Origin: Halostella salina
GTDB lineage: Archaea; Halobacteriota; Halobacteria; Halobacteriales; Natronoarchaeaceae
DNA: 64,000 nt
NCBI RefSeq assembly: GCF_003675855.1
Contig: NZ_RCIH01000001.1
Location: forward strand, 124,001-188,000
Reading direction: 5' to 3'
Made by a program: the position numbers and the translations under genes. This document shows positions 1 through 64,000 of this stretch, piece by piece. The notes under the pieces were generated by a model that worked only from the letters and a program-made list of their open reading frames with translations, had not been told where the DNA came from and searched no databases. Position 1 is the stretch's first letter; the number at the start of each line of letters is the position of its first letter.

Positions 1-727
1 CCGGGGCCGCCGCCACCGCGCCGTCCGTCGGCGGGTTCGGGTCGTCCGGGAGCGTCGCCGGGTTCCGCAGCGCGTCGGGATTTGCCCGGAGGGTCGACAG
101 GTCGACCCCGCGCCAGCGCAGGTACATCCGGAGGGCGTCGAGGTCCAGGCCGCGGCGGGTGCCGCCATCCGGTGCGGAGAGCAGGCGGCCGTGAGTCTGC
201 GGAACCGCCTCGACCGGCACCGGCCGGCCGACGAACATGGTCGTCGACAGCCGCCCCGCGGCGGCGTTTCTCGCGGCCAGCACCAGCGGCGCGGCCATCC
301 CGAACAGCACCGTGTTCGTGAGGACCGTAAAGGAGAACACGCCGACGTTCGTCCCCTGCACCGGCAGCGTCGCCCACGGGAGGTCGTACGTCGGGTACGC
401 GGGGATGAGCAGGGCCAGCGTCAGCAGCGCCTTCGCGTCCGCGCCGCCGAAGCCGCCGCTCCACCAGAACAGGTAGGCCAGCGGCACGACCAGCCCGACG
501 CTCACCGCCGTCGGCACGAGGAAGCGCCGCCAGACGAACTCGCCGGCGGTCCAGGCCGTCCACGCGTCCCACGCCAGCAGCGCGAGCGCGAACGCCGTCA
601 GCGGGACCCAGACGACGTTCGAGACGCGTCTGGTCGCGATGTCGCGGTACGCCGCCCACGCGAAGGCCGGGACGGCGAGTAGCCGCAGGAGGTCCGTCGG
701 GTCTGCGTCGACGAGTGGCCCGGGCAC
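1..727 (-). CDS. A24 family prepilin/preflagellin peptidase (3' end cut by window)
   Basis: Membrane aspartyl protease that cleaves class III signal peptides of archaeal pilins and archaellins. A GTG start at 727 opens a frame running off the left edge, so the C-terminus is missing. Both family aspartates are visible: D29 in the YRDIATRRVSN context and D97 in GGFGGADAK, the halophile form of the GxGD motif. Hydrophobic stretches around residues 38-53, 70-88 and 100-145 fit the multi-pass topology. After about residue 160 a hydrophilic, Arg/Asp-rich segment follows, as in cytoplasmic loops of haloarchaeal PibD-like proteins. No pilin genes are visible here, so its substrate cannot be told from context. 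No in-frame ATG lies nearby; the GTG immediately precedes the first hydrophobic segment. Confidence 0.85.
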   Translation of the reverse strand, partial: MPGPLVDADPTDLLRLLAVPAFAWAAYRDIATRRVSNVVWVPLTAFALALLAWDAWTAWTAGEFVWRRFLVPTAVSVGLVVPLAYLFWWSGGFGGADAKALLTLALLIPAYPTYDLPWATLPVQGTNVGVFSFTVLTNTVLFGMAAPLVLAARNAAAGRLSTTMFVGRPVPVEAVPQTHGRLLSAPDGGTRRGLDLDALRMYLRWRGVDLSTLRANPDALRNPATLPDDPNPPTDGAVAAAP

Positions 728-859
728 GTTCGCACGGGTGGGGGCCGCCCTGTTAGGCGTTGCGCTTGGCGGGTGCCGGACGGCCGCCGTGACTCGATGT
801 GCACGGCGTGCACAGCGGCCGTCCAGTAACATAATGGTGACATCAGGGAACCGTTCACC

Positions 860-2539
860 ATGGTCAGTGACCGGCTGTCTCGCCGGCGGATGCTCGCTGC
901 AGCGGGGCTCGCTGGTGCCCTCGCCGGCTGTACGGACCTCGTCGGCGACGGGGCGTCAGGGACCACTGCACCGTCGGACGGCACCGACACCGACAGCACC
1001 GACGCCGAAACGGCCACGCCGAACGCGGCCCCGCGAATCGCCGACATCTCCATCGCGCCGACCCCGGCGTCGCAGACCGATATCGTGACGGTGACGCTCA
1101 CGGCGGCCAACGACGGATCCGCCGCGTTCGACGGCGAACTCGTCATCGGCAACGGTGAGTCCCCGATCGCGAGCGAACCGGTGACCATCCCCGCCGGCGA
1201 GACCACCAGCGTCACGGCCGAACGGGAGGTCCTGCGTGTCGGTGAGCGACGGTTCGAGGGGGCGATCCGTCGGAACGGTGGCCGGGTCGACCGGGAGCAG
1301 GCGAGCGTGCAGGTGCAGGGATCCCCGAACTCGTTCGTCGGCGTCGACGGCACGTCGCTCACGCTCGACGACGGCACGTTCTACCTCTCGGGGGCGAACC
1401 CGAGCATGGAGTTCACGCTGGGCTTTGGCCACCCGCACCACGACCGACTCCGTCCACACATGTTCGAGGGGCTCAGCCGCGTTGGGGCGACTGTTGCTCG
1501 CGTCCTCGCCGGGAACGCACCCATCGAATACGGTGGGCCGTTTCCCGGCGAGGACAACTCGGAGTTTTTCAGCCGGTTCGACGAGGTCGTCGTCCGGGCG
1601 AAACGCCGGAACGTCCGGCTGGCAGTCCCCATCATCAGCGGCGCGCCGAGCTACCGCACCGACCCTGCCGAGAACCTCGCCGCCGACGTCCCCGGCTTCG
1701 TCCACCGGTCCGACACCGCGGAGAAAATAAACGACTTCTATCACGACGAACAGTGTCTCGCCCTGTACAAACAGTGGGTCGAGGAACTGCTGACCCACGA
1801 AAACCAGTTCACGGGCGTCGAGTATCGGAACGACCCCACGATCATGCTGTGGGAGCTCGGCAACGAGGTCGAGTACTACAAGGCCTGGGAGCGCGACAGG
1901 CAGACGCTCCGGCCGTGGATCGAGGAGGTCGGTCCCTTCGTTCAGGAACTCGCCGGGGACCAGCTACTGACGACGGGTATCCACGGCTGGCCGGATAGCC
2001 GGAACAACTTCGTCGAGGACCACCGGCCCGACTGTATCGACGTGTGTTCGCTCCACTGGTGGGTTGGCCGGGCGCACTACGACCTTCCGGCGGACGAGGC
2101 GGCGGCCCTGTTCGACGAGAAGATCGCCGCCGCCCACGAGACCATCGGTAAGCCGCTGTGGTTCAGCGAGTACAACTGGGGGTATCCCGGCGGCGGCGAC
2201 GCCGAGGGGATCGAGGACGAGTTCCTCGAAACGCGCAACCGGAAGCTGCGACGGCTACACGACCGGCTGGACGAAGCCGACGTTGCGGCCACCGCGGTCC
2301 ACGAACTGACATCGAAGCACGTCCTCGAAAACATCATCGAGCGCCACCGGGAGACGGGGAGCACGGAGATCTACGCGGATGCGGATGCCGGGACCGTCGA
2401 GGAACTCCGTCGGTACGCCCGTATCACCCGGGAGAAATCGACGTCATCGGCGGTTCCGGACCTCCCGCCCGACGAGTACACGCTCCCCGAAAACCGCGGC
2501 TACCCGTCGAACGAACGAGTTCGGTCGTGGCTCAGATGA
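860..2539 (+). CDS. GH5-type glycoside hydrolase lipoprotein (cellulase/beta-mannanase-like)
   Basis: Probable secreted beta-glycanase anchored as a lipoprotein. The N-terminus has a twin-arginine motif (SRRRMLAAAG) and a lipobox ending at Cys23 (ALAGC), then a Thr/Asp-rich linker. Residues about 55-155 look like a CARDB-type beta domain. The rest is a TIM-barrel with clan GH-A signatures: the acid/base glutamate E336 in LGNEVEYY, after LWE, and the nucleophile E437 in WFSEYNWG. The ELGNE plus late SEYNWG arrangement resembles GH5 mannanases more than cellulases, but the substrate is inference. The length (559 aa) fits signal, accessory and catalytic domains. The ATG at 860 lies about 27 bp after an AT-rich stretch (827-836). 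It is a single-gene unit; the next sequence is a pseudogene. Confidence 0.82.
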   Translation: MVSDRLSRRRMLAAAGLAGALAGCTDLVGDGASGTTAPSDGTDTDSTDAETATPNAAPRIADISIAPTPASQTDIVTVTLTAANDGSAAFDGELVIGNGESPIASEPVTIPAGETTSVTAEREVLRVGERRFEGAIRRNGGRVDREQASVQVQGSPNSFVGVDGTSLTLDDGTFYLSGANPSMEFTLGFGHPHHDRLRPHMFEGLSRVGATVARVLAGNAPIEYGGPFPGEDNSEFFSRFDEVVVRAKRRNVRLAVPIISGAPSYRTDPAENLAADVPGFVHRSDTAEKINDFYHDEQCLALYKQWVEELLTHENQFTGVEYRNDPTIMLWELGNEVEYYKAWERDRQTLRPWIEEVGPFVQELAGDQLLTTGIHGWPDSRNNFVEDHRPDCIDVCSLHWWVGRAHYDLPADEAAALFDEKIAAAHETIGKPLWFSEYNWGYPGGGDAEGIEDEFLETRNRKLRRLHDRLDEADVAATAVHELTSKHVLENIIERHRETGSTEIYADADAGTVEELRRYARITREKSTSSAVPDLPPDEYTLPENRGYPSNERVRSWLR

Positions 2540-2689
2540 CGCGGTTCTGCTTGACTCGCCACACGTCACGGAAGCACGAGCAATTGACTGGAATCGAGCC
2601 GGGGCGGCCACGACCACACATCTGTACGCGATTGATGGGGACGCGAATCGATTCTCGGAGCGACGACTGGAACACCTATAGTCGAGTCG

Positions 2690-3187
2690 GTGTGGCTCTG
2701 TGCTGGAGGCGAACCGAGGTCGTATGCGCTGCTGGACATACGCGACGAGCTCGTCCCGATGTTCGGCGTCGTTGAGGAGGCACTCGCCCGGGCTGGATTA
2801 GTGGTCCGACGACCGCTTGTCTATCGGGATGGGAAGATTCGCGGCCACGTTGTCGGTGATTCGGGGGCGTTACAGGGGGTTCTGGAGGGGTTGCCCGAGC
2901 CTGAACGTGCAACTCAACGAGATCGGACAGTTCCGCAGTGCCCGTGTGAACCCCGTGTCAAAGCTCAGCGACCGACAGTGGGAAGCACTTGAAACTGCGC
3001 TCGAACTGGGCTACTACGACCAGCCCCGGCAGGTACCCACGATGATATCGCTGGACGGCTCGGCTGTGCGTCTAACACGGCGAGTGGACACCTGCAAAAA
3101 GCCGAGGCGAAACTCGTTCGTGCTGTCATGGGGCTGTCGGAGCGACCATCTGACGACAGTTTACCTTCGCTGGTGAAGCCGGTCTGA
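2690..3187 (+). pseudogene. Frameshifted bacterio-opsin activator-type HTH (HTH_10) regulator remnant
   Basis: Three consecutive coding pieces together read like the C-terminal part of a Bat-family transcription regulator. The piece 2690 to about 2895 contains LVYRDGKIRGHVVGDS, typical of the domain before the HTH. The reading then continues in another frame (about 2890-3041) with LSDRQWEALETALELGYYD, the first half of HTH_10. It returns to the first frame at 3041 with DDIAGRLGCASNTASGHLQK, the recognition-helix half, and stops at 3185-3187. Two frameshifts (one near 2895, a one-base loss near 3041) therefore break the gene, and no credible start or N-terminal domain is seen. The HTH halves are well preserved, so the damage looks recent. 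A sequencing error is the alternative, although two independent errors within 150 bp are less likely. Confidence 0.8.
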
Positions 3188-3353
3188 TGTGTGATAAAAA
3201 CGCCCACGCCATCTTCTTATATCTGCGACCGGATTGTAATTACTTCGGAACAGATGTTTCGTTTTCTTGTCGCTCGATCAGGCATCCCGCGCCACGGAAA
3301 ATCGATGCGCAAACCGATACCCTGCAAAATCCGCTGACTGGCCTCGGTAACGG

Positions 3354-3365
3354 CCAAATATTTTT
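3354..3365 (+). promoter_or_regulatory. TATA-like element upstream of the histidine kinase gene
   Basis: The A/T-only stretch AAATATTTTTTG lies about 30 bp before the ATG at 3391, the spacing expected for an archaeal TATA box driving a nearly leaderless transcript. It also supports using this ATG rather than an upstream in-frame start at 3187, because the element would lie inside the longer reading frame. Confidence 0.45.
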
Positions 3366-3390
3366 TGCTCCTGGGGAATATGTTGGCGGT

Positions 3391-4830
3391 ATGTCACCCG
3401 GGCGTGGCGAATCACTACGGTTTCTCGTCGCTGATGGCGAGGCGTCCTTTGCCACGTCGGTTGCTGATTCTCTCGAAGCCGCCCATGAGGCAGTCACTGC
3501 TGAGGCAATTTCTTCGGAACGCGAGGTCATCGAGCAGGGAGCGAGGATCAGTGCTGACGCAATCATCGTGGGAGACACACTCCAAACGCCAGTAGAGACG
3601 ATTGCACGGCTCACGAATGGGTCTGACCGTCCAGTCGTGCTGTTAACCGACAGTACGTCAAGAGAGCCGATCCCGGCGGCTATCGAAGCCGGTGTCACGG
3701 ATGTCCTCCCACGGGTAGCCGCAGAGAGCCAGTATGAACTACTCATCGAGCAACTCAGCAGCGAACAGGGGTCCAACGGTGACTCACCGGGGGCGAACGA
3801 GGATGCTAACGGCTCCAGAAGCGCCGCGGAACGCGCGTACCGGTCGGTGTTCGAGAACGTCAGCGACGGTCTCGTCGTCCACGACCCTGAGACCGGTGAG
3901 ATCGTCGATGTCAACGAGCGGTTCTGCGAAATGAACGGGTATGAACGAGCGGAACTAATTGGCAAGGATATCGGAATCGTGACCGCGCCCGCCGAGGAGT
4001 ATAGCTACGAGGCCGCCTACGAGAGGATCGAGGCTGCCCGAACGGAGGGCCCACAACTGTTCGAGTGGCGTAACCAGCGTCGAACCGGCGAGACATTCCC
4101 CGTCGAAGTGCATCTCTCCGTCGTTCGACTCCAAGGCGAGCAACGCGTCTTAGCGAGCGTGCGAGATATCTCCGAGCGCAAGCGCCGTGAACAACGCTTG
4201 AAGGTGTTCAACCGCATCCTGCGACATAATCTACGCAACCGGGTTGACGTGATCAAAAGCCATGCAGCGGAGTTAGCAGATCGCACCGACGGTCACGACG
4301 CAACCCGAATTAGCACCGCAGCCGATAGGCTTGCGGCAATTGCCGAGCGGGCACGTAAGACTGACCAGTTCATGTCCCGAGAGCGCAACGAAACGACGGT
4401 CAATCTTTCAGAGCGTATCGGGACGATCCTTGACTCGATTGGAAACTCGGATCGGCACGTGACTATCACACGTGATCTGCCGAAACGATCCACACTCGTG
4501 ACTGACGGTGAAGTGATTGACGTGGTCTTGGAGAATGCTCTAGACAACGCTATCCAGTACGCCGAATCGTCGGTCGAAGTAACCGTTGAGTCGGTTCCCG
4601 ATGGATACGAAATCAGTATTACTGACGACGGCCCTGGGATCCCATCCGAGGAGCTAAGTCCACTCGACGCGCGGACTGAAACGGATCTTCAGCACGGGCG
4701 TGGGTTGGGTCTCTGGCAACTCAAGTGGGGTGTGCAGAAACTCAACGGGCGTCTCTCATTTGACGTCAGCCGGGGAACGATAGTCCAGATCACCATTCCA
4801 GACCTTCGAGCGGATGGAAGACACCAGTAG
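3391..4830 (+). CDS. Haloarchaeal PAS sensor histidine kinase with N-terminal receiver-like domain
   Basis: Soluble two-component sensor kinase, 479 aa from the ATG at 3391. Residues about 1-120 resemble a response-regulator receiver (FLVADGE start, AIIVGDTL core). A PAS domain spans about 148-270. The dimerisation/phosphoacceptor motif is RHNLRN with His279, the usual form in halophile kinases. The HATPase domain shows the N box ENALDNAIQYAE, G1 DDGPGIP and G2 GRGLGLW. There is no membrane segment, so it probably senses a cytoplasmic signal. Codon use is richer in A/T than its neighbours (for example TTA and AAT codons), and it sits between a pseudogene and 439 bp of non-coding DNA, which suggests recent acquisition. 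No partner regulator is adjacent. Confidence 0.88.
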   Translation: MSPGRGESLRFLVADGEASFATSVADSLEAAHEAVTAEAISSEREVIEQGARISADAIIVGDTLQTPVETIARLTNGSDRPVVLLTDSTSREPIPAAIEAGVTDVLPRVAAESQYELLIEQLSSEQGSNGDSPGANEDANGSRSAAERAYRSVFENVSDGLVVHDPETGEIVDVNERFCEMNGYERAELIGKDIGIVTAPAEEYSYEAAYERIEAARTEGPQLFEWRNQRRTGETFPVEVHLSVVRLQGEQRVLASVRDISERKRREQRLKVFNRILRHNLRNRVDVIKSHAAELADRTDGHDATRISTAADRLAAIAERARKTDQFMSRERNETTVNLSERIGTILDSIGNSDRHVTITRDLPKRSTLVTDGEVIDVVLENALDNAIQYAESSVEVTVESVPDGYEISITDDGPGIPSEELSPLDARTETDLQHGRGLGLWQLKWGVQKLNGRLSFDVSRGTIVQITIPDLRADGRHQ

Positions 4831-5269
4831 GCCACGGTACGCTGCTGACGGGTTCGGTCACAACGCGGCGAAGGAGTTGCGCTCGCTGAGTTTCGGATGG
4901 GGCGCGGTACAGCGGATGTCGCCCGCTCTAACGTCTGCTATAGTGGCGAACCAGTGCCGTCGGTGTGGCCAAGCCGGCCAGCGGCTGTGGTGCGCTGGTC
5001 GGCGGCGGTGACGAGTTCGGTGCCGTCACTCGCCCCGAGCCGTGGGGCGGCATGTTGTTGTAGACGGTCTCGTACACGTGTCTTACCGCACCCCTCCGAA
5101 TTCTTGCGATTGCTCTCTTAGCTTACACCTGTCTATCTATCCGTTGAGAGTAACTACCAGAATACGGTCATCACTCCGAGAGCCTTTTGCGCGGGGAGGA
5201 TCAGAATAATCGGCTTCTGCGTGGCTCTGTGGCTCCCCCAAATGTTAAACGAGCGTTTTACGCAATTAC
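4831..5269. other. Gene-poor 439-bp stretch between the kinase and ferredoxin
   Basis: No convincing coding sequence is visible on either strand. The composition is mixed, GC-rich in the middle and A/T-richer after about 5060. A short palindrome, AAACG-AG-CGTTT, lies near 5248-5259 on the downstream side of the ferredoxin gene and could form part of its 3' end. I recognised no mobile-element ends. Together with the neighbouring pseudogene it looks like decayed accessory DNA. Confidence 0.5.
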
Positions 5270-5659
5270 CTATATGACGCGGTTCTGCAGGTAGTCGAGG
5301 TGCTTCGCGTTGTAGACGATCTTGACCTCGTCGGCGTCGGGGGAGCCGATGCAGGTCAGGCGAACGTTCTTCTCCTCGACCTCCTCGTCGGAGAGGATCT
5401 GCTGCATGTCCATGTCGATGTCGCCCTCCTTGACGATGGCCGCGCAGTTCGCACACGCACCGGCGCGACACGAGAACGGCCAGTCGTACCCCTGGGCCTC
5501 CGCGGCCTCGAGGATGTACTCGCCCTCGTTGACGTCGAGCGTGCCGTAGTCCTCGTCGCCGAGGCCCGCGTCGGCCGCTTTCTCGAAGAGGTCGTCGTCG
5601 TCCATGTCCCAGCCCTGGTCGTCTAGCACTTCGTAGTTGAGGTATTCTACCGTGGGCAT
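5270..5659 (-). CDS. fdx: Halophilic plant-type 2Fe-2S ferredoxin
   Basis: Electron carrier of haloarchaea, used by 2-oxoacid:ferredoxin oxidoreductases. The 129-aa sequence closely follows the classical Halobacterium ferredoxin: an N-terminal [10 protein letters not shown], a hyperacidic insert of about 30 residues ([13 protein letters not shown]), then the 2Fe-2S domain. Cluster ligands are C64, C69 and C72 ([10 protein letters not shown]) and C103 (LTCIGSP). The conserved C-terminus LDYLQNRVI is present. The ATG at 5659 is chosen over a GTG at 5662 because the family starts with MPTVEY. The gene is transcribed alone. Confidence 0.97.
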
Positions 5660-5788
5660 CACCTTGGCGATTCGACCCCCTGACTGTTAGAAGTTGCTGT
5701 TTTCGCGCCGGCGGACGCGATACAACGATCGTGAAGGAGTCGGTCTCGCCGCCGGACTCGTCGCGGATGACCTGTCGCGGTCGGTCGG

Positions 5789-7042
5789 TCACCCGACGAT
5801 CCCGGGCACGAACTGGAACACGAGGAAGGCGGCGATCGTCGCGATGGCGGGCACGAGGTTCTGGAGCGCGATCACCCGCGCCGTCGTCGCCGGTTCGAAC
5901 AGGTCGGAGGCCCGGGGGATGTCGTCGGCCTCCTCGTCGCCGATCGGCGGCACGTCCCTCGGTTCGGTCTCATCGGGATCCGGGGTCGGGTCGCCGACCG
6001 TCGCCGCGCCCTCGTCGGCCTCCGCGGCGAGCGCGCCGACGGAGATGCGCTCCGGCCCCTCGCCGCGAACCGTGTCGGCCACGGTGGCGGTGCGTGTCGC
6101 CCGCCCCCAGCCAAGCCCGAGGATGCTCATCGTCGCCACGACGACGAAACTCGCCGGGATGCCGAGCACCGAGAGGACGGTGATGAGCGTCGCGCTCACC
6201 ACCTCGACGACCAGCGCCGCGAGCAGGGGGAGTTCGGTGAGGTCGTTGCCCATCGTGTCGAGCGTCCGGCGGGCGATCGTCACCGCGCCGAGGCCGATCG
6301 CGCCGGCCGCCAGCAGGATGCCGGCGTTCATCGATATCGAGCCGTTGCCGACCAGCGGCGCGACGGCGTTGGCGACGTTCGACGCCCCGGCGGAGAACGC
6401 CATGTAACAGCCGATCACGATCACCAGAGCCGTCCCGACGAACTCGCGGGGCGTCGTGTTCGGTCCCAGTCCGGGACGCGGGATCGCGCCCGAGCGGTCG
6501 AGCGCGAGCAGGCGGCCCTCGGTCTGGGTGACCTCGAAGCGCCGGACGAGCGCGGGGTAGAAGTACCGCCCGATGACGCCGCTCACCCAGAAGGCGATCA
6601 CCGGGGCGACGATCCACCACGACACGATCTCCAGCATCACGGCGGCGTTCAACTGCCCGGTGGCGACGCCGAGCCCGGCGATCGCCCCCACCGCGGTCAT
6701 CGACGTCGACGCCGGGACCCCGACGACGTTCGAGAGGAACAGCGCGAAGCCGATGAAGAAAAGGACCGTGATGCTCACCTCCAGCGAGAACAGCCCCGAC
6801 GGGACGATCTGGCCGCCCATCGTCTCGACGACGTTGCGGCCGACGGTCCACCCGCCGAGCAGCGCGAATACGGCCATCAGACCCCCTGCTGCGAGCTTCG
6901 AGACGACGCCGCTGCCGACCGCCGGGCCGAAGGCGACGCCGGTGGAGGACCCCCCGATGTTGAACCCGACGAAGGCGGCGACGGCGATCCCGACCGCGAG
7001 AAGTATCTCGGACACGGTCGTAGTATCGAGAGTGGGAAACAT
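5789..7042 (-). CDS. PiT-family inorganic phosphate transporter (copy 1)
   Basis: Polytopic membrane permease for phosphate, about 417 aa. Two family repeats are seen: FVGFNIGGSSTGVAFGPAVGS near the N-terminus and MAFSAGASNVANAVAPLVGN in the second half, the usual GxNDxxN-like signatures with halophile substitutions. About ten hydrophobic segments are visible. A hydrophilic, acidic insert of about 60 residues (rich in E, D and P) lies near residues 320-385, before the last membrane segment, and is absent from the second copy at 18995-20185. The ATG at 7042 is preferred over a GTG at 7057. It diverges from hisA. No PhoU-like regulator is adjacent. Cation coupling (Na+ or H+) cannot be told from the sequence. 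Confidence 0.88.
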   Translation of the reverse strand: MFPTLDTTTVSEILLAVGIAVAAFVGFNIGGSSTGVAFGPAVGSGVVSKLAAGGLMAVFALLGGWTVGRNVVETMGGQIVPSGLFSLEVSITVLFFIGFALFLSNVVGVPASTSMTAVGAIAGLGVATGQLNAAVMLEIVSWWIVAPVIAFWVSGVIGRYFYPALVRRFEVTQTEGRLLALDRSGAIPRPGLGPNTTPREFVGTALVIVIGCYMAFSAGASNVANAVAPLVGNGSISMNAGILLAAGAIGLGAVTIARRTLDTMGNDLTELPLLAALVVEVVSATLITVLSVLGIPASFVVVATMSILGLGWGRATRTATVADTVRGEGPERISVGALAAEADEGAATVGDPTPDPDETEPRDVPPIGDEEADDIPRASDLFEPATTARVIALQNLVPAIATIAAFLVFQFVPGIVG

Positions 7043-7140
7043 AACTCTTGCAGACACCGGCGAGCGGCAGCTGCGGTCCGCGACCGGCTCCGTGGCGGCG
7101 TCCCGGTGGCTTTACCGCCCTCCCGCGCCGACAGGATGCC

Positions 7141-7869
7141 ATGACACCGTTCCCCGAGTTCGAAGTCGTCCCCGCCGTCGACGTACAGGACGGCGAGGTC
7201 GTCCAGCTCGTGCAGGGCGAGCGCGGCACCGAGAAGCGGTACGGCGACCCCGTCGAGTCGGCCGAGCGCTGGGTCGACGACGGCGCGGCGACGCTCCACC
7301 TGGTGGACCTGGACGGCGCGTTCGAGGGCGAGCGCGCGAACGCCGACGCCATCGGCCGCGTCATCGATGCGGTCGACGTCGACGTGCAACTCGGCGGCGG
7401 GATCCGGACCGCCGACGACGCCCGGGCGCTGCTGGACCGCGGCGTCGACCGCGTCATCCTCGGCACCGCGGCCGTCGAGAACCCCGACATCGTCGGCGAG
7501 ATAAGCGACACACACCCCGGCTCCGTGATGGTCAGCCTCGACGCGAAGGAGGGGGAGGTCGTCGTCTCGGGCTGGACCGAGGGGACCGGACTCGACCCCG
7601 CCGCGGCGGCCGAGCGGTACGAGGAGCTGGGTGCCGGCGCGATCCTGTTTACCGATGTGGACGTGGAAGGGCAACTGGACGGCGTCAACACCGACCCCGT
7701 CGAGCGGATCGCCGAGGCTGTCGAGATCCCCGTCGTCGCCAGCGGCGGCGTGGCGACGCTCTCCGACGTACGCGCCTTGCGCGACGCCGGCGCGGCCGCC
7801 GTCGTGGTCGGGAGCGCGCTGTACGAGGGCCGGTTCAGCCTGCGCGAGGCGGCGCGGGCGGTCGAGTAG
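7141..7869 (+). CDS. hisA: HisA: ProFAR (phosphoribosylformimino-AICAR-P) isomerase
   Basis: Histidine biosynthesis enzyme catalysing the Amadori isomerisation of ProFAR to PRFAR. The 242-aa TIM barrel has the catalytic Asp pair D14 (PAVDVQDG) and D172 (LFTDVDVEG). Phosphate-binding glycine loops LGGGIRT and VASGGVAT are present. A TATA-like GGCTTTACC lies about 30 bp before the ATG. hisB is only 0.8 kb away on the same strand, but a TFB-like gene on the opposite strand separates them, so the two are not one operon. The end faces the TFB-like gene tail to tail with a 5-bp gap. Confidence 0.96.
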   Translation: MTPFPEFEVVPAVDVQDGEVVQLVQGERGTEKRYGDPVESAERWVDDGAATLHLVDLDGAFEGERANADAIGRVIDAVDVDVQLGGGIRTADDARALLDRGVDRVILGTAAVENPDIVGEISDTHPGSVMVSLDAKEGEVVVSGWTEGTGLDPAAAAERYEELGAGAILFTDVDVEGQLDGVNTDPVERIAEAVEIPVVASGGVATLSDVRALRDAGAAAVVVGSALYEGRFSLREAARAVE

Positions 7870-7874
7870 TCGGC

Positions 7875-8462
7875 CTACTCCCCGTCGAACCGCGGCGCGT
7901 ACCACGAGCGCACGGCGAGCGTCGAGACGGGGAGTTCCGCCGTCACGGTCGCGGGCGTCGCGTCGCTCGCGGCGACGACCGCCGCGGCGGCGATCCCGAG
8001 CGGGTCGTCCGAGTCGTGTGGGTCGACCGCGGCGAGTCGGTCGCGGGCGCGCCCCTCGACCGCCGCCGGCAGGTCGCACGCGTCGACCACGCGGCCGACG
8101 AACCGCTCCGGGCCGGTCGCGGAGAGGCAGAGCCCGAACGCGCGCACGAGTTCGTCGTAGGCGCGGCTCACGAGGTGGTGGGGCAGGTCGCTCGCCTCGA
8201 CGACCTCCGCCTTCGTCCGCGGGAGTTCGGCGAGCCTGACGGCGGCGTAGGTCGCCGCCGCGCCGACGGTTTCCGGGTTCCGGTCCGGACAGGCGTCGGC
8301 CTCGAACGCGCCGTGGAGGAGCCGGTGCGCGTCGTCGCGAGTCTCGGTCGGGAGCGACAGCGCGCTGGCGAGCCGGTTGACGGCGTACTCGCCGCGGAGC
8401 GTGGTGCCGTCGCGCGACCGGTCGGCGGCCGGAACCGTCGCCTCCGTCGGGGCCGTCGCCAT
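7875..8462 (-). CDS. TFB-like cyclin-fold protein without zinc ribbon
   Basis: 195-aa protein resembling the cyclin-repeat core of archaeal transcription factor B. Residues about 20-90 (EYAVNRLASALSLP, AAATYAAVRLAE) and 100-185 resemble the two five-helix repeats, with the AATYAA segment characteristic of TFB. There is no N-terminal CxxC zinc ribbon or B-finger, so it cannot recruit RNA polymerase like a normal TFB. It could be a decoy, a TBP-binding modulator or an unrelated cyclin-fold protein. The ATG at 8462 is used; an upstream in-frame extension to 8498 has no family support. Function is unknown. Confidence 0.65.
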   Translation of the reverse strand: MATAPTEATVPAADRSRDGTTLRGEYAVNRLASALSLPTETRDDAHRLLHGAFEADACPDRNPETVGAAATYAAVRLAELPRTKAEVVEASDLPHHLVSRAYDELVRAFGLCLSATGPERFVGRVVDACDLPAAVEGRARDRLAAVDPHDSDDPLGIAAAAVVAASDATPATVTAELPVSTLAVRSWYAPRFDGE

Positions 8463-8692
8463 CAGTCGACCACCCCGGCCGGTGCAGTCTTCGAACACGG
8501 ATCGTAAAGGGAGACGTCAGTTTCTATCATGCTCGTTTACTCTTGCTCGGTTTGGAGTATCGTATGTCTGCTTCTATGCTGGAGAAGTTTAATTATTTCC
8601 CTTCTCAGCATCGCGGCTGATCGCCCGCCCGACGATCCGGAGTGGCTGTGGACGAACGCAACCACCTTGTACGCCCGGCGTCATGGACCGGT

Positions 8693-9280
8693 ATGAGCGA
8701 CCGCACGGCCGCCGTGACCCGCGAGACGGCCGAAACCGAGGTCGAGGTGACGCTCGACGTCGACGGCGACGGGGAGTCGACCGTCGACACCGGGGTCGGC
8801 TTCTTCGACCACATGCTCGAATCGTTCGCCAAGCACGGCCTGTTCGACCTGACCGTCCGCTGCGACGGCGACCTGGAGATAGACGACCACCACACCGTCG
8901 AGGACGTGGCTATCGTCCTCGGCGAGGCGTTCGACGAGGCGCTGGGCGACCGCGCGCGCATCGAGCGGTTCGCCGACCGCCGCGTGCCGCTGGACGAGGC
9001 GGTCGCATCGGTCGTCGTCGACGTGAGCGGGCGTCCCGTGTTCCGCTTTTCCGGCGAGTTCTCGCAGGCGTCGGTCGGCGGCCTGACCAGCCACATGGCG
9101 AAGCACTTCCTGCGCTCGCTGGCGACGAACGCCGGCCTGACGCTCCACGCGGAGGTGACCGGCGAGAACGCCCACCACGAGATCGAGGCGCTGTTCAAGG
9201 CGACCGCCCGAGCGATGGACGACGCGACCCGGATCGACGAGCGTCGCTCCGGCGTCGCCTCCACGAAAGGCGACCTCTGA
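8693..9280 (+). CDS. hisB: HisB: imidazoleglycerol-phosphate dehydratase
   Basis: Dehydrates imidazole glycerol phosphate to imidazole acetol phosphate in histidine synthesis. The 195-aa protein is the monofunctional type (no phosphatase domain). Metal-binding histidine clusters are clear: FFDHML and IDDHHTVED in the first half, SHMAKHFL and [13 protein letters not shown] in the second. The C-terminus ending STKGDL is typical. The ATG at 8693 gives the family's usual length and N-terminus; an upstream GTG at 8642 adds unsupported residues. Confidence 0.96.
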
Positions 9281-9362
9281 CCGGGGCACTCCTTCTCCGC
9301 GGATCCGCGTGTACCAGCCGATAGCGCCGGCGCTCGGCACGGAGTTGGGGTGTGGGGACAGA

Positions 9363-9408
9363 TTTAAGTAGGAGTGTAAAGCATTCTTTACTGTAAAGGG
9401 AGCTTTAC
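9363..9408 (+). promoter_or_regulatory. TATA box plus two tandem GTAAAG-N4-CTTTAC palindromes
   Basis: TTTAAGTA (9363-9370) is a good archaeal TATA box. Directly downstream lie two perfect palindromes, GTAAAG-CATT-CTTTAC (9376-9391) and GTAAAG-GGAG-CTTTAC (9393-9408), with identical arms, different spacers and a 17-bp period. The expected transcription start (about 9392) falls between them, so a bound dimeric regulator would block initiation. They precede the beta-lactamase-fold lipoprotein gene. The regulator is not identifiable. Confidence 0.7.
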
Positions 9409-9428
9409 GACAAGTGACCTTGACACCG

Positions 9429-10727
9429 ATGACGCCACCACACCGCCCCTCCGACCCGACGCATCGCACGAACGCCGCCCGCCCCGCGACCGACGGCTCC
9501 GGCGACGCATCCCCGACGCGCCGGCGGCTGCTCCGCGCGCTGGCTGCCGCCGGAACCGCCGCAGTGGCGGGCTGTAGTGGCGGCGACGGAACGACGACCG
9601 ACGCGTCCGCCACGACGACGGGGACCACTGCGTCCCGGTCCGCGACCGACGCCACGACCGAGTCGCCCGACACGACGACCGACCCCGACGATTCGGCCCT
9701 CCCGACCACCGGCGACGTGCCCCCGGAACTGGACGGCGTCGACGAGGCGGTGCGCTCGTTCGTCGCGGACCGCGGGATCACCGCGGCGGCGCTCGGCGTC
9801 TCGAAGGACGGCGAACCCGTCCTCGAACGCGGGTACGGCTGGGCCGGCGACGCCCAGTCCACCCCTCTGTCGCCGGACGCACCGTTCCGGATCGCCAGCC
9901 TCACGAAGTCGCTGACCGCGGCGGCGGTCCGGTCGCTGTTCGGCGACGGCCTCTCGCGCGACACGACGGTCCTCTCCGTGCTGGACCTGGAGCCGCCCTC
10001 TGGCGAACTCGGCGACGAACGGCTGCGCGACGTGACCGTCGAGCACCTCCTGACCCACGCCGGCGGGTGGAACGCGCAGGCGACGTTCGACCCCGTGTTC
10101 CACGATTTCGCCATCGCCGACGCGCTCGACCTGTCCGGGCCGCCCGACACGCGCGATATCGCCCGCTACATGCTCGGCCAGCCGCTCCAGTTCGACCCCG
10201 GGTCGCGGCACGTCTACTCGAACTTCGGCTACGCCCTGCTCGGTCTCGTCGTCGAGGCCGAGTCGGGGACGCCGTTCCCCGAGTACGTCCGCGAGACACT
10301 GTTCGACGGGTCGCCGCCCGGCCCGCTGTACGAGGGCCGGACGCGCCCCGACGAGCGCCGCGACGCCGAGCCACACTACGAGAGCGCCAACCGGTGCCCG
10401 AACGCGATGGCGCTGGAGTCGGCCGAGCGCGTCCCCTGCGCCGACGGCGGGTTCCACCTGTCGGCGCTCGGCGGAGCCGGCGAACTCGTCACCGACACCC
10501 GAACCCTGCTGACGTTCCTCCGGGACCACCCCGTCGACGGCTTCGCGACGGCCGAGGACTACCCCCACGAGCCGGCCTTTGGCTCCCTCCCGGGCACGTT
10601 CACGATGCTCCACGAGCGCGAGGACGGCGTCGCCGTGGCGGTCCTGCTCAACCGGCGCGGCCGGGGGTACGGTTCGATCGCCGAGGTCGTCGGGAGCGCG
10701 CTCGACGACGTGGACGCGTGGCCCTGA
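9429..10727 (+). CDS. Serine beta-lactamase/PBP-fold hydrolase, Tat lipoprotein
   Basis: Class C-like serine hydrolase (Beta-lactamase family, including esterases and D-aminopeptidases) exported and lipid-anchored. A twin-arginine signal (TRRRLLRALAAAG) with lipobox AVAGC is followed by a Thr/Ser/Asp-rich linker to about residue 100. The catalytic domain shows SxxK as S157-L-T-K160 and YxN as Y263-S-N265; a clear KTG motif is not seen and a HLSALGGAG segment may occupy that place. Archaea lack peptidoglycan, so a peptidase or esterase role is more likely than antibiotic resistance. The ATG at 9429 is used; a GTG at 9414 in frame, nearer the promoter, is also possible. Two palindromes at the promoter imply specific repression. 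Confidence 0.85.
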   Translation: MTPPHRPSDPTHRTNAARPATDGSGDASPTRRRLLRALAAAGTAAVAGCSGGDGTTTDASATTTGTTASRSATDATTESPDTTTDPDDSALPTTGDVPPELDGVDEAVRSFVADRGITAAALGVSKDGEPVLERGYGWAGDAQSTPLSPDAPFRIASLTKSLTAAAVRSLFGDGLSRDTTVLSVLDLEPPSGELGDERLRDVTVEHLLTHAGGWNAQATFDPVFHDFAIADALDLSGPPDTRDIARYMLGQPLQFDPGSRHVYSNFGYALLGLVVEAESGTPFPEYVRETLFDGSPPGPLYEGRTRPDERRDAEPHYESANRCPNAMALESAERVPCADGGFHLSALGGAGELVTDTRTLLTFLRDHPVDGFATAEDYPHEPAFGSLPGTFTMLHEREDGVAVAVLLNRRGRGYGSIAEVVGSALDDVDAWP

Positions 10728-10890
10728 CCGCCCGCCTGCCCGCGGTACGCCGAGGTTACGGCGCGTAATCCCGTCTTTCTTCGGCGCTCGGTCGTCCCTG
10801 CCCGAGATCAGTCATCCCGGCCGCCCGGAACCTCCGGTGAAACCAACCGACTCGGCCGCGAAATGCCGTTCGCTGTCGCCTCCCACACGT

Positions 10891-10935
10891 ACATTTCTAG
10901 CCCCGCCGTGCCCGGCCGTGGCTACGATCGTAGCC
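10891..10935 (+). promoter_or_regulatory. TATA-like element and 16-bp perfect palindrome
   Basis: ACATTTCTAG (10891-10900) is a plausible TATA element. At 10920-10935 lies the perfect palindrome GGCTACGATCGTAGCC, covering the expected transcription start about 25 bp downstream. It precedes the 25-codon ORF and the membrane protein gene, so it is a candidate operator for them. Confidence 0.5.
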
Positions 10936-10974
10936 GTTCCGCGTAAGCCCCGCACGCCGCTACGGTAAGGTACG

Positions 10975-11052
10975 ATGAATCCCACGCTCACAACGGTAAG
11001 CTCGACGTACGACCGCCCCGCCGCACCCGAAACGGGGGTGTCCGAACCGTGA
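10975..11052 (+). CDS. 25-codon ORF overlapping the next gene (possible leader peptide)
   Basis: ATG at 10975, beginning MNPTLTTVSSTYDRP and ending in TGA at 11050-11052, which overlaps the ATG of the following membrane protein as TGATG. The peptide is Thr/Ser/Pro-rich, without Cys or hydrophobic segments. The exact stop-start overlap and the position right after a promoter with a palindrome argue for translation and coupling. It may be a small functional protein or only a device to load ribosomes. Chance cannot be excluded at this length. Confidence 0.4.
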   Translation: MNPTLTTVSSTYDRPAAPETGVSEP

Positions 11053-11384
11053 TGTGGCAGGACCTCGTGTTCATGGCCGGCAGCTCCCTCTCGATCGTCT
11101 TTCTCGCGCCCACGCTCCGCGACGCCGACGCGCAGGTACCCCTCGGCACCAGCCTCCCCTCCATGGCGATCGGGCTGGTGTACGGCGTGACGTTCTCGAC
11201 GCTCGGCATGCCGTTCTCCGCGGCCGGCGCGTTCGCCGCGGGGACGATGTGGTCGCTCATCGCGGTCGTCCGGTCCCCCACCGACGCGACGACGCTGACG
11301 CGGCGCGAGGGCCTGCGGCTGTTCGCCCGCGACCTCCGGCGCTGGCTGGACCGTCGCGTCCCCTCCGGGCGGGACGGCGTCTGA
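11052..11384 (+). CDS. Small haloarchaeal membrane protein, unknown function
   Basis: 110 aa from the ATG at 11052 (a GTG sits one codon earlier). Three hydrophobic segments, about residues 6-20, 36-52 and 58-76, are followed by a basic, cytoplasmic-looking tail (RREGLRLFARDLRRW). No family motif is recognised. It is coupled by a TGATG overlap to the preceding 25-codon ORF and faces the histidine kinase gene tail to tail. Confidence 0.7.
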   Translation: MWQDLVFMAGSSLSIVFLAPTLRDADAQVPLGTSLPSMAIGLVYGVTFSTLGMPFSAAGAFAAGTMWSLIAVVRSPTDATTLTRREGLRLFARDLRRWLDRRVPSGRDGV

Positions 11385-11426
11385 CCGCGACGTGTCGCAG
11401 TCAGGTAGCTGGCGGACGCAAACGCG

Positions 11427-13985
11427 TCAGTCGTCCAGCCGCGGCAGGACCAGCGAGACGACGGCACCGCCGCGCGCGCTCTCGTCGAACTCGACGTGCC
11501 CGCCGTAGATGTCGGCGATCCACGCGACGAGCCACAGCCCCAGCCCGCTGGCGTGCTGGAGCTGCGTGATCTCGGCGTCGCCGGTGACGACCGCCTGCTC
11601 GTGCTCGGGGATGCCCGGCCCGTCGTCGGCCACGCGGACCGCGACGCGCTCGCCGTCGGGGTCGACCGTCACGCGAACCGTCCCCTCGCCGTGTTCGACC
11701 GCGTTCTCGACCAGGTTCTCGACGGCGACGGCGATCCGGTCGTCGCCGGCCACTCTGGCGGTCCCGGCGGCGTCGAACTCGATGCTGACGCCGTCCAGTC
11801 GGTCGAAGGTGTCGATCACCCGGCGGACCACGTCGACGGCGTCGACGCCGGTGCCGTCGCCCTCCTGTTCGACCAGCTGCTCGGCCTCCCGGGCCTTGTC
11901 GCTCAGCGCGACCAGGTCCTCGACCGTCTCGACGAGCGTCCCGGCGTACTCCGCGACCGTCTCGTCCGTCGTCCGTGCGGCGATCTCCTCGCCGTACCCG
12001 GCCACGAGCGTCAGGTCGTTCCGGAGGTTGTGGCGGAGGACGCGGTTGAGCACCTGTAGCTGGCGCTGCCGGAGCTGCTGTTCGGTGATGTCCGTGTAGA
12101 TCCCGAAGCCGTACACCTCGTCGCCGTTCTCCGTGTACGGCAGGCCGCGAAAGAGGAACTGCCGTGGACCGTCGGCGGTGAGCCGCCGCACCTCGCGCTG
12201 GACGACCCGCTGTCGCTCCGACTGGCGGTCCAGTTCGACGGCCTCGGACCGCTGGTCCGGGAGCAGGATGTGGTCGTTGATCGACTCGCCGATCACCGTC
12301 GTCGGGTCGTAGCCGAACACGTCGGCGAAGGCGGGGTTGACCGACTCGACGACCGGCTCGCCGTCGACGAACCGAACCTCGACGACGGCGTCGGGGATGT
12401 TGTCGAACAGGTACTCGAACCGGCTCCGCTCCTCCCGGAGCCGGGTCCGGGCCTGCTCCAGCGCCGAGAGGTCGCGAACGCTCCCGACGGTCCCCTCGAA
12501 CCGGTCCTCGGACGGCAGCAGCGACAGCTCGATCTCCACGGGGAACGGGTCGCCCTCGGCCGTCAGAAGCGTCGTCTCGAACGTCTCGCTGTCCCGGTCC
12601 GGCTCCCCGAGCAGCGACCGGACGATACGCTCGCCCGTCTCGACGGCCTCGCCGTCGATGACCGTCGAGACGTGGCTCCCCACGAGTTCCTCCCGTTCGC
12701 GCCCCAGTCGGTCCGCAAGCGGCGGGGTGACGTGCGTGAGTTCCCCGTTCTCGTCGGCGACGTACAGCATGTCCTGGACCGTCTCGAACACGGTCTCGAA
12801 CCGCCGCAGCTCCGTCTGCCGGTCGACGCGGTCCAGCGCGACCGTCGCGCTCTCGGCGAGCAGGCGCGCGAGCTGTTCGGCCTCCTCGTCCCGGTCGTCC
12901 CCCGTCGCCCCCGCGACGACTGCGCCGTGGTCCCCGAGCGGCACCACCAGCAACGACTCCGGGGTCGCGCCGGTCGTTTCCTCGACGGTCCGACTTTCCC
13001 CTGTGGCCAGCGCCGCCGCGACACGGTCGGCCGCCGGCGGCGCGTCCGGCCCGGTGAAGCCCGGCGCTGTCCCGGTGACCGCCGCCGGCTGCAGGTCGCC
13101 GCTCGCGTCGTCGAGCAGGTACACGCCGCTCGGCTCGAACCCGAGCACCTCGGCGACCGCGTCGGCGACGATCCGGGCGACGGCCGCCGCCGACTCCGCC
13201 TCGATCAGCGACCCGCTGGCGTCGAGCAGCCCGTTCAGCGTCGCCTCGCGCTCCTTGCGCTCGGTGATGTCCCGGAGCGAGCCGGTGAAAAAGCGCTCGC
13301 CGTCCCGCGTGAACTCGCCGAACGAGACCGCGACGGGGCGCTCGGTCCCGTCCGCGAGCTCGACTGGCAGCTCGATGTAGTTCCAGTCGAGCTGTCGCTC
13401 CCCCGTGTCGAGGTAGCGGGCCACCCCCTCCCGGTGTGATTCGCGCAGTCGCTCCGGGATCAGCTTCGTCAGCGGCTGTCCGACGAGCGCCTCGGTTTCG
13501 TACCCCGTCAGGTCGCTCAGCGCCTCGTTGGCGAAGACGATCGTGCTGTCGGCGTCGACCGTGACGACGGCGTCGCTGATGCTCTCGGCGACCGCCCGGA
13601 TGGAGTCGAGCGAGGGGCCGGGCGGCTCGCCGTCCATCGCGGCCGCGACGCGGTCGGCGACGGACTCGCTCGCCGCCAGCGCGTCGCGTGCGACGTACTC
13701 GGTCACGTCCAGCCGGGTCGCGTCGGCGGCCTCGTGGCCGTCCGCTTCGTCGGCGACCAGCAGGACCGGCACGTCGGGGTCGTGCTCTCGAACGGCGGCG
13801 ACCACGTCCAGCCCGTCGAGCCCGTCGAGGTCGGACTCGGTGACCACGCAGTCGACCGACCCGTCGCCGAGCGCTTCGAACACCTCGCCGAGCGACGTGG
13901 CGACGCGGCGGGTCGCGTCCTCGGGGACCAGGGCGCGCTCGTCACCCGCGGGCCGGACGGCCAGCACGACGTTTGCCTCCCCCAT
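11427..13985 (-). CDS. Multi-PAS/GAF sensor histidine kinase
   Basis: Soluble 852-aa sensor kinase. Domains in order: receiver-like (about 1-115), PAS (125-245), GAF (255-400), PAS (400-520), PAS (525-640), phosphoacceptor helix RHNLRNDLTL with His652, and HATPase (745-850) showing VENLVENAVEH, DDGPGIP and a GLGLWLV G2 box. In the receiver-like domain the phosphoacceptor position reads VVTESDLDG, with Glu where Asp is expected, so it may be a non-phosphorylated module. No membrane segment is seen, so signals are intracellular (redox, light or small ligands through PAS and GAF). The ATG at 13985 is chosen because the upstream extension lacks family-like sequence. No response regulator is adjacent. 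Confidence 0.92.
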   Translation of the reverse strand: MGEANVVLAVRPAGDERALVPEDATRRVATSLGEVFEALGDGSVDCVVTESDLDGLDGLDVVAAVREHDPDVPVLLVADEADGHEAADATRLDVTEYVARDALAASESVADRVAAAMDGEPPGPSLDSIRAVAESISDAVVTVDADSTIVFANEALSDLTGYETEALVGQPLTKLIPERLRESHREGVARYLDTGERQLDWNYIELPVELADGTERPVAVSFGEFTRDGERFFTGSLRDITERKEREATLNGLLDASGSLIEAESAAAVARIVADAVAEVLGFEPSGVYLLDDASGDLQPAAVTGTAPGFTGPDAPPAADRVAAALATGESRTVEETTGATPESLLVVPLGDHGAVVAGATGDDRDEEAEQLARLLAESATVALDRVDRQTELRRFETVFETVQDMLYVADENGELTHVTPPLADRLGREREELVGSHVSTVIDGEAVETGERIVRSLLGEPDRDSETFETTLLTAEGDPFPVEIELSLLPSEDRFEGTVGSVRDLSALEQARTRLREERSRFEYLFDNIPDAVVEVRFVDGEPVVESVNPAFADVFGYDPTTVIGESINDHILLPDQRSEAVELDRQSERQRVVQREVRRLTADGPRQFLFRGLPYTENGDEVYGFGIYTDITEQQLRQRQLQVLNRVLRHNLRNDLTLVAGYGEEIAARTTDETVAEYAGTLVETVEDLVALSDKAREAEQLVEQEGDGTGVDAVDVVRRVIDTFDRLDGVSIEFDAAGTARVAGDDRIAVAVENLVENAVEHGEGTVRVTVDPDGERVAVRVADDGPGIPEHEQAVVTGDAEITQLQHASGLGLWLVAWIADIYGGHVEFDESARGGAVVSLVLPRLDD

Positions 13986-14090
13986 TCTACCGGCGTCTCG
14001 CGGCGGTGAACCATCAATGCTCCGGCCTCGCCCGGCGGCGATTCTACCGGACCCGCCACCACTAAGGGACGCTCCCCCGAGATCCGAGAC

Positions 14091-14594
14091 ATGTTCGACG
14101 ACATCATGGAGAAGTTCGAGGGCTCCCCGAGCCAGCAGGCGGTGATCCGCCTGCTTCTGGAGCGGGGCTTCTCCGTCAACGACGAGGGGCGGGTGGTCTC
14201 CGGGGGGATCGAGATCCCCAACACCGGGATCGCCCGGGAGATCGACGTGGACCGGCGGGTCGTCGACTCGACGACCGACGCGATCCTCGCCGACGACGAA
14301 CTGCGGCGGATCTTCCAGAACATCTCCGCGATCCCGAGCCTGATGGATCTGGCCCCGGTGCTCGACCTGACCGTCCTGACCGTCGCTGTCTCCGACGCCG
14401 AACAGGAGGGGATCGTCGCGGAGATCACCGGCCTGCTCGCGGCCCGGGGCATCTCGATCCGGCAGACCATCAGCGAGGACCCCGAGTTCACCGACGAACC
14501 CCGGCTCTACGTCATCACCGACGCCGAGATCCCGGGCGACCTCATCAACGACATCCGGTCGCTCGACTTCGTCCGGAAGATCGAACTGCAGTGA
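14091..14594 (+). CDS. ACT-domain amino-acid-binding regulatory protein
   Basis: 167 aa. The N-terminal half (FEGSPSQQAVIRLLLERGF) is a small winged-helix-like unit, and residues about 20-80 carry IEIPNTGIAREIDVDRRVV. The C-terminal half (about 88-165) is an ACT fold: LTVLTVAVSDAEQEGIVAEI, then ISIRQTIS and LYVITDAEIPG. This matches the archaeal regulators of amino-acid metabolism (COG4747/COG1707-type); assignment is from memory. The likely role is sensing an amino acid, but the target is unknown. Divergent from the kinase gene, about 105 bp away. Confidence 0.75.
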   Translation: MFDDIMEKFEGSPSQQAVIRLLLERGFSVNDEGRVVSGGIEIPNTGIAREIDVDRRVVDSTTDAILADDELRRIFQNISAIPSLMDLAPVLDLTVLTVAVSDAEQEGIVAEITGLLAARGISIRQTISEDPEFTDEPRLYVITDAEIPGDLINDIRSLDFVRKIELQ

Positions 14595-14674
14595 CCACCC
14601 CCCGGGGCCCGAACCGGGCCGCCGGCCGGACCCACCTCGCAACGCTCTTGGGCGTGCCCCCGGTAGGATCGGAC

Positions 14675-15208
14675 ATGGACAAGGGGACACGCGGGGCCGT
14701 GGAGTCGGTGGGCGTATTGCTCGCCGCGCTGACCGGCGGCCTGCACCTGATGATCGGGCTTCCCCGATTCACGATCTATCTCGACGCCGGGCAGCCGTTT
14801 CTCGACATCCGGCAGTTCCTGTTCGTGCTCTCCGGCGTCGCCGTCTTCCTCGGCGTCACGCTGTGGTACATGGGGCTCCGGCGCGACGCCGTCTACGGGG
14901 CCGGCATCCTGCTGATGCTCGGCTACCTCGTCGGCTGGCTGGTGCTCGGCGGCCACGGCGGCCAGTTCGCCTGGCAGGGCGGCCACCACGCCGGCAGCCC
15001 GCTCGTCACGCTGTTCGAACACCTCGTCTCCGACTGGCGGTTGCTGCTCACGAAGGTCATCGAATCGTCGCTGCTGGTCGTGCTCGTCGCGCTGCTGTAC
15101 GACGAACTGACCCGCGACGACGCGGATGCAGACGACTCGGGGGCGACCGCTGACGACGCGGCGACGGACGCCGACGGCGCGGGCGTCGGCGACGCGGACG
15201 CGAGCTGA
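14675..15208 (+). CDS. Conserved haloarchaeal polytopic membrane protein
   Basis: 177 aa with about five hydrophobic segments (residues about 10-30, 48-68, 74-95, 98-115 region, 130-152) and a hydrophilic Asp/Ala-rich tail. Gly/His clusters (GGHGGQFAWQGGHH) lie in a loop near residue 90-103. Its family is not recognised. The stop overlaps the start of the IMPACT-family gene as TGATG (15206-15210), so the two are translationally coupled. Confidence 0.72.
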   Translation: MDKGTRGAVESVGVLLAALTGGLHLMIGLPRFTIYLDAGQPFLDIRQFLFVLSGVAVFLGVTLWYMGLRRDAVYGAGILLMLGYLVGWLVLGGHGGQFAWQGGHHAGSPLVTLFEHLVSDWRLLLTKVIESSLLVVLVALLYDELTRDDADADDSGATADDAATDADGAGVGDADAS

Positions 15209-15807
15209 TGGCCGACGACGCCTACCGAACCGTCGACGGCCGCGCGACCGCCGCCTTCGAGGTACGAGGGTCGGAGTTTCTCGGTCACGTCGCGCCGGTC
15301 GAACGCGTCGACGCGGCCGAGGCGTTCGTCGACGAGGTGCGCGCGGAGTACGACGACGCGACGCACAACGTGCCGGCGTACCGCGTCCGGGCCGACCCCT
15401 TCCGCGAGTATTCGAGCGACGACGGCGAGCCGTCCGGCTCGGCCGGCAAGCCCGCGCTGAACGTGTTACAGGGCGAGGACCTGGAGAACGTCGCCGTCGT
15501 CGTCACGCGCTACTACGGCGGGACGAACCTCGGCGTCGGCGGGCTGGTGAGCGCCTACGGGCGCGCGGTCAAGGACGCCGTCGAGGCGGCCGGCGTCGTC
15601 GAGCGCCGGCCGCACGAGACGGTGGTCATCACCGTCGACTACGACGACTCCGGCACCGTGCGGTCGACCCTGGAAAGCGCCGGCGTCGCGTTCGACGCCG
15701 CCTACGAGGCCGACGTGCGGTTCGAGGCGACCGTCCCGGTCGCCGACGCCGCCGACCTGCGGGACCGGATCCGGAGCGCGACGAGCGGACGGGCGCGGAT
15801 CGAGTAG
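15208..15807 (+). CDS. IMPACT/YigZ family protein
   Basis: 199-aa homologue of the YigZ/IMPACT N-terminal family. The diagnostic stretch is clear: SAGKPALNVLQGEDL followed by VVVTRYYGGTNLGVGGL and AYGRAVKDAVE. A C-terminal ferredoxin-like domain (about 130-199) follows, as in full-length YigZ. In eukaryotes IMPACT affects GCN2 signalling; in prokaryotes the role is undefined (translation or nucleotide-linked). The start overlaps the stop of the upstream membrane gene. Confidence 0.9.
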   Translation: MADDAYRTVDGRATAAFEVRGSEFLGHVAPVERVDAAEAFVDEVRAEYDDATHNVPAYRVRADPFREYSSDDGEPSGSAGKPALNVLQGEDLENVAVVVTRYYGGTNLGVGGLVSAYGRAVKDAVEAAGVVERRPHETVVITVDYDDSGTVRSTLESAGVAFDAAYEADVRFEATVPVADAADLRDRIRSATSGRARIE

Positions 15808-15942
15808 CTCCGTACCGCTACCGCCGGCTCCGGACCGATACTGAGCGTTCAAGGGGTGCGTTTCGGGAGGAGATCGAGACCGCCCGTCCCGCCGTAGTCC
15901 CCCGTGTTCGACCCGAAACTCAGGGGTTCGACGCGCGTCGAA

Positions 15943-16146
15943 CTAGTCGACGATGATCTCGTCGTCGCCGTCGTCGATGACCTCACGGTCGGTTCCCATC
16001 TCGGTCTCGTAGCGGTCGATCCAGTCGGCGAAACACTCCGGGCAGAGCCGCTGGGAGTCGATCTGCGAGCGGTCGACCGTCAGTCGGACCGTCCGGGCGA
16101 GCGCGTCGGAGACGGGGTCGCCACAGCCGTCGCAGCCATCTGTCAT
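15943..16146 (-). CDS. Small zinc-ribbon protein
   Basis: 67 aa with two CxxC knuckles, GCDGCGDP near the N-terminus and LCPECFADW at mid-length, giving a four-Cys zinc site. The acidic C-terminus reads DDGDDEIIVD. Such micro-proteins are frequent in haloarchaea and mostly uncharacterised. It lies 33 bp downstream of upp on the same strand and could be co-transcribed with it. Confidence 0.75.
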   Translation of the reverse strand: MTDGCDGCGDPVSDALARTVRLTVDRSQIDSQRLCPECFADWIDRYETEMGTDREVIDDGDDEIIVD

Positions 16147-16179
16147 GGGAAGGCCGTGGGACCCCGTGACAATAGCCTT

Positions 16180-16854
16180 TTACGTCGTCCGGAACGCGCG
16201 GTCGCCGGCGTCGCCCAGCCCCGGGACGATGAAGCCGTCGTCGTCGAGGTGGTCGTCGATGCTGACGGTCAGCAGGTCGGTTTCGGGGTACTGCTCGCCG
16301 ACGCGCAGGAGGCCGTCGGGCGCGCTCACCGCCGAGAGGACGATGAGGTGTTCCGGCTCCGGCGAGTTCTCGATGACGTGGTCGAGGACGGCACACATCG
16401 TGCTCCCGGTCGCGAGCATCGGGTCGGCGATGATGACGGTGTCCTCCTCGCGGATCTCCGGCAGCTTCACGTAGTCGATTGAGATGGGGAACTCGCCGTC
16501 GTCCATCCCGGCCTCCTCGTCGCGGGAGGCGCTGATGACGCCCTGGCGGGCGCGGGGGAACGCCTTGAGCAGCCCCTCGACGAACGGCGTCGCCGCGCGC
16601 AGGACGTTGATGATGACCACGTCGTCCAGTCCCTTCACGCGCTCGCCCATCGTCTCCTCCAGCGGCGTCCGGATCGAGACGTACTCGGTCTCCATCCGAC
16701 CGTCGATGATCTCGTAGCCACAGAGGCGGCCGAGCTTCACCAGCCCCTTGCGGAACGCGACCTGCTCGGTGTCGACGTCCCGGAGCTGTGAGAGCGTGTC
16801 CTTCGCCAAGGCGTGGTCGACGACGTACGCGTCGTCGCGGTCTTCGATCGTCAT
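16180..16854 (-). CDS. upp: Uracil phosphoribosyltransferase
   Basis: Pyrimidine salvage enzyme: uracil + PRPP to UMP. The 224-aa sequence has the PRPP loop [13 protein letters not shown], the upstream [12 protein letters not shown] motif and the C-terminal uracil-binding [10 protein letters not shown]. The ATG at 16854 (MTIEDRDDA) is used; a GTG at 16866 is also in frame. A clear TATA box lies about 24-33 bp upstream. Confidence 0.96.
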
Positions 16855-16877
16855 TGGCCGGTACACCGTTCGCCGAG

Positions 16878-16887
16878 GATTATAAGG
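16878..16887 (-). promoter_or_regulatory. TATA box of upp
   Basis: On the minus strand this reads CCTTATAATC, about 24-33 bp before the ATG at 16854, implying a leaderless or nearly leaderless mRNA. The divergent gene starts at 16909 only 22 bp away, so the two promoters are packed in about 50 bp. Confidence 0.6.
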
Positions 16888-16908
16888 TAACGGTTCGAAG
16901 CCCCCACG

Positions 16909-17319
16909 ATGCGAACTGTCGAGGTGTCGCGGTTCGTGCAGGCGTTCCCGGACGAGGTCGAGCGCGCGCTGACGCCCGCCTCGGTCGTCGAGTACGAAGG
17001 TAGTTTCACGGTTCGAGATGTCGACGACCGCGGCGACGAGTGGATCGTGACCGTCGGCGGCGCGGGCGTCGAGTTCCCCCTCCGGTTCGAGCGCCGGGAG
17101 GCGGGGCTGTACTACGAACAGGCCGGCGACGCCGGCCCGCTGGCGGCGATGGAGACGACGCTCTCGGTTGCGCCGGAGAACGAGGGGAGCCGCGTCACCG
17201 CCCGCTCGTCGGTCGCCGGCGGGATGCCGCTGTCGACGCTCACGGACCGACTCGTCGCGTGGAAGCGGAAGGGGGAACTGCGTCGGGCGCTCGCCGAACT
17301 GGCGGCGGACCTCTCCTGA
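16909..17319 (+). CDS. SRPBCC/START-like fold protein
   Basis: 136 aa. It starts [21 protein letters not shown], typical of polyketide-cyclase/CoxG-like SRPBCC proteins, with alternating beta strands ([23 protein letters not shown]) and a C-terminal helix ([21 protein letters not shown]). These form a hydrophobic cavity for lipophilic ligands; the ligand is unknown. Divergent from upp. Confidence 0.75.
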
Positions 17320-17352
17320 CGCTCGCCGCGCCGACCGGCGCGGACGGCTCGT

Positions 17353-17721
17353 TCACGGCTCGTACGGGTGGACGTCGTCGACGGCCGGTGCGCCGACGGC
17401 GAGCACGCGCGCCGCCCCGTCGGCGTCCTCGGCGACGAACGCGCGTTGCGGGCTGTCCGGTTCGACGACGAACGCCTCGTTTGCGGCGACGACGTGGGTC
17501 CCCTCGGGCGTCTCGACGGAGAGTTCGCCGGCGACGACGTAGAACACCTCCTCCTGCTCGTCGTGGTAGTGGTACGCCAGGGGGATCGCCTCGCCCGGTT
17601 CGGGTTCGTACACGTTCACGGCGACGTTGTCGAGGTCGGCCGTCTCGCTGATCGACCGCCGCGTGCAGGGGCGGTCCGGCGTCGGTTCGACGTCGTCCAG
17701 AACCACGTGCTGGTATCCCAT
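17353..17721 (-). CDS. Cupin-domain protein
   Basis: 122 aa with the conserved cupin barrel: motif 1 as YHYHDEQEEVFYVVAGE (metal-binding His pair plus Glu), motif 2 around FVVEPDSPQRAFV. The second-motif histidine is missing, so metal binding may be weak or altered. The ATG at 17721 fits the family N-terminus (MGYQHVVLDDVEP). Substrate unknown. A second cupin at 61971-62339 has a more complete motif set. Confidence 0.8.
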   Translation of the reverse strand: MGYQHVVLDDVEPTPDRPCTRRSISETADLDNVAVNVYEPEPGEAIPLAYHYHDEQEEVFYVVAGELSVETPEGTHVVAANEAFVVEPDSPQRAFVAEDADGAARVLAVGAPAVDDVHPYEP

Positions 17722-17835
17722 GGCCGACGCTATCGGAACGCCGGCCCAATACAGCTTCGGCGGCGGTCGGACGCCGGGACTGAACGCGCGGGAAAGGGTT
17801 AACAGATTCCGCACGGACGATCCTGACGAACAGCC

Positions 17836-18042
17836 ATGGACAGCGACGAAAACGAGGCCTGTGGGCGCTGCAGCATGACCACGGTCGTCGACGCGGCGGA
17901 GGTCGACCGCGACCCGTTCGACGGCGACCGGATCGAGGTCGACGAGGACGAACTGCGAACGGCGGCGAAACCCGCCGTCCTGCTCGGCCGCGCCAAGCGG
18001 CGACTCAACGAGATCGCGACCAGCCTGACGTACGGCCGGTAG
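17836..18042 (+). CDS. Small conserved acidic protein, unknown function
   Basis: 68 aa beginning MDSDENEACGRCSMTTV, with an early CxxC pair, an acidic middle and a basic C-terminal helix (GRAKRRLNEIATSLTYGR). A TATA-like GGTTAAC lies near 17797-17803. No family is recognised. A single CxxC could join a metal site only by dimerisation. Confidence 0.6.
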   Translation: MDSDENEACGRCSMTTVVDAAEVDRDPFDGDRIEVDEDELRTAAKPAVLLGRAKRRLNEIATSLTYGR

Positions 18043-18105
18043 TCCTCGAACCGGGGGATCGCCGCAAAGCGTTTAACCGTTCCCGCGCGTACGGACGCCA
18101 GGCGC

Positions 18106-18810
18106 ATGGAAGAGAGCATCTCGGGGTTCAAAATCCGAGGGACGTGGGGGGACGTGGTCGAACACGGGGAGCGAGTGACCCGCGCGCTCCGCGACCTGGA
18201 CGTCAACGAGGGTGACCACGACTACGCCGACGCCTTCGACGAGTGGAACGAGTGGCGGCCGAAGTCCCACGAGCGCATGGAGGCCGACGTGAGCGAGAAG
18301 ACGGCCGAGCAGGCCAGCGTCGGCGAGGGTAAAGGCGAGAAGGCGGGGAAGAACCCCGACGAGGACATCCAGACTGCGGGCGAGAAGCTCACCGAGTCCT
18401 ACGAGAAACTGGAGGACGACGACCGCGAGGGCGCGGTCGGCAAGTGGGGCGAGTCCCTGGAGTACGTCGCCCGCGCGGCCGACTCCGCCGGGCGCAAGGC
18501 CCTGCGCGCGGTCGAGGACACCGTCTACCAGCGCGTGATGACCCAGATCGCGCCGTACTACTTCGACAACGAACTCGTCAGCGCGAACCTCCAGAACACC
18601 ACGAACGGCGACGGCGAGGAGACGTTCGTCTTCGAGATCAACGTCAACGACGACGACCTCAAGGAGTCCGTCTCCGAGCGCCTCGCGGAGTACGAGGACA
18701 CCGTCGACCGCTGGCACGTCGACACCGAGAAGGAGACCGAGAACGTCGAGGCCGTCGAGGGCGTGGAGGCCCCGGAGGACGAGGAGCGGTCAAAACCGTC
18801 TTCGAACTGA
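18106..18810 (+). CDS. Haloarchaeal acidic helical protein (DUF5828-like)
   Basis: 234 aa, strongly acidic, mostly predicted helix with charged heptad-like stretches (GEKLTESYEKLEDDDREGA). No catalytic motif or membrane segment is seen. I recall this family as DUF5828, but am unsure of the number. A TATA-like GTTTAACC lies about 30 bp upstream. The last codons (KPSSN) fall in the first copy of a direct repeat that continues past the stop, so the C-terminus may have been generated by repeat expansion. Confidence 0.65.
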   Translation: MEESISGFKIRGTWGDVVEHGERVTRALRDLDVNEGDHDYADAFDEWNEWRPKSHERMEADVSEKTAEQASVGEGKGEKAGKNPDEDIQTAGEKLTESYEKLEDDDREGAVGKWGESLEYVARAADSAGRKALRAVEDTVYQRVMTQIAPYYFDNELVSANLQNTTNGDGEETFVFEINVNDDDLKESVSERLAEYEDTVDRWHVDTEKETENVEAVEGVEAPEDEERSKPSSN

Positions 18811-18930
18811 GCGGCGTTTCATCGCCGCGATCGCGAAGCGGTTTTGAAGAAGCCATCCTCGAACTGACCGCAGTTCATCTGCGGTCCCGCGACGAAGGCT
18901 CGAAGAAGCCATCCTCGAACTGAGCGGCGG
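18797..18930 (+). repeat. About 56-bp imperfect direct repeat, 2.3 copies
   Basis: The core CTCGAACTGA (first copy TTCGAACTGA) recurs with GAACTGA at 18804, 18861 and 18917, periods 57 and 56 bp. Copies two and three share AGAAGCCATCCTCGAACTGA. Copies one and two each carry a short hairpin right after the core: GCGGCGTTTCATCGCCGC and GACCGCAGTTCATCTGCGGTC. The first copy encodes the end of the upstream protein. The hairpins could act as 3' stabilisers or terminators. Confidence 0.75.
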
Positions 18931-18994
18931 TGGCCCGTTCTCGCGGTGCCGCAGACGGTAGGCACTTGTACGACCCCCGAGTAGCCGGTAGCCA

Positions 18995-20185
18995 ATGGTA
19001 GCAGCCGGGACGCTTGCGACGGTCGTTGTCGCCGGACTGGCCAGCCTGTTCATGGCCTGGGCGATCGGTGCCGGGTCGAGCGGCTCCACCCCCTTCGCGC
19101 CGGCGGTCGGCGCGAACGCCATCTCCGTGATGCGGGCGGGCTTTTTCGTCGGCATCCTCGGCTTCGCCGGCGCGGTGTTACAGGGCGCGAACGTCTCCGA
19201 GGCGGTCGGGCGCGAGCTGATCGGCGGCGTCACCCTGTCGCCGGTCGCGGCCGTCGTCGGGCTGACCATCGCCGCGGTGCTCGTGGCGATCGGCGTATTC
19301 GCGGGCTACCCCATCGCCACGGCGTTTACCGTCACCGGCGCGGTGATCGGCGTCGGGCTGGCGATGGGCGGCGACCCGGCGTGGGCGAAGTACCGCGAGA
19401 TCGGCACGCTGTGGGTGCTGACGCCCTTCATCGGCGGCGGGGCCGCGTACGCCACCGCGAAGACGCTGCGCGACGAACGGGTGCCCGAGCGGGTCGCGAT
19501 CCCGCTGCTCGCGGGGGTGGTCGCGGCCATCGTCACCAACATCAACTTCGTGGTGCTCGGCCCGGCGGGCGAGGCCGCGAGCATCGCCGGAACGCTCGCG
19601 CTGACGGTCGCCGACGGCGGCCTCGCCGCCCGCGCCGGCATCACGGTCGGGCTGGCGCTCGTCGCGGTCGGCGCGCTCGCCCGCGACATCGACGCCGACC
19701 CGGCGGCCGGCCAGCGCCACTTCCTGCTCGTGCTCGGCGGCCTCGTCGCGTTCTCGGCCGGCGGGAGCCAGGTCGGGCTGGCCATCGGCCCGCTGCTGCC
19801 CCTCGTCTCCCCCGGGTCCGCCGTGGTGGTGCCGCTGACAACGGTGCTGGTGTTCGGCGGCGTCGGCCTGCTGGTCGGCTCGTGGACCGGCGCGCCGCGA
19901 ATGATCAAGGCGCTCAGTCAGGACTACTCGTCGCTGGGGCCGCGGCGCTCGATCGCGGCGCTGATCCCCTCCTTCGCCATCGCGCAGGCGGCGGTCTTCT
20001 TCGGGATCCCCGTCTCGTTCAACGAGATCATCGTCTCGGCGATCATCGGCAGCGGCTACGCCGCGGGCGGGAGCGGCGTGAGCGGGCGGAAAATGCTCTT
20101 CACCGTGCTCGCGTGGGTCGCCTCGCTGACGATCGCCGTCGTCGCGGGGTACGGCGGATTCCTCGTGGTCGACGCGGTCGTGTAG
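18995..20185 (+). CDS. PiT-family inorganic phosphate transporter (copy 2)
   Basis: 396-aa polytopic permease. The first repeat signature is MAWAIGAGSSGSTPFAPAVGAN and the second VAFSAGGSQVGLAIGPLLPL, both PiT-like with several substitutions. A GASVSGR-like segment near the end (YAAGGSGVSGRKML) matches the family C-terminal signature. It lacks the acidic insert of the first copy. The more divergent motifs leave open another anion or a sulfate-permease-like role. Confidence 0.82.
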   Translation: MVAAGTLATVVVAGLASLFMAWAIGAGSSGSTPFAPAVGANAISVMRAGFFVGILGFAGAVLQGANVSEAVGRELIGGVTLSPVAAVVGLTIAAVLVAIGVFAGYPIATAFTVTGAVIGVGLAMGGDPAWAKYREIGTLWVLTPFIGGGAAYATAKTLRDERVPERVAIPLLAGVVAAIVTNINFVVLGPAGEAASIAGTLALTVADGGLAARAGITVGLALVAVGALARDIDADPAAGQRHFLLVLGGLVAFSAGGSQVGLAIGPLLPLVSPGSAVVVPLTTVLVFGGVGLLVGSWTGAPRMIKALSQDYSSLGPRRSIAALIPSFAIAQAAVFFGIPVSFNEIIVSAIIGSGYAAGGSGVSGRKMLFTVLAWVASLTIAVVAGYGGFLVVDAVV

Positions 20186-20189
20186 GGCG

Positions 20190-21578
20190 CTACGTCTCCT
20201 CGGGCTGTAGCTCGTCCGGATCCGTGTCGAGTTCCTCGCCGTCCTCGGTTTCGATCTCGGTGAGGCGGGCGTTCATGATCCGGGTGTTCTCGACTTGCTC
20301 GACGGTGATCTCGACGCCGTCGTACTCGATCGACTCGCCCTCCTCCACGAGGCGGCCGGCGCGGTTGAACACGAAGCCGGCGATCGTCTCGAACTCCTCG
20401 CCCTCCGGCAGGTCGATCTCCAGCGCGTCGTTGATCTCGTCGATGTTGACCTCGCCGCGGACGCGGACGGTGTCGTCGTCGAGGTACTCGATCGGCTCTT
20501 CCTCCTCGCCCTCGAGGATCTCGCCGACGATCTCCTCGATCATGTCCTCCATCGTCACCAGCCCCTCGGTGGTGCCGAACTCGTCGATGACGATCACCAT
20601 GTGCATGCGGTTCTCGCGCATCTCGGTGAGCAGCTCGTCGACGTTTTTCGACTCGGGGACGTGCAGCGTCGGCTGGATGAAGTCGTCGAGGTCGAGGTCG
20701 TCGGCGTCGGCCGCGCCGTAGTTCAGGTCCCGGACCAGGTCGCGGATGTGGGCGACGCCGATGACGTTGTCGAGGCTGCCCTCGTACACCGGCAGGCGGG
20801 CGTGGTCGCTCTGGACGCAGGTCTGGATCGCCTCCTCGACGCTGGCGTCCTTCGGGATGCCGGTCACGTCGAGGCGGGGCGTCATCACCTCCTTGGCGAT
20901 CGTGTTGTTGAACCGGAAGATGCGCTGGAGCATCTCGCGTTCGTCCTCCTCGATGACGCCCTCGCGCTCGCCGGTCTCGATCATGTCCTGGATCTCGTCG
21001 CGGGTGACGTAGGAGGTCTCGATGGCCGAGCGACCGCCGGTCACCTTGTTGACGAGGCGGGTGAGGTAGTCGAACGTGACGATCAGCGGCAGGAGGAAGT
21101 ACTCCGAGAGCTTCAGCGGCCGGGCGATCCGGAGCGCCCACGACTCCGTGTTCTCGACGGCGTAGGACTTGGGCGCGCTCTCGCCGAACAGCAGGACCAG
21201 CGCGGTGATCCCGAACGTGGCCCCGAGCACGGCCTCCCCGCGGGAGACGTAGTAGCCCAGCAGCCCCGTGGCGATCGAGGACATCGCGATGTTGACGATG
21301 TTGTTGCCGACGAGGATCGTCACCAGAAGCCTGTGGGGGTCGGATTTGAGCTCCTTGAGCGTCTCCGCGCCCGGCTTCCCCTCCTCGACGAGCGCCTCGA
21401 TCCGGTGTGCCGCCAGCGAGAACATGGCGATCTCCGAGGAGGAGAAAAACGCCGACAGCGCCATGAGTACGACGAGGGTCCCGACACCGATCGCCGTTAT
21501 CATCGACTGGTCGACGGCGACGCCGAACAGTTCGAGTGCCTGCAACGGTCGCACCGTGGAGAGCCCGGATATACCCAT
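20190..21578 (-). CDS. CNNM/CorC-type membrane protein (DUF21-CBS-CorC_HlyC)
   Basis: 462 aa. An N-terminal DUF21 membrane domain (about residues 20-200, SAFFSSSEIAMFS opening motif) is followed by a CBS pair (about 215-340, with VMTPRLDVTGIP and MVIVIDEFGTTEGLVTMEDM) and a C-terminal CorC_HlyC domain (about 355-440). The family is linked to Mg2+ efflux or divalent-cation homeostasis, with CBS domains sensing nucleotides. Fits the window's other cation genes (MgtE halves) only loosely. The ATG at 21578 is used. Convergent with the PiT gene, 4-bp gap. Confidence 0.9.
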   Translation of the reverse strand: MGISGLSTVRPLQALELFGVAVDQSMITAIGVGTLVVLMALSAFFSSSEIAMFSLAAHRIEALVEEGKPGAETLKELKSDPHRLLVTILVGNNIVNIAMSSIATGLLGYYVSRGEAVLGATFGITALVLLFGESAPKSYAVENTESWALRIARPLKLSEYFLLPLIVTFDYLTRLVNKVTGGRSAIETSYVTRDEIQDMIETGEREGVIEEDEREMLQRIFRFNNTIAKEVMTPRLDVTGIPKDASVEEAIQTCVQSDHARLPVYEGSLDNVIGVAHIRDLVRDLNYGAADADDLDLDDFIQPTLHVPESKNVDELLTEMRENRMHMVIVIDEFGTTEGLVTMEDMIEEIVGEILEGEEEEPIEYLDDDTVRVRGEVNIDEINDALEIDLPEGEEFETIAGFVFNRAGRLVEEGESIEYDGVEITVEQVENTRIMNARLTEIETEDGEELDTDPDELQPEET

Positions 21579-21720
21579 CAACCGCCACCTAACCCTGCCC
21601 GGGAATTAACTCTTGTCACCTCGGCACGGACGCCGGGCGACCGTACGGTCACGCTCGTCGGCGAACCACGGCCCTGCCGCGGGCGAAGCCCTTACGGCCG
21701 AACCGGTCCCATTGATCGGT

Positions 21721-21987
21721 ATGAGCGACCCGACGATCACGTTCTACCGGCTACAGGCGTGCCCGTACTGCGAGCGCGTGACGCGAACGCTGGACGAACT
21801 CGGGCTCGACTACCAGTCCCGGTTCATCGAGCCGATGCACTCGGACCGCAACGTCGTCAAGCGGATCAGCGGCAAGCGCACCGTCCCGGCGATCGTCGAC
21901 GGGAACACCGGCGTCACGATGAGCGAGAGCGCCAACATCGTGGAGTATCTCGAACGGACGTACGGCGAGGACGGGGGTGGTGCCTGA
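21721..21987 (+). CDS. Glutaredoxin-like / GST N-terminal domain protein
   Basis: 88-aa thioredoxin-fold protein. The active site is C14-P-Y-C17 (LQACPYCERV), with the cis-proline segment KRTVPAIVDG and a C-terminal SANIVEYLERTYG typical of GST N-domains. It probably acts as a dithiol oxidoreductase with gamma-glutamylcysteine, the haloarchaeal thiol (inference). The stop overlaps the next gene as TGATG, so both proteins are probably made together. Confidence 0.88.
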   Translation: MSDPTITFYRLQACPYCERVTRTLDELGLDYQSRFIEPMHSDRNVVKRISGKRTVPAIVDGNTGVTMSESANIVEYLERTYGEDGGGA

Positions 21988-22493
21988 TGGTCGACTTCGA
22001 GGTCGTCTCCCTCCCCGAGACCGACCACGTCGACGAGGGCGACACCGCCCCGGACTTCACCCGGCCGCTCGTCAACGACGAGTACTGGGAGGACGCCGCG
22101 CTGTCCGACATCGCCGACGACGGGCCGGCCCTGCTCGTGTTCCACCCGATGGACGGCGCGTTCCCGGCGACGTACGTGTGGAACGAGATCCGCGACCGCG
22201 GGTGGACCGACGACCTCACCGTCGTCGGCCTCTCGATCTCGTCGCCGTACGAGCACAAGGCGTTCATCGAGGACCGGGGGATCGACGCCCGCCTGTTCAG
22301 CGACCCGAAGGCCACCGTCGCCGTCGAGTACGGGATCGCCCACGACCTGGACGGCATGGCCGGGGTCACCGAACCTCGCCCGGCGGTGTACCTGCTCGAT
22401 GGGGACCGCACCGTCGAGTACGCGTGGGTCGCTGACGAGTGGCCCGCGTTCCCCGACTACGACGAGGTCGAGGCCGCCATCGAGTCGCGCTGA
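21987..22493 (+). CDS. Peroxiredoxin-like (AhpC/TSA fold) protein lacking cysteine
   Basis: 168 aa. The fold is recognisable: a GDTAPDFTRPLVN opening, LLVFHPMDGAFPATY where peroxiredoxins have the PxxxT/SxxC active site, then VVGLSIS and YEHKAFIEDRGI. No cysteine occurs anywhere, so the peroxidatic thiol is absent and ordinary peroxidase chemistry is impossible. It may be a structural partner or redox-insensitive regulator. Translationally coupled to the glutaredoxin-like gene upstream. Confidence 0.82.
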   Translation: MVDFEVVSLPETDHVDEGDTAPDFTRPLVNDEYWEDAALSDIADDGPALLVFHPMDGAFPATYVWNEIRDRGWTDDLTVVGLSISSPYEHKAFIEDRGIDARLFSDPKATVAVEYGIAHDLDGMAGVTEPRPAVYLLDGDRTVEYAWVADEWPAFPDYDEVEAAIESR

Positions 22494-22578
22494 TCCGGCG
22501 GCGTTGCACCGCGCTCCCGCCTCCCACCGCCCTGCCCGTGACGACACGCTTTTTGCCCGACGGCGGCCACGTTCGGCC

Positions 22579-23157
22579 ATGAGCGACGTGTCGACCGCCG
22601 CCGAGGCCGTCAGGAACGGCGATCTGGTCGTCTACCCGACCGAGACGGTGTACGGGCTCGGCGCGGACGCGCTGGACCCCGACGCAGTCGAGCGCGCGTT
22701 CGCGGCGAAGGGACGGGACCGGTCGAAGCCGCTGTCGCTCGGCGTGCCGGACGTGGACGCCGCGCTGTCGTACGTCCGCCCGACCGAGCGCGCGGAGCGG
22801 TTCATGCGCGAGTTCCTCCCCGGCTCGGTGACGGTGGTCTGCGAGCGAACCGACGACGTGCCGGACGCGCTCACCGCCGGCCGGGACCGCGTGGGGATCC
22901 GGATCCCGGACCACGACCTTGCACGCGAGCTGCTCGCCGAAGCGGGCCCGCTGACGGCGACGAGCGCGAACGTGAGCGGCCGGGGCAGCGTCACCCGCGT
23001 CGCCGACCTCGACGACGACTTCCTCGACTCGGTCGCCGTCGTGCTGGACGGCGGCGAGACGCCCGGCACCGAGAGCACCGTCGTCGACGTCGAACGGGAC
23101 GAGGTGATCCGACGCGGCGCGGACGCCGACCGGATCGAGGCGTGGCTCCGGGCGTAG
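22579..23157 (+). CDS. Sua5/YciO/YrdC threonylcarbamoyl-AMP synthase
   Basis: Makes threonylcarbamoyl-AMP for t6A37 of ANN-decoding tRNAs. The 192-aa protein is the YrdC-only form. Motifs: YPTETVYGLGADAL, the KGRDRSKPLSLGV nucleotide/threonine site, and TATSANVSG. The C-terminal Sua5 domain is absent. Single-gene unit. YciO-like paralogues of uncertain activity exist, so the exact role is family-level. Confidence 0.9.
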   Translation: MSDVSTAAEAVRNGDLVVYPTETVYGLGADALDPDAVERAFAAKGRDRSKPLSLGVPDVDAALSYVRPTERAERFMREFLPGSVTVVCERTDDVPDALTAGRDRVGIRIPDHDLARELLAEAGPLTATSANVSGRGSVTRVADLDDDFLDSVAVVLDGGETPGTESTVVDVERDEVIRRGADADRIEAWLRA

Positions 23158-23218
23158 CCGGCTGCCCCTGACGGCGACGGCTACGGCGCGGAGCGGCCCC
23201 CGACTGACGGCGGCGTGA

Positions 23219-23869
23219 CTACGACAGCAGCGAGCGGAGCGTCCGCGTTTTCACGCCGCACTCGTCGCTGTACTCGCAGGGGTTGCACTTGTTGCGGTCG
23301 TTCAGGCGCGGCGGCGGGCCGTCGAGCGACTCGACGGTGCGGACCGCGGTGCGGTACGCCGCTTTCCGGCGCGTCGTGAGTTGCACCGTTCTGACGATGC
23401 CGTGGGCGGGGTACTCCACGTACGCCCGCTTGACCGGCCGTTCGCGCTCCCACGCGAGCGCCTTGGCCGCGGCGACGGCGTGGACGGCGTGGGGTTCCCA
23501 CACGCCCTCATCGGGCGGCGACCCCGGCGAGACGACCGACGGCCGGGGCGGGTCCTCGATGATCTTGTGCGCGACGCCGCGGCACTCCCGGCCCGAGAGC
23601 AGCACGTCGCGGCGCGGCGGGTCGGCGAGCGCGGTCCAGTCGTCGGTCCGGTCGCGGGCACGCCGGAGGTTCCGCCGGTAGCGCTCCGGCGTGGTCTCGG
23701 TCGGGAGACCGGCGAATGCGGCGTCCGGTGCGTCTATCAGTTCGCCGTAGCGGTGGGCCAGGTCACGGCGCTCGGCGACGACCGGCGGCGGGTCGCGGTC
23801 GCTCCGGCGCGCGTAGTACAGTTTCCGCGGGCAGTACGCGGCCGTCCGCAGGTCGCTGAAGGGGATCAC
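23219..23869 (-). CDS. Cas4-like protein with Fe-S cysteines but no recognisable nuclease residues
   Basis: 216 aa from a GTG at 23869. The Cas4/Dna2 Fe-S frame is present: C13 (AAYCPRKLYYA) and a C-terminal trio C195, C198, C204 (KCNPCEYSDEC). Between them the PD-(D/E)xK elements look degenerate: the GxxD position reads GVAHKII and the ExK strand reads PSVVSPGS. A beta segment matching the Cas4 C-terminal domain (YVEYPAHGIVRTVQL) follows. No cas1, cas2 or repeat array is near, so this is a solitary homologue. Likely a DNA- or Fe-S-binding protein rather than an active exonuclease. Confidence 0.75.
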   Translation of the reverse strand: MIPFSDLRTAAYCPRKLYYARRSDRDPPPVVAERRDLAHRYGELIDAPDAAFAGLPTETTPERYRRNLRRARDRTDDWTALADPPRRDVLLSGRECRGVAHKIIEDPPRPSVVSPGSPPDEGVWEPHAVHAVAAAKALAWERERPVKRAYVEYPAHGIVRTVQLTTRRKAAYRTAVRTVESLDGPPPRLNDRNKCNPCEYSDECGVKTRTLRSLLS

Positions 23870-23931
23870 GGTCCCGGTTGGCCGCGGGCCGGTACAAAAA
23901 GGTGTGGCGGGGTCGGCCGGCGGCCGCGTCG

Positions 23932-24360
23932 TCAGTCGTCGTCTTCCTCGGTCGTCGTCCTGTCGATGTCCTTCTCGCCGCGGTAGATCTCCGCGCCGTC
24001 CTGTGCGACCTTCTCGGCGAGGACGGCGCATTTCACGCGCATCGGGCTGATGTCGACGCCGAGCATGTCGATCACGTCGTCGCGGTCCATCTCGTCGAGT
24101 TCGTCCAGCGTCTTCCCGCGGAGTTCGCCCGAGAGCATGCTCGCCGAGGCCTGACTGATCGCACAGCCGTCGCCGCGGAACGCGACCGCCTCGATCGTCT
24201 CGTCGTCCTCGTCCAGTTTCACGTCCATCCGGATCTCGTCGCCGCACATCGGGTTCTCGCCGACGTGGGTGTACGTGGCGTCCTCGATCTCCCCGTAGTT
24301 GCGGGGGTTCTTGTAGTGGTCGAGGATCTGCTGCCGGTACATGTCCGAGCCCATTCCCAT
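23932..24360 (-). CDS. sufU: SufU/IscU-type Fe-S cluster assembly protein
   Basis: 142 aa. Opens SDMYRQQILDHYKNPRNYG, the hallmark of SufU. The three ligand cysteines are in MCGDEI, GDGCAIS and RVKCAVLA. The insertion typical of SufU relative to IscU is present around GELRGKTLDEL. It accepts sulfur from SufS and may be a scaffold or a zinc-dependent sulfurtransferase. The matching SufS is 3 kb away in its own unit. A second ATG at 24354 is possible. Confidence 0.92.
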   Translation of the reverse strand: MGMGSDMYRQQILDHYKNPRNYGEIEDATYTHVGENPMCGDEIRMDVKLDEDDETIEAVAFRGDGCAISQASASMLSGELRGKTLDELDEMDRDDVIDMLGVDISPMRVKCAVLAEKVAQDGAEIYRGEKDIDRTTTEEDDD

Positions 24361-24444
24361 TGTTGTCGCTCGATACGGGCGGGCCGCGGAAAAGGATTCC
24401 GAGCGAGCGGGTCGTCCGTGGGGCGCGTCGGCGGCGAACGCACC

Positions 24445-25437
24445 CTACACGTCGGCGAAGGGGCCGCCCTTCGCCTCGGCGAGCCGGCGGAACTGGTCGT
24501 CCGACAGCGACACGTCGGCCGCGCCGAGGTTCTCCTCCAGCTGCTCGCGGGTGCGCGCGCCGACGATGGGGGCCGTCACCGCGTCGTGGTGCATCAGGAA
24601 CGCTATCGACACCTGCGCCGGCGTCGCGCCGACCTCGTCGGCGACCGACCGGACGACGTCCAGCACGTCGAAGTGGTCGGCGGTCAGGTAGTGGTCGCGC
24701 CAGCGGTCGCCGTCGGAGGCCGTCGAATCGTCGGGCAGGTCGGCGTCGCGCTCGTACTTGCCGGTGAGAAAGCCCTGCGCGAGCGGGCTCCACGGCACCA
24801 CGCCGATCCCGTAGTCCCGGCACATGTCGAGGTACGACCCCTCCGTCTCCCGGTCGATCAGGTTGTACCGCGGCTGGGCGACGTTGAACGGTTCGTACCC
24901 CTTCCGGCGGGCGACCTCGTTCGCCTTCGCGACCTTCCAGCCGTTCGGTTCGAGCGTCGACGTGCCGAGGTAGTTCACCTTCCCCTCCTCGACGAACCCG
25001 TTCAGCGTGCGCATGAACTCCTCGACCGGCGTGTCGTCGTCGAACCGATGGGTGTACAGCAGGTCGACGTAGTCGGTGTCCAGCCGGTCGAGGATGCGGT
25101 CGATCTGCCGCCGGAGGTGCTTCCGGCCGAGGCCGCCGCCGTTGGGGTCGCCCTCGCGGGTCGGCCAGTAGATCTTCGAGGCGATCACGAAGTCCTCGCG
25201 GTCGCGGTCGGCCAGCCAGTTGCCGATCCAGCGCTCGCTTTTGCCGTCGCCGTACACGTCGGCGGTGTCGATAAAGCGGCCGCCGGCCGCCTCGTAGGCG
25301 TTCAGCAGTTCGTACGCCCGTTCCTCACCGATCTCGATCGAGCCTTTCGGCGTCTCCCGGCCGAACCGCCACGTGCCGAAGGCGAGTTCGCTGACTCGCG
25401 TACCGGTCGACCCGAGGGGGGCGTAGTCGAGTTCCAT
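24445..25437 (-). CDS. Aldo/keto reductase (general-stress 69 / Kv-beta-like)
   Basis: 330-aa NADPH-dependent oxidoreductase. Catalytic tetrad segments: D and Y in FIDTADVYGDGKSE, K in IASKIYW, H in LLYTHRFDD. The C-terminal cofactor signature is PIVGARTREQLEENL. Substrate unknown. Unrelated in sequence class to the second AKR at 54040-54852, which is the DKG-reductase type. Confidence 0.9.
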   Translation of the reverse strand: MELDYAPLGSTGTRVSELAFGTWRFGRETPKGSIEIGEERAYELLNAYEAAGGRFIDTADVYGDGKSERWIGNWLADRDREDFVIASKIYWPTREGDPNGGGLGRKHLRRQIDRILDRLDTDYVDLLYTHRFDDDTPVEEFMRTLNGFVEEGKVNYLGTSTLEPNGWKVAKANEVARRKGYEPFNVAQPRYNLIDRETEGSYLDMCRDYGIGVVPWSPLAQGFLTGKYERDADLPDDSTASDGDRWRDHYLTADHFDVLDVVRSVADEVGATPAQVSIAFLMHHDAVTAPIVGARTREQLEENLGAADVSLSDDQFRRLAEAKGGPFADV

Positions 25438-25550
25438 CGGCCGGATCTTTCGTGACCATCACAAGAAGTCCATCGATACGCCGCGACGGGATCCCGCGTC
25501 GACAGGTCGCTCCGAAAACGTTTTTGGCGCGGTGTACGGTAGCTGTTGCC

Positions 25551-27149
25551 ATGCAACGGCTGCCCTCCACCGCCAGCCGCCGAACCGTGCTGTCGACGGT
25601 CGCCGCCGCGCCGGTCGTCGGATCGCTCGCCGGAACCGCCGCCGCCCGGACCGACCCCGAGCCGACCATCGAACCGGCGGCCGAACTGGAACTCGACGGC
25701 GTCGCCGAGGTCGTCGTCGACGACGACGGGTCGACCGTCTACTGTTCGCTGACGGACGGGTTCGGCGTCGTGGACGCGAGCGACCCGTCGAACCCCGAGG
25801 TGCTGTACGAGGAGCGCGGGATGGAGCACGACGGCGACGGGCCGATGGACGACATCATGGACGTGAAGGTGTCGGGCGACCGGCTCGCGGTCGCCGGTCC
25901 CAACGCCGGGTTCGGAAGCGACTTCTCCGGCGTGTTCCTCTACGACGTGTCGGACCCGGCGTCGCCCGAGCGCGTCGCCTTCGAGCCGACCGGCCACGGG
26001 ATCCACAACTGCTCGCTTGACGGCGACCGCCTGTACCTCACCGGCACCGGCCTGTCCGGGTCGCCGGCGATGATCTACGACGTGTCCGACGACGACCCCG
26101 AGAAGGTCGGGGAGTGGTCCGCCGCCGACGCCGACGACGCGTGGGCCGACGTGTCGCGCAACTACGCCCAGTGTCACGACCTGTACGGACGGGACGACAC
26201 GCTTTACGTCGCCTACTGGGACGCCGGCACCTGGGTCGTCGACGTGTCGGACCCGGCGAACCCGACGGCCCGGACCCACGTCGGCGGCCACGACCCCGCG
26301 TACCTCGAATCGCTGGGACGCAATCCGACGCCGGAGTTCTTCGAGCTCCCGGGCAACAGCCACTACGTCCAGCCCAACGGCGACGCCTCCGTGCTGTTCG
26401 TCGGCAAGGAGGCCTGGAACCGCGAGGATACAGAGACCGACGGTGGCCCCGGCGGGATCGAACTGTGGGACGGCGCGGAGGACCCGACGCTGCGGACCGT
26501 CCTCCGGCCGCCCCAGCCCAGCCCCGAGATCGACGGGAGCGGCTGGACCTCCCACAACTTCGGCGTCGACGGCGACCGGCTGTACACCTCGTGGTACGGC
26601 GGCGGCGTCCGCGTCTTCGACGTGAGCGACCTCGGATCGCCGCAGCTGCTGGGCGAGTGGCGCGACCCGTCGTCGACCTCCTTCTGGAGCGCCACGCCGC
26701 TCGAGGAGGGGTTCGTCGCCGGGAGCTATCAGAACCCGAGCAACTCCCGCGAACAGCGACAGAACGGAGCCGGCGCGAAACTGTACGTGTTCCCCGAACC
26801 GGACGGCGAGAACGCGAAGGACGCGCGGACGATGGAGCGCCGCGCGTTCCCGGAGCCGGAGGACGCCGGCGGGGGCGCGCCCGAGACGACCACGACAACG
26901 ACGGCCGACACGACGACTGCACCGGCCACGACGACCGCACCGCCGACCACCACGGCGACGGGCGGTACGACCGCCACAACCGGCGACGGGACGACCGCCG
27001 GCGGCGACACGACGCCCGACGAGGGGTCCGGCGACGACGGCGGTGACGGCGACAGCGACGCCGGCGGCCAGCCCGGGTTCGGAGCGCTCACGGCGCTGGT
27101 CGGCGGCGGCCTCGGGCTGTGGCGGTACGCGAACGGCGACGAGGAGTAG
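25551..27149 (+). CDS. LVIVD-repeat beta-propeller surface protein with PGF-CTERM-like anchor
   Basis: 532 aa. A Tat-type signal (SRRTVLSTVAAAP) precedes a propeller of about six LVIVD-like blades; each carries a YDVSDPASPE-type turn (VVDASDPSNPE, LYDVSDPASPE, VVDVSDPANPT, VFDVSDLGSPQ). A Thr/Gly-rich stalk (about residues 445-505) looks like an O-glycosylated linker. It ends in a PGFG motif, a hydrophobic stretch and RYANGDEE, an archaeosortase PGF-CTERM-like sorting tail. Role: probably adhesion or extracellular binding; the ligand is unknown. Confidence 0.85.
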   Translation: MQRLPSTASRRTVLSTVAAAPVVGSLAGTAAARTDPEPTIEPAAELELDGVAEVVVDDDGSTVYCSLTDGFGVVDASDPSNPEVLYEERGMEHDGDGPMDDIMDVKVSGDRLAVAGPNAGFGSDFSGVFLYDVSDPASPERVAFEPTGHGIHNCSLDGDRLYLTGTGLSGSPAMIYDVSDDDPEKVGEWSAADADDAWADVSRNYAQCHDLYGRDDTLYVAYWDAGTWVVDVSDPANPTARTHVGGHDPAYLESLGRNPTPEFFELPGNSHYVQPNGDASVLFVGKEAWNREDTETDGGPGGIELWDGAEDPTLRTVLRPPQPSPEIDGSGWTSHNFGVDGDRLYTSWYGGGVRVFDVSDLGSPQLLGEWRDPSSTSFWSATPLEEGFVAGSYQNPSNSREQRQNGAGAKLYVFPEPDGENAKDARTMERRAFPEPEDAGGGAPETTTTTTADTTTAPATTTAPPTTTATGGTTATTGDGTTAGGDTTPDEGSGDDGGDGDSDAGGQPGFGALTALVGGGLGLWRYANGDEE

Positions 27150-27183
27150 CGGGCGGCGGTCGGGGTCGGTCGCTTCGGCGACG

Positions 27184-28431
27184 CTACGCGAACAGCTCCC
27201 GCGCGGCGTCGATCGCCTCGACCAGCCGGTCGACCTCCTCGCGGGTGTTGTACACGTAGAACGAGGCCCGGACGGACGCCGGGACCCCCAGCTTGTCGTG
27301 GAGCGGCTGGGTGCAGTGGTCGCCCGCGCGGACGGCGACGGCGAAGTCGTTGCAGATGCTGGCGAGGTCGTGGGCGTGGACCCCCTCCAGGTTGAACGAG
27401 ACGAGGCCGCCGCGCTCCGGGCCCGGCGGCGGGCCGTACAGCTCCACGTCGTCGTGCTCGGAGAGCCTGTCGTAGGCGTACTCGGTGAGTTCGGCCTCGT
27501 GGCGCTGGATCCGTTCGACCCCGATGTCCTCGGTGTAGTCGACGGCCTCGGCCAGCCCGACGCCCTGCGCGATGACGGGCGTCCCGGCCTCGAACTTCCA
27601 GGGCACGTCGGCCCACGTCGAGTCCTCGAACGTGACCTTCCGGATCATCCCGCCGCCGTAGTAGTGCGGCTCCATCTCCGCCAGCAGTTCCTGCTTGCCG
27701 TACAGGCAGCCGATCCCCGTCGGCCCGGCCATCTTGTGCCCGGAGAAGGCGTAGAAGTCGGCGTCGATCGCCTCCACGTCGACCGGGCGGTTCGGCACGG
27801 CCTGCGCGCCGTCGACGAAGGCGTACGCGTCGTGGTCGTGGGCGATGTCGGCGATGTCGCCGACCGGGTTGACCGTGCCGAGCGTGTTCGAGACGTGGAC
27901 GACGCTGACGAGTTCGGTGTCGTCGGTGATCAGCTCCGCAGCGTGGTCCATGTCGAGGCGGCCGTCCTCGGTGACCCGGATGTACTTCACGTCCGCGCCG
28001 GTGCGCTTGCCGATCTGCTGCCACGTCACCAGCGACGCGTGGTGCTCCATCTCCGTCGTCACGATCTCGTCGCCGGGACCGAGTTCGTTCAGCCCCCAGG
28101 CGAAAGCGACCAGGTTCTCCGCCTCGGTTGTGTTTTTCGTGAACACCAGTTCCTCGCGGCCGCCGCTGGCCCCGACGAACTCGGCCACCTTGTCGTGGGC
28201 CTCCTCGTAGGCGAGCGAGGCCTCCTGGCTCAGGTGGTGGATGCCGCGGTGGACGTTCGCGTTCGTCGTCCGGTAGTAGTCGGCGATCGCGTCGACCACC
28301 CGGTCGGGGGTCTGGGTCGTCGCGGCGTTGTCGAGATACGCCACCTGATCGCCGTCGAACTCCCGCTGGAGGATCGGGTACTCCTCCCGTATCGACGCCA
28401 CGTCGAGCGGCGCGGACTCGCTGGTTTCCAT
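27184..28431 (-). CDS. sufS: Cysteine desulfurase, SufS type
   Basis: PLP enzyme that removes sulfur from cysteine for Fe-S assembly. 415 aa from the ATG at 28431. PLP-Lys is in FSGHKMAGPTGIG; the substrate His lies in TTEMEHHASLVTWQ; the catalytic Cys is in VRAGDHCTQPLH. Its likely partner SufU is encoded at 23932-24360. The AT-rich block at 28483-28498 shared with the divergent ABC gene contains its probable promoter (minus-strand ATATTTATTTG). Confidence 0.94.
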   Translation of the reverse strand: METSESAPLDVASIREEYPILQREFDGDQVAYLDNAATTQTPDRVVDAIADYYRTTNANVHRGIHHLSQEASLAYEEAHDKVAEFVGASGGREELVFTKNTTEAENLVAFAWGLNELGPGDEIVTTEMEHHASLVTWQQIGKRTGADVKYIRVTEDGRLDMDHAAELITDDTELVSVVHVSNTLGTVNPVGDIADIAHDHDAYAFVDGAQAVPNRPVDVEAIDADFYAFSGHKMAGPTGIGCLYGKQELLAEMEPHYYGGGMIRKVTFEDSTWADVPWKFEAGTPVIAQGVGLAEAVDYTEDIGVERIQRHEAELTEYAYDRLSEHDDVELYGPPPGPERGGLVSFNLEGVHAHDLASICNDFAVAVRAGDHCTQPLHDKLGVPASVRASFYVYNTREEVDRLVEAIDAARELFA

Positions 28432-28565
28432 TGGGCGAAAGGACGGTCTGGAGGCAGAACACTCCTTCGGTCCGCCCGGTCGCAAATAAATATCTTTCCA
28501 CGCGTTGCGGACTCGGCGACCCGCTGGCCCCCTCTAATAGGGCGGCCACACCCGTTCGAACCGAG

Positions 28566-29540
28566 ATGACTGCCATCGAAACCGACGGCCTGACGAAGCG
28601 GTTCGGCGACCTCGTCGCGGTCGACGACGTGAGCCTCGCCGTCGACGAGGGCGAGGTGTTCGGCTTCCTCGGCCCCAACGGCGCGGGGAAGTCGACGACG
28701 ATCAACATGCTGCTGGACTTCGTCCGCCCCACCGACGGGTCGGCGACGGTGCTCGGCCACGACGCGCAGGCCGAGTCCAAGCGGGTCCACGAGCGCGTCG
28801 GCGTGCTCCCGGAGGGATTCGACCTGTACAACCGGCTGACCGGGCGCAAGCACGTCCGCTTCGCCATGCGTGCGAAGGGGATCGACGGCGACCCTGACGC
28901 GATCCTCGAACGGGTCGGCCTCGGCGGCGACGACGCCGGGCGGGTCGCCGGCGACTACTCGAAGGGGATGCGCCAGCGCCTCGCCTTCGGCATGGCGCTG
29001 GTCGGCGACCCCGACCTGCTGGTCATGGACGAGCCGTCGTCGGGGCTGGACCCGACCGGCATCAACGAGATGCAGGAACTGGTCCGGGCGGAGGCCGAGC
29101 GCGGGACGACCGTGTTCTTCTCCAGCCACATCCTCGAACACGTCGAGGCGGTCTGTGACCGCGTCGGGGTCATGAGCGAGGGCGAACTCGTCGCCGTCGG
29201 CACGCTGTCGGAGCTGAACGAGCAGTTCGGGAGCGACGCCCGCCTCGACCTGACGCTCGACTCGGTCCCCGAGCGCGCGGTCGAGCGGCTGCCCGACCTC
29301 GACGGCGTCAGCGGCGTCGACCGCGACGGCGACCTGCTCTCCGTGCGCTGTACCGACCCGGCGGCGAAGGCGACGGCGATAAACCGCGTCGAGGAGGCCG
29401 GCGCGACCGTGCGCGACATCGACGTCCAGGACCACGACATCGACGAGCTGTTCGCGCGGCTGACCGGCGACGGGACGGCCGCCGACGCGTCGACGGGCGA
29501 CGCCGACGCTGACCGCCGCGAGGCGGAGGTGGTCGCATGA
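28566..29540 (+). CDS. ABC transporter ATP-binding protein (CcmA/NatA-like)
   Basis: 324 aa. Walker A GPNGAGKSTT, signature YSKGMRQRL (noncanonical S-K-G), Walker B LLVMDEPSSGLDP and the H-loop SHILEH are all present. A C-terminal extension of about 100 residues resembles the DUF4162 domain of ABC-2 exporter subunits. It forms a unit with the downstream six-TM permease. TATA-like TCTAATAG lies about 30 bp upstream of the ATG. Substrate unknown; such pairs export small molecules, ions or lipids. Confidence 0.92.
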   Translation: MTAIETDGLTKRFGDLVAVDDVSLAVDEGEVFGFLGPNGAGKSTTINMLLDFVRPTDGSATVLGHDAQAESKRVHERVGVLPEGFDLYNRLTGRKHVRFAMRAKGIDGDPDAILERVGLGGDDAGRVAGDYSKGMRQRLAFGMALVGDPDLLVMDEPSSGLDPTGINEMQELVRAEAERGTTVFFSSHILEHVEAVCDRVGVMSEGELVAVGTLSELNEQFGSDARLDLTLDSVPERAVERLPDLDGVSGVDRDGDLLSVRCTDPAAKATAINRVEEAGATVRDIDVQDHDIDELFARLTGDGTAADASTGDADADRREAEVVA

Positions 29541-29599
29541 GCGAGCACGGCGAGCGAGTGCGGGGACGCCGGGCCGACGGTCCGGAGGTGGTCGCATGA
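29537..29599 (+). CDS. 20-codon ORF bridging the ABC genes by two ATGA overlaps
   Basis: The ATG at 29537 overlaps the stop of the ATPase gene, and its TGA overlaps the ATG of the permease, each as ATGA. The flanks are copies of one another: GGAGGTGGTCGCATGAGCG occurs at both junctions, 59 bp apart. The peptide (MSEHGERVRGRRADGPEVVA) shares the tail EVVA with the ATPase. It appears to come from a tandem duplication that kept translational coupling. Whether the peptide has a role is unknown. Confidence 0.4.
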   Translation: MSEHGERVRGRRADGPEVVA

Positions 29600-30468
29600 G
29601 CGTCTCCGTCGTCGCCCGGAAGGACTTCGAGGACGCGCTCCGCTCGCGGATGCTCTGGTCGCTGACCGGCCTGCTCGCCGTGCTGATCGCCGTCGGCTAC
29701 GTGGCGGTGTGGAACTGGGGTCACGACACCACCGCCGAGGCGATGGTCGGGTTCCTCTCCCTGCCGCTGCAGGTGCTGGTACCGATCTCGGCGCTGATCG
29801 TCGGCTACATGGCGGTCGTCGGCGAGCGCCGCTCGGGCAGCATCAAGCTTCTGCTCGGCCTGCCCCCGACGCGCGGCGACATCGTGTTCGGGAAACTCGT
29901 CGGGCGCAGCGGCGTCGTCGCGGTGGCCGTCCTGACCGGCTTCGCCGTCGCCGCCCTGCTCTCGCTGGCGCTGTTCGGTGCCCTCCCCCTCGCCGCGCTG
30001 GGCGGCCTGCTGGTCGCGACGCTGCTGCTCGGCCTCGCGTTCGTCGGCATCGCCGTCGGCGTCTCCGCGGCGTCGGCCTCCCGTGGCCGGGCGATGGCGG
30101 CGACCGTCGGGACGTACATCGTGTTCATCGGGTTCTGGAAGCTGCTGACGGCGGGCGTCTACTACTTCGCGAACGACGGCGCGCCGTCGCTCCCGATCGA
30201 GGGGCCGTATCTCCTGCTCGAACGGCTCAACCCGATGCAGGCCTTTGCCGTCGTGGCGACGGAGCTGACCGGGCGGGACGTGTTCCCGGTGCTGTTCCAG
30301 TACGGCGTCGGCATCCCGACTGTGCCGAGTAGCGAGCTGTCGACTGCCGTCCCTGGCGACCTCCCGTTCTACCTCGAACCGTGGTCGGCCGTCGCGGTGC
30401 TGGTCGCGTGGTTCGTCGCCCCGATGACGGTCGGCTACCTGCGGTTCCGGGCGGCCGACCTCGGGTGA
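29596..30468 (+). CDS. ABC-2 type transporter permease
   Basis: 290 aa with six hydrophobic segments (residues about 20-40, 55-75, 100-125, 135-160, 165-185, 255-280). The typical ABC-2 motif GERRSGSIKLLLGLPPTRGDIVFGKL lies between the second and third. A large extracellular-looking loop (about 185-250) precedes the last helix. Partner of the adjacent ATPase. Confidence 0.88.
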   Translation: MSVSVVARKDFEDALRSRMLWSLTGLLAVLIAVGYVAVWNWGHDTTAEAMVGFLSLPLQVLVPISALIVGYMAVVGERRSGSIKLLLGLPPTRGDIVFGKLVGRSGVVAVAVLTGFAVAALLSLALFGALPLAALGGLLVATLLLGLAFVGIAVGVSAASASRGRAMAATVGTYIVFIGFWKLLTAGVYYFANDGAPSLPIEGPYLLLERLNPMQAFAVVATELTGRDVFPVLFQYGVGIPTVPSSELSTAVPGDLPFYLEPWSAVAVLVAWFVAPMTVGYLRFRAADLG

Positions 30469-30499
30469 GGCTTATGCCGTTCCCGCCCTCAGGGGCGGT

Positions 30500-30691
30500 A
30501 TGGCGACGAAACGTTCGTTCGGCGTGAGCCTCCTGTTGCTCGGTGTCGCCTTCGCCGGCGTCTTTCACACCGTGGCGGCCCTGGCGTTCGACAGCGGTCT
30601 CTTCGTCGTCGGCATCGCCGTGACGGCGGCGTCGCTGCTCGGCATCGTGCTCGTGAACGTCTCGATCACCGGCCCGCCGAAGGACGACTAA
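30500..30691 (+). CDS. Small two-TM membrane protein, unknown
   Basis: 63 aa; hydrophobic segments at residues about 8-28 and 34-55, with a KDD tail. A TATA-like GGCTTATGCC precedes it by about 25-30 bp, so it may have its own promoter. Convergent with DUF424 gene; the stop abuts it. No family recognised. Confidence 0.65.
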   Translation: MATKRSFGVSLLLLGVAFAGVFHTVAALAFDSGLFVVGIAVTAASLLGIVLVNVSITGPPKDD

Positions 30692-30985
30692 TCAGCCCAG
30701 CGACAGCAACTGCGCGTGCAGCGTCGACTCCACTTCGAGGACGTTCCGCTCGTCGACGAACCCCTCGTCGATCGCCAGTTCGACGGCGTCGCGGCCGACG
30801 ATGTTGGCGACCGTCGCGCGGGCGAGGCTGTCGACGACGGTCGCCTCGTCGACGCGCTCGCCGCCGTAGAACTCCTCGCTGACGGTGAGCGACACTTCGC
30901 CCTCCTCGAACGTCTCGCCGATGAGCCCGTCGTCGCAGACGGCGACGAGCAGTCCTTCCTCCGTCTCGCGCTCGTTGACGATCAC
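30692..30985 (-). CDS. DUF424 family protein
   Basis: 97 aa from a GTG at 30985, matching archaeal DUF424 (COG2412): ETEEGLLVAVCDDGLIGETFEEGE, SEEFYGGE and VANIVGRDAVELAIDEGFV. The family has been proposed to act near translation or RNA processing; I cannot verify that here. The start overlaps the stop of the TPR gene by 4 bp. Confidence 0.88.
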   Translation of the reverse strand: MIVNERETEEGLLVAVCDDGLIGETFEEGEVSLTVSEEFYGGERVDEATVVDSLARATVANIVGRDAVELAIDEGFVDERNVLEVESTLHAQLLSLG

Positions 30986-31710
30986 TCTACCAGCTCCTGC
31001 TCGGCCTCCTTGCGTAGCTCCTCGGCCTCCTCGACGATCTCCTCGGCGCGGTCGTACTCGCCCAGCTCCTCCAGCGCGCGGGCCTTCTCGTCCAGCACGG
31101 CGGCGTTGCGCATCCCCAGCCGGATCGCGTTGTCGATGCTGTTCAGCGCGTCCTCGGCCAGCCCGCGCTCCAGCAGGAAGAAGCCGCGGTTGTACCACGC
31201 CTGCGCGAACCGCTCGTCGATCTCGACGGCGCGCTCGGCGTGCTCCAGCGCCTGCTCGCTCCGCCCGGACTCCCACAGCGCGTACGCGAGGTTCGTCTCC
31301 GCGCTGGCGGCGTGCTCGCTGGAGTCGTCGATCGACAGCGCCTCGCGGTACGCGCCGATGGCGGCGTCCCACTCCTCCAGTTCGGCGTGGGCCGCGCCCT
31401 TGTTCGTCCAGGCCTCCTGCTCGACCGACTCGTCGTCGGCGAAGCGGGCCGCGCGCTCGAACGCGTCGGTCGCCTGCTCGTAGCGGTTGATCCGGACGTA
31501 CTCCAGCCCCACGTCGACAAGCGAATCGGCGTCGACCTGGTCGTCGGCCATGGCTGACTCGTCGAGCAGGTCCGACACGACCCGCGAGTCGACGGGGTCG
31601 ACCTTGTCCGGGTCCACGTCGAGTTCCGGCGGGTCGAGGTCGAACTCGTCGTAGGGGTCGCCAAAGCCCTGCCCCTCGGAGAACTGGTGGTCGTCGCGTT
31701 CGTCAGTCAT
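30982..31710 (-). CDS. TPR-repeat protein
   Basis: 242 aa. An acidic N-terminus of about 65 residues is followed by roughly five tetratricopeptide units (for example YEQATDAFERAARFADD, WDAAIGAYREALSIDD, EQALEHAERAVEIDERFAQAWYNRG). Such helical solenoids bind peptides or proteins. A TATA-like GGCTTAACC lies about 26 bp upstream of the ATG. Translationally coupled to the DUF424 gene (GTGA overlap). Confidence 0.9.
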   Translation of the reverse strand: MTDERDDHQFSEGQGFGDPYDEFDLDPPELDVDPDKVDPVDSRVVSDLLDESAMADDQVDADSLVDVGLEYVRINRYEQATDAFERAARFADDESVEQEAWTNKGAAHAELEEWDAAIGAYREALSIDDSSEHAASAETNLAYALWESGRSEQALEHAERAVEIDERFAQAWYNRGFFLLERGLAEDALNSIDNAIRLGMRNAAVLDEKARALEELGEYDRAEEIVEEAEELRKEAEQELVE

Positions 31711-31742
31711 GGCCGTCGATACGCCGGGAGTGTGGTTAAGCC

Positions 31743-32074
31743 CTACGAACGAGAAAGCCCTCGAAATCGCCTGGCGGCGATTTCGTCGCCCTTTCTATGT
31801 CCTCCACGACGCCCTCGGCTCCGCCTCGGGCGTCGGTCCAGGCCCGCTAGTCTGCGCGAGTCGCGGCGGTCGCCGCGACACGCTCCGAGCGCCTGCCCTT
31901 CCCCGTCCGCTGGCGGCGCTCGGCAGGGCCTCGCGCACGCCAGCGCGGCCAGTTGGCAATGTCGGCCGAGCGTTGTAGGCCGTCGGTTTGGTCACCGATC
32001 CGGTAACCACATCGGTTGCAACCAAACCGGTCCGCGCGGCGTACTTTCAAGCCCTGCGCGGCCGTACCGCCGCC
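31743..32074. other. Gene-free stretch with a perfect hairpin and dyad-rich GC segments
   Basis: No convincing ORF. At 31762-31785 lies CGAAATCGCC-TGGC-GGCGATTTCG, a 10-bp perfect stem, flanked by GAAAG and CTTTC arms that extend the dyad. A second dyad, GACGCCC ... GGGCGTC, lies near 31810-31835. The first part may be a terminator or an interspersed palindromic element; the last 80 bp should hold the ThpR promoter. Confidence 0.55.
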
Positions 32075-32632
32075 ATGCGACTGTTCGTCAGCGTCGACCT
32101 GCCCGACGATCTCGCGGACGCGGTCCGGGAGGGACAGGAACTGTTCGAGGGTGCGAGCGGGCTGAACTTCACCGACCCCGAGCAGGCCCACATCACGATG
32201 AAGTTCCTCGGCGAGGTCGACGAGTCGCGACTGGACGAGGTGACCGCGGCCGTCGAGCGCGGGGTCGACGCCGCCGAGGTCTCGGGCTCGTTCCCGGCGC
32301 GATTCGCCGGCCTTGGCGTGTTCCCGCACCTCGATTACATCAGCGTCGTGTGGCTCGGCGTCGAGGTCGGCAGCGACGAACTGGCGGCGCTCCACGAGGG
32401 GATCGAGGCGGAGACGACGGCGGTCGGCTTCGACCCGGAGGACCACGACTTCACCCCGCACGTCACGCTCGCCCGGATGGAGCACGCGGGCGGCAAAGAG
32501 CAGGTGCAGGAGGTCGTGGAGAACCGCCACCCGACGGTGGGCGAGATGGTCGTCGACGAGGTGCGCCTCACCGAGAGCGTCCTGACCGACGACGGGCCGG
32601 AGTACTCGACGGTCGAGTCGTTCCCGCTGTGA
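32075..32632 (+). CDS. thpR: RNA 2',3'-cyclic phosphodiesterase (ThpR/LigT)
   Basis: 185-aa 2H-phosphoesterase. The two HxT motifs are HITMKFLGEV and PHVTLARM, forming the catalytic pair. It hydrolyses 2',3'-cyclic phosphate ends of RNA or tRNA halves, or ligates them. The ATG at 32075 gives the typical N-terminus MRLFVSVDLP. Confidence 0.93.
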   Translation: MRLFVSVDLPDDLADAVREGQELFEGASGLNFTDPEQAHITMKFLGEVDESRLDEVTAAVERGVDAAEVSGSFPARFAGLGVFPHLDYISVVWLGVEVGSDELAALHEGIEAETTAVGFDPEDHDFTPHVTLARMEHAGGKEQVQEVVENRHPTVGEMVVDEVRLTESVLTDDGPEYSTVESFPL

Positions 32633-32674
32633 GGCGGCGGAAAGCATTTGGCACGGGGGTTTCACGGACGAGCC

Positions 32675-33160
32675 GTGCGAACGAAACATCACACCGCGCT
32701 GCTCGTCCTCCTTGCGGTGTCCGCGGGATGCGTGGGTCTCCCGACTGACGGGGCGACGACCGCGGGCGTGACGACGGACGAACCCGTACACTCCGCACCC
32801 GGGACGACAGGGATGGCGACGGACGCGGTGACAACCGCGCGGACGACGACCGCGATGCAGGTGAACGACGACCGCGGCGGCCAACTCATCGCCACCGTCG
32901 TCGACGATCCGCCGACGGACGCCGACGTGGCCGACTACGACGAGGCGAACGTCTCCGACGGCCGGATCGACTACGCGGTCGAGATGGCGACCACCGACGA
33001 CGAGTACAACGAAAGCTACGCCGAGCCACTCCCGCCGGGCGAGGCCGAGGCCGTGGCCGATGTCCTCTCTTCGTTGCCCGTCCACGAGGACGGCGGCTAC
33101 GGGTACTACGTCCGCTACGCGAACGAGACGGTCCGGCTCGTCGTCCGATTCGACGACTGA
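32675..33160 (+). CDS. Putative lipoprotein, unknown function
   Basis: 161 aa from a GTG at 32675. Sec-type signal with lipobox LAVSAGC, then a Thr/Ala/Gly-rich linker to about residue 70 and a C-terminal domain containing [16 protein letters not shown] and [16 protein letters not shown]. No catalytic motif is seen. Only 42 bp after thpR, so possibly co-transcribed. Confidence 0.65.
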
Positions 33161-33202
33161 CGGACGTGCCGTCCCGCACCGCCCGACTGCAAAGGAACAA
33201 GA

Positions 33203-33209
33203 TTTTAAG
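33203..33209 (+). promoter_or_regulatory. TATA box of the L39e operon
   Basis: TTTTAAG lies 26-32 bp before the L39e ATG at 33235, exactly the spacing of a leaderless haloarchaeal transcript. It probably drives L39e, L31e and aIF6, and perhaps the LX-prefoldin-FtsY genes. Confidence 0.65.
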
Positions 33210-33234
33210 CGGGCGTGGGGTAGATGGGGCCACT

Positions 33235-33387
33235 ATGGGTAAGAAATCGAAGGCCAAGAAAAAGCGGCTCGCGAAGCTCGAGAACCAGAACAGCCGGGTG
33301 CCCGCCTGGGTCATGATGAAGACGGACATGGAGGTCCAGCGAAACCCCAAGCGGCGCAACTGGCGGCGTAACGACACCGACGAATAA
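33235..33387 (+). CDS. rpl39e: 50S ribosomal protein L39e
   Basis: 50-aa, extremely basic subunit that lines the exit tunnel. [19 protein letters not shown] and a tail with [12 protein letters not shown] match archaeal L39e. Its stop overlaps the L31e start by one base (TAATG). Confidence 0.97.
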
Positions 33388-33665
33388 TGAGCGCCAGCGA
33401 CTTCGAGGAGCGGGTCGTCACCGTTCCGCTGCGCGACGCGAAGGCCGAGGCAAAGCACAAGCGCGCCGACAAGGCGATGACGCTCGTCCGCGAGCACCTC
33501 GCCCAGCACTTCTCCGTCGAGGAGGAGGACGTGCGGCTTGACCCCTCGATCAACGAGGCCGTCTGGTCGCAGGGCCGCAAGAACCCGCCGAGCAAGCTCC
33601 GCGTCCGCGCCGCCCGCTTCGACGAGGAGGGGCGGGGCGTCGTCGAGGCAGAGTACGCCGAGTAA
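33387..33665 (+). CDS. rpl31e: 50S ribosomal protein L31e
   Basis: 92 aa. Opens with [22 protein letters not shown] and contains [16 protein letters not shown], the archaeal L31e core that contacts 23S rRNA near the tunnel exit. Coupled to L39e and followed within 2 bp by aIF6. Confidence 0.97.
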
Positions 33666-33667
33666 CT

Positions 33668-34333
33668 TTGCTCCGCGCCGCGTTTTCCGGGTCGTCGTAC
33701 GTCGGTGTGTTCGCACGCGCGACTGACCAGTGTCTGCTGATCCGCCCCGACACCCCCGACGCCCTCGTGAGCGACATCGAGGACGAACTCGACGTGCCGG
33801 CCGTCCCGACGACCGTCGGCGGGTCGAGCACGGTCGGCGCGCTCGTCGCCGGCAACGCGAACGGGCTGCTCGTCAGCCGCCAGCTCCGGGAGATCGAGCG
33901 CGAGCGGATCGAGGACGCCGTCGACGTGCCCGTCACGGAGCTGCCCTCCCGGCTCAACTCCGTCGGGAACGTCGTGCTGGCCAACGACGCCGGCGCGTAC
34001 GTCCATCCGGACCTCTCAGACGAGGCCGTCGACACCGTGGCGGACGCGCTCGGCGTGCCGGTCGAGCGCGGCGAACTCGCCGGCGTCCGCACCGTCGGCA
34101 CCGCCGCCGTCGCGACGAACGACGGCGTGCTCTGTCACCCGAAAACGACCGACGGCGAACTGGACTTTTTGGAGGACCTGCTCGACGTTCACGCCGACAT
34201 CGGCACGATCAACTACGGCGCGCCGCTGGTCGGCTCCGGCCTCGTCGCCAACGCCCACGGCTACGTCGCCGGCGACGACACCACCGGTCCCGAACTCGGG
34301 CGCATCGAGGACGCGCTCGGCTACATCGACTGA
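33668..34333 (+). CDS. eif6: Translation initiation factor aIF6
   Basis: 221-aa five-bladed factor that binds the 50S subunit and prevents premature joining. Repeat motifs [34 protein letters not shown] and [18 protein letters not shown] are typical. It starts with TTG at 33668, two bases after the L31e stop; no ATG or GTG gives the right N-terminus. Confidence 0.96.
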
Positions 34334-34422
34334 ACGCCGTCCGGCGGTCGGCGGGCCACAGTTCCGTTTCCTCGCCGGCACAGGTAGGAAGATACTTCCG
34401 GCGCAAGGTCGGATGGAGCAGT

Positions 34423-34599
34423 ATGAGCGAGTTTACTGTCAGCGGTCGATTCCAGAGCCGAGACGGCTGGGACCGGTTCGAAAAGACGGTCGACGCCGAG
34501 AACGGGAACGTCGCCGAGGAGTACGTCTACTCCCGGCTCGGTAGCCACCACGGGCTCAAGCGCACGCAGATCGACGTTTCGGAGGTCGAGGCACAATGA
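34423..34599 (+). CDS. rplX: 50S ribosomal protein LX (L18a)
   Basis: 58-aa archaeal LX. MSEFTVSGRFQSRDGWDRFEK and EYVYSRLGSHHGLKRTQI match the family. Overlaps prefoldin alpha by 4 bp (ATGA-type). A TATA-like element near 34390 may give an extra promoter. Confidence 0.95.
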   Translation: MSEFTVSGRFQSRDGWDRFEKTVDAENGNVAEEYVYSRLGSHHGLKRTQIDVSEVEAQ

Positions 34600-35051
34600 T
34601 GGGCGGTGGCCAGCAGGAGCTCCAGCAGATCTCCCAGGAGATCCAGGAGATCCAGGAGGAGGTCGAGACGCTCGAAGAGGAGGTCGAGGAGCTACAGACC
34701 GAGAAGTCGGAGATCGACGAGGCCATCGAGGCCATCGAGACGCTCGAGACCGGCTCGACGGTGCAGGTACCGCTGGGCGGCGACGCCTACCTCCGCGCGG
34801 AAGTGCAGGACATCGACGAGGTCATCGTCGGGCTGGGCGGTGGCTACGCCGCGGAGCGCGAGCAGGACGACGCCGTCGAGACGCTTGAGAACAAGAAAGA
34901 GCACGTCGACGAGCGCATCGACGACGTGAACTCGGAGATCGCCGAGCTGGAGGCCGAGAGCGAGGAGCTGGAGCAGCAGGCCCAGCAGATGCAGCAACAG
35001 CAGATGCAACAGCAGATGCAGCAGATGCAGGGCGAGGACGACGACGAGTAA
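34596..35051 (+). CDS. pfdA: Prefoldin alpha subunit
   Basis: 151-aa subunit of the hexameric chaperone that hands nascent chains to the thermosome. Two long coiled coils (about 5-50 and 95-140) flank a beta segment (STVQVPLGGDAYLRAEV). The tail is Gln/Met-rich (QQMQQQQMQQ) and acidic. Overlaps LX by 4 bp and is 6 bp before ftsY. Confidence 0.95.
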   Translation: MMGGGQQELQQISQEIQEIQEEVETLEEEVEELQTEKSEIDEAIEAIETLETGSTVQVPLGGDAYLRAEVQDIDEVIVGLGGGYAAEREQDDAVETLENKKEHVDERIDDVNSEIAELEAESEELEQQAQQMQQQQMQQQMQQMQGEDDDE

Positions 35052-35057
35052 CGGGCG

Positions 35058-36278
35058 ATGTTCGACAGCCTGAAGGACAAGCTCGGCAGCTTCCGCGACG
35101 ACGTCGAGGAAACCGCCGAGGAGAAAGCCGAGGACGCCGACGCGGAGCCGGCCGACGACGCTGACGCCGAGACGGACGGCGTCACCGCCGACGAGGCCGA
35201 CACCGCCGAGCGCCCCGAGAGCGAGGCCGCGGTGGCCGACGCCGAGTCGCCCGAGACGGCGACGGCAACCGGCGCGGAGCCGGCCGACGAGCGGGGCGTC
35301 GCGGACGACCCGGCGGTCGACGACGAGGCCGCCGGCTCCGAAGCCGGGGCTGGCGACGCGGACGCCGACTCCGACGCTGCCGACGACGACGGCGGTACCG
35401 GTTTCGCGCGCAAGGCGAAGGCGGCCGCCACCGGGAAGTTCGTCATCGAGGAGGAGGACCTGGAGGACCCTCTCTGGGAGCTGGAGATGGCGCTGCTGGA
35501 GAGCGACGTGGAGATGAGCGTCGCCGAGGAGATACTCGACACGCTCCGCGAGGAACTCGTCGGCGAAACCCGCGGGTTCACCCAGAGCACCGGCTCCGTC
35601 GTCGAGGACGCGCTGCGCGAGGCGCTGCTGGAGGTCATCAGCGTCGGCCAGTTCGACTTCGACGAGCGGGTCGCCGCGGCGGACAAGCCGCTCGTCATCA
35701 TCTTCACCGGCGTCAACGGCGTCGGGAAGACCACCACGATAGCGAAGCTCTCCCGCTACCTCGAACAGCGGGGCTACTCCTCCGTGCTGGCGAACGGCGA
35801 CACGTACCGCGCCGGCGCGAACGAGCAGATCCAGAAACACGCCGACGCGTTAGACCGGAAGCTCATCTCCCATCAGCAGGGCGGCGACCCTGCCGCGGTC
35901 ATCTACGACGCCGTCGAGTACGCCGAGGCCAACGACGTGGACGTGGTGCTGGGCGACACGGCCGGCCGCCTCCACACCGACGAGGGGCTGATGGACCAGC
36001 TGGAGAAGATCGGTCGGGTCGTCGGACCGGACATGACGCTGTTCGTCGACGAGGCCGTCGCCGGGCAGGACGCGGTCCAGCGCGCCAAGCAGTTCGACGA
36101 GGCGGCGACCATCGACGGGTCGGTTCTCACGAAGGCCGACGCCGACCCGCAGGGCGGCGCGGCGATCTCGATCGCCCACGTCACGGGCAAGCCGATCCTC
36201 TTTCTGGGGACCGGGCAGGAGTACGACGACATCGAGCGGTTCGACCCCGACGAGATGGTCGAACGCCTGCTTGGGTAA
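35058..36278 (+). CDS. ftsY: FtsY, SRP receptor GTPase
   Basis: 406-aa peripheral membrane GTPase that docks SRP. Residues about 1-115 form a long, very acidic A domain (Asp/Glu/Ala), as usual in halophiles. The NG domain shows FTGVNGVGKTTT, GDTYRAGANEQ, GDTAGRLHTDEG and TKADADPQGGA. In the translation/targeting block with SRP54 0.85 kb downstream. Confidence 0.97.
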   Translation: MFDSLKDKLGSFRDDVEETAEEKAEDADAEPADDADAETDGVTADEADTAERPESEAAVADAESPETATATGAEPADERGVADDPAVDDEAAGSEAGAGDADADSDAADDDGGTGFARKAKAAATGKFVIEEEDLEDPLWELEMALLESDVEMSVAEEILDTLREELVGETRGFTQSTGSVVEDALREALLEVISVGQFDFDERVAAADKPLVIIFTGVNGVGKTTTIAKLSRYLEQRGYSSVLANGDTYRAGANEQIQKHADALDRKLISHQQGGDPAAVIYDAVEYAEANDVDVVLGDTAGRLHTDEGLMDQLEKIGRVVGPDMTLFVDEAVAGQDAVQRAKQFDEAATIDGSVLTKADADPQGGAAISIAHVTGKPILFLGTGQEYDDIERFDPDEMVERLLG

Positions 36279-36520
36279 CGGGGCGGCACGGACCCCAGCG
36301 CAAGCAGTCGGCAACTGCACCCGCCTCTTCCGCGACGCCGTTCTTGCGGTGCTGTGGCGTGCTCTTCTTGGCCGAACGTCAAGTCACGGACTCGTCCCGA
36401 GTAACTGACGACGATACCCGGTACTGCTGTACGCCGGTCGGCACGGCTCGCCGGGGCATTCCGTTATCTTTTTGATACGAACTGTGCAATCCTCACCGGA
36501 CCCGAACGGTCGCACTTCCG

Positions 36521-37081
36521 ATGACAGACGATCCGACCGTCCTCATCGTCGACGACGAGGACAAGCTCGCCGATATGTACTCGCTGTGGCTCCGGCGCGA
36601 GTACGACGTACGGACCGCAAACGACGCCCGCGACGCGGCGGACGCGCTCGACCAGTCGGTCGACGTGCTGTTGCTTGACCGCCGGATGCCCGGCGTGTCG
36701 GGCGACCGCCTGCTCGACGAACTGGCCGACACCAGACCGTTCAGCGTGGTTCTGGTCACCGCCGTCGACCCCGACTTCGACATCGTCGACATGTCGTTCG
36801 ACGACTACCTGCCGAAACCCGTCCAGCACGACGACCTGACGGCCGCGATCGAACACCAGCTAACCGCACAGGAACACGGCGAGACGCTCCGGACGTACTT
36901 CGCCGCCCGCGCGAAACTCGGCGCGCTCGAAGCCCGGAAGCCCGCACACGAACTCGACCGGAACGACGCGTACGCCGACCTGCGGTCGCGGGCCGACGGT
37001 CTCGAATCGACCCTCCGTGGCTCCGTGCCCGGGTTCGACGAACTCGTGGCTGGCTTTACGGCCATCGACCGCGGGACGTAG
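36521..37081 (+). CDS. HalX-domain response regulator
   Basis: 186 aa. Receiver domain (residues 1-115) with acidic pocket VDDED, phosphoacceptor Asp in LLLDRRMPG (about residue 48-50) and Lys in YLPKPV. The C-terminal HalX region (about 115-186) is helical with a LGALEARKP motif. No output DNA-binding domain is seen. Probably phosphorylated by an orphan kinase such as those in this window (inference). It interrupts the ftsY-ffh interval. Confidence 0.9.
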   Translation: MTDDPTVLIVDDEDKLADMYSLWLRREYDVRTANDARDAADALDQSVDVLLLDRRMPGVSGDRLLDELADTRPFSVVLVTAVDPDFDIVDMSFDDYLPKPVQHDDLTAAIEHQLTAQEHGETLRTYFAARAKLGALEARKPAHELDRNDAYADLRSRADGLESTLRGSVPGFDELVAGFTAIDRGT

Positions 37082-37092
37082 CCCGAGAAAAA

Positions 37093-37101
37093 GGCTTTAA
37101 C
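37093..37101 (+). promoter_or_regulatory. TATA box of ffh
   Basis: GGCTTTAAC lies about 28-36 bp before the ATG at 37129, so ffh has its own promoter and is not simply part of the HalX transcript. Confidence 0.55.
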
Positions 37102-37128
37102 GCGGCGGTGCCGTAGGTCGCGGTAATA

Positions 37129-38541
37129 ATGGTACTCGACGATCTCGGGAGTTCGCTGCGGGGCACGCTCGACAAGCTCCGCGGGAAGTCCCGAATCAGC
37201 GAGGAGGACGTCGAGGAGGTCGTCAAGGAGATCCAGCGCTCGCTCCTGCAGGCCGACGTCGACGTCTCGCTCGTGATGGACCTGTCGGACAGCATCAAGG
37301 AGCGCGCCCTGGAGGAGGAACCCCCTTCCGGCACTACCGCCCGGGAGCACGTTCTCCGGATCGTCTACGAGGAGATGGTCGACCTCGTCGGCGAGAGCAC
37401 CGAACTCCCCCTGGAGGAGCAGACCATCCTGCTCGCCGGCCTGTACGGCTCGGGGAAGACGACAACCGCCGCCAAGATGGCGTGGTGGTTCTCGAAGAAG
37501 GGCCTCCGCCCGGCCGTCATCCAGACCGACACCGACCGCCCCGGCGCGTACGACCAGGCCAAGCAGATGGCCGAGCGCGCCGAGGTCGACTTCTACGGCG
37601 ACCCCGACGCTGACGACCCCGTCGCGATCGCCGAAGAGGGCCTCGAAGCGACCGAGGACGCCGACGTGCGTATCGTCGACACGGCCGGCCGCGACGGGCT
37701 CAACGAGGAACTCATCGACCAGATCGAGGAGATCGAGGCCGCCGCGAACCCGGACCGCAACCTGCTCGTCATCGACGCCGCGATGGGACAGAGCGCCAAG
37801 GACCAGGCCCAGGAGTTCGAGGAGTCGATCGGCATCGACGGCGTCGCTATCACCAAGTTAGACGGGACGGCGAAGGGTGGCGGCGCGCTCGCGGCGGTCA
37901 ACGAGACCGGCTCCTCCATCGCCTTCCTCGGCACCGGCGAGGAGGTGAAGGACGTCGAGCGGTTCGAACCCGACGGCTTCATCTCCCGCCTGCTCGGGAT
38001 GGGCGACCTCAAGCAGCTCACCGAGCGCGTCGAGCGCGCGATGGCCGAGAGCCGCGAGGAGGACGACGACGACTGGGACCCCGAGGACATGCTCCAGGGC
38101 CAGTTCACCCTCCGCGACATGAAAAAGCAGATGGACGCGATGAACCGGATGGGACCGCTCGACCAGGTGATGGACATGATCCCCGGCCTCGGCGGCGGCG
38201 TCAAGGACCAGCTGCCCGACGACGCGATGGACGTGACCCAGGAGCGCATGCGCTCCTTCGAGGTCATCATGGACTCGATGACCGAGGACGAACTGGAGAA
38301 CCCCCGGAAGATCGGCCAGAGCCGCACCGAGCGCATCGCCCGCGGCAGCGGCCAGCCCGAGGACCGCGTGCGCGAACTGCTCCAGCAGCACAAGATGATG
38401 GAGCGCACCATCAAGCAGTTCCAGGGCATGGGCCAGGGCGACATGGACATGCAGCGCATGATGAAGAAGATGCAGAACCAGGGCGGCGGCGGTGGCGGCG
38501 GCATGGGCGGGATGGGCGGCGGCGGGGATTTCCCGTTCTAA
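37129..38541 (+). CDS. ffh: Signal recognition particle protein Ffh/SRP54
   Basis: 470-aa GTPase of SRP, binding 7S RNA and signal sequences. N domain (1-90) with [17 protein letters not shown] domain with [21 protein letters not shown] and [11 protein letters not shown], then a Met/Gln/Gly-rich M domain from about 300. The C-terminus ends in a Gly tract and [12 protein letters not shown]. Works with FtsY. Followed by a hairpin array. Confidence 0.97.
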
Positions 38542-38561
38542 GACGACCTTTTTCCCGCTCG

Positions 38562-38659
38562 GGTGCGCCTGCGGCGCACCGCTCGCGGCAAAAATGTCGA
38601 TCAAAAAGGCCGGACGCGGCCGTCGGCCGCGTCCGGGGAAACGCCGCCTCCGGCGGCGT
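38562..38659 (+). repeat. Three consecutive perfect hairpins after ffh
   Basis: GGTGCGCC-TGC-GGCGCACC (38562-38580), CCGGACGCGGCC-GTC-GGCCGCGTCCGG (38610-38636) and ACGCCGCC-TCC-GGCGGCGT (38641-38659) are perfect stems of 8, 12 and 8 bp, all with 3-nt loops. A T-tract (CCTTTTT) at 38548-38553 precedes them. The rest of the 307-bp gap to 38848 holds no gene; further imperfect GC-rich dyads occur near 38735-38765. The hairpins may terminate or stabilise the ffh mRNA. Confidence 0.7.
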
Positions 38660-38848
38660 ATGCTTGATACTGAACCGCCTCGCTCCGCTCGCGCGGATGC
38701 TGACAGCAGACCGCCTGCCCTCCCCCGTCGCCGGACACGCGCCGCGGAGCGGCGCGGTCCGGCGGGGCCGTCGGAATAGTCTCGCATCGCAGTTTTCCTT
38801 CCCGGAGACGAAACCGTAATCCGGTTCGTCGAGTGTATTCACAGCAAA

Positions 38849-39037
38849 ATGGTCGAAACCAAGCTGATCAACGTGCTGATCCTGTGGTTCGTCGCCGCGA
38901 CGTTCCTCCAGACGTCCTCCGGGTCGGGCGACGGTCCGCTGCTGCTCGGCATGAGTTTCCTTGCGCTCGGTCTCCTCTGGGCGATACCGGCCTATTTCGT
39001 CGTCAGACTCTTCGGCGCGGTCGGTGCGCTCGACTGA
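38849..39037 (+). CDS. Small two-TM membrane protein, unknown
   Basis: 62 aa, hydrophobic segments at about 6-20 and 31-58 with a Ser/Gly-rich turn between (QTSSGSGDGP). No family recognised. Convergent with surE, 3-bp gap. Confidence 0.6.
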   Translation: MVETKLINVLILWFVAATFLQTSSGSGDGPLLLGMSFLALGLLWAIPAYFVVRLFGAVGALD

Positions 39038-39040
39038 CCG

Positions 39041-39874
39041 CTACCGCGCGTTCAGCGTCTCGACGATGGCGTCGAGTTTCTCGTGGTGCGTCGCGGTTCG
39101 CGGCGCGGACAGCGGCGAGACGCTCACCTCGCCGTCGACGATGGCGCGGCGGTCCGAGCCCTCGTCGTAGCGGTCCCGGACCTCGTCGACGTTCGGCAGG
39201 GGGTTCTCGTAGCCGACGGTGTGGGGCCAGAACTTGTCGCGGAGTTCGACGTAGCGCTCGCCGTCGTCGACCGTCACGTCGTCGGGCGCGTCGGCGTCGT
39301 GGTCGACCAGCACGTCGAAGTCGTCGTCGGGGTGCGTGACGCGGATCCGGGGGTCGGTCGCGCCGATGGGCGCGTTGACGTTGAGCAGGTCGACCGACTC
39401 GAACACGCTCGCGTCCAGCGAGCGCTCGATCAGTTCGCGGGCGACGCGGGCGGGTTCGTCGAAGTCGTAGTCGGCGGGCGGATGCGGGAAGAACTCGACG
39501 TTGTGGTACGCCGAGACGGCGACGGCGGGCGTGCCGAGGAACGCGGCCTCCATCGCCGCGCCGACGGTGCCCGACCGGCCGAGCACGTACGCGCCCATGT
39601 TCGGCCCGTGGTTGCAGCCAGAGACGACGAGGTCGAACTCGCGGTCGAGGCCGCGCAGGCCGTAGGCGACGCAGTCCGCGGGGGTGCCGGCGAGCGCGTA
39701 GCCGAACTCGTGGTCGACTCGCGTGGCCGCCGACGTGCGCTTGCGCCCGACCCCGGACTGGTTGTCGGCGGGCGCGACGACCGTCACGTCGCCGACGGAC
39801 TGTAACTCCTCGCGGAGGACCGCCAGCCCGTCGCCGTCGATGCCGTCGTCGTTCGTCAGGAGGATATCGGTCAC
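39041..39874 (-). CDS. surE: SurE 5'/3'-nucleotidase
   Basis: 277-aa metal-dependent nucleotidase hydrolysing nucleoside monophosphates. The metal site LLTNDDGIDGDG and SGCNHGPNMGAYVLGRSGTVGAA are canonical. GTG start at 39874. TATA-like GCCTTAGGGG about 25-30 bp upstream. Divergent from the MgtE pair. Confidence 0.95.
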   Translation of the reverse strand: MTDILLTNDDGIDGDGLAVLREELQSVGDVTVVAPADNQSGVGRKRTSAATRVDHEFGYALAGTPADCVAYGLRGLDREFDLVVSGCNHGPNMGAYVLGRSGTVGAAMEAAFLGTPAVAVSAYHNVEFFPHPPADYDFDEPARVARELIERSLDASVFESVDLLNVNAPIGATDPRIRVTHPDDDFDVLVDHDADAPDDVTVDDGERYVELRDKFWPHTVGYENPLPNVDEVRDRYDEGSDRRAIVDGEVSVSPLSAPRTATHHEKLDAIVETLNAR

Positions 39875-39966
39875 GGTGGTCTGGAATCCGTTCGCGCGCC
39901 CCTAAGGCTGCCGATACCCCACCGAAGCCGCCTCGTTTTATCCACCCCGGGGACGTGGCACCGTCC

Positions 39967-40545
39967 ATGAGCGTCCGCGAGGTGGCCGTCGACGCCTACC
40001 GGGAGGCGCTGCCGGTGCTCGCCGCGAGCGCGGTCGGGGGGCTGTTCGCGGGGGTCGTTCTCGGCGGGATGCAGGCGGAACTCCGTCGGGTGTCGGGGCT
40101 GCTCGTGCTGGTGCCGGCGCTGCTCGCCACCCGCGGCAACGTGTACGGCGCGCTCGGCGCGAAGCTCTCCTCGGCGCTCCACCAGGGTCTGATCGACCCG
40201 ACGTTCGACCCCGACGACGAGCGGCTGGTCGCCGCCCTCACCGCCGCGATGGCCAACGGCGTCTTCGTGAGCCTCTTCGCCGCGGTCGTCGCCTACGGGA
40301 CGCTGGTCGTCCTCTCGCGCCCCGTGGCGTCGCTGGCGACGCTCGTCGGGATCGCAGCGATCGCCGGTCTGCTGTCCGGGGTCGCGCTGACCGTCGTCGT
40401 CGTCGCCGCGGTGTTCGTCGGCTTCCGCCGGGGGCTGAACCCCGACACGCTGGTCGGGCCCGTCGTCACGACGACCGGCGACGTGTTCGGGATGGCGATG
40501 CTGCTGGTCGCCGCCAGAACCGTTCTCGCGCTGGGGGGTGGCTGA
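39967..40545 (+). CDS. MgtE/SLC41-type membrane half-protein A
   Basis: 192 aa. An MgtE-type membrane domain only, without N or CBS domains: signature LVLVPALLATRGNVYGALGAKLSSALHQG and a C-terminal VVTTTGDVFGMA. Five hydrophobic segments. It pairs with the next gene to form a heterodimer in place of the usual duplicated or dimeric MgtE (inference). Probably Mg2+ or another divalent cation. TATA-like GTTTTATCC about 25-30 bp upstream. Confidence 0.85.
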   Translation: MSVREVAVDAYREALPVLAASAVGGLFAGVVLGGMQAELRRVSGLLVLVPALLATRGNVYGALGAKLSSALHQGLIDPTFDPDDERLVAALTAAMANGVFVSLFAAVVAYGTLVVLSRPVASLATLVGIAAIAGLLSGVALTVVVVAAVFVGFRRGLNPDTLVGPVVTTTGDVFGMAMLLVAARTVLALGGG

Positions 40546-40569
40546 ATGCGGGTCGCCGGAGGGAGCTGA

Positions 40570-41139
40570 ATGGCGGGGGACCGGAGCGGGACGTGGACGG
40601 TCAGGGGGATCGCCAGGGCGATGCTTCCCCTGCTGGCGGTCCTGACGGTCGTCGAGGTGGGCAGCGGGCTCGTCCTCGACACGTTCGAAAACCAGCTACT
40701 GCGCTACCCTGCCCTGCTCGTGCTGGTGCCGGTCACCATCGGCACCGCGGGCAACCTCGGCAGCATCCTCGCGGCGCGGCTCTCGACGGCGTTTCACCTC
40801 GGCACGCTCTCGTTTGCGCCCGACGACGACCGCCTGCTGGGGAACGCGGTCGCCACGGTCGCCCTCGCGCTGACGACGTTCCCGGCAGTCGGGGCGAGCG
40901 CGTGGGCCGTCACCTCCCTTTCCGGCGGCGCGGCGCTCGGCGTCGGCACGGTCGTCCTCGTGGCGACGGTCTCGGGCGCGGTGCTCGCCGTCCTCGCGGT
41001 CGCCGTCACGCTGGTCGCCACCTACGCCGCCTACCGGCTCCGGCTCGACCCGGACGACGTGGTGATCCCGGCCGTGACCAACGTCTGTGACGTGCTCGGC
41101 GTGCTCGTCCTCTTCGGGGCCGTCCGCGTGCTGGTCTGA
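40570..41139 (+). CDS. MgtE/SLC41-type membrane half-protein B
   Basis: 189 aa, paralogous to half A: LVLVPVTIGTAGNLGSILAARLSTAFHLG aligns with its signature, and VIPAVTNVCDVLGVLVL ends it. The TxxCD-type Asp near the C-terminus is kept. Only 24 bp separates the genes; that spacer contains ATGCGGGTCGCC... TGA, a 7-codon mini-ORF. Confidence 0.85.
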   Translation: MAGDRSGTWTVRGIARAMLPLLAVLTVVEVGSGLVLDTFENQLLRYPALLVLVPVTIGTAGNLGSILAARLSTAFHLGTLSFAPDDDRLLGNAVATVALALTTFPAVGASAWAVTSLSGGAALGVGTVVLVATVSGAVLAVLAVAVTLVATYAAYRLRLDPDDVVIPAVTNVCDVLGVLVLFGAVRVLV

Positions 41140-41221
41140 CGCGGCGCGCTCCGACGACGCGCCGCCCCCGTCGACTGCGGAAGCCAGAAGGGTCAAGTCC
41201 CGCCACTCCCCGAGTGGGGGT

Positions 41222-42211
41222 ATGCGACGCCGAAGCTATCTTCGAGGGCTCTCGACGACCGCGGTCGGCCTCGCCCTCGCCGGCTGTTCGAGCGGGGGCA
41301 GCGGCGACGAGGGACCGGCGGACACGGGGACCGGCGGGAACGGGACGACCAGCAGCGGGAACGGCGGCCGGCGGATCGACGCCGCCATCGCGGCCGCCAT
41401 CGGCGAACTCAACACCGGGCTCGGCGAACTCTCGGCCGCGCAGGACCGCTTTGCGGCCGACGAGTCGTTCGACTTCGCCGGCGTCGCCGACCGGGTCGAC
41501 GCCGCCCGTTCCGAGCTCGACGGGATCGAGGGCGAGCCGTCCGGCGAGCAGTCGACCGCGATCGAGCAGGTCCGGCGGTACGCGTCCGTCGTGGCGGCGA
41601 TGAACGCGGCGTTTCTCACGCTCGTCGACGCCGAACCCACGGCCGAGGACGCCGAGGCGGCGGTCGACGCCGAGGAGTACGACCGCGCCGAGTCGCTCGT
41701 GGCGGAGCTGGAGACCACGACCGGCGAGGCCCAGTCCACGCTCGAAGGGGCCCGCAGCGACGCCGAGGGTCTGGATCCAGACGTACTCGAATCGCGCGAG
41801 AGCGTCGAAGTCGCCCGGATCCGGGAGGGGTACGCCCAGCTCATGTCGCTGGCCAACGGCTTCAACGCGCTGGCCCGCGCCAACGGCGACCTGATCGACG
41901 GCCGGACGGCGCTCGCGACCGGCCGGGACCACGCCGACGCCGAGGAGTACGGCGAGGCGGAGTCGGCGTTCGGCCGCGCCGGCGACCGGTTCGAGGCCGC
42001 GAACGGGACGGCGACGTCGGCGCTCGACGCCCGGCCGCCGGAGCGCGTCACCGGGCCGCTCGAACTCGCGGCGTGTCGGAGCGGTCACCTCACGACCGCC
42101 GCGGAGCACTTCGCGGCGAGCGCCCGGGCCGCGGCCGACGGCGACCGAAGCGAAGCCGCCGACGAACAGGACGCGGCAGAGGACGCGGTCGACTCGGCGG
42201 AGAACTGCTGA
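41222..42211 (+). CDS. Helical lipoprotein, unknown function
   Basis: 329 aa. RRRSYLRG twin-arginine start and lipobox LALAGC, a Gly/Ser/Asn linker, then helices with charge patterning throughout (EYDRAESLVAELE, EYGEAESAFGRAGDRFEAA), suggesting a helical bundle or repeats. No catalytic motif. A C-terminal AENC leaves a terminal cysteine. Family not recognised. Confidence 0.7.
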   Translation: MRRRSYLRGLSTTAVGLALAGCSSGGSGDEGPADTGTGGNGTTSSGNGGRRIDAAIAAAIGELNTGLGELSAAQDRFAADESFDFAGVADRVDAARSELDGIEGEPSGEQSTAIEQVRRYASVVAAMNAAFLTLVDAEPTAEDAEAAVDAEEYDRAESLVAELETTTGEAQSTLEGARSDAEGLDPDVLESRESVEVARIREGYAQLMSLANGFNALARANGDLIDGRTALATGRDHADAEEYGEAESAFGRAGDRFEAANGTATSALDARPPERVTGPLELAACRSGHLTTAAEHFAASARAAADGDRSEAADEQDAAEDAVDSAENC

Positions 42212-42248
42212 TCGACGGGCATTTGCCCGCGCCGTCGTACCCTCCACT

Positions 42249-43217
42249 GTGCAGTGGATCGTCGACCTGCTCGTCGGGACGGTCCTCCCCCGGGTCGCAG
42301 GGATCACCCTCTTCATCGCCCTCGGGGTCGGGCTGGCCAACCTCGCCGTCGAGTTCGGAGCCGTGCGGTACATCGCCGGCCTCGCCGCGCCGCTGACCGG
42401 CCCGGCGAACCTCCCGCGGGAGGTGGGTACTGCGATCCTCACGACGACCGCCTCCACGACCGCCGGCTACGGCATGCTCGCGGAGTTCCGCGAGTCGGGC
42501 ACGCTCGACGACCGCGCGACGCTGGTCGCCGTGACGATAAACACCTTCTTCGGCTTCGTCCAGCACATCTTCACGTTCTACGCGCCGGTGTTGATCCCGA
42601 TCCTCGGGCTGGAAGTCGGCCTGCTGTACGTCGGCACCCGCGCCGCGGTCGCGCTCGGGATCACCGTCGTCGGCGTGCTCGCCGGCGCCGTCCTGCTCTC
42701 CGAGGAGAACGTCGACCCCGTCGCCCTGCCCGATGACGTGGAGGGGCCGGACCCCGACGAGAGCACGCTCGGCGAGAAGTTCCGCGGGGCGGCGACGGCG
42801 ACGAAGGAGAAGGTCGTGGACATCGTTCCACGCCTGCTCGTCATCTACTTCCTCGTCAGCGTGCTCGTCGCCCGGGTCGATCTACGGGAGGCGACCGCTG
42901 TCGCCGAACCGTTGACCGACATGGTCGGCCTCCCCGGGGCGGCCGTCCCCGTGATCGCGGTCTTCGCGTTCGACACGACGAGCGGAGCCATCGCCATCGC
43001 CCCGCTGCTTGGCGACCCGTTCACGCCCCGGGAGGCCGTGGCGGCGATGCTCGTCGGCGGGATCGTCTCCTTCGCCGTCTCGACGTTCAAGCGGTCGATC
43101 CCGTTCCAGTACGGGATCTGGGGCGCGGAGTTCGGCTCGAAGGTGATCGCCGTCAACACCGCGCTGAAGGTCGTCTTCATCGCGGCGGCGCTCGCGGTGT
43201 TGCTGGCCCCGCCGTGA
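42249..43217 (+). CDS. Nucleoside-recognition (Gate) domain membrane protein
   Basis: 322 aa, GTG start. About eight TM segments with the Gate-domain signatures TTASTTAGYGMLAEF and FDTTSGAIAIAPLLG. A hydrophilic loop (about 155-190) divides two halves. These proteins are thought to transport or gate nucleosides or related solutes; substrate unknown. Its last 41 bp overlap the MinD-like gene in convergent orientation. Confidence 0.82.
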   Translation: MQWIVDLLVGTVLPRVAGITLFIALGVGLANLAVEFGAVRYIAGLAAPLTGPANLPREVGTAILTTTASTTAGYGMLAEFRESGTLDDRATLVAVTINTFFGFVQHIFTFYAPVLIPILGLEVGLLYVGTRAAVALGITVVGVLAGAVLLSEENVDPVALPDDVEGPDPDESTLGEKFRGAATATKEKVVDIVPRLLVIYFLVSVLVARVDLREATAVAEPLTDMVGLPGAAVPVIAVFAFDTTSGAIAIAPLLGDPFTPREAVAAMLVGGIVSFAVSTFKRSIPFQYGIWGAEFGSKVIAVNTALKVVFIAAALAVLLAPP

Positions 43218-43860
43218 CCGCGTCGGCGACCCCGCGGAGGCGCTCGGCGGCCGTGCTCCCCGGAGCAACCTCACTCACCGGGACGCCAGCGCGCTGTGCC
43301 CGCCTGACGGCCTCGGACTCCGGGACTGCCGTCGCCGGCGCGCCGAGCGCCCGCTCCACGCGGCCGGTCGGCGGCGACGACCCGGACATGTTCAGCGCCA
43401 CGTGGGCGACGCCGGCGTCGAGTTCGCGGGCGAGTTCCCGCGTCCGGACCAGGTCCCTGACGGCGAACTCGTCCGGACGGGCGACCAGCACCGACCGGTC
43501 GGCGGCGAACAGCGGCAGGCCGGCGTCGGCCGCCATCCCGGCGGGGCAGTCGACCACGACGGACCCGTAGGCGTCGGCGACGGCCGTCACCGCGTCGACC
43601 AGCGCCGTCGGGTCGGCGGCCCGGGCTCCGGCGAGCGTCCGTCCACAGGGGAGCAGGTCAACCGGGCCGCCTTCCCGAACCGCCTCGACGGGGTCGGCCC
43701 GGTCCACGAGCACGTCGTGGAGGTCCGGTCCCGTCGAATCGGGCAGGTCCGCCATCCCGAGGTCGGCGTCGACGACGACCGCGTCCAGTTCCGCTCCGAG
43801 GTTGAGCGCAACGGTCGACTTCCCGACGCCGCCTTTCCCGCCCGCGACGGCGAGGATCAC
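43177..43860 (-). CDS. MinD/ParA-like ATPase
   Basis: 227-aa deviant-Walker ATPase. VAGGKGGVGKST (KGGxGKS with the signature Lys9) starts the protein, followed by VVVDADLGMADLPDST, VVVDCPAGMAADAG and a LNMSGSS loop near residue 160. It dimerises on ATP and often positions cargo on membranes or DNA. A C-terminal amphipathic membrane-targeting helix of bacterial MinD is not evident. The GTG start at 43860 overlaps the stop of the upstream gene by 4 bp. Last gene of a four-gene operon with no FtsZ or MinC near. Confidence 0.9.
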   Translation of the reverse strand: MILAVAGGKGGVGKSTVALNLGAELDAVVVDADLGMADLPDSTGPDLHDVLVDRADPVEAVREGGPVDLLPCGRTLAGARAADPTALVDAVTAVADAYGSVVVDCPAGMAADAGLPLFAADRSVLVARPDEFAVRDLVRTRELARELDAGVAHVALNMSGSSPPTGRVERALGAPATAVPESEAVRRAQRAGVPVSEVAPGSTAAERLRGVADAVTAGPATPRAPPR

Positions 43861-44558
43861 GACAGCGTCCGGAGCGGCGCGAGGTCGGTCGCCTCGGCGC
43901 TCCCCTCGGCACGGTCGGCCAGCGCCGCCGCGCGCCGCTCGACTGCCCGGAGCGTCGCGGCGTCGTCCGCGGCTTCCTCGACCGCGCGCTCGACAGCCCC
44001 GAGTCCCCCGGCGTCGTCGACCACCGCCGTCGCCTCGGCGAGCGTCTCGGCCCCGGCGCAGGCCTCGACGGTGCGGACCCGCGACTCGACGGTTGCGAAC
44101 CACTCCGCGACCGGCGGCGGCACGTCCGGTTCGGGGCCGTCGCGGTCGCGTTCGGCCGACGGCGCGTTCGCGGCCGGCACCGCGTCCCGCGGCGGCGCGG
44201 GGTCTCCGAGCCGCCGGACCAGTGCGGCCGCGTCGTCCGGAGTGGGATCGCTGTCCACACCGTTCCCCACGCCCTCGGGCGTCACCCGCACATCCTCGAC
44301 GACCCGAATCGCCGGCGACTCCGGGGCTGTGTGGCTGGCGAAGCCGACGCCCTCGCGCTCGCCCGGTTCGAGCGTCACCGTGACCGCGTCGCCGTCCCAG
44401 CCGTCGGCGGGGACGCCGTGTCTGCGTGGCGGTAGCGTCGGCCCGTCGAGCGCGTTCTCCAGACGCACCCGCCGGCGCACGTCCGTCCCGTTCCGGACGA
44501 CCGCCGCGACGAGCGTCACGCCGTCCTCGCGCCGCGTCCGACTCTCGACCTCGACCAT
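43857..44558 (-). CDS. Unknown haloarchaeal protein, operon gene 3
   Basis: 233 aa. The N-terminal half (about 1-95) is beta-rich with VESRTRREDGVTLVAAVVRNGTD and VTVTLEPGERE, resembling a small Ig-like or CARDB-type domain. The C-terminal part (about 135-230) is helical and Ala/Glu-rich (VERAVEEAADDAATLRAVERRAAAL). No catalytic motif. Overlaps the MinD-like gene by 4 bp; 25 bp after gene 2. Confidence 0.68.
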   Translation of the reverse strand: MVEVESRTRREDGVTLVAAVVRNGTDVRRRVRLENALDGPTLPPRRHGVPADGWDGDAVTVTLEPGEREGVGFASHTAPESPAIRVVEDVRVTPEGVGNGVDSDPTPDDAAALVRRLGDPAPPRDAVPAANAPSAERDRDGPEPDVPPPVAEWFATVESRVRTVEACAGAETLAEATAVVDDAGGLGAVERAVEEAADDAATLRAVERRAAALADRAEGSAEATDLAPLRTLS

Positions 44559-44583
44559 GGCGACGCTGGCCGCGCTCTCGCAC

Positions 44584-45408
44584 TTAAACCCTCACGACGG
44601 GTGCGCCGAGGCGTTCGGCTGCAGCGCTCGGGCGTTCGAAGCGGTCACAGGCGAGGACGACCGGCGCGTCGACCGCCGCGACGCGGACGACGGCGAGCGC
44701 CGCGGTCACGGGGTCGCCCTCGAAGCCGGCCGGCGGGTCGGTCACCCGGCCCTCGCCCGGCACCGCGTCGACGGCGTCCGCGAACTCGCTCGCGAGGGCG
44801 GCCGCAAGGTGTTCCCGTGCGGTCCGCCGGCGGTTCGCCACCCTGTCCTCCAGCCGGAGGCGGCGGTCCCGGGCGTCGCGGGCCGCCCGGGCGGTCTCGC
44901 GGGCGCTCCGGAGCGCCTGCTCGGCGGCGATGCGTTCGGTCCGGACCTCCGACAGTTCGCGTATCGCCGCGGTGCGCTCGTCGTCCACCGCGTCGGCGTC
45001 ACCCTCGGCCGCGGCCGTTTCCAGCGCCTCGACGCGCCCGCGGAGTTCGCTGACGCGCTCCGCGAGGGCCGCCTCGCGCTCGCCCGCCTCCGCGACGCGT
45101 CGGCGCGCGGTCTCGCAGTCGACGGACGGCGGGTTGAGGTTCGCCAGTTCCGCCCGCGCCTCGGCGAGTTCGTCGTCGACCGGACTCGCCAGCCCCCGCG
45201 AGCGCGCGGCGGCGGCCAGCGCCGCTCGGACAGCCACCGTCGATCCGGCGACGACCGGCGAGACTCGCTCGTGTACCGGTCCGGGGTCGGCACAGTCGAT
45301 CCAGTCGGCATCCCCGACCGCGCGGTCGACCGTCGCGGGCGAGAAGTCGCTGTCCCGGAGGTCGACCGCTCGCCCGTCGCGGACGCCGTCGTCCAGTTCG
45401 ACCCTCAC
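44584..45408 (-). CDS. Coiled-coil protein, operon gene 2
   Basis: 274 aa from a GTG at 45408. A central coiled coil (about 80-200) contains RVAEAGEREAALAERVSELRGRVEALE, framed by an N-terminal region with a WIDCADPGPVHERV segment and a C-terminal small globular part (ALAVVRVAAVDAPVVLACDRFERP). Resembles haloarchaeal DUF7856, but I am not certain. Its start overlaps gene 1 by 4 bp. Confidence 0.7.
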   Translation of the reverse strand: MRVELDDGVRDGRAVDLRDSDFSPATVDRAVGDADWIDCADPGPVHERVSPVVAGSTVAVRAALAAAARSRGLASPVDDELAEARAELANLNPPSVDCETARRRVAEAGEREAALAERVSELRGRVEALETAAAEGDADAVDDERTAAIRELSEVRTERIAAEQALRSARETARAARDARDRRLRLEDRVANRRRTAREHLAAALASEFADAVDAVPGEGRVTDPPAGFEGDPVTAALAVVRVAAVDAPVVLACDRFERPSAAAERLGAPVVRV

Positions 45409-45743
45409 AGCTCCCGCTCCCGCAGGCGTTCCGGCGACGGGTGGTCGGTGCCCGCCACGAACTTGGCGTACGGCGTGCTTGTGGCGTCCCGGTTCTCGTA
45501 TGCGGCCGCCGCTTCCCGGACGGCGTCCGGCGCGTCGGCGAACTCGTTGAACGGCTCCGTCCGCTCTACCTGCACGTCCCCGCCGTGTTTCTCGCGGAGT
45601 CGGAGCGCGAGCAGCGCCCCCAGCTCCGTCGCCTCGAACAGCGCCGCGCGGCCGAACCGCCGGACGACCGTTCCCTCGTGGCTCGAACAGACGTTCCGCA
45701 ACGTCTGCCGTGCCGCCTGCGAGTACGTGACGATGAGCAGCAC
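45405..45743 (-). CDS. Small unknown protein, operon gene 1
   Basis: 112 aa from a GTG at 45743. Starts MLLIVTYSQAARQTLRNVCSSHEG and has a helical C-terminus (DAVREAAAAYENRDATSTPYAKF). No recognised domain. It heads the four-gene operon; a strong TATA box lies about 20-30 bp upstream. Confidence 0.68.
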   Translation of the reverse strand: MLLIVTYSQAARQTLRNVCSSHEGTVVRRFGRAALFEATELGALLALRLREKHGGDVQVERTEPFNEFADAPDAVREAAAAYENRDATSTPYAKFVAGTDHPSPERLREREL

Positions 45744-45750
45744 GCACCAC

Positions 45751-45774
45751 CGTTCGAACGCATAAATTTAATAC
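45751..45774 (-). promoter_or_regulatory. Promoter of the MinD-like operon with a short palindrome
   Basis: On the minus strand GTATTAAATTTATG (45761-45774) is an AT-rich TATA box, followed by the palindrome CGTTCGAACG (45751-45760) between it and the expected start near 45743. The operon thus has its own promoter and probably a bound regulator. Confidence 0.6.
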
Positions 45775-45778
45775 TTTA

Positions 45779-46375
45779 CTACTGGAATCTACTGCCACGG
45801 ACGGCGGTCGTCCCATCGTCGTCGATCCGAACCGCGGCGTCGAACACGGTCTGTATCTGCGCGACGACCAGCGCGGAGTGGGCGTCCGGGTCGAGGTGGA
45901 AGTGGCCGGTCGCGCCGAACGCGTACAGCCGGCCGGTCAGGACGTGGAGGAACTCGTACACGGTCTCGACGTCCACGTACTGGAGCAGCGCCGTGACGGA
46001 GTCGAAACAGACGACGCTCTGGGCGTCCGAGTCGGCCCACTCGTTCAACACTTCGCTCACGCGGATGCTGATCCCCGTCAGGTCGTTCGGGGTGCCGACC
46101 CGTTCGACCCTGTCCGGCTGTGGCCCCTCGGCGTCGAACCCGTCGGTGCTCTCGCCGGAGGCGAGGACGTACGTCGCCGCCGGCCGACCGCCCGCCCGGT
46201 CGATCCACTCGGCGAGTCGGCGCTGGGGCGAGCCGGTAAAGGAGACGAACAGCAGGTTCGTCGGCTGGTCGGACGGGTGGAGGAGGTCGACACAAACTGA
46301 TCCGTCGTCCGCGGCCGCCGGCGCGAGCAGGACCACCGCTGTCGCGTCCCCGACCGAGTCGGCGAGGTCACTCAT
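45779..46375 (-). CDS. KaiC/RecA-like protein with degenerate P-loop
   Basis: 198 aa. The core resembles haloarchaeal KaiC-like proteins: VVCFDSVTALLQYVDVETVYEFL (Walker-B-like) and YAFGATGHFHLDPDAHS. The Walker A site is replaced by LLAPAAADDGSVCVDLL without GxxxxGK[ST], so ATP binding is unlikely. Possibly a structural or regulatory ATPase relative, similar to halophile 'DUF7504' proteins (memory only). Position between MCM and the MinD-like operon is notable. Confidence 0.72.
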   Translation of the reverse strand: MSDLADSVGDATAVVLLAPAAADDGSVCVDLLHPSDQPTNLLFVSFTGSPQRRLAEWIDRAGGRPAATYVLASGESTDGFDAEGPQPDRVERVGTPNDLTGISIRVSEVLNEWADSDAQSVVCFDSVTALLQYVDVETVYEFLHVLTGRLYAFGATGHFHLDPDAHSALVVAQIQTVFDAAVRIDDDGTTAVRGSRFQ

Positions 46376-46427
46376 CGTCGACCCATGCTGTTGAGTTGGA
46401 CCGGCCGTCCCGGCAAAACCCTTCCGG

Positions 46428-46703
46428 TCACTCGTCGAGCTGCTCGACGGCCACCTCCCGATCCACGCCGGAGAGGTCACGCACCCGCTCGCGGGCCTCC
46501 CGCCGGGACTCGGCGACGACCACCAGCCCGTCGGCGGGGCCGTCGCCCTGCGCTCGATACGGCGCGAGCCCGCCGTCGAACTCGGTCGCGTACGTCCGTA
46601 CCACGCCGACGACCTCGCGTTCGAGGCTCTCGAGGTCCGTCTCCCCCTGCTCGTACTCCGCGAGCGCGTCCTCGACGTTTCTGAGTGCGGCGATCCGGTC
46701 CAT
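46428..46703 (-). CDS. Small unknown protein downstream of MCM
   Basis: 91 aa: NVEDALAEYEQGETDLESLEREVVGVVRTYATEF, a helical region, then beta strands DGLVVVAESRREARERV. Its ATG at 46703 abuts the MCM stop (46704), so the two are cotranslated. No domain recognised. Confidence 0.65.
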   Translation of the reverse strand: MDRIAALRNVEDALAEYEQGETDLESLEREVVGVVRTYATEFDGGLAPYRAQGDGPADGLVVVAESRREARERVRDLSGVDREVAVEQLDE

Positions 46704-49700
46704 CTACGTGGTCCGGAGGTGGTCGGTCTGGGGCTCGTACACCTCGCCCTGCTGTTTCAGCTTCTCTATCTCGTGTTCGGCCTTGGAGTGGTCCATGCCG
46801 ATCTCGTCGGCGCGGTCCAGCACCACGTCGACCGGCGCGCCCTCGTCGTACTCCTCCTCGATGTCGCTGATCAGTTGCTTGATGTTGCGGATGCGGTCGC
46901 GCTGGGTCTTCGACGTGCCCGTCTCGACCACGTCGGCGTCGAACTGGCCCGTCTCCGGGTCCACGCCGATGTCCTGCAGACAGGAGCGGACGATCTCGAT
47001 GACCCGTTCGGCGTCCTCGTGTTCGACCGTGTCCGAGAGCCGCACGCGGGCGCTTGCCTCCGCGAGGCGCACCAGCGCCTCCAGTTTCCGGGCGGTCACC
47101 GGGACCGGTGCGTCCTCGTCCTGGCCCTTCGCGCGGAGGTCGACGTAGAAATCGCGGATCGCCTCCCGCGCCGCGTCGGTCATCCGCGGATGGCAGTTCT
47201 GCTTCGCGTAGGCGACGTACTTCCGGAGCAGTTCGGCCTCTATCTCCGGGTCGACCTCCTCGGTCACCTCGTCGACCTCCGCCTGGGTCACGTCCGGCGA
47301 CGCCATCTCCGAGCGCTGGGTGTTCAGCTCCCCGGCGTAGTTCGTCGTCAGGATGTGCTCGGCGAGGTTGCGGTCCTCCTCCTCGTCGGGCTGGTCGGTG
47401 ACGGTGAAGATCAGGTCGAACCGCGAGATCAGGGCCGGCTCGAGGTCGATCTGCTCGCCGATCGACTCGTACTGGTCGAATCGGCCGTACTTGGGGTTGG
47501 CGGCCCCGAGCAGCGAACAGCGCGACTTGAGCGTGGCATTGATCCCCGCCTTGGAGACGCTGATCTTCTGCTGTTCGAGCGCCTCGTGCATGGCCGAGCG
47601 GTCGTCGGCGGCCATCTTGTCGAGTTCGTCGATCGCGGCGACGCCCTTGTCCGCCAGCACCAGCGCGCCGGCTTCGAGCGTCCACTGCTGGCCGTCCCCG
47701 AAGTCGTCGCGGACGGCGGCGGCGGTGTTGTGGGTGACGACGCCGTTCCCGACGAAGTTGTTCGTGTCGGGGACTGTCAGGTCGAACACTTCCTTCCTGC
47801 CGGTATCGACGGCGGCGACGACCTCGTCCCAGCGGAGGTCGGCATCGACCGTCTCCCGAACCTCGGTCTCGACCGGCCCGAGGTCGATGTCTTCGAGCAT
47901 CGACCGGGCCCACGCTCGACCGGGATCATCTCCCCGGTGGACGTTCTGGTAGTACTGGCCCGTTTCTCCTTCGACGGCCGCGAGCGTCGATCCGATGGGA
48001 AGCCGCTCACGCTGACGCCGCTCGTCGGCGGTGATACGTTCCAGCGCCTGTCGCTTTTCACGGGACGCGAAGCCGATCGCGTCGGCGTAGCGGTCGATAT
48101 CCGCGCCGTACATCTCGACGAACTGCTGGACGTGCTTGGACTCGATCGTGTAGCCGTCGTCGAGTTCGTAGCTCCCGCGTCGGTCGCGCTCTCGCGTTCG
48201 AGCGCGGACTCCGTACGTTTCGAGCATCAGCTGTACCTGTCGGGCTAGCTCGTCGCTAATGGTCGACAACAGAACGCTCGAACCGCCGGCGTCGCGTACC
48301 GAAACCGAGCCGTCGGCGTCCATCAGACCGCGGAGGAAGGCATCGCCGTGTTCCGCAACCGTCAGCTCCGGTGCGAGTGCGAGGTCCTCCTTTGGCGTTT
48401 CCATGCCAGCGTTCGAGAACAGCCGCGCTATCGTCGCGCTGTTGACGCGGATACACGGAACCTTGTCCGCCTGGCGTTCGACCTCCGGACGCTTGTCGAA
48501 CTTCTCGTCGAAGATATCGGCCGCGCGTTCGAGCAACGTTTCGTTACCGTTTGAGATCCGGACCATCCCGCGATTGCCGCCGCGACGGTCGAGCGAGATG
48601 TCGCCGTCGCCGAACACGAGCCCCAGCAGATACATGAGGTCCTCGTCGAACGTTTCGGGAATCGTAATGCTATCACCGTGTCTGACCATCAGCCGGTCGA
48701 ACTGAACGTCCGCTCGCGTCGCGCCGACGGCGTCGAGCATTCGGTCTAACTTCTCCAGTGGGACGTGCCGGTTCTTGAGGTGACAGTAGATGAAATCCTC
48801 CGAGAGGTCGAGTGCCGCTGCGGCGTCCCGTAGCGTCCCGAACTCCTCCCGGAGCGACTCCCGGAGGAACGTGACCGAACCCTCGGCGAGTTGCACCTTC
48901 TCGCTCGTCAGTTCGAGGAACTCCCGCACACGAACCTCGGAGCGGTCGAGGTCGCCGTACCGGGGAACTGCGACGTGGTCGCCCGCTTCGATCTCGGAGA
49001 TCTGTCGCCATTCGATTCCGTCCGCCCCGCAGGTCAGAACCGGAGTGTTCACCGACGCTTCCAACTCTTTCCCGTGGTTCGTTTCGATCCGTCGACACGG
49101 TTTCTCCGGCATCCGCCACAGATGCGAGGTGGTCGCGTCCGTCATCTCCCCCGCGTTCCGGTCGAACGTCCGCACGTCGATCGCCCCCCCGACGCCCGTC
49201 TCGGTGTCAACCGGGTCGGGAAGGGACTCCGTCACGATGTCCCGGATGGGTCTGTACCCGTCGTCGGTGTGGATCATCGTGTCCCCGGTGACACACAACC
49301 CCGCGCTGGAGGACCCCTTGCCGGAGGTGTAGACGGACCGGGGCGCGATATTTTGGATATATGATAAGAGCTGGGAGTTGTGCGAAACGACGTTGTTCGT
49401 GAGGTAGTTGTGCGTGTCCGCAACTTCGAGGTCGTACACCCAGTCTTCTTCGGGTTCGACACACTGGATCGACGCTATGCAGTCCCACCGAACGTCGCCC
49501 GTAACGAGTGATCGGAGTGCTTCGACGTCGCTTGCAGCGGCGAGTGCATCGTCGATCCGGTCCTGTACGACCTGCTTTGCATCGGTTACACGACCGCCGT
49601 CAGGGGCGACTTCACCCTGCTCGTAGAGACTGACGGATCGCTGGCAAACTCCGATACCGTCTGCCAACTCCGTTTGTGAGAGCCCCAGGAGTTGGCGCGC

Positions 49701-51956
49701 TGTCTCGACTGCGGTCCAGTTCCCGGATTCGACGCTTTCCTGGAGGTCCCGAAGTTCGTTCAACCGTTCCTCGAACCTCGAAACGACCTCTCGGAGGCTT
49801 TCCCGACTGGGGTTTCGGTCTCCCCGCTCGTAGTGTTGGTACGTCGGCCGAGGGATACCGCAATCGAACTGAGTGAGACGGAGTCGCTCCCGAACCCGTC
49901 GCAAGTCGTCTCCCACTTCGGGGATAACGTCCCGGTTGGTATTCGTCTCCCCCTCGTCAACTTCCCGCGCCGCCTTGGCTTTCCTGTCCGTAACGAACCC
50001 GACCCGTTCGCGGTATCGCTGGAACTGCTCTCCACTCACACGGAGCCGATAACTTCCGTTGGCCCGCTCGAACTGCTGGGAGGTGATCCCGACCGATAAC
50101 AGGAGGCTACGAACGTCCCTGAGCAATTCCTCGCTCGCTGAGGCAACTGCTAACTCCCGCTGGGTTGCCGAGACGTGGCCCTCGGCGTCGACGTACGCTC
50201 GCAGGAACTCGGCTTTCGTCGCCTTCGTTGCGCTCATCACTGCGTCCGGCACTCGTTGATCGGCCGAGGATTCGAGGATCGACGGTTCGAGGTTCTCGAG
50301 GAAGGTGACGAACTCGGACGACGAACAGTAGATCTCTTTGGCTGATTTCCCGGGATGGGACCTGCGTTCAGTGTAGTTCAGTCCCAGTGCATTGAGCGCG
50401 TCACTCACATCGTCGAGGATCTCCCGGTCGTTGTTCGTTACGAAAACGTGTCCGGTGTTGTCGTCGCGCCGCTCGACGTACCCTTCTGCGATGATGTATC
50501 CGACCAGTCGTGCCAGTTTTGCCGTCCACTCTTCGGGTAGATCTAACCGAACCGCGTTGTTCGACTTCGCTCGTCGATACGAGGTGGTAATCGTGTCGTC
50601 CCCTGCGGTCGGCAGCGTATCAGGGACTGCAACGAAATCGCCGTCTCGAAGGTCTTCCGCCGGGACTGCAGCGAATCCGTTGTCGGATTGAACGAACAAC
50701 GGATGCGACGGGGTGACTTCGAGTTCCGTACCGGTCGCCGTCCGGATCCGATACATCCGTTCGGGTGCTTCCCGCTTCCACACCTTTGTGGCTCGTTTGT
50801 GGACGAGTTCCCCGTCGTCGTCCATCGACGGCAGTGGAATATCCACCTCCTGGTACACTCCGTCGTCGACCGGTTTTGGATCGTCCAGCTGCGACTCGAC
50901 GATCTCCCGGATCGGCCGCTGGGTCCCGTCGGCCAGCGTCACTCTCGTATCACCGGTAACACATTTGCCCGTACCCGGATCCCCGATCAGGAGCATGTGC
51001 AGGTCGCCCCGGATCCGGGACTCGTCGGGGAGGTGCTTTGTGACGCCGGAGAACAGCTGGAGGATCATCGCGAGCTTCTCCTGCTCGTAGCCGTAGATGG
51101 AGGGCGCGATGGAGCCGACCATCCGCTCGTAGATGTCGGGTTCGTTGGAGAGGGAGACGATGGCCTGCTTGTCCTCCTCGGTGATCTCCATGTCCTCGAA
51201 CTGCTCCTCCTCGACCTCGACGGAGACGCCGTCCATGTACACGTCGAAGACGGCTGACTTCTCCTGCTGGCTGCCCTGCTGCTCCAGGTTCAGGACGCCC
51301 GTCGCGGCGACGTGGTCGCCGGGGGTCACCTCGCCGGTGATGTCGTCCTCGACGTGGACGTCGATCGCCTGCGGCGTCTCGCCGCCGCGCAGCCCCTCGG
51401 GGCTTTCCTGCACGCGGATCTTCTGGGAGTCGACGAACTCCGACTGGTCGAAGTTGATCTGGAACGGGCCCTGCCGCTCGCAGCCCTGACACTCGTGGGG
51501 CTCCTGGAAGTTGCCGCTGGACTGGGGAACGCGGGTGAGCGTTCCGCAGCGCTGGCACTCGAAGGCGGCCTCCTCTATCTTCGGGCGCACGTCCGTCGCC
51601 TTGCGGACGATGCCCCGCACCGAGACCAGGTTGTTGACGTGCCGGGAGCGTATCTCCCGGATCTCGGTTGTCTCGGGGAGGTTCCGGATGCGGACGTGGG
51701 CCTGCCCGAGGCTCACGTCGACCGGGAGGTCGTACAGCCGGAGCGCCTCCTCGGCGTACTCCCGGAGCTGGTCGGGCTTCGAGAGGTAGTCGTCGGCCAG
51801 GTCGGGGTCGTAGCGGTAGAGGTCCTGCCAGTCGACGTACAGCGACCGCTGCTCGTTCGGGTAGCGCTGCGCGAGCTGCCCGATCTCGTCGCGGTAGTAC
51901 GACCGGTAGAACTGCTCGAACGAGTCGACGAGTTCGGTGTTGTCCGCCTGGGCCAT
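46704..51956 (-). CDS. mcm: MCM replicative helicase precursor with two inteins
   Basis: 1750-residue precursor; removal of 529- and 523-residue inteins leaves a 698-aa MCM, the usual haloarchaeal length. N domain (about 1-270) has a C4 zinc site (CQRCGT ... CQGCERQ). The AAA+ core carries Walker A GDPGTGK-S with the K331/C332 boundary split by intein 1, an ASS/AGL segment split by intein 2, Walker B AAIDELDKM, sensor NPKYGRFD and Arg finger SRFDLIF. The C-terminal winged helix covers about the last 75 residues. Start MAQADNTELVDSFEQFYRS fits orthologues. Splicing of both inteins is required for activity. Head of a long minus-strand cluster. Confidence 0.97.
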   Translation of the reverse strand: MAQADNTELVDSFEQFYRSYYRDEIGQLAQRYPNEQRSLYVDWQDLYRYDPDLADDYLSKPDQLREYAEEALRLYDLPVDVSLGQAHVRIRNLPETTEIREIRSRHVNNLVSVRGIVRKATDVRPKIEEAAFECQRCGTLTRVPQSSGNFQEPHECQGCERQGPFQINFDQSEFVDSQKIRVQESPEGLRGGETPQAIDVHVEDDITGEVTPGDHVAATGVLNLEQQGSQQEKSAVFDVYMDGVSVEVEEEQFEDMEITEEDKQAIVSLSNEPDIYERMVGSIAPSIYGYEQEKLAMILQLFSGVTKHLPDESRIRGDLHMLLIGDPGTGKCVTGDTRVTLADGTQRPIREIVESQLDDPKPVDDGVYQEVDIPLPSMDDDGELVHKRATKVWKREAPERMYRIRTATGTELEVTPSHPLFVQSDNGFAAVPAEDLRDGDFVAVPDTLPTAGDDTITTSYRRAKSNNAVRLDLPEEWTAKLARLVGYIIAEGYVERRDDNTGHVFVTNNDREILDDVSDALNALGLNYTERRSHPGKSAKEIYCSSSEFVTFLENLEPSILESSADQRVPDAVMSATKATKAEFLRAYVDAEGHVSATQRELAVASASEELLRDVRSLLLSVGITSQQFERANGSYRLRVSGEQFQRYRERVGFVTDRKAKAAREVDEGETNTNRDVIPEVGDDLRRVRERLRLTQFDCGIPRPTYQHYERGDRNPSRESLREVVSRFEERLNELRDLQESVESGNWTAVETARQLLGLSQTELADGIGVCQRSVSLYEQGEVAPDGGRVTDAKQVVQDRIDDALAAASDVEALRSLVTGDVRWDCIASIQCVEPEEDWVYDLEVADTHNYLTNNVVSHNSQLLSYIQNIAPRSVYTSGKGSSSAGLCVTGDTMIHTDDGYRPIRDIVTESLPDPVDTETGVGGAIDVRTFDRNAGEMTDATTSHLWRMPEKPCRRIETNHGKELEASVNTPVLTCGADGIEWRQISEIEAGDHVAVPRYGDLDRSEVRVREFLELTSEKVQLAEGSVTFLRESLREEFGTLRDAAAALDLSEDFIYCHLKNRHVPLEKLDRMLDAVGATRADVQFDRLMVRHGDSITIPETFDEDLMYLLGLVFGDGDISLDRRGGNRGMVRISNGNETLLERAADIFDEKFDKRPEVERQADKVPCIRVNSATIARLFSNAGMETPKEDLALAPELTVAEHGDAFLRGLMDADGSVSVRDAGGSSVLLSTISDELARQVQLMLETYGVRARTRERDRRGSYELDDGYTIESKHVQQFVEMYGADIDRYADAIGFASREKRQALERITADERRQRERLPIGSTLAAVEGETGQYYQNVHRGDDPGRAWARSMLEDIDLGPVETEVRETVDADLRWDEVVAAVDTGRKEVFDLTVPDTNNFVGNGVVTHNTAAAVRDDFGDGQQWTLEAGALVLADKGVAAIDELDKMAADDRSAMHEALEQQKISVSKAGINATLKSRCSLLGAANPKYGRFDQYESIGEQIDLEPALISRFDLIFTVTDQPDEEEDRNLAEHILTTNYAGELNTQRSEMASPDVTQAEVDEVTEEVDPEIEAELLRKYVAYAKQNCHPRMTDAAREAIRDFYVDLRAKGQDEDAPVPVTARKLEALVRLAEASARVRLSDTVEHEDAERVIEIVRSCLQDIGVDPETGQFDADVVETGTSKTQRDRIRNIKQLISDIEEEYDEGAPVDVVLDRADEIGMDHSKAEHEIEKLKQQGEVYEPQTDHLRTT
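47727..49295 (-). other. MCM intein 2 (523 residues)
   Basis: Inserted after L887 (SSSAGL) and before Thr1411, only 27 extein residues from intein 1. It starts CVTGDTMIHTDDG and ends GNGVVTHN with Thr as +1. The block B analogue reads EASVNTPVL. LAGLIDADG motifs are LLGLVFGDGD (about 223-232) and LRGLMDADG (about 321-329). A helix-turn-helix-like region (LRDAAAALDLSEDFIYCHL) precedes the first. The endonuclease looks intact. Confidence 0.93.
49377..50963 (-). other. MCM intein 1 (529 residues, Walker A site)
   Basis: Inserted between K331 of GDPGTGK and the first extein Ser861. It begins CVTGDTRVTLADG and ends VVSHN followed by Ser, giving Cys1 and the His-Asn / +1 Ser pattern. Blocks B (EVTPSHPL) and F-G (ADTHNYLTNNVVSHN) are present. 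A LAGLIDADG endonuclease is marked by LVGYIIAEG (about residues 153-161) and LRAYVDAEG (254-262). Unusually, two helix-turn-helix-like segments follow: RRVRERLRLTQ ... SRESL (about 353-395) and ARQLLGLSQTELADGIGVCQ (about 422-445). GC content is lower than in the exteins. Confidence 0.93.
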
Positions 51957-52026
51957 TCACCACCCCTTAGCGCGTTATCCCCTATGAAGGTTGGCAAACC
52001 CCGGAGCGGAAGTGGTGGGGGTGTTT

Positions 52027-53940
52027 TCACACCGACCAGAAGAAGGCGATCCCGAGGACCGTCACCACCGACAGGAGCAACTGGAGCGGCGCGCCGATCC
52101 GGAAGTAGTCGGTAAAGCGGTAGCCGCCGGGGCCGTAGACGAACAGGTTCGTCTGGTAGCCGATCGGCCCGAGAAACGCCGTCGAGGCGGCGAAGGTCAC
52201 CGCGAGCACGAACGCGAAGGGGTTCGCGCCGATCCGCGTCGCCGTGTCGACGGCGACGGGAAGCATCAGCACGACGCTGGCGTTGTTACTCACCACCTCG
52301 GTTATCAGCCCCGTTCCGAGGTAGAACACCCACAGCACACCGATGGCGGGCAGGTACTCTCCGGTCCCGGCCAGCGCCGCCCCGAGCAGCGCCGCGCCGC
52401 CGGTTCCCTCCAGCGCGACACCGAGCGGGATCACGCCCGCGAGCAGGAAGATCACGTCCCATTCGACGGACTCGTAGATCTCCGTCGGCTGCAACACGCC
52501 GGTCGCCACCATCGCGACGACGCCGGCGAGCGCGGTCACGAGGATCGGGAACCCGCCCGCGAGGAACTGCTCGACCGCGGCGATCCCGGTGGCCGCGCCG
52601 ACCCCGTCCCACGGCATCGCCGCGATCCCGACGACGCCGGCCATGATCGCCAGCGCGTGTGGGATCTTCTCGGTGCGGTAGTCCGGGCGCGACGGTTCGT
52701 GGGCGACGATCAGCTCGTCGGTCCTCGCGAGCCGGTCGATCCGCTCGGGCGCGGCCTGGACCAGCAGCGTGTCGCCGACGCGGATCTGCCGCCCCTCCAG
52801 CCCCTCGTGGACGGTCTCGCCGCGACTGCGGAACGCGAGCACCGTCGCGTCGTACCGCTCCCGGAACCCCGCCCCGGCCAGCGTCTCGCCGAGCAGGAAC
52901 GACCCGCGCGGAACGACCACCTCGACGAGCGTCTGCTCCCCGCCGGGAGCCGTCTCCAGTTCCGACTCGGTCCGGGGCGTTCCGGTGACCCTGAGCGACC
53001 GTCGCCCGGCGAGGTCCGCGACCGCCGTCCGGTCGGCGCGGAGGCGGAGCCTGTCGCCCGCCCGGATCTCCCTCGGGCCGAGGGGTTCGAGGAACGTCCG
53101 CCCCTCCCGGAGGAGCTGGACGATGTCGGCGTCGAACCCGGTTTCGGCGGTCGTCTCGTCGACCGTCGTTCCCACCAGCCGCGACCCCGGTTCGACGACG
53201 ACCTCCGTGAGGTACTTGCCGACCCGGTACTCCCGGACCACGTCGTCGTCGGGCGGCACCCGCTCGGGCAGCAGCCGGTGACCCACCAGGAGCAGGTACA
53301 GACCGCCGACGAGCAACACGATGACGCCCAGCCTGGTGAACTCGAACATCCCGAACGGGTGGCCGATGAGCCGGTCCGACACGTCGCTGGCGAGGATGTT
53401 GGTCGACGTGCCGATCAGCGTCAGCGTCCCGCCGAGCATCGACGCGTACGACAGCGGGATCAGCAGCTTCGAGGGCGACGTGTCGCCCCGGTTGGCGATG
53501 TCGGAGACGACCGGCACCAGCACCGCCACGACCGGCGTGTTGTTGACGAAGCCCGACGCCGGCCCGGCGACGCCGACGGTCGCCAGGAGCTGTCGGTCGA
53601 GGCTGTCGCCCGCGAAGTCGGCCATCCGCCGGCCGAGGATCTGGACCGTTCCGGTCCGCGCGACGCCGGCGCTGAGGATCAGCATCGCCAGGACGGTTAT
53701 CGTCGCCTCGTTCGCGAACCCCGCGATCCCCTCCTCCGGCGAGATGCCCGTCCACGGCTCCAGCACCATCAGCAACACCATCAGCAGGATCGCGGTCACG
53801 TCGACCGGCAGGTACTCCGTGACGAACAGCGCGACCGCGAGCGCGACGACGGCAAACACGACGAGCACGTCGGTCGTCACTGCCGGGGACGGCTGACTCG
53901 CGAGGGGGACCGCCGACCGCGGGACCGCCGGGAGCGTCAC
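52027..53940 (-). CDS. SLC13-type permease with two RCK_C domains (copy 1)
   Basis: 637 aa from a GTG at 53940; GTG 53880 would give 617. N-terminal membrane half (about 20-210) with VNNTPVVAVLVPVV and LGGTLTLIGTSTN, then two TrkA-C/RCK_C domains (about 235-300 and 320-390: VVVEPGSRLVGTTV, EVVVPRGSFLLGET), then a second membrane half with NNASVVLMLPVA. This is the CitT/DASS family, often wrongly called TrkA; the solute (sulfate, dicarboxylate or phosphate) is unknown. A minus-strand GCTTATCC near 53969-53976 gives a promoter. Confidence 0.88.
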   Translation of the reverse strand: MTLPAVPRSAVPLASQPSPAVTTDVLVVFAVVALAVALFVTEYLPVDVTAILLMVLLMVLEPWTGISPEEGIAGFANEATITVLAMLILSAGVARTGTVQILGRRMADFAGDSLDRQLLATVGVAGPASGFVNNTPVVAVLVPVVSDIANRGDTSPSKLLIPLSYASMLGGTLTLIGTSTNILASDVSDRLIGHPFGMFEFTRLGVIVLLVGGLYLLLVGHRLLPERVPPDDDVVREYRVGKYLTEVVVEPGSRLVGTTVDETTAETGFDADIVQLLREGRTFLEPLGPREIRAGDRLRLRADRTAVADLAGRRSLRVTGTPRTESELETAPGGEQTLVEVVVPRGSFLLGETLAGAGFRERYDATVLAFRSRGETVHEGLEGRQIRVGDTLLVQAAPERIDRLARTDELIVAHEPSRPDYRTEKIPHALAIMAGVVGIAAMPWDGVGAATGIAAVEQFLAGGFPILVTALAGVVAMVATGVLQPTEIYESVEWDVIFLLAGVIPLGVALEGTGGAALLGAALAGTGEYLPAIGVLWVFYLGTGLITEVVSNNASVVLMLPVAVDTATRIGANPFAFVLAVTFAASTAFLGPIGYQTNLFVYGPGGYRFTDYFRIGAPLQLLLSVVTVLGIAFFWSV

Positions 53941-54039
53941 GGATCGTCCGATCCACACCGTCGACACGGATAAGCGCCGCCTGCACCCGACCGTGCCGGA
54001 ACGGACAGAGCCAAGGCCCGGCCGCGGCAACGACGTGCC

Positions 54040-54852
54040 ATGCCGATCGACGACCTGCCCAGACTGGGGCTGGGAACCTACTCCGACGCCGACCGCGAGC
54101 AGTGGACCGACACCGTCGAAACCGCGCTTGACGTCGGCTACCGCCACGTCGACACCGCACAGGTGTACGAGAACGAGCGGTACGTCGGCGAGGGGATCGC
54201 GGCGTCGGACGTCGACCGCGACGACCTGTTTCTCGCCACGAAGACCGTCCACATCGACCTGCCGCCCGAGCCGAGCGGCGTTCCGGACGCCATCGACGGC
54301 TGTCTCGACCGTCTCGGCGTCGACTACGTCGACCTGCTGTACGTCCACTGGCCGTCCGGTCTCTACGACGCCGAGGCGGTCCTCCCGGCGTTCGACGATG
54401 CGGTCGACGACGGCCGGATCCGCAACGTCGGCCTGTCGAACTTCACGCCGGAACTGCTGGACGAGGCCCGCGAGGTCCTCGACGCGCCCGTGGCGGCCCA
54501 TCAGGTCGAACTGCACCCGCTCCTCCAGCAGGACGAACTCGTCGAGTACGCCCAGCGCCACGACCACTGGCTCGTCGCCTACTCCCCGCTCGCACAGGGC
54601 GAGGTGGTCGACGTGCCCGTCCTGCGGGAGATCGCCGACAAACACGACGCGACCCCCGCACAGGTGAGCCTCGCGTGGCTGTCCTCGAAGGACAACGTCG
54701 CCGCCATCCCGAAGGCCAGTAGCCGGGACCACCTCCGCGAGAACCTCGCGGCGCTGGACCTGGAACTCGACGACGAAGACGTCGCCCGGATCGAGGCCAT
54801 CGACCGCGAGCAGCGATTCGTCGACCCCGACCACGCGCCCTGGAACCGGTAG
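54040..54852 (+). CDS. Aldo/keto reductase (DKG-reductase type)
   Basis: 270 aa. LGLGTYSDADREQ start; catalytic Asp/Tyr in HVDTAQVYENE, Lys in LATKTVH and His in YVHWPSG; NADP signature AIPKASSRDHLRENL. Smaller than the AKR at 24445-25437 and of a different subfamily. Lies between the two SLC13-type genes. Confidence 0.9.
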   Translation: MPIDDLPRLGLGTYSDADREQWTDTVETALDVGYRHVDTAQVYENERYVGEGIAASDVDRDDLFLATKTVHIDLPPEPSGVPDAIDGCLDRLGVDYVDLLYVHWPSGLYDAEAVLPAFDDAVDDGRIRNVGLSNFTPELLDEAREVLDAPVAAHQVELHPLLQQDELVEYAQRHDHWLVAYSPLAQGEVVDVPVLREIADKHDATPAQVSLAWLSSKDNVAAIPKASSRDHLRENLAALDLELDDEDVARIEAIDREQRFVDPDHAPWNR

Positions 54853-54883
54853 CCAGAGCTCGTCGCGTCTGTTTTTCGAAAAG

Positions 54884-54957
54884 TGGGATCGCGCGGATTT
54901 GAACCGCGGTTACGAGCACCCAAGGCTCGAAGTATAGCCAGGCTAACCCACGATCCC
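54884..54957 (-). tRNA. tRNA-Pro (UGG)
   Basis: 74 nt. Acceptor GGGATCG pairs with CGATCCC, discriminator A at 54884. Anticodon stem CGAGC/GCTCG encloses loop CTTGGGT with anticodon UGG (54920-54922). T arm GCGGTTCAAATCCGC is standard. CCA is not encoded. Strong TATA box upstream and a T-rich end (CTTTTCGAAAAAC) downstream on the minus strand. Confidence 0.95.
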
Positions 54958-54980
54958 GCATTGACGTTACTACGGTCAGG

Positions 54981-54989
54981 GTATAAAGG
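54981..54989 (-). promoter_or_regulatory. TATA box of tRNA-Pro
   Basis: Minus strand reads CCTTTATAC, about 24-32 bp before the mature 5' end at 54957, standard for archaeal tRNA promoters. Confidence 0.7.
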
Positions 54990-55027
54990 GTTTCGCTCGG
55001 CATTTTGCGCCCGACTCCGGCACGGAG

Positions 55028-56884
55028 TCAGACGCCCCAGATCGCGGCGATGCCGAGCGTCGTCGTGATAGCAAACAGCAACTGGAGCGGCCCGCCGACG
55101 CGGACGTAGTCGGTGAAGCGGTAGCCGCCGGGCCCGTAGACGAACAGGTTCGTCTGGTAGCCCACCGGCGTCATGAACGCGGTGCTGGCGGCGAAGGTGA
55201 CGGCGAGGACGAACGAGAACGCGTTCGCGCCGAGCCGGGTCGCCGCCTCGAAGGCGACCGGCACCATGAGCACGACGCTGGCGTTGTTGCTGACGACGTT
55301 GGTCAGGAGCGCGGTGACGACGTACAGCAGGCCGAGCACGGCGATCGCCGGCAGGGCGGCGGCGCTCGCCACGACGGCGTCGGCGACCAGCGCGGCCGCC
55401 CCGGAGTTCTCCATCGCCAGCCCGAGCGGGATCACGCCCGCGAGCAGGACGATCACGTCCCACTGAACGGCGTCGTACACCTCGCCGGGCTTGAGACAGC
55501 CCGACACAACCATCCCGAGCGCGCCCGCGAGCGCCGCGACCATGATCGGGAGGAGGTCGAGCGCGGCGACGCCGACGACGCCGGCGACGATCCCCAGCGC
55601 GACGGGGATCTTCGACCGGCGGAACGTCCGGCGCTCGACCTCGCCGGCGACGGTGAAATCCCGGTTGCGGTCGAGCCGTTCGACGCTGTCCGGCGTCGCC
55701 TGCACGAGCAGGGTGTCGCCGATCCGAAGCGGGACGTGGTCCATGCGCTTGCGCACCACGTCGCCGCCGCGCCGGAGCGCGAGCACCGTCGCGTCGTAGC
55801 GCTGCCGGAACCCGGCGGAGACGAGCGTCTCGCCCAGCAGCGCCGACCCCGGCGGGATCACCACCTCCACGAGCGTCTGCGCTTCAGCGGCCGTCTCCAG
55901 TTCCGACTCGTCGACCTCGACCTCCGGGAGGAGGTCCAGCCCCTCGGCGTCGCTTATCTCCAGGAGGGTGTCGCGGTCGGTCCGGACGGCGAACACGTCG
56001 CCCGCCCGGATCGTCTTCGGACCGAGCGGCTCGATGAACACGCGCTCGCCCCGGACTAACTGGACGAGGTCCACGTCGTAGTCGAGTTCCCGCATCGTCG
56101 TCCGGACGGTCCGGCCGACCAGCGGCGAGTCCTCGCGGACGACGACCTCGGTGAGGTAGTCGCCCATCTCGAACTCCTCGGTGAGGTCCCCGGCGGGTTT
56201 GATGCGCTCGGGGGTGAGCCACCGCCCGACGGTGAGCAGGTAGACCGTGCCGACGACGCTCAGCAGCACGCCGAGCGCGGTGAACTCGAACATGCCGAAC
56301 CCCCGGCCGAGAAACTCCGGGCGGGCGACGATGTCGCTGGCGAGGATGTTGGTCGACGTGCCGATGAGCGTCAGCGTCCCGCCGAACATCGACGCGTACG
56401 ACAGCGGGATCAGCAGCTTCGACGGCGACGTGTTTCCCTCGTGGGCGAGGTCGGTGACCATCGGGAGCAGGATGGCGACGGCGGCGGTGTTGTTGATGAA
56501 CCCGGAGATGGGGCCGACGACGCCGATGGTCGCGCCGAGCTGTCGCCCCTCGTCGTCGCGGGTGTAGGCCGCTATTTTCTGTCCCAGCAGCTGGACGATC
56601 CCCGTCCGCTGGACGCCGTCGCTAAGGATGAACATGGCCAGCACGGTGATCGTCGCCGTGCTGGCGAAGCCGGAGACGCCCTGCTCGGGCGAGTCGAGCA
56701 CGACGACGGCCGAATCGAGCAGGCCGGCCCGGACGAACGCGCCGCTGACCGGCTCGACCAGCAGGAGCGCGACCATCACCCCGAGCGCCGTGATGTCGAC
56801 CGGCACCGCCTCGGTGGCAAAGAGGACCAGCGCGGCGACGATGATGGCGAACACGACGGCGACGGCCGGGGTGATGGGTGCCAC
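55028..56884 (-). CDS. SLC13-type permease with two RCK_C domains (copy 2)
   Basis: 618 aa from a GTG at 56884. Same layout as the gene at 52027-53940: membrane half with NNTAAVAILLPMV and LIGTSTNILASDI, two RCK_C domains (TVVREDSPLVGRTV, EVVIPPGSALLGETL), second membrane half with NNASVVLMVPVAF. The C-terminus is nearly identical over the last 70 residues (YQTNLFVYGPGGYRFTDY). Paralogous pair around tRNA-Pro, probably an old local duplication. Confidence 0.88.
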   Translation of the reverse strand: MAPITPAVAVVFAIIVAALVLFATEAVPVDITALGVMVALLLVEPVSGAFVRAGLLDSAVVVLDSPEQGVSGFASTATITVLAMFILSDGVQRTGIVQLLGQKIAAYTRDDEGRQLGATIGVVGPISGFINNTAAVAILLPMVTDLAHEGNTSPSKLLIPLSYASMFGGTLTLIGTSTNILASDIVARPEFLGRGFGMFEFTALGVLLSVVGTVYLLTVGRWLTPERIKPAGDLTEEFEMGDYLTEVVVREDSPLVGRTVRTTMRELDYDVDLVQLVRGERVFIEPLGPKTIRAGDVFAVRTDRDTLLEISDAEGLDLLPEVEVDESELETAAEAQTLVEVVIPPGSALLGETLVSAGFRQRYDATVLALRRGGDVVRKRMDHVPLRIGDTLLVQATPDSVERLDRNRDFTVAGEVERRTFRRSKIPVALGIVAGVVGVAALDLLPIMVAALAGALGMVVSGCLKPGEVYDAVQWDVIVLLAGVIPLGLAMENSGAAALVADAVVASAAALPAIAVLGLLYVVTALLTNVVSNNASVVLMVPVAFEAATRLGANAFSFVLAVTFAASTAFMTPVGYQTNLFVYGPGGYRFTDYVRVGGPLQLLFAITTTLGIAAIWGV

Positions 56885-56992
56885 ACCGGGGGAACGGCGG
56901 CGGCGGGAAAAAACCCACCGACGCGGACACGTCGCCCGGGGTTCCCGGGGTCGGCGGCCAACTTTAACGTGTCCGCGCTCGGACGTACCGCT

Positions 56993-57448
56993 ATGGTCCC
57001 CTCCCCCCGAATCCTGCTCGTCGGCCCGCCCGAGAACCGCCGGCGTCGCCTTCTCGCGCTCGCGTTCGTCCCCTTCCTGTTCGTCGCGACGTTCGCGGCG
57101 TACGCCGTCGGCGCGTTCGGCGTGTCCGGCTGCGTCGTGTTCATCCCCGGGCAGGCCATGCTCGTCGGGCTCGCCGCCGCGGCCGTCGCCGGCTACGCCC
57201 GGGTCGGGCTGGCCGTCGGGTGGCTCGGCGCGTACGCCCCGCTGCTCGGGTTCAACGCGGACCACGCGTTCATGGGGCTATCGTCCAGAACGCGGGTGGA
57301 ACAGCTCGCCTACTTCCTCGAACCCGACGGGCTGGCGTTCTACGCGGTCGTCGCGCTCGTGTTCGGAACCGTCGCCTTCGCCGCGGGGTACGTGCTCCGG
57401 ACCTGCGTCGCGGTGCTGTGGGGGGAGTGGACGGTCGCCGACCGCTAA
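56993..57448 (+). CDS. Four-TM membrane protein, unknown
   Basis: 151 aa. Hydrophobic segments at about 22-42, 47-67, 70-88 and 112-135. A TATA-like ACTTTAACG lies 24-32 bp upstream. No family recognised. Its stop overlaps the helicase stop by 4 bp (convergent). Confidence 0.65.
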   Translation: MVPSPRILLVGPPENRRRRLLALAFVPFLFVATFAAYAVGAFGVSGCVVFIPGQAMLVGLAAAAVAGYARVGLAVGWLGAYAPLLGFNADHAFMGLSSRTRVEQLAYFLEPDGLAFYAVVALVFGTVAFAAGYVLRTCVAVLWGEWTVADR

Positions 57449-59499
57449 AGGTCGTCCTCGTCCAGTTCCGCGTCGGCGACGAGGCTGTAGGGGTGTTTCT
57501 CCTTGCGGATGCCATCCAACAGGAGGAACGCCTCGCGGGGGTCGAGGAAGTGGCTCGTCACGGCCCGGCCGAGCGGCGTCGGCTCGAACCCGTCGATGAA
57601 CTCGTACTCCAGGAGCTTGCCGATGGCGTGTTTCGTCGGCACCTCGCCGATCATGCGGTCGTTGAGCCGCTTTGCGCCCTTGCCCGCGACGGTGACGTTC
57701 GCCAGCGTCTCCTCGACGGCGGAGCTCTCGTCGTAGCGGGTGCGGACAGCCTCCATCTCCCCCTTGAGGAGCTTGAACGCCACCTCGTCCTCGGTCATCT
57801 CCATGCTGCCGTGGTAGCTCTCGTCGGGTTCGACGAGGACGTACACCTTCCCGGTGTCGTGGTAGTCGGGGCGGCCGGCGCGGCCGAGCATCTGGTGGAA
57901 CTCCTGGACGGTGAGCCACTCGATCCCCATCGCGAGGCGGTCGAAGATCACCTGCGAGGCCGGGAAGTCGACGCCAGCCGCCAGCGCGGCGGTCGTGACG
58001 ACGGCAGCGAGGTCCTGGTCGGCGAACATCCGTTCGACCTTCTTCCGACGGCCGTAGTCCAGCCCCGCGTGGTACGGCGCGGACTCGTACTCCAGCTTCC
58101 GGCTGATCTCGTGGCAGCGCCGCCGCGAGTTGGTGAAGATGATCGTCTGCCCGCGGTACCCTTTCGAGGACTTGCTGTCGAACTCCCGACGGACCAGCTT
58201 GTTCTCGATGCGGGGTTTCTCGCGGCCGTCGGCGAACGTGACGTGGCGCTCGATGGGGACCGGCCGCTCCTCGAACTCCACGAGGTTCGCCCGCAGCTGG
58301 CCGGCGAGTTCGCTCGGGTTGCCGACCGTCGCGGAGAGGTACACCCACTGCGCGCCGCCGTAGTCCGACCGCTCGTCGGCGCGCGTCTCGCAGTAGTGTT
58401 TGAGCCGCGAGATGAGGCCGTCGAGGCGGTGTCCCCGGCCCTCCTCCTGGAGCGTGTGGACCTCGTCGATGACGACGGTGCCGATGTCGCCGAGGTCACG
58501 TCCGGTGCGGAGCGCGTGGTCGATCCCCTCGTACGTGCCGACGATCACGTCGGCGTTCGGGTCGAAGCGGTTGCCGTCGTCCCGGACGCGGCTCGCGCCG
58601 ACGCGGATCGAGACGTTCACCAGGTCGCCGTACTCGTCGCGGAAGTCCTCGTGTTTCTGGTTGGCCAGCGCCACCAGCGGGACGAGAAACAGCATCTTCC
58701 CGTTGCCGTTCAGCGCGCGGTCCAGACCGGTCATCTCGCCGACCAGCGTCTTCCCGGTCGCCGTCGCGCTGACGACCAGCTGGTCGCGACCGTCGAACAG
58801 TCCGTTCTCGACCGCGAGGCTCTGGACGGGCAGCAGCTCCTCGAAGCGGTCCTCCAGCAGGCCCTGAACGCCCGGGTGGAGGTTCAGCTCGTCGACGCGG
58901 ATGTTCTCGATGCTGTCGGTCGTCGCGCTGATTTCGTCGAACTTCGTCAGGTCGGGGTCGAGATGCCCCTTCAGGAGGTTCGTGATCCGGTCCAGGTCCT
59001 GCACGTCAAGCAGGAGTTCCTCCAGCCGGTCCCGGGCGGCCCCGGTCATCTCGCCCTGGTAGGAGAGTTCGCGCTCCAGCTCCTGCTTGGCGCAGTCCGG
59101 ACAGATGTACTCGTCGTCGGTCTCGATGGCGGTGTCGGACGTGATCGGCGAATAGCGACCGTCGGAGGCACAGAGACGACAGGTCCGGACGGCCTTCGCC
59201 GACAGCTGGTAGCCGTCGAGCATCGCCTGCAGGCGCTTCCGTGCGCCGGGCGAGGTCTGCTCGGAGATGCGGATGCGTTCGGCCCGGCGGGCGATCTCCA
59301 CGAACTGGTCGGGGTCGCGTGGCTCCTCGCTGGAGCCCTGCTTGATCCGGAACCTCCCCGGCCGGGGACCGGCTCCCGTCTCCTTCAGTTCGAGCTTGGC
59401 GCGGAACACCCTGCTCCCGTCGCGGACGACCGCGACGACGAAGTGGTCGCCGGACTCGTGGAGGAACAGCGTGTCCACCTGCTGGACCTGCCGTGACAC
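57445..59499 (-). CDS. Ski2-like DEAD/DEAH helicase with N-terminal zinc region
   Basis: 684 aa from a GTG. Residues 1-175 are unusual for a helicase: a beta-rich opening, then a CRLCASD ... YICPDCAK zinc site (about 107-140). The helicase core has VSATATGKT, VIDEVHTLQ, SATVGNPSE, FTNSRRRCHEI and QMLGRAGRP. A helical domain ends with SHFLDPREAFLLLDG. Similar haloarchaeal proteins carry a DUF5814 label; the likely role is in repair or RNA processing (inference). Confidence 0.9.
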   Translation of the reverse strand: MSRQVQQVDTLFLHESGDHFVVAVVRDGSRVFRAKLELKETGAGPRPGRFRIKQGSSEEPRDPDQFVEIARRAERIRISEQTSPGARKRLQAMLDGYQLSAKAVRTCRLCASDGRYSPITSDTAIETDDEYICPDCAKQELERELSYQGEMTGAARDRLEELLLDVQDLDRITNLLKGHLDPDLTKFDEISATTDSIENIRVDELNLHPGVQGLLEDRFEELLPVQSLAVENGLFDGRDQLVVSATATGKTLVGEMTGLDRALNGNGKMLFLVPLVALANQKHEDFRDEYGDLVNVSIRVGASRVRDDGNRFDPNADVIVGTYEGIDHALRTGRDLGDIGTVVIDEVHTLQEEGRGHRLDGLISRLKHYCETRADERSDYGGAQWVYLSATVGNPSELAGQLRANLVEFEERPVPIERHVTFADGREKPRIENKLVRREFDSKSSKGYRGQTIIFTNSRRRCHEISRKLEYESAPYHAGLDYGRRKKVERMFADQDLAAVVTTAALAAGVDFPASQVIFDRLAMGIEWLTVQEFHQMLGRAGRPDYHDTGKVYVLVEPDESYHGSMEMTEDEVAFKLLKGEMEAVRTRYDESSAVEETLANVTVAGKGAKRLNDRMIGEVPTKHAIGKLLEYEFIDGFEPTPLGRAVTSHFLDPREAFLLLDGIRKEKHPYSLVADAELDEDDL

Positions 59500-59541
59500 G
59501 GAAACGGGTACGAGATACGGGTATTTCAGGTGTTCGGAACG

Positions 59542-59757
59542 CTACGGGAGGGCAAAGCGGCGGCGGTCCGTGACCGTCGCGTCGCAGTCCGGACAGCGGT
59601 ACACGTCGTGGGGGCGACCGTTGCGGCGCTCCTCGGCGACGGTCCAGTCGCCGTCCGGCGGACTCTCGTGGCCGCAGTCGGGGCAGGAAAGCACCGCCTT
59701 TCGGGTGCGCCGTGCGCCGCTGGCGGTGGAGATGTGGTCGAGGCGATTCATTGCCAT
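59542..59757 (-). CDS. Small zinc-finger protein
   Basis: 71 aa with CxxC (LSCPDCGHE) and a second CxxC (YRCPDCDAT), a classic zinc ribbon, basic N-terminus. A second ATG lies two codons downstream. Just 42 bp upstream of the helicase start on the same strand, and perhaps co-transcribed with it. Confidence 0.75.
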   Translation of the reverse strand: MAMNRLDHISTASGARRTRKAVLSCPDCGHESPPDGDWTVAEERRNGRPHDVYRCPDCDATVTDRRRFALP

Positions 59758-59886
59758 CCCGTAGGCGCTCAGCCGGTAAAAGCCCCGTGGCGGCGCGGGA
59801 TCGATCCTTATGATCCGCAGCCGTACGGGTCCCGACGGTGCCGACGGCCGATAGTATAACGTACCCCTGCGTGTTGTTCACACCAC

Positions 59887-61911
59887 ATGCCAGATTCGGG
59901 GGACGGGGATGGGACCGTGTCCTTCGGGACCGACGGCGACGCGGTGGTGGTACGGGACGCTATCGAGGACCGAACGCTTCGTCTGGGGACGGCCGACCGA
60001 CCGAAGCTCCGACCGGCGGTGACCGACATGTTCGTCTTCCCGGTCGACCGGGCCGTGTCGTTCAGGACCACGAAGCTCCGCGTCGGGGCTCACAGTAACG
60101 TCCGCCTCCGTGACGGCGACGGCGACGACCGCGGCGGGTTCGACACGAGACCGCGGGCGGTGTCCGGCGGGACGCATTTCCTCGCAGTGGACGGGCCGGT
60201 CAAGCTGTACGTCAGGGTCCCGGACGCGTCCTTCACCGCGGCGTACGCCCACGCGGAGCGCCAGACCGCGCCCCTCGTCGTCGAGTTCGACGAGCCGACG
60301 GAGCTCGCGGTCGGCGCGCGGTCCGAACACACCCGTCCGGCGGCGACGATCACGGTGCCCGGGTCGCCGAGCGGGATGCTTACGGCCGTCTCTTATCTGG
60401 GGTCGTCGGTGAAGGAGTTCTCGGCGGAGCGGTCGTGGCCGTCGCTCCGCGGCCACCCGCCGGCGATCGAGGTCGGGGACGAACTCGACGTGCCGGCGTC
60501 GCTCTCGAAGCCCGACACCGGCGTGACGATAGCGGTGCCGCCGTCGTACGCGAACGCGTACCGGGTCGCGCCGCTCGCCTTCTACCTCGGCGCGACGGTC
60601 GAATCCGGGGGCAGCCCGGAGCTCCGGCTCGACAACGGCTACGTCGAACCGCTCCGGACCGACGACCGCTCGCTGACGGCGACCGTCGCGGACCTGCTCG
60701 GCCGGTGTCTCCTGCTTGACTCGCTCGTCCGGGTCGGCGGCTACTACTCGCTCCCGCGCCACGAGTACGACGAACTCGCGCCGCATCTCCCCTTCTACCC
60801 GCCGAACCTCTACGACGCGTCGATCCCCGACCAGCTGATCGAGTATCTGGAGGTCTCCCGGTCGCGGATCGAACTGTACCTCCCCAGGTGGCCGACGCAG
60901 GCGGTGCTCCGGCCGCGGGCCGCGGACGGGGAACTGCTCCCGTCGGTCCTCGACGGGCTCGCCCCCGTCCGCGTCTCGGCGTCCGCGACCGGGTGGCCCG
61001 ACCGCGACTCGCCCACGACGGCGTACGTCCACGACGACCCGCCGGCCGGAACCTGTCGCCTCGTCCCGTCGTCGTTCGAGCACGTCCGGTCGTGGTCCCC
61101 GCCGAGTCCGGAGGACGCGTCGGTCGCCGTCCTGACGGCCGACGCCGGCCGCGCCGCGCGCTTCCGGGCGCTCCTGAGCGACGACCCGCTCGCGGCGGGG
61201 TCGGTCTCCGTTCGCCACTGGGACGACGACCGTGCCGCGGACGCGCTCGCGGCGAGCAACGACCTGCTGTACTGCGACCGCTCGGTCCCGCCCGAGCGAC
61301 GCGCCGCCGTTGCGTCGGCGACCACGCCGCCGGATCCCGACGCGACCGACGCGCGAACCGTCGTGTTCGCCGGCGAGGGGGCGTTCCCGGCTGCCGTCGA
61401 CGCGGTCGAACGCGGCGGCGTCGGCGGGGTCGCGGCCGAGCGCCCGCTCTCACCGCGTCGGATCCGGACGCTGGTCGAGGCGCTGCTCGCCGGGCACCCC
61501 CTCTCCGAGAGCGTCCGGCTCGCCGCCATCGGGGAGGAGACGCCGTTCCGGCTCGTCGGGGTTCCCTCGCGGACGGCGGTGCGACTCGACGGCGCGAACG
61601 TCCCGATCCGGGTCGACGTGGAGTCGGTCGCGGCCGACGAACACGAGGTCACCGTCCGCCATCAGGTGACCGACGAGCAGCCACTCGGCACGTGTGCCCG
61701 GTTCGACGGGCCGCCAGCGCGCGACGCGTATCAGCTGACCGGAACGCCCCTGACGCGCTCGGCCCGGGCCACGGCCTCGGAGGTCCGCGACCTGCTGGCT
61801 GACCCCGATTCAGTCGTCCGGTTCAACGGGACCACGTACCACGACGAGACCGATGCGTCGACGGCGTTCGTCCGCGACGAGGCCCGACGGCATCTTCGCC
61901 CCGGTCGGTGA
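59887..61911 (+). CDS. Large haloarchaeal protein of unknown function
   Basis: 674 aa, acidic, no signal peptide or membrane segments. Landmarks: early beta-rich region (FVFPVDRAVSFRTTKLRVG), a central region with RCLLLDSLVRVGGYYSLPRHEYDELAPHLPFYPP, and a C-terminal third with VAVLTADAGRAARFRALL and VVFAGEGAFPAAVDAVERGG resembling an alpha/beta Rossmann-like unit. No known catalytic motif is recognised. TATA-like TAGTATAAC lies about 28-36 bp upstream, so it is expressed from its own promoter. Confidence 0.72.
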   Translation: MPDSGDGDGTVSFGTDGDAVVVRDAIEDRTLRLGTADRPKLRPAVTDMFVFPVDRAVSFRTTKLRVGAHSNVRLRDGDGDDRGGFDTRPRAVSGGTHFLAVDGPVKLYVRVPDASFTAAYAHAERQTAPLVVEFDEPTELAVGARSEHTRPAATITVPGSPSGMLTAVSYLGSSVKEFSAERSWPSLRGHPPAIEVGDELDVPASLSKPDTGVTIAVPPSYANAYRVAPLAFYLGATVESGGSPELRLDNGYVEPLRTDDRSLTATVADLLGRCLLLDSLVRVGGYYSLPRHEYDELAPHLPFYPPNLYDASIPDQLIEYLEVSRSRIELYLPRWPTQAVLRPRAADGELLPSVLDGLAPVRVSASATGWPDRDSPTTAYVHDDPPAGTCRLVPSSFEHVRSWSPPSPEDASVAVLTADAGRAARFRALLSDDPLAAGSVSVRHWDDDRAADALAASNDLLYCDRSVPPERRAAVASATTPPDPDATDARTVVFAGEGAFPAAVDAVERGGVGGVAAERPLSPRRIRTLVEALLAGHPLSESVRLAAIGEETPFRLVGVPSRTAVRLDGANVPIRVDVESVAADEHEVTVRHQVTDEQPLGTCARFDGPPARDAYQLTGTPLTRSARATASEVRDLLADPDSVVRFNGTTYHDETDASTAFVRDEARRHLRPGR

Positions 61912-61970
61912 CACTGACCGCCGGCGGACGCCGGTCCTCGGCGGTCCCGGACTCGCGCCGTGCGCCGGCG

Positions 61971-62339
61971 TCACTCCGCGAGTTCGATCTCGTCGTCGCC
62001 GTTCGGCACCGCACAGAGGAACGCGCCCGGCTCGTCGCCCTCGTTCCGGTACCAGTGGACGACGCCCGCCGGGATCAGGAGGCTGTCGCCCGCGCCCACG
62101 ACGCGCTCCTCGCCGTCGATCCCGACGACGTACTCGCCGTCCAGCACGTACTGCTCGTGTTCGACCGCGTTGGTGTGTTTCGGCACCGTCGCGCCGGGAT
62201 CCAGGGTGAACCGCCGGATGGCGAAGTTGGGCGCACCGTCGCTCGCATCGACCAGCACGCCCTTCGAGAGGCCCTCTGCGGCGTCGACCGGTTCGTACTC
62301 CACCTCGTCCGCGCGGCGGATCAATGGGTCCGCGTCCAT
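61971..62339 (-). CDS. Cupin-domain protein (complete metal motif)
   Basis: 122 aa. Motif 1: VPKHTNAVEHEQYVLDGEYVVGI (His, His, Glu); motif 2: LLIPAGVVHWYRNEG. The His set fits a metal-dependent cupin. Start at the ATG 62339 (MDADPLIRRADEVEY). Convergent with the 674-aa gene. Confidence 0.85.
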   Translation of the reverse strand: MDADPLIRRADEVEYEPVDAAEGLSKGVLVDASDGAPNFAIRRFTLDPGATVPKHTNAVEHEQYVLDGEYVVGIDGEERVVGAGDSLLIPAGVVHWYRNEGDEPGAFLCAVPNGDDEIELAE

Positions 62340-62390
62340 AGCCGACCGTACGCGCCGACCGCCGTAGTCCTGTCGGGACCACGGGGACCG

Positions 62391-62399
62391 TTTTAATAG
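62391..62399 (+). promoter_or_regulatory. TATA box of the M50 protease gene
   Basis: TTTTAATAG lies 24-32 bp before the ATG at 62423, as expected for a leaderless haloarchaeal mRNA. Confidence 0.6.
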
Positions 62400-62422
62400 C
62401 CAGCCCTCGAACATCCCACACC

Positions 62423-63595
62423 ATGCGAAGCTTCCGCATCGGCTCCCTGTTCGGGATCCCGATCAAGCTCGACCTCACGTTCCTGATCGTCTTGCCGTTG
62501 TTCGCCTACCTGATCGGTTCGCAGGTCGGGCCGACGACGGACGTGTTGAACACCGTCTGGTCGGCCGGGATCACGACGGGACCGCTCACCGAGGGCGCGA
62601 CGCCGTGGGTGCTCGGGTCGGCCGCCGCGGTCGGCCTGTTCGTCGGCGTCGTCCTCCACGAACTCGGCCACTCGCTCGTGGCGATGCGCTACGGGTTCCC
62701 GATCGACTCGATCACGCTGTGGATCTTCGGCGGGATCGCCTCCTTTTCCGAGATGCCCGAGGACTGGAAGCAGGAACTGCAGATCGCCATCGCCGGCCCG
62801 GTCGTCAGCGTGGCGGTCGGTGCGGTCTGTTACGCCGCGCTCGTCTCGCTCCCGGCGTCGCTGGACGCCGTCAAGTTCGTCGTCGGCTATCTCGCGATCC
62901 TGAACTTCGTGCTGGCCGTCTTCAACATGCTGCCGGGGTTCCCGATGGACGGCGGGCGCGTCCTGCGGGCGCTGCTCGCCCGGAACAGGCCGTACGCTCG
63001 GGCGACCCAGATCGCCGCCGAGGTCGGGAAGGGCTTTGCCCTCCTGCTCGGGCTCTGGGGGCTGTTCAACTTCCAGATCCTGCTCGTCGGCATCGCCTTC
63101 TTCATCTACATCGGCGCGTCCAGCGAGTCCCAGCAGGTGACGATGAAGGCGGCCTTCCAGAACGTCACGGTCCGGGATCTGATGACGCCCCGGGAGGACC
63201 TCCACACGGTCGGTCCCGACGCCTCCGTCGCCGAACTGATGCAGCGGATGTTCACCGAGCGCCACACGGGCTACCCGGTCGTCGACGGCGACGACCTCGT
63301 GGGGCTGGTCACGCTGGACGACGCCCGCGAGGTCAAGGAGGTCGAGCGCGACGCCTACGAGGTGTCGGAGGTGATGAGCCGCGACCTGCGGACCGTCTCG
63401 CCCGACACCGACGCCATGACCGCGATCGAGGACATCCAGCGCCACGGGATCGGCCGCCTGCTCGTCGTCGACGACCGGGGCGACCTGGTCGGTCTCATCT
63501 CGCGGACCGACGTGATGACCGCGTTCAACATCATCCAGTCGACCGGGTCGCTTGAACCCGCCCGCGAGGCGGGGACGGCCGAGCGCGCCGACTGA
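62423..63595 (+). CDS. Site-2-type M50 metalloprotease with CBS pair
   Basis: 390 aa. The intramembrane zinc protease has HELGH (HExxH) and NMLPGFPMDGGR, with six TM segments over residues 1-230. CBS domains follow (about 245-375: DLMTPREDLHTVGPDASV and VMSRDLRTVSPDTDAM), likely binding a nucleotide to gate cleavage. Substrate probably a membrane-bound regulator (inference). Confidence 0.93.
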   Translation: MRSFRIGSLFGIPIKLDLTFLIVLPLFAYLIGSQVGPTTDVLNTVWSAGITTGPLTEGATPWVLGSAAAVGLFVGVVLHELGHSLVAMRYGFPIDSITLWIFGGIASFSEMPEDWKQELQIAIAGPVVSVAVGAVCYAALVSLPASLDAVKFVVGYLAILNFVLAVFNMLPGFPMDGGRVLRALLARNRPYARATQIAAEVGKGFALLLGLWGLFNFQILLVGIAFFIYIGASSESQQVTMKAAFQNVTVRDLMTPREDLHTVGPDASVAELMQRMFTERHTGYPVVDGDDLVGLVTLDDAREVKEVERDAYEVSEVMSRDLRTVSPDTDAMTAIEDIQRHGIGRLLVVDDRGDLVGLISRTDVMTAFNIIQSTGSLEPAREAGTAERAD

Positions 63596-63673
63596 GCGAC
63601 CGGGATCCGTCATATATAGTTCTCGGGAGCGCACATAGCAACCGCTTTTCCCTGCTCCCCGAAAGACAGCGCC

Positions 63674-64000
63674 ATGAGCCACGACACGGTTCGATTCGGG
63701 TTCGTCTGCGTCCAGAACGCCGGCCGCAGCCAGATGTCGGCCGCCTTCGCCGAACGGGAGATCGAACGCCGCGGTCTCGGCGACCGCGCGGCGGTCCTCA
63801 CCGGCGGTACGCACCCCGCCGACGCGGTCCACGACGAGGTGGTCGAGACGATGCGGGAACGCGACATCGACCTCTCGGACCGTCAGCCTCGTGAGGTGAC
63901 GACCGGCGAACTGAACGACTGTGACGTGGTGGCGACGATGGGCTGTTCGACGCTCGAACTGGACGCCGACGTGGATACGCGGGACTGGGACCTCACCGAC
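63674..64000 (+). CDS. Low-Mr phosphotyrosine phosphatase / arsenate reductase-like (3' end cut)
   Basis: At least 109 aa; the frame runs off the right edge. CVQNAGRSQMS (C12, R18, S19) is the CX5RS phosphate loop. HxCVQNAGRS is typical of haloarchaeal ArsC-type proteins. The general acid Asp (DP) would lie beyond the window. TATA-like CATATATAG is 55-63 bp upstream, so a short leader is possible. Confidence 0.88.
   Translation, partial: MSHDTVRFGFVCVQNAGRSQMSAAFAEREIERRGLGDRAAVLTGGTHPADAVHDEVVETMRERDIDLSDRQPREVTTGELNDCDVVATMGCSTLELDADVDTRDWDLTD

Follow-up and report, generated by a model that had tools for sequence, protein, structure and literature searches.

A MinD-family ATPase and its constant neighbour DUF7857 behind haloarchaeal mcm: comparative evidence for a link to type IV pilus genes

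To understand the genes that follow the replicative helicase gene mcm in Halostella salina, we analysed a 64,000-nucleotide stretch of its DNA (the window) together with 194 Halobacteria genomes. A MinD-family ATPase, MinD1, and the adjoining protein DUF7857 travel together across these genomes, and we propose, with a probability of about 0.6, that they act as an ATPase and its adaptor in the placement or control of a pilus/DNA-handling machine. Tied to such a gene set, MinD1 would gain a testable function. The comparison supplies it with a partner that is obligate, with a promoter and with a candidate cargo, each of which can be tested in Haloferax volcanii.

Gene layout and transcription units

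The genes of the locus share one strand (Table 1), with the ATG of DUF7854 directly after the mcm stop codon. The initial annotation described four tightly overlapping genes as one uncharacterised operon. The genes are real, and 4-bp overlaps join the first to the second (DUF7855/DUF7856, 45405-45408) and the third to the fourth (DUF7857/MinD1, 43857-43860); between the second and third, however, lie 25 bp (44559-44583). Because this gap holds a second TATA box and a conserved element, two transcription units, DUF7855-DUF7856 and DUF7857-MinD1, are most likely. All families of the locus are already named in Pfam, and the arrangement is common across Halobacteria, far above chance. GC3 is 0.88-0.90 for the DUF7855, DUF7856, DUF7857 and MinD genes. 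The TATA box assigned to the group is borne out, with a T/A-rich box conserved upstream of DUF7855 in 35 of 46 loci; no conserved element follows it in the 46 loci compared. Also as described are the 91-aa protein abutting the mcm stop and the KaiC-like DUF7504, in whose sequence no P-loop is visible and which occurs in part of the mcm loci only. Long insertions in mcm are read as inteins, and the helicase part was matched in 194/194 genomes.

Table 1. Features of the mcm-minD1 locus, in window coordinates
Feature	Position	Strand	Details
minD1, MinD/ParA deviant-Walker ATPase	43177-43860	minus	227 aa, GTG start
DUF7857, obligate neighbour of MinD1	43857-44558	minus	233 aa, ATG start; PF25256 E 1e-33
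Promoter element TTTAAGTGCGAGAGCGCGGCCA	44567-44588	minus	22 nt; 8 nt upstream of DUF7857 ATG
DUF7856, coiled-coil	44584-45408	minus	274 aa, GTG start; PF25254 E 2e-80
DUF7855	45405-45743	minus	112 aa, GTG start; PF25253 E 7e-59
TATA-like box of DUF7855-DUF7856 unit	~45763-45773	minus	~25 nt upstream of DUF7855 start codon
DUF7504, KaiC-like, optional gene of mcm locus	45779-46375	minus	PF24336 E 1e-33
DUF7854	46428-46703	minus	91 aa; PF25252 E 2e-36
mcm, replicative helicase	46704-51956	minus	1750 aa; ORF

The element before DUF7857 overlaps the DUF7856 stop codon, and its TATA box, TTTAA, occupies 44584-44588. Downstream of the TATA box, conservation amounts to 11.3 bits before DUF7857 versus 1.6 bits before DUF7855. 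Most relocated DUF7857-MinD1 sites retain both TATA box and element, and comparison between loci thus shows that the pair carries a promoter-like sequence of its own. A coding origin of the conserved stretch was ruled out by an in-frame stop in one locus (L032) and by variable spacing; likewise, the DUF7856 stop codon does not account for the conserved TTTAA, since most relocated pairs that lack DUF7856 retain it.

Pairing of genes and linkage to mcm

DUF7857 stands immediately upstream of MinD1 in 143 of 145 copies among the 194 genomes. One exception is a contig break (G146) and the other a divergent DUF7857 (G128, L091), detected with its own profile; DUF7857 therefore adjoins MinD1 in effectively every genome, wherever the two are located, and by this distribution they are an inseparable pair. 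DUF7855 always accompanies DUF7856 (119/119 genomes). These two occur without MinD1 in 8 genomes, and MinD1 occurs without them in 31; on the same comparative grounds they are a separate pair, gained and lost independently of DUF7857-MinD1. A single partner set of DUF7855, DUF7856 and DUF7857 was ruled out, as the modules part company across genomes. Of the two partners suggested initially for the ATPase, DUF7857 is supported and the coiled-coil DUF7856 is not, and neither is DUF7855. A control search matched the DUF7854-DUF7857 profiles, all of them, to Haloferax volcanii; a single-protein DUF7855 scan of named genomes gave 9 loci, Haloferax volcanii not among them.

The neighbourhood of mcm is conserved to different degrees. 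Where both were located, mcm and DUF7854 are adjacent in 75 of 80 genomes, and DUF7854 remains beside mcm when other genes relocate. MinD1 lies at most 7 kb from mcm in 71 of 108 genomes and away from it in the other 37, and the order mcm-DUF7854-DUF7855-DUF7856-DUF7857-MinD1 is preserved in several families. By these counts the mcm linkage is widespread and not private to one strain, and in roughly one genome in three the DUF7857-MinD1 pair lies elsewhere. As most genomes retain the pair behind mcm, some tie to that locus may persist.

Pilus islands, the shared element and rival readings

Where it has left mcm, the pair usually shares an island with a type IV pilus ATPase, DUF7310 and DUF7311; a HerA-like ATPase with DUF7382 and a second ParA belong to the island as well. 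Twenty-three relocated or extra copies (L330-L352) were picked solely for being away from mcm. Within the 20-kb stretch, 22 of them carry one or more genes of the pilus/DNA-handling set, and in 12 the pilus ATPase, DUF7310, DUF7311 or HerA-like gene is present. Six relocated copies from other families (L353-L358) count against a pilus reading: they lie outside such an island, one (L357) with only DUF7382 next door. Presence and absence of DUF7310 agree with those of DUF7857 in 58 of 59 genomes (P 4e-13, the P values being inflated by genome relatedness), with MinD1 in 55 and with DUF7856 in 51. Concordant contrasts were found within four genera (g6, g7, g13 and g14); a further genus, g20, has the pilus and DUF7857 but lacks MinD1, again contrary to the pilus reading. 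Above the Pfam cut-off, the element/island gene set includes T2SSE, DUF87/HerA, PLDc_2, DEAD_2, TctA and Pilin_N, with NucS_N and Cas4 matches below it.

We searched for the element by pattern, and the test loci for its counts were fetched by family rather than by motif. It precedes the pilus ATPase in 20 of 31 loci, DUF7382 in 26 of 30 and DUF7310 in at least 18 of 30, the last two being hand counts of the locus listing (the automatic DUF7382 figure, 15/70, includes overlapping frames). It was found upstream of none of 65 MinD1, 68 DUF7856, 71 DUF7855, 59 DUF7854 and 29 DUF7504 genes, nor upstream of mcm, and the reversed pattern, used as a control, gave 0. Across Halobacteria, the element also precedes genes of the pilus and HerA-like/DUF7382 set where these are dispersed.

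These data bear on the proposal that MinD1, DUF7856 and DUF7857 act on chromosomes or replisomes and are kept beside mcm for that reason, a link the initial annotation had suggested. The preserved gene order, the proximity in 71 genomes and a faint likeness of the DUF7856 coiled coil to SMC-like proteins fit it. We nevertheless judge it unlikely: MinD1 occurs without DUF7856 in 31 genomes and away from mcm in 37 of 108, and the SMC resemblance is confined to the coiled coil, so that SMC/MukB likeness was set aside as coiled-coil background. A replication role of MinD1 is unsupported because relocated pairs mostly join pilus, HerA-like and second-ParA genes and share the element of those genes, which mcm and its other neighbours lack.

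The element might instead mark a general core-promoter class, read by one variant of a transcription factor, such as a particular TFB, that serves many weak leaderless genes; MinD1 would then have no functional tie to the pilus set. It does span the TATA-to-start region, and it also stands before some unrelated-looking genes and a non-coding stretch, for which an Rfam search gave no match. This explanation seems to us improbable, as exact copies number only ~1-6 per genome and recur before the same gene families in different Halobacteria families, and neither the islands nor the co-occurrence depends on the element. In a third reading, MinD1 joined a cassette of selfish or defence type, a mobile or anti-virus island whose proteins are HerA-like, Cas4-like and nuclease-like. 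We consider this very unlikely. The HerA-like and Cas4-like members do show similarity to defence families, and presence is patchy with repeated losses, but MinD1, DUF7857 and DUF7855 have no defence match, the core includes a pilus ATPase, DUF7310 and DUF7311, and the dispersed, co-regulated form is unlike a cassette.

Proteins, proposed mechanism and known systems

MinD1 matches Pfam ParA and CbiA, both above cut-off, and its closest solved relative in a PDB search is MinD 1hyq (E 7e-42), with FleN structures also among its relatives. It carries the hallmarks of the MinD/ParA superfamily: a KGGxGK[ST] deviant Walker A motif, switch I residues D31 and D33, and a Walker B with DxxAG. An alignment of 40 orthologues shows G8, K9, G10, G11, G13, T16, D31, D33, D104, A107 and G108 to be invariant. 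Orthologues (at least 203 bits) are separated from paralogues (at most 157 bits) by a clean gap. Against the archaeal MinD profile TIGR01969 (NCBIfam), the protein scores 114.9 bits, under the curated cut-off of 201.75; it is a divergent MinD branch. No C-terminal membrane-targeting amphipathic helix is conserved among the 40 orthologues, whose tails vary in length and sequence, and no MinC or MinE families were seen among MinD1's neighbours. DUF7857 scores 116.8 bits against PF25256 (Pfam gathering cut-off 27) and is predicted by AlphaFold2 (pLDDT 88) to comprise an N-terminal beta-sandwich and an optional helical C-terminal part. DUF7855 is predicted (pLDDT 96) to adopt a ferredoxin-like beta-alpha-beta-beta-alpha-beta fold. 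A fold search with both models found no solved-structure match at E <= 0.001, and a PDB profile search with DUF7857, DUF7855 and DUF7856 gave only chance or coiled-coil matches. The missing fold match of DUF7857 and the missing conserved tail of MinD1 count against the mechanism proposed next.

In the mechanism we propose, MinD1 would bind ATP and dimerise, as its conserved motifs suggest, and the beta-sandwich domain of DUF7857 would serve as its adaptor or regulator, a role to which the obligate pairing points. The two proteins would interact physically, and the pair would have a positioning role. The cargo would be a haloarchaeal type IV pilus system, with its secretion ATPase, DUF7310 coiled coil and DUF7311, along with its co-regulated HerA-like/DUF7382 and nuclease-like proteins. 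The machine probably acts at the cell surface, moving or processing DNA, its presumed substrate. More tentatively, Halobacteria could have a regulon whose mark is TTYAWNNNCGANNNCGNGRCCA, placed 8-9 nt upstream of the start codon, and which builds a type IV pilus-based machine for DNA import or exchange. Its parts would be the pilus, a HerA-like ATPase, a secreted nuclease of PLD type, NucS- and Cas4-like proteins, an XPD-like helicase and a TctA-like membrane protein, with DUF7857-MinD1 as spatial regulator; such a regulon would be so far undescribed. DNA exchange and uptake in haloarchaea have long been observed, with few components known, and the DNA-handling reading, if true, would supply candidate genes.

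In Haloferax volcanii the counterpart of the ATPase, and most likely its orthologue, is MinD1 (HVO_0225), judging by locus numbering and the profile control matches. That protein is likewise of the MinD family and encoded at the corresponding place, near mcm (HVO_0220); no function is described for it (PMC11621097, PMC11588486). Deletion of all four minD genes in Haloferax volcanii caused no defect in growth or division and reduced motility no more than loss of minD2/4 (PMC11588486, PMC11621097); these growth, division and motility phenotypes count against the pilus reading. No clear MinE-like partner for haloarchaeal MinD proteins is reported (PMC11621097). Haloferax MinD2, with its conserved neighbour HVO_0596, and MinD4 also act in the placement of surface machines (PMC11588486); they are other paralogues with other partners, and their targets are the archaellum and chemotaxis arrays. 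DUF7857-MinD1 may work like other surface-machine ATPases of the family, FleN/FlhG and TadZ. Through islands, element and co-occurrence, MinD1 shows the genetic linkage to a filament machine, here type IV, that marks pilus/flagellum-type MinD proteins, and archaeal FleN/MinD ATPases have been predicted to regulate type IV pili (PMC4858521). Unlike FleN/FlhG and TadZ, MinD1 is a short protein, has an obligate DUF7857 partner and is usually encoded behind mcm, away from the pilus operon. The halobacterial subclade 4F type IV pilus (Makarova et al. 2016, PMC4858521), with a secretion ATPase bearing a Cys-containing N-terminal region and a cytoplasmic coiled-coil protein, matches the present ATPase and DUF7310; within the portion of that census considered, the shared promoter element, HerA-like/DUF7382 and DUF7857-MinD1 are not described as members, and arCOG07564 is only a candidate identity for DUF7310. 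In another lineage, crenarchaeal Ups pili and Ced DNA import join type IV pili with a DNA-moving ATPase (CedB), and the machine proposed here may be compared with them in its manner of working only.

Two units downstream of mcm

All of the genes that the initial annotation had listed behind the mcm gene were found on the minus strand. Of the tight overlaps that it had described, the 4-bp overlaps at DUF7855/DUF7856 and DUF7857/MinD hold, but 25 bp separates DUF7856 from DUF7857. DUF7854, DUF7855, DUF7856 and DUF7857 are four distinct Pfam families with no function assigned in Pfam, and no paper naming them was found in the literature searched. The mcm product has 1750 residues, including long insertions that look like two inteins. 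A convergent membrane-protein gene, with a Pfam Gate score just under the cut-off, shares 41 bp at its 3' end with the end of minD1; across 80 fetched loci it is kept beside MinD1 only within the window's genus.

Features of the mcm locus in the window
Feature	Position	Strand	Basis
mcm	46704-51956	-	
DUF7854	46428-46703	-	Pfam family
DUF7504	45779-46375	-	Pfam
DUF7855	45405-45743	-	Pfam family
DUF7856	44584-45408	-	Pfam family
Promoter element	44567-44588	-	
DUF7857	43857-44558	-	Pfam family
MinD/ParA ATPase (minD1)	43177-43860	-	Pfam
Membrane protein	42249-43217	+	

We searched 194 Halobacteria genomes whole with DUF7856, DUF7855, DUF7857, DUF7854, the MCM C-terminus and a MinD1 profile, and joined the results. 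MinD1 orthologues (at least 203 bits) were clearly separated from paralogues (at most 157 bits), giving 145 copies in 142 genomes. DUF7857 lies directly upstream on the same strand in 143 of the 145; of the other two, one sits at a contig end (G146) and one has a divergent DUF7857, detected by its own profile (G128). DUF7855 is present in all 119 genomes with DUF7856 and adjacent to it in 118, the single exception being a contig break. In 31 genomes MinD1 is present and DUF7856 absent; in eight the reverse holds. The module borders coincide with the same break points throughout the 80 fetched loci. The locus comprises two units, not one. New in this analysis are this arrangement, the promoter element described below and the link to pilus genes. 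Of the two neighbours proposed as partners of the ATPase, DUF7857 stands; DUF7856 belongs with DUF7855 to a separate module.

In 75 of 80 genomes DUF7854 comes close behind mcm. The distance between mcm and MinD1 is less than 7 kb in 71 of the 108 genomes that allowed both to be located (150 genomes appear in the MCM table). The suggested link to replication is unsupported for MinD1. DUF7855-DUF7856 tracks the mcm-linked DUF7854, not MinD1: 116 genomes have both DUF7856 and DUF7854, and four are discordant. In a few genomes of family f4 (L095-L097), DUF7855 is still behind mcm and DUF7856 is absent.

MinD1 and its putative partner

In Haloferax volcanii, mcm is HVO_0220 and MinD1 is HVO_0225; from these locus numbers, the window ATPase is most likely the MinD1 orthologue. 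It retains the deviant Walker A motif, switch I and the Walker B signature, and has no conserved membrane tail at the C-terminus. Among solved structures, archaeal MinD is nearest to it, followed by FleN/FlhG. DUF7857 is predicted to form an N-terminal β-sandwich and a helical hairpin, with no significant match to solved folds. As many members lack the hairpin, the predicted β domain is the likely partner part. For DUF7855 the prediction is a ferredoxin-like fold plus a helical tail. In genus g20 (G035, G036, G048, G098; L045), MinD1 is absent and DUF7857 and the pilus genes are retained, which suggests a role of its own for DUF7857.

A promoter element shared with other gene families

Boxes rich in A/T are concentrated at -35 to -26 ahead of DUF7855 (35 of 46 loci), and the peak is sharper ahead of DUF7857 (40 of 49); the same comparison gave no such peak before DUF7854, DUF7856 or MinD1. 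Before DUF7857, conservation extends past the TATA box, with the consensus TTTAA-N3-CGA-N3-CGCGGCCA; the part downstream of the box carries 11.3 bits, and the corresponding part ahead of DUF7855 carries 1.6. The element usually ends 8-9 nt ahead of the ATG. At relocated pairs there is no DUF7856 stop codon in this position, yet most still have the TATA box together with part of the element.

One copy is present in the window. Across 21 genomes the pattern gave about 70 matches, against four for a reversed control, and most coding matches lie 8-9 nt ahead of a start codon. Six genomes from six families carry 1-6 exact copies each, before recurring gene families; some listed copies carry one mismatch. 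These families comprise DUF7857, DUF7382, a divergent HerA-like ATPase, DUF7310, a secretion ATPase, a DUF7125-linked second ParA-type ATPase, a NucS_N-like zinc-ribbon protein, a secreted PLD-type protein, a Cas4-like protein, an XPD-like helicase, a TctA-like membrane protein and pilin-like proteins. HerA, T2SSE, PLDc_2, DEAD_2, TctA, Pilin_N, DUF7310, DUF7311, DUF7382, DUF7283 and DUF7125 score above the Pfam cut-off, and NucS_N and Cas4 below it.

The NucS-like and TctA-like sets are not independent, since they were found via the element. In an independent test on loci fetched by family, the element stands before 26 of 30 DUF7382 genes, at least 18 of 30 DUF7310 genes, 20 of 31 secretion ATPase genes and about 10 of 30 ParA genes adjoining DUF7125. 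It was absent before MinD1, DUF7856, DUF7855, DUF7854 and DUF7504 (0/292 combined), and the reversed pattern had no match.

Copies of the same element are followed by a conserved stretch of non-coding DNA, about 100 nt long and starting GTGACCTGAC, at L150/L200 and L151/L206 (the window's own genome, C2:332274- and C3:298877+) and at L145, L154, L155, L157, L162, L163, L166, L175, L176 and L186. Twelve distinct copies share a folded stem whose arms, judged by eye, seem to covary. A search of Rfam gave no match, and the stretch is a candidate haloarchaeal non-coding RNA.

Relocated pairs and pilus genes

We examined 20-kb stretches around DUF7857-MinD1 pairs lying away from mcm or present as a second copy. 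A typical island (L323) holds ParA2, DUF7857-MinD1, DUF7382 divergent from a HerA-like gene, DUF7310, DUF7311, a secretion ATPase and DUF7283. The island is present at all of L323-L328, picked for proximity already observed, and at L329, where it was partly foreseen. A further 23 copies (L330-L352) were selected only because they lie away from mcm. One or more linked genes are near 22 of them. In 12, these include the secretion ATPase, the HerA-like gene, DUF7310 or DUF7311; five have the second ParA alone, and L333 has none of the linked genes. Six relocated copies from other families (L353-L358) show no such island, one having DUF7382 next door.

Presence and absence of DUF7310 agree with those of DUF7857 in 58 of 59 genomes (P 4e-13, species tree ignored), compared with 55 for MinD1, 51 for DUF7856 and 49 for DUF7855. 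The match does not reflect deep ancestry only, because presence and absence covary within four genera (g6, g7, g13, g14). The second ParA/MinD-type ATPase (KGGCGKTT) occurs with DUF7125 at L365 (C3 of the window's own genome), L263-L281 and L323-L352. It has the element in about one-third of loci and clusters with the relocated pair; two MinD-like ATPases may therefore serve one system. The HerA-, NucS-, Cas4-, PLD- and XPD-like members hint that the pilus machine may handle DNA, a lead rather than a result.

The simplest account is that DUF7857-MinD1 would be a separately encoded MinD-type regulator of a subclade-4F-like pilus and of co-regulated DNA-processing proteins. Placing surface machines is a common job of MinD-family ATPases. 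MinD4 and MinD2 of Haloferax influence where archaella and chemotaxis arrays are placed (PMC11588486). That study and a second one (PMC11588486, PMC11621097) state that the functions of MinD1-3 in Haloferax volcanii are undescribed, and report that loss of all four minD genes leaves growth and division unaffected, with motility equal to that of the minD2/4 mutant. Pili of halobacterial subclade 4F, as described by Makarova et al., have an ATPase with an additional N-terminal region and a unique coiled-coil protein in the cytoplasm; the authors also predicted that FleN/MinD regulators are encoded at other sites (PMC4858521). The secretion ATPase and DUF7310 fit that description of subclade 4F pili, DUF7310 as a putative counterpart of the arCOG named there (PMC4858521).
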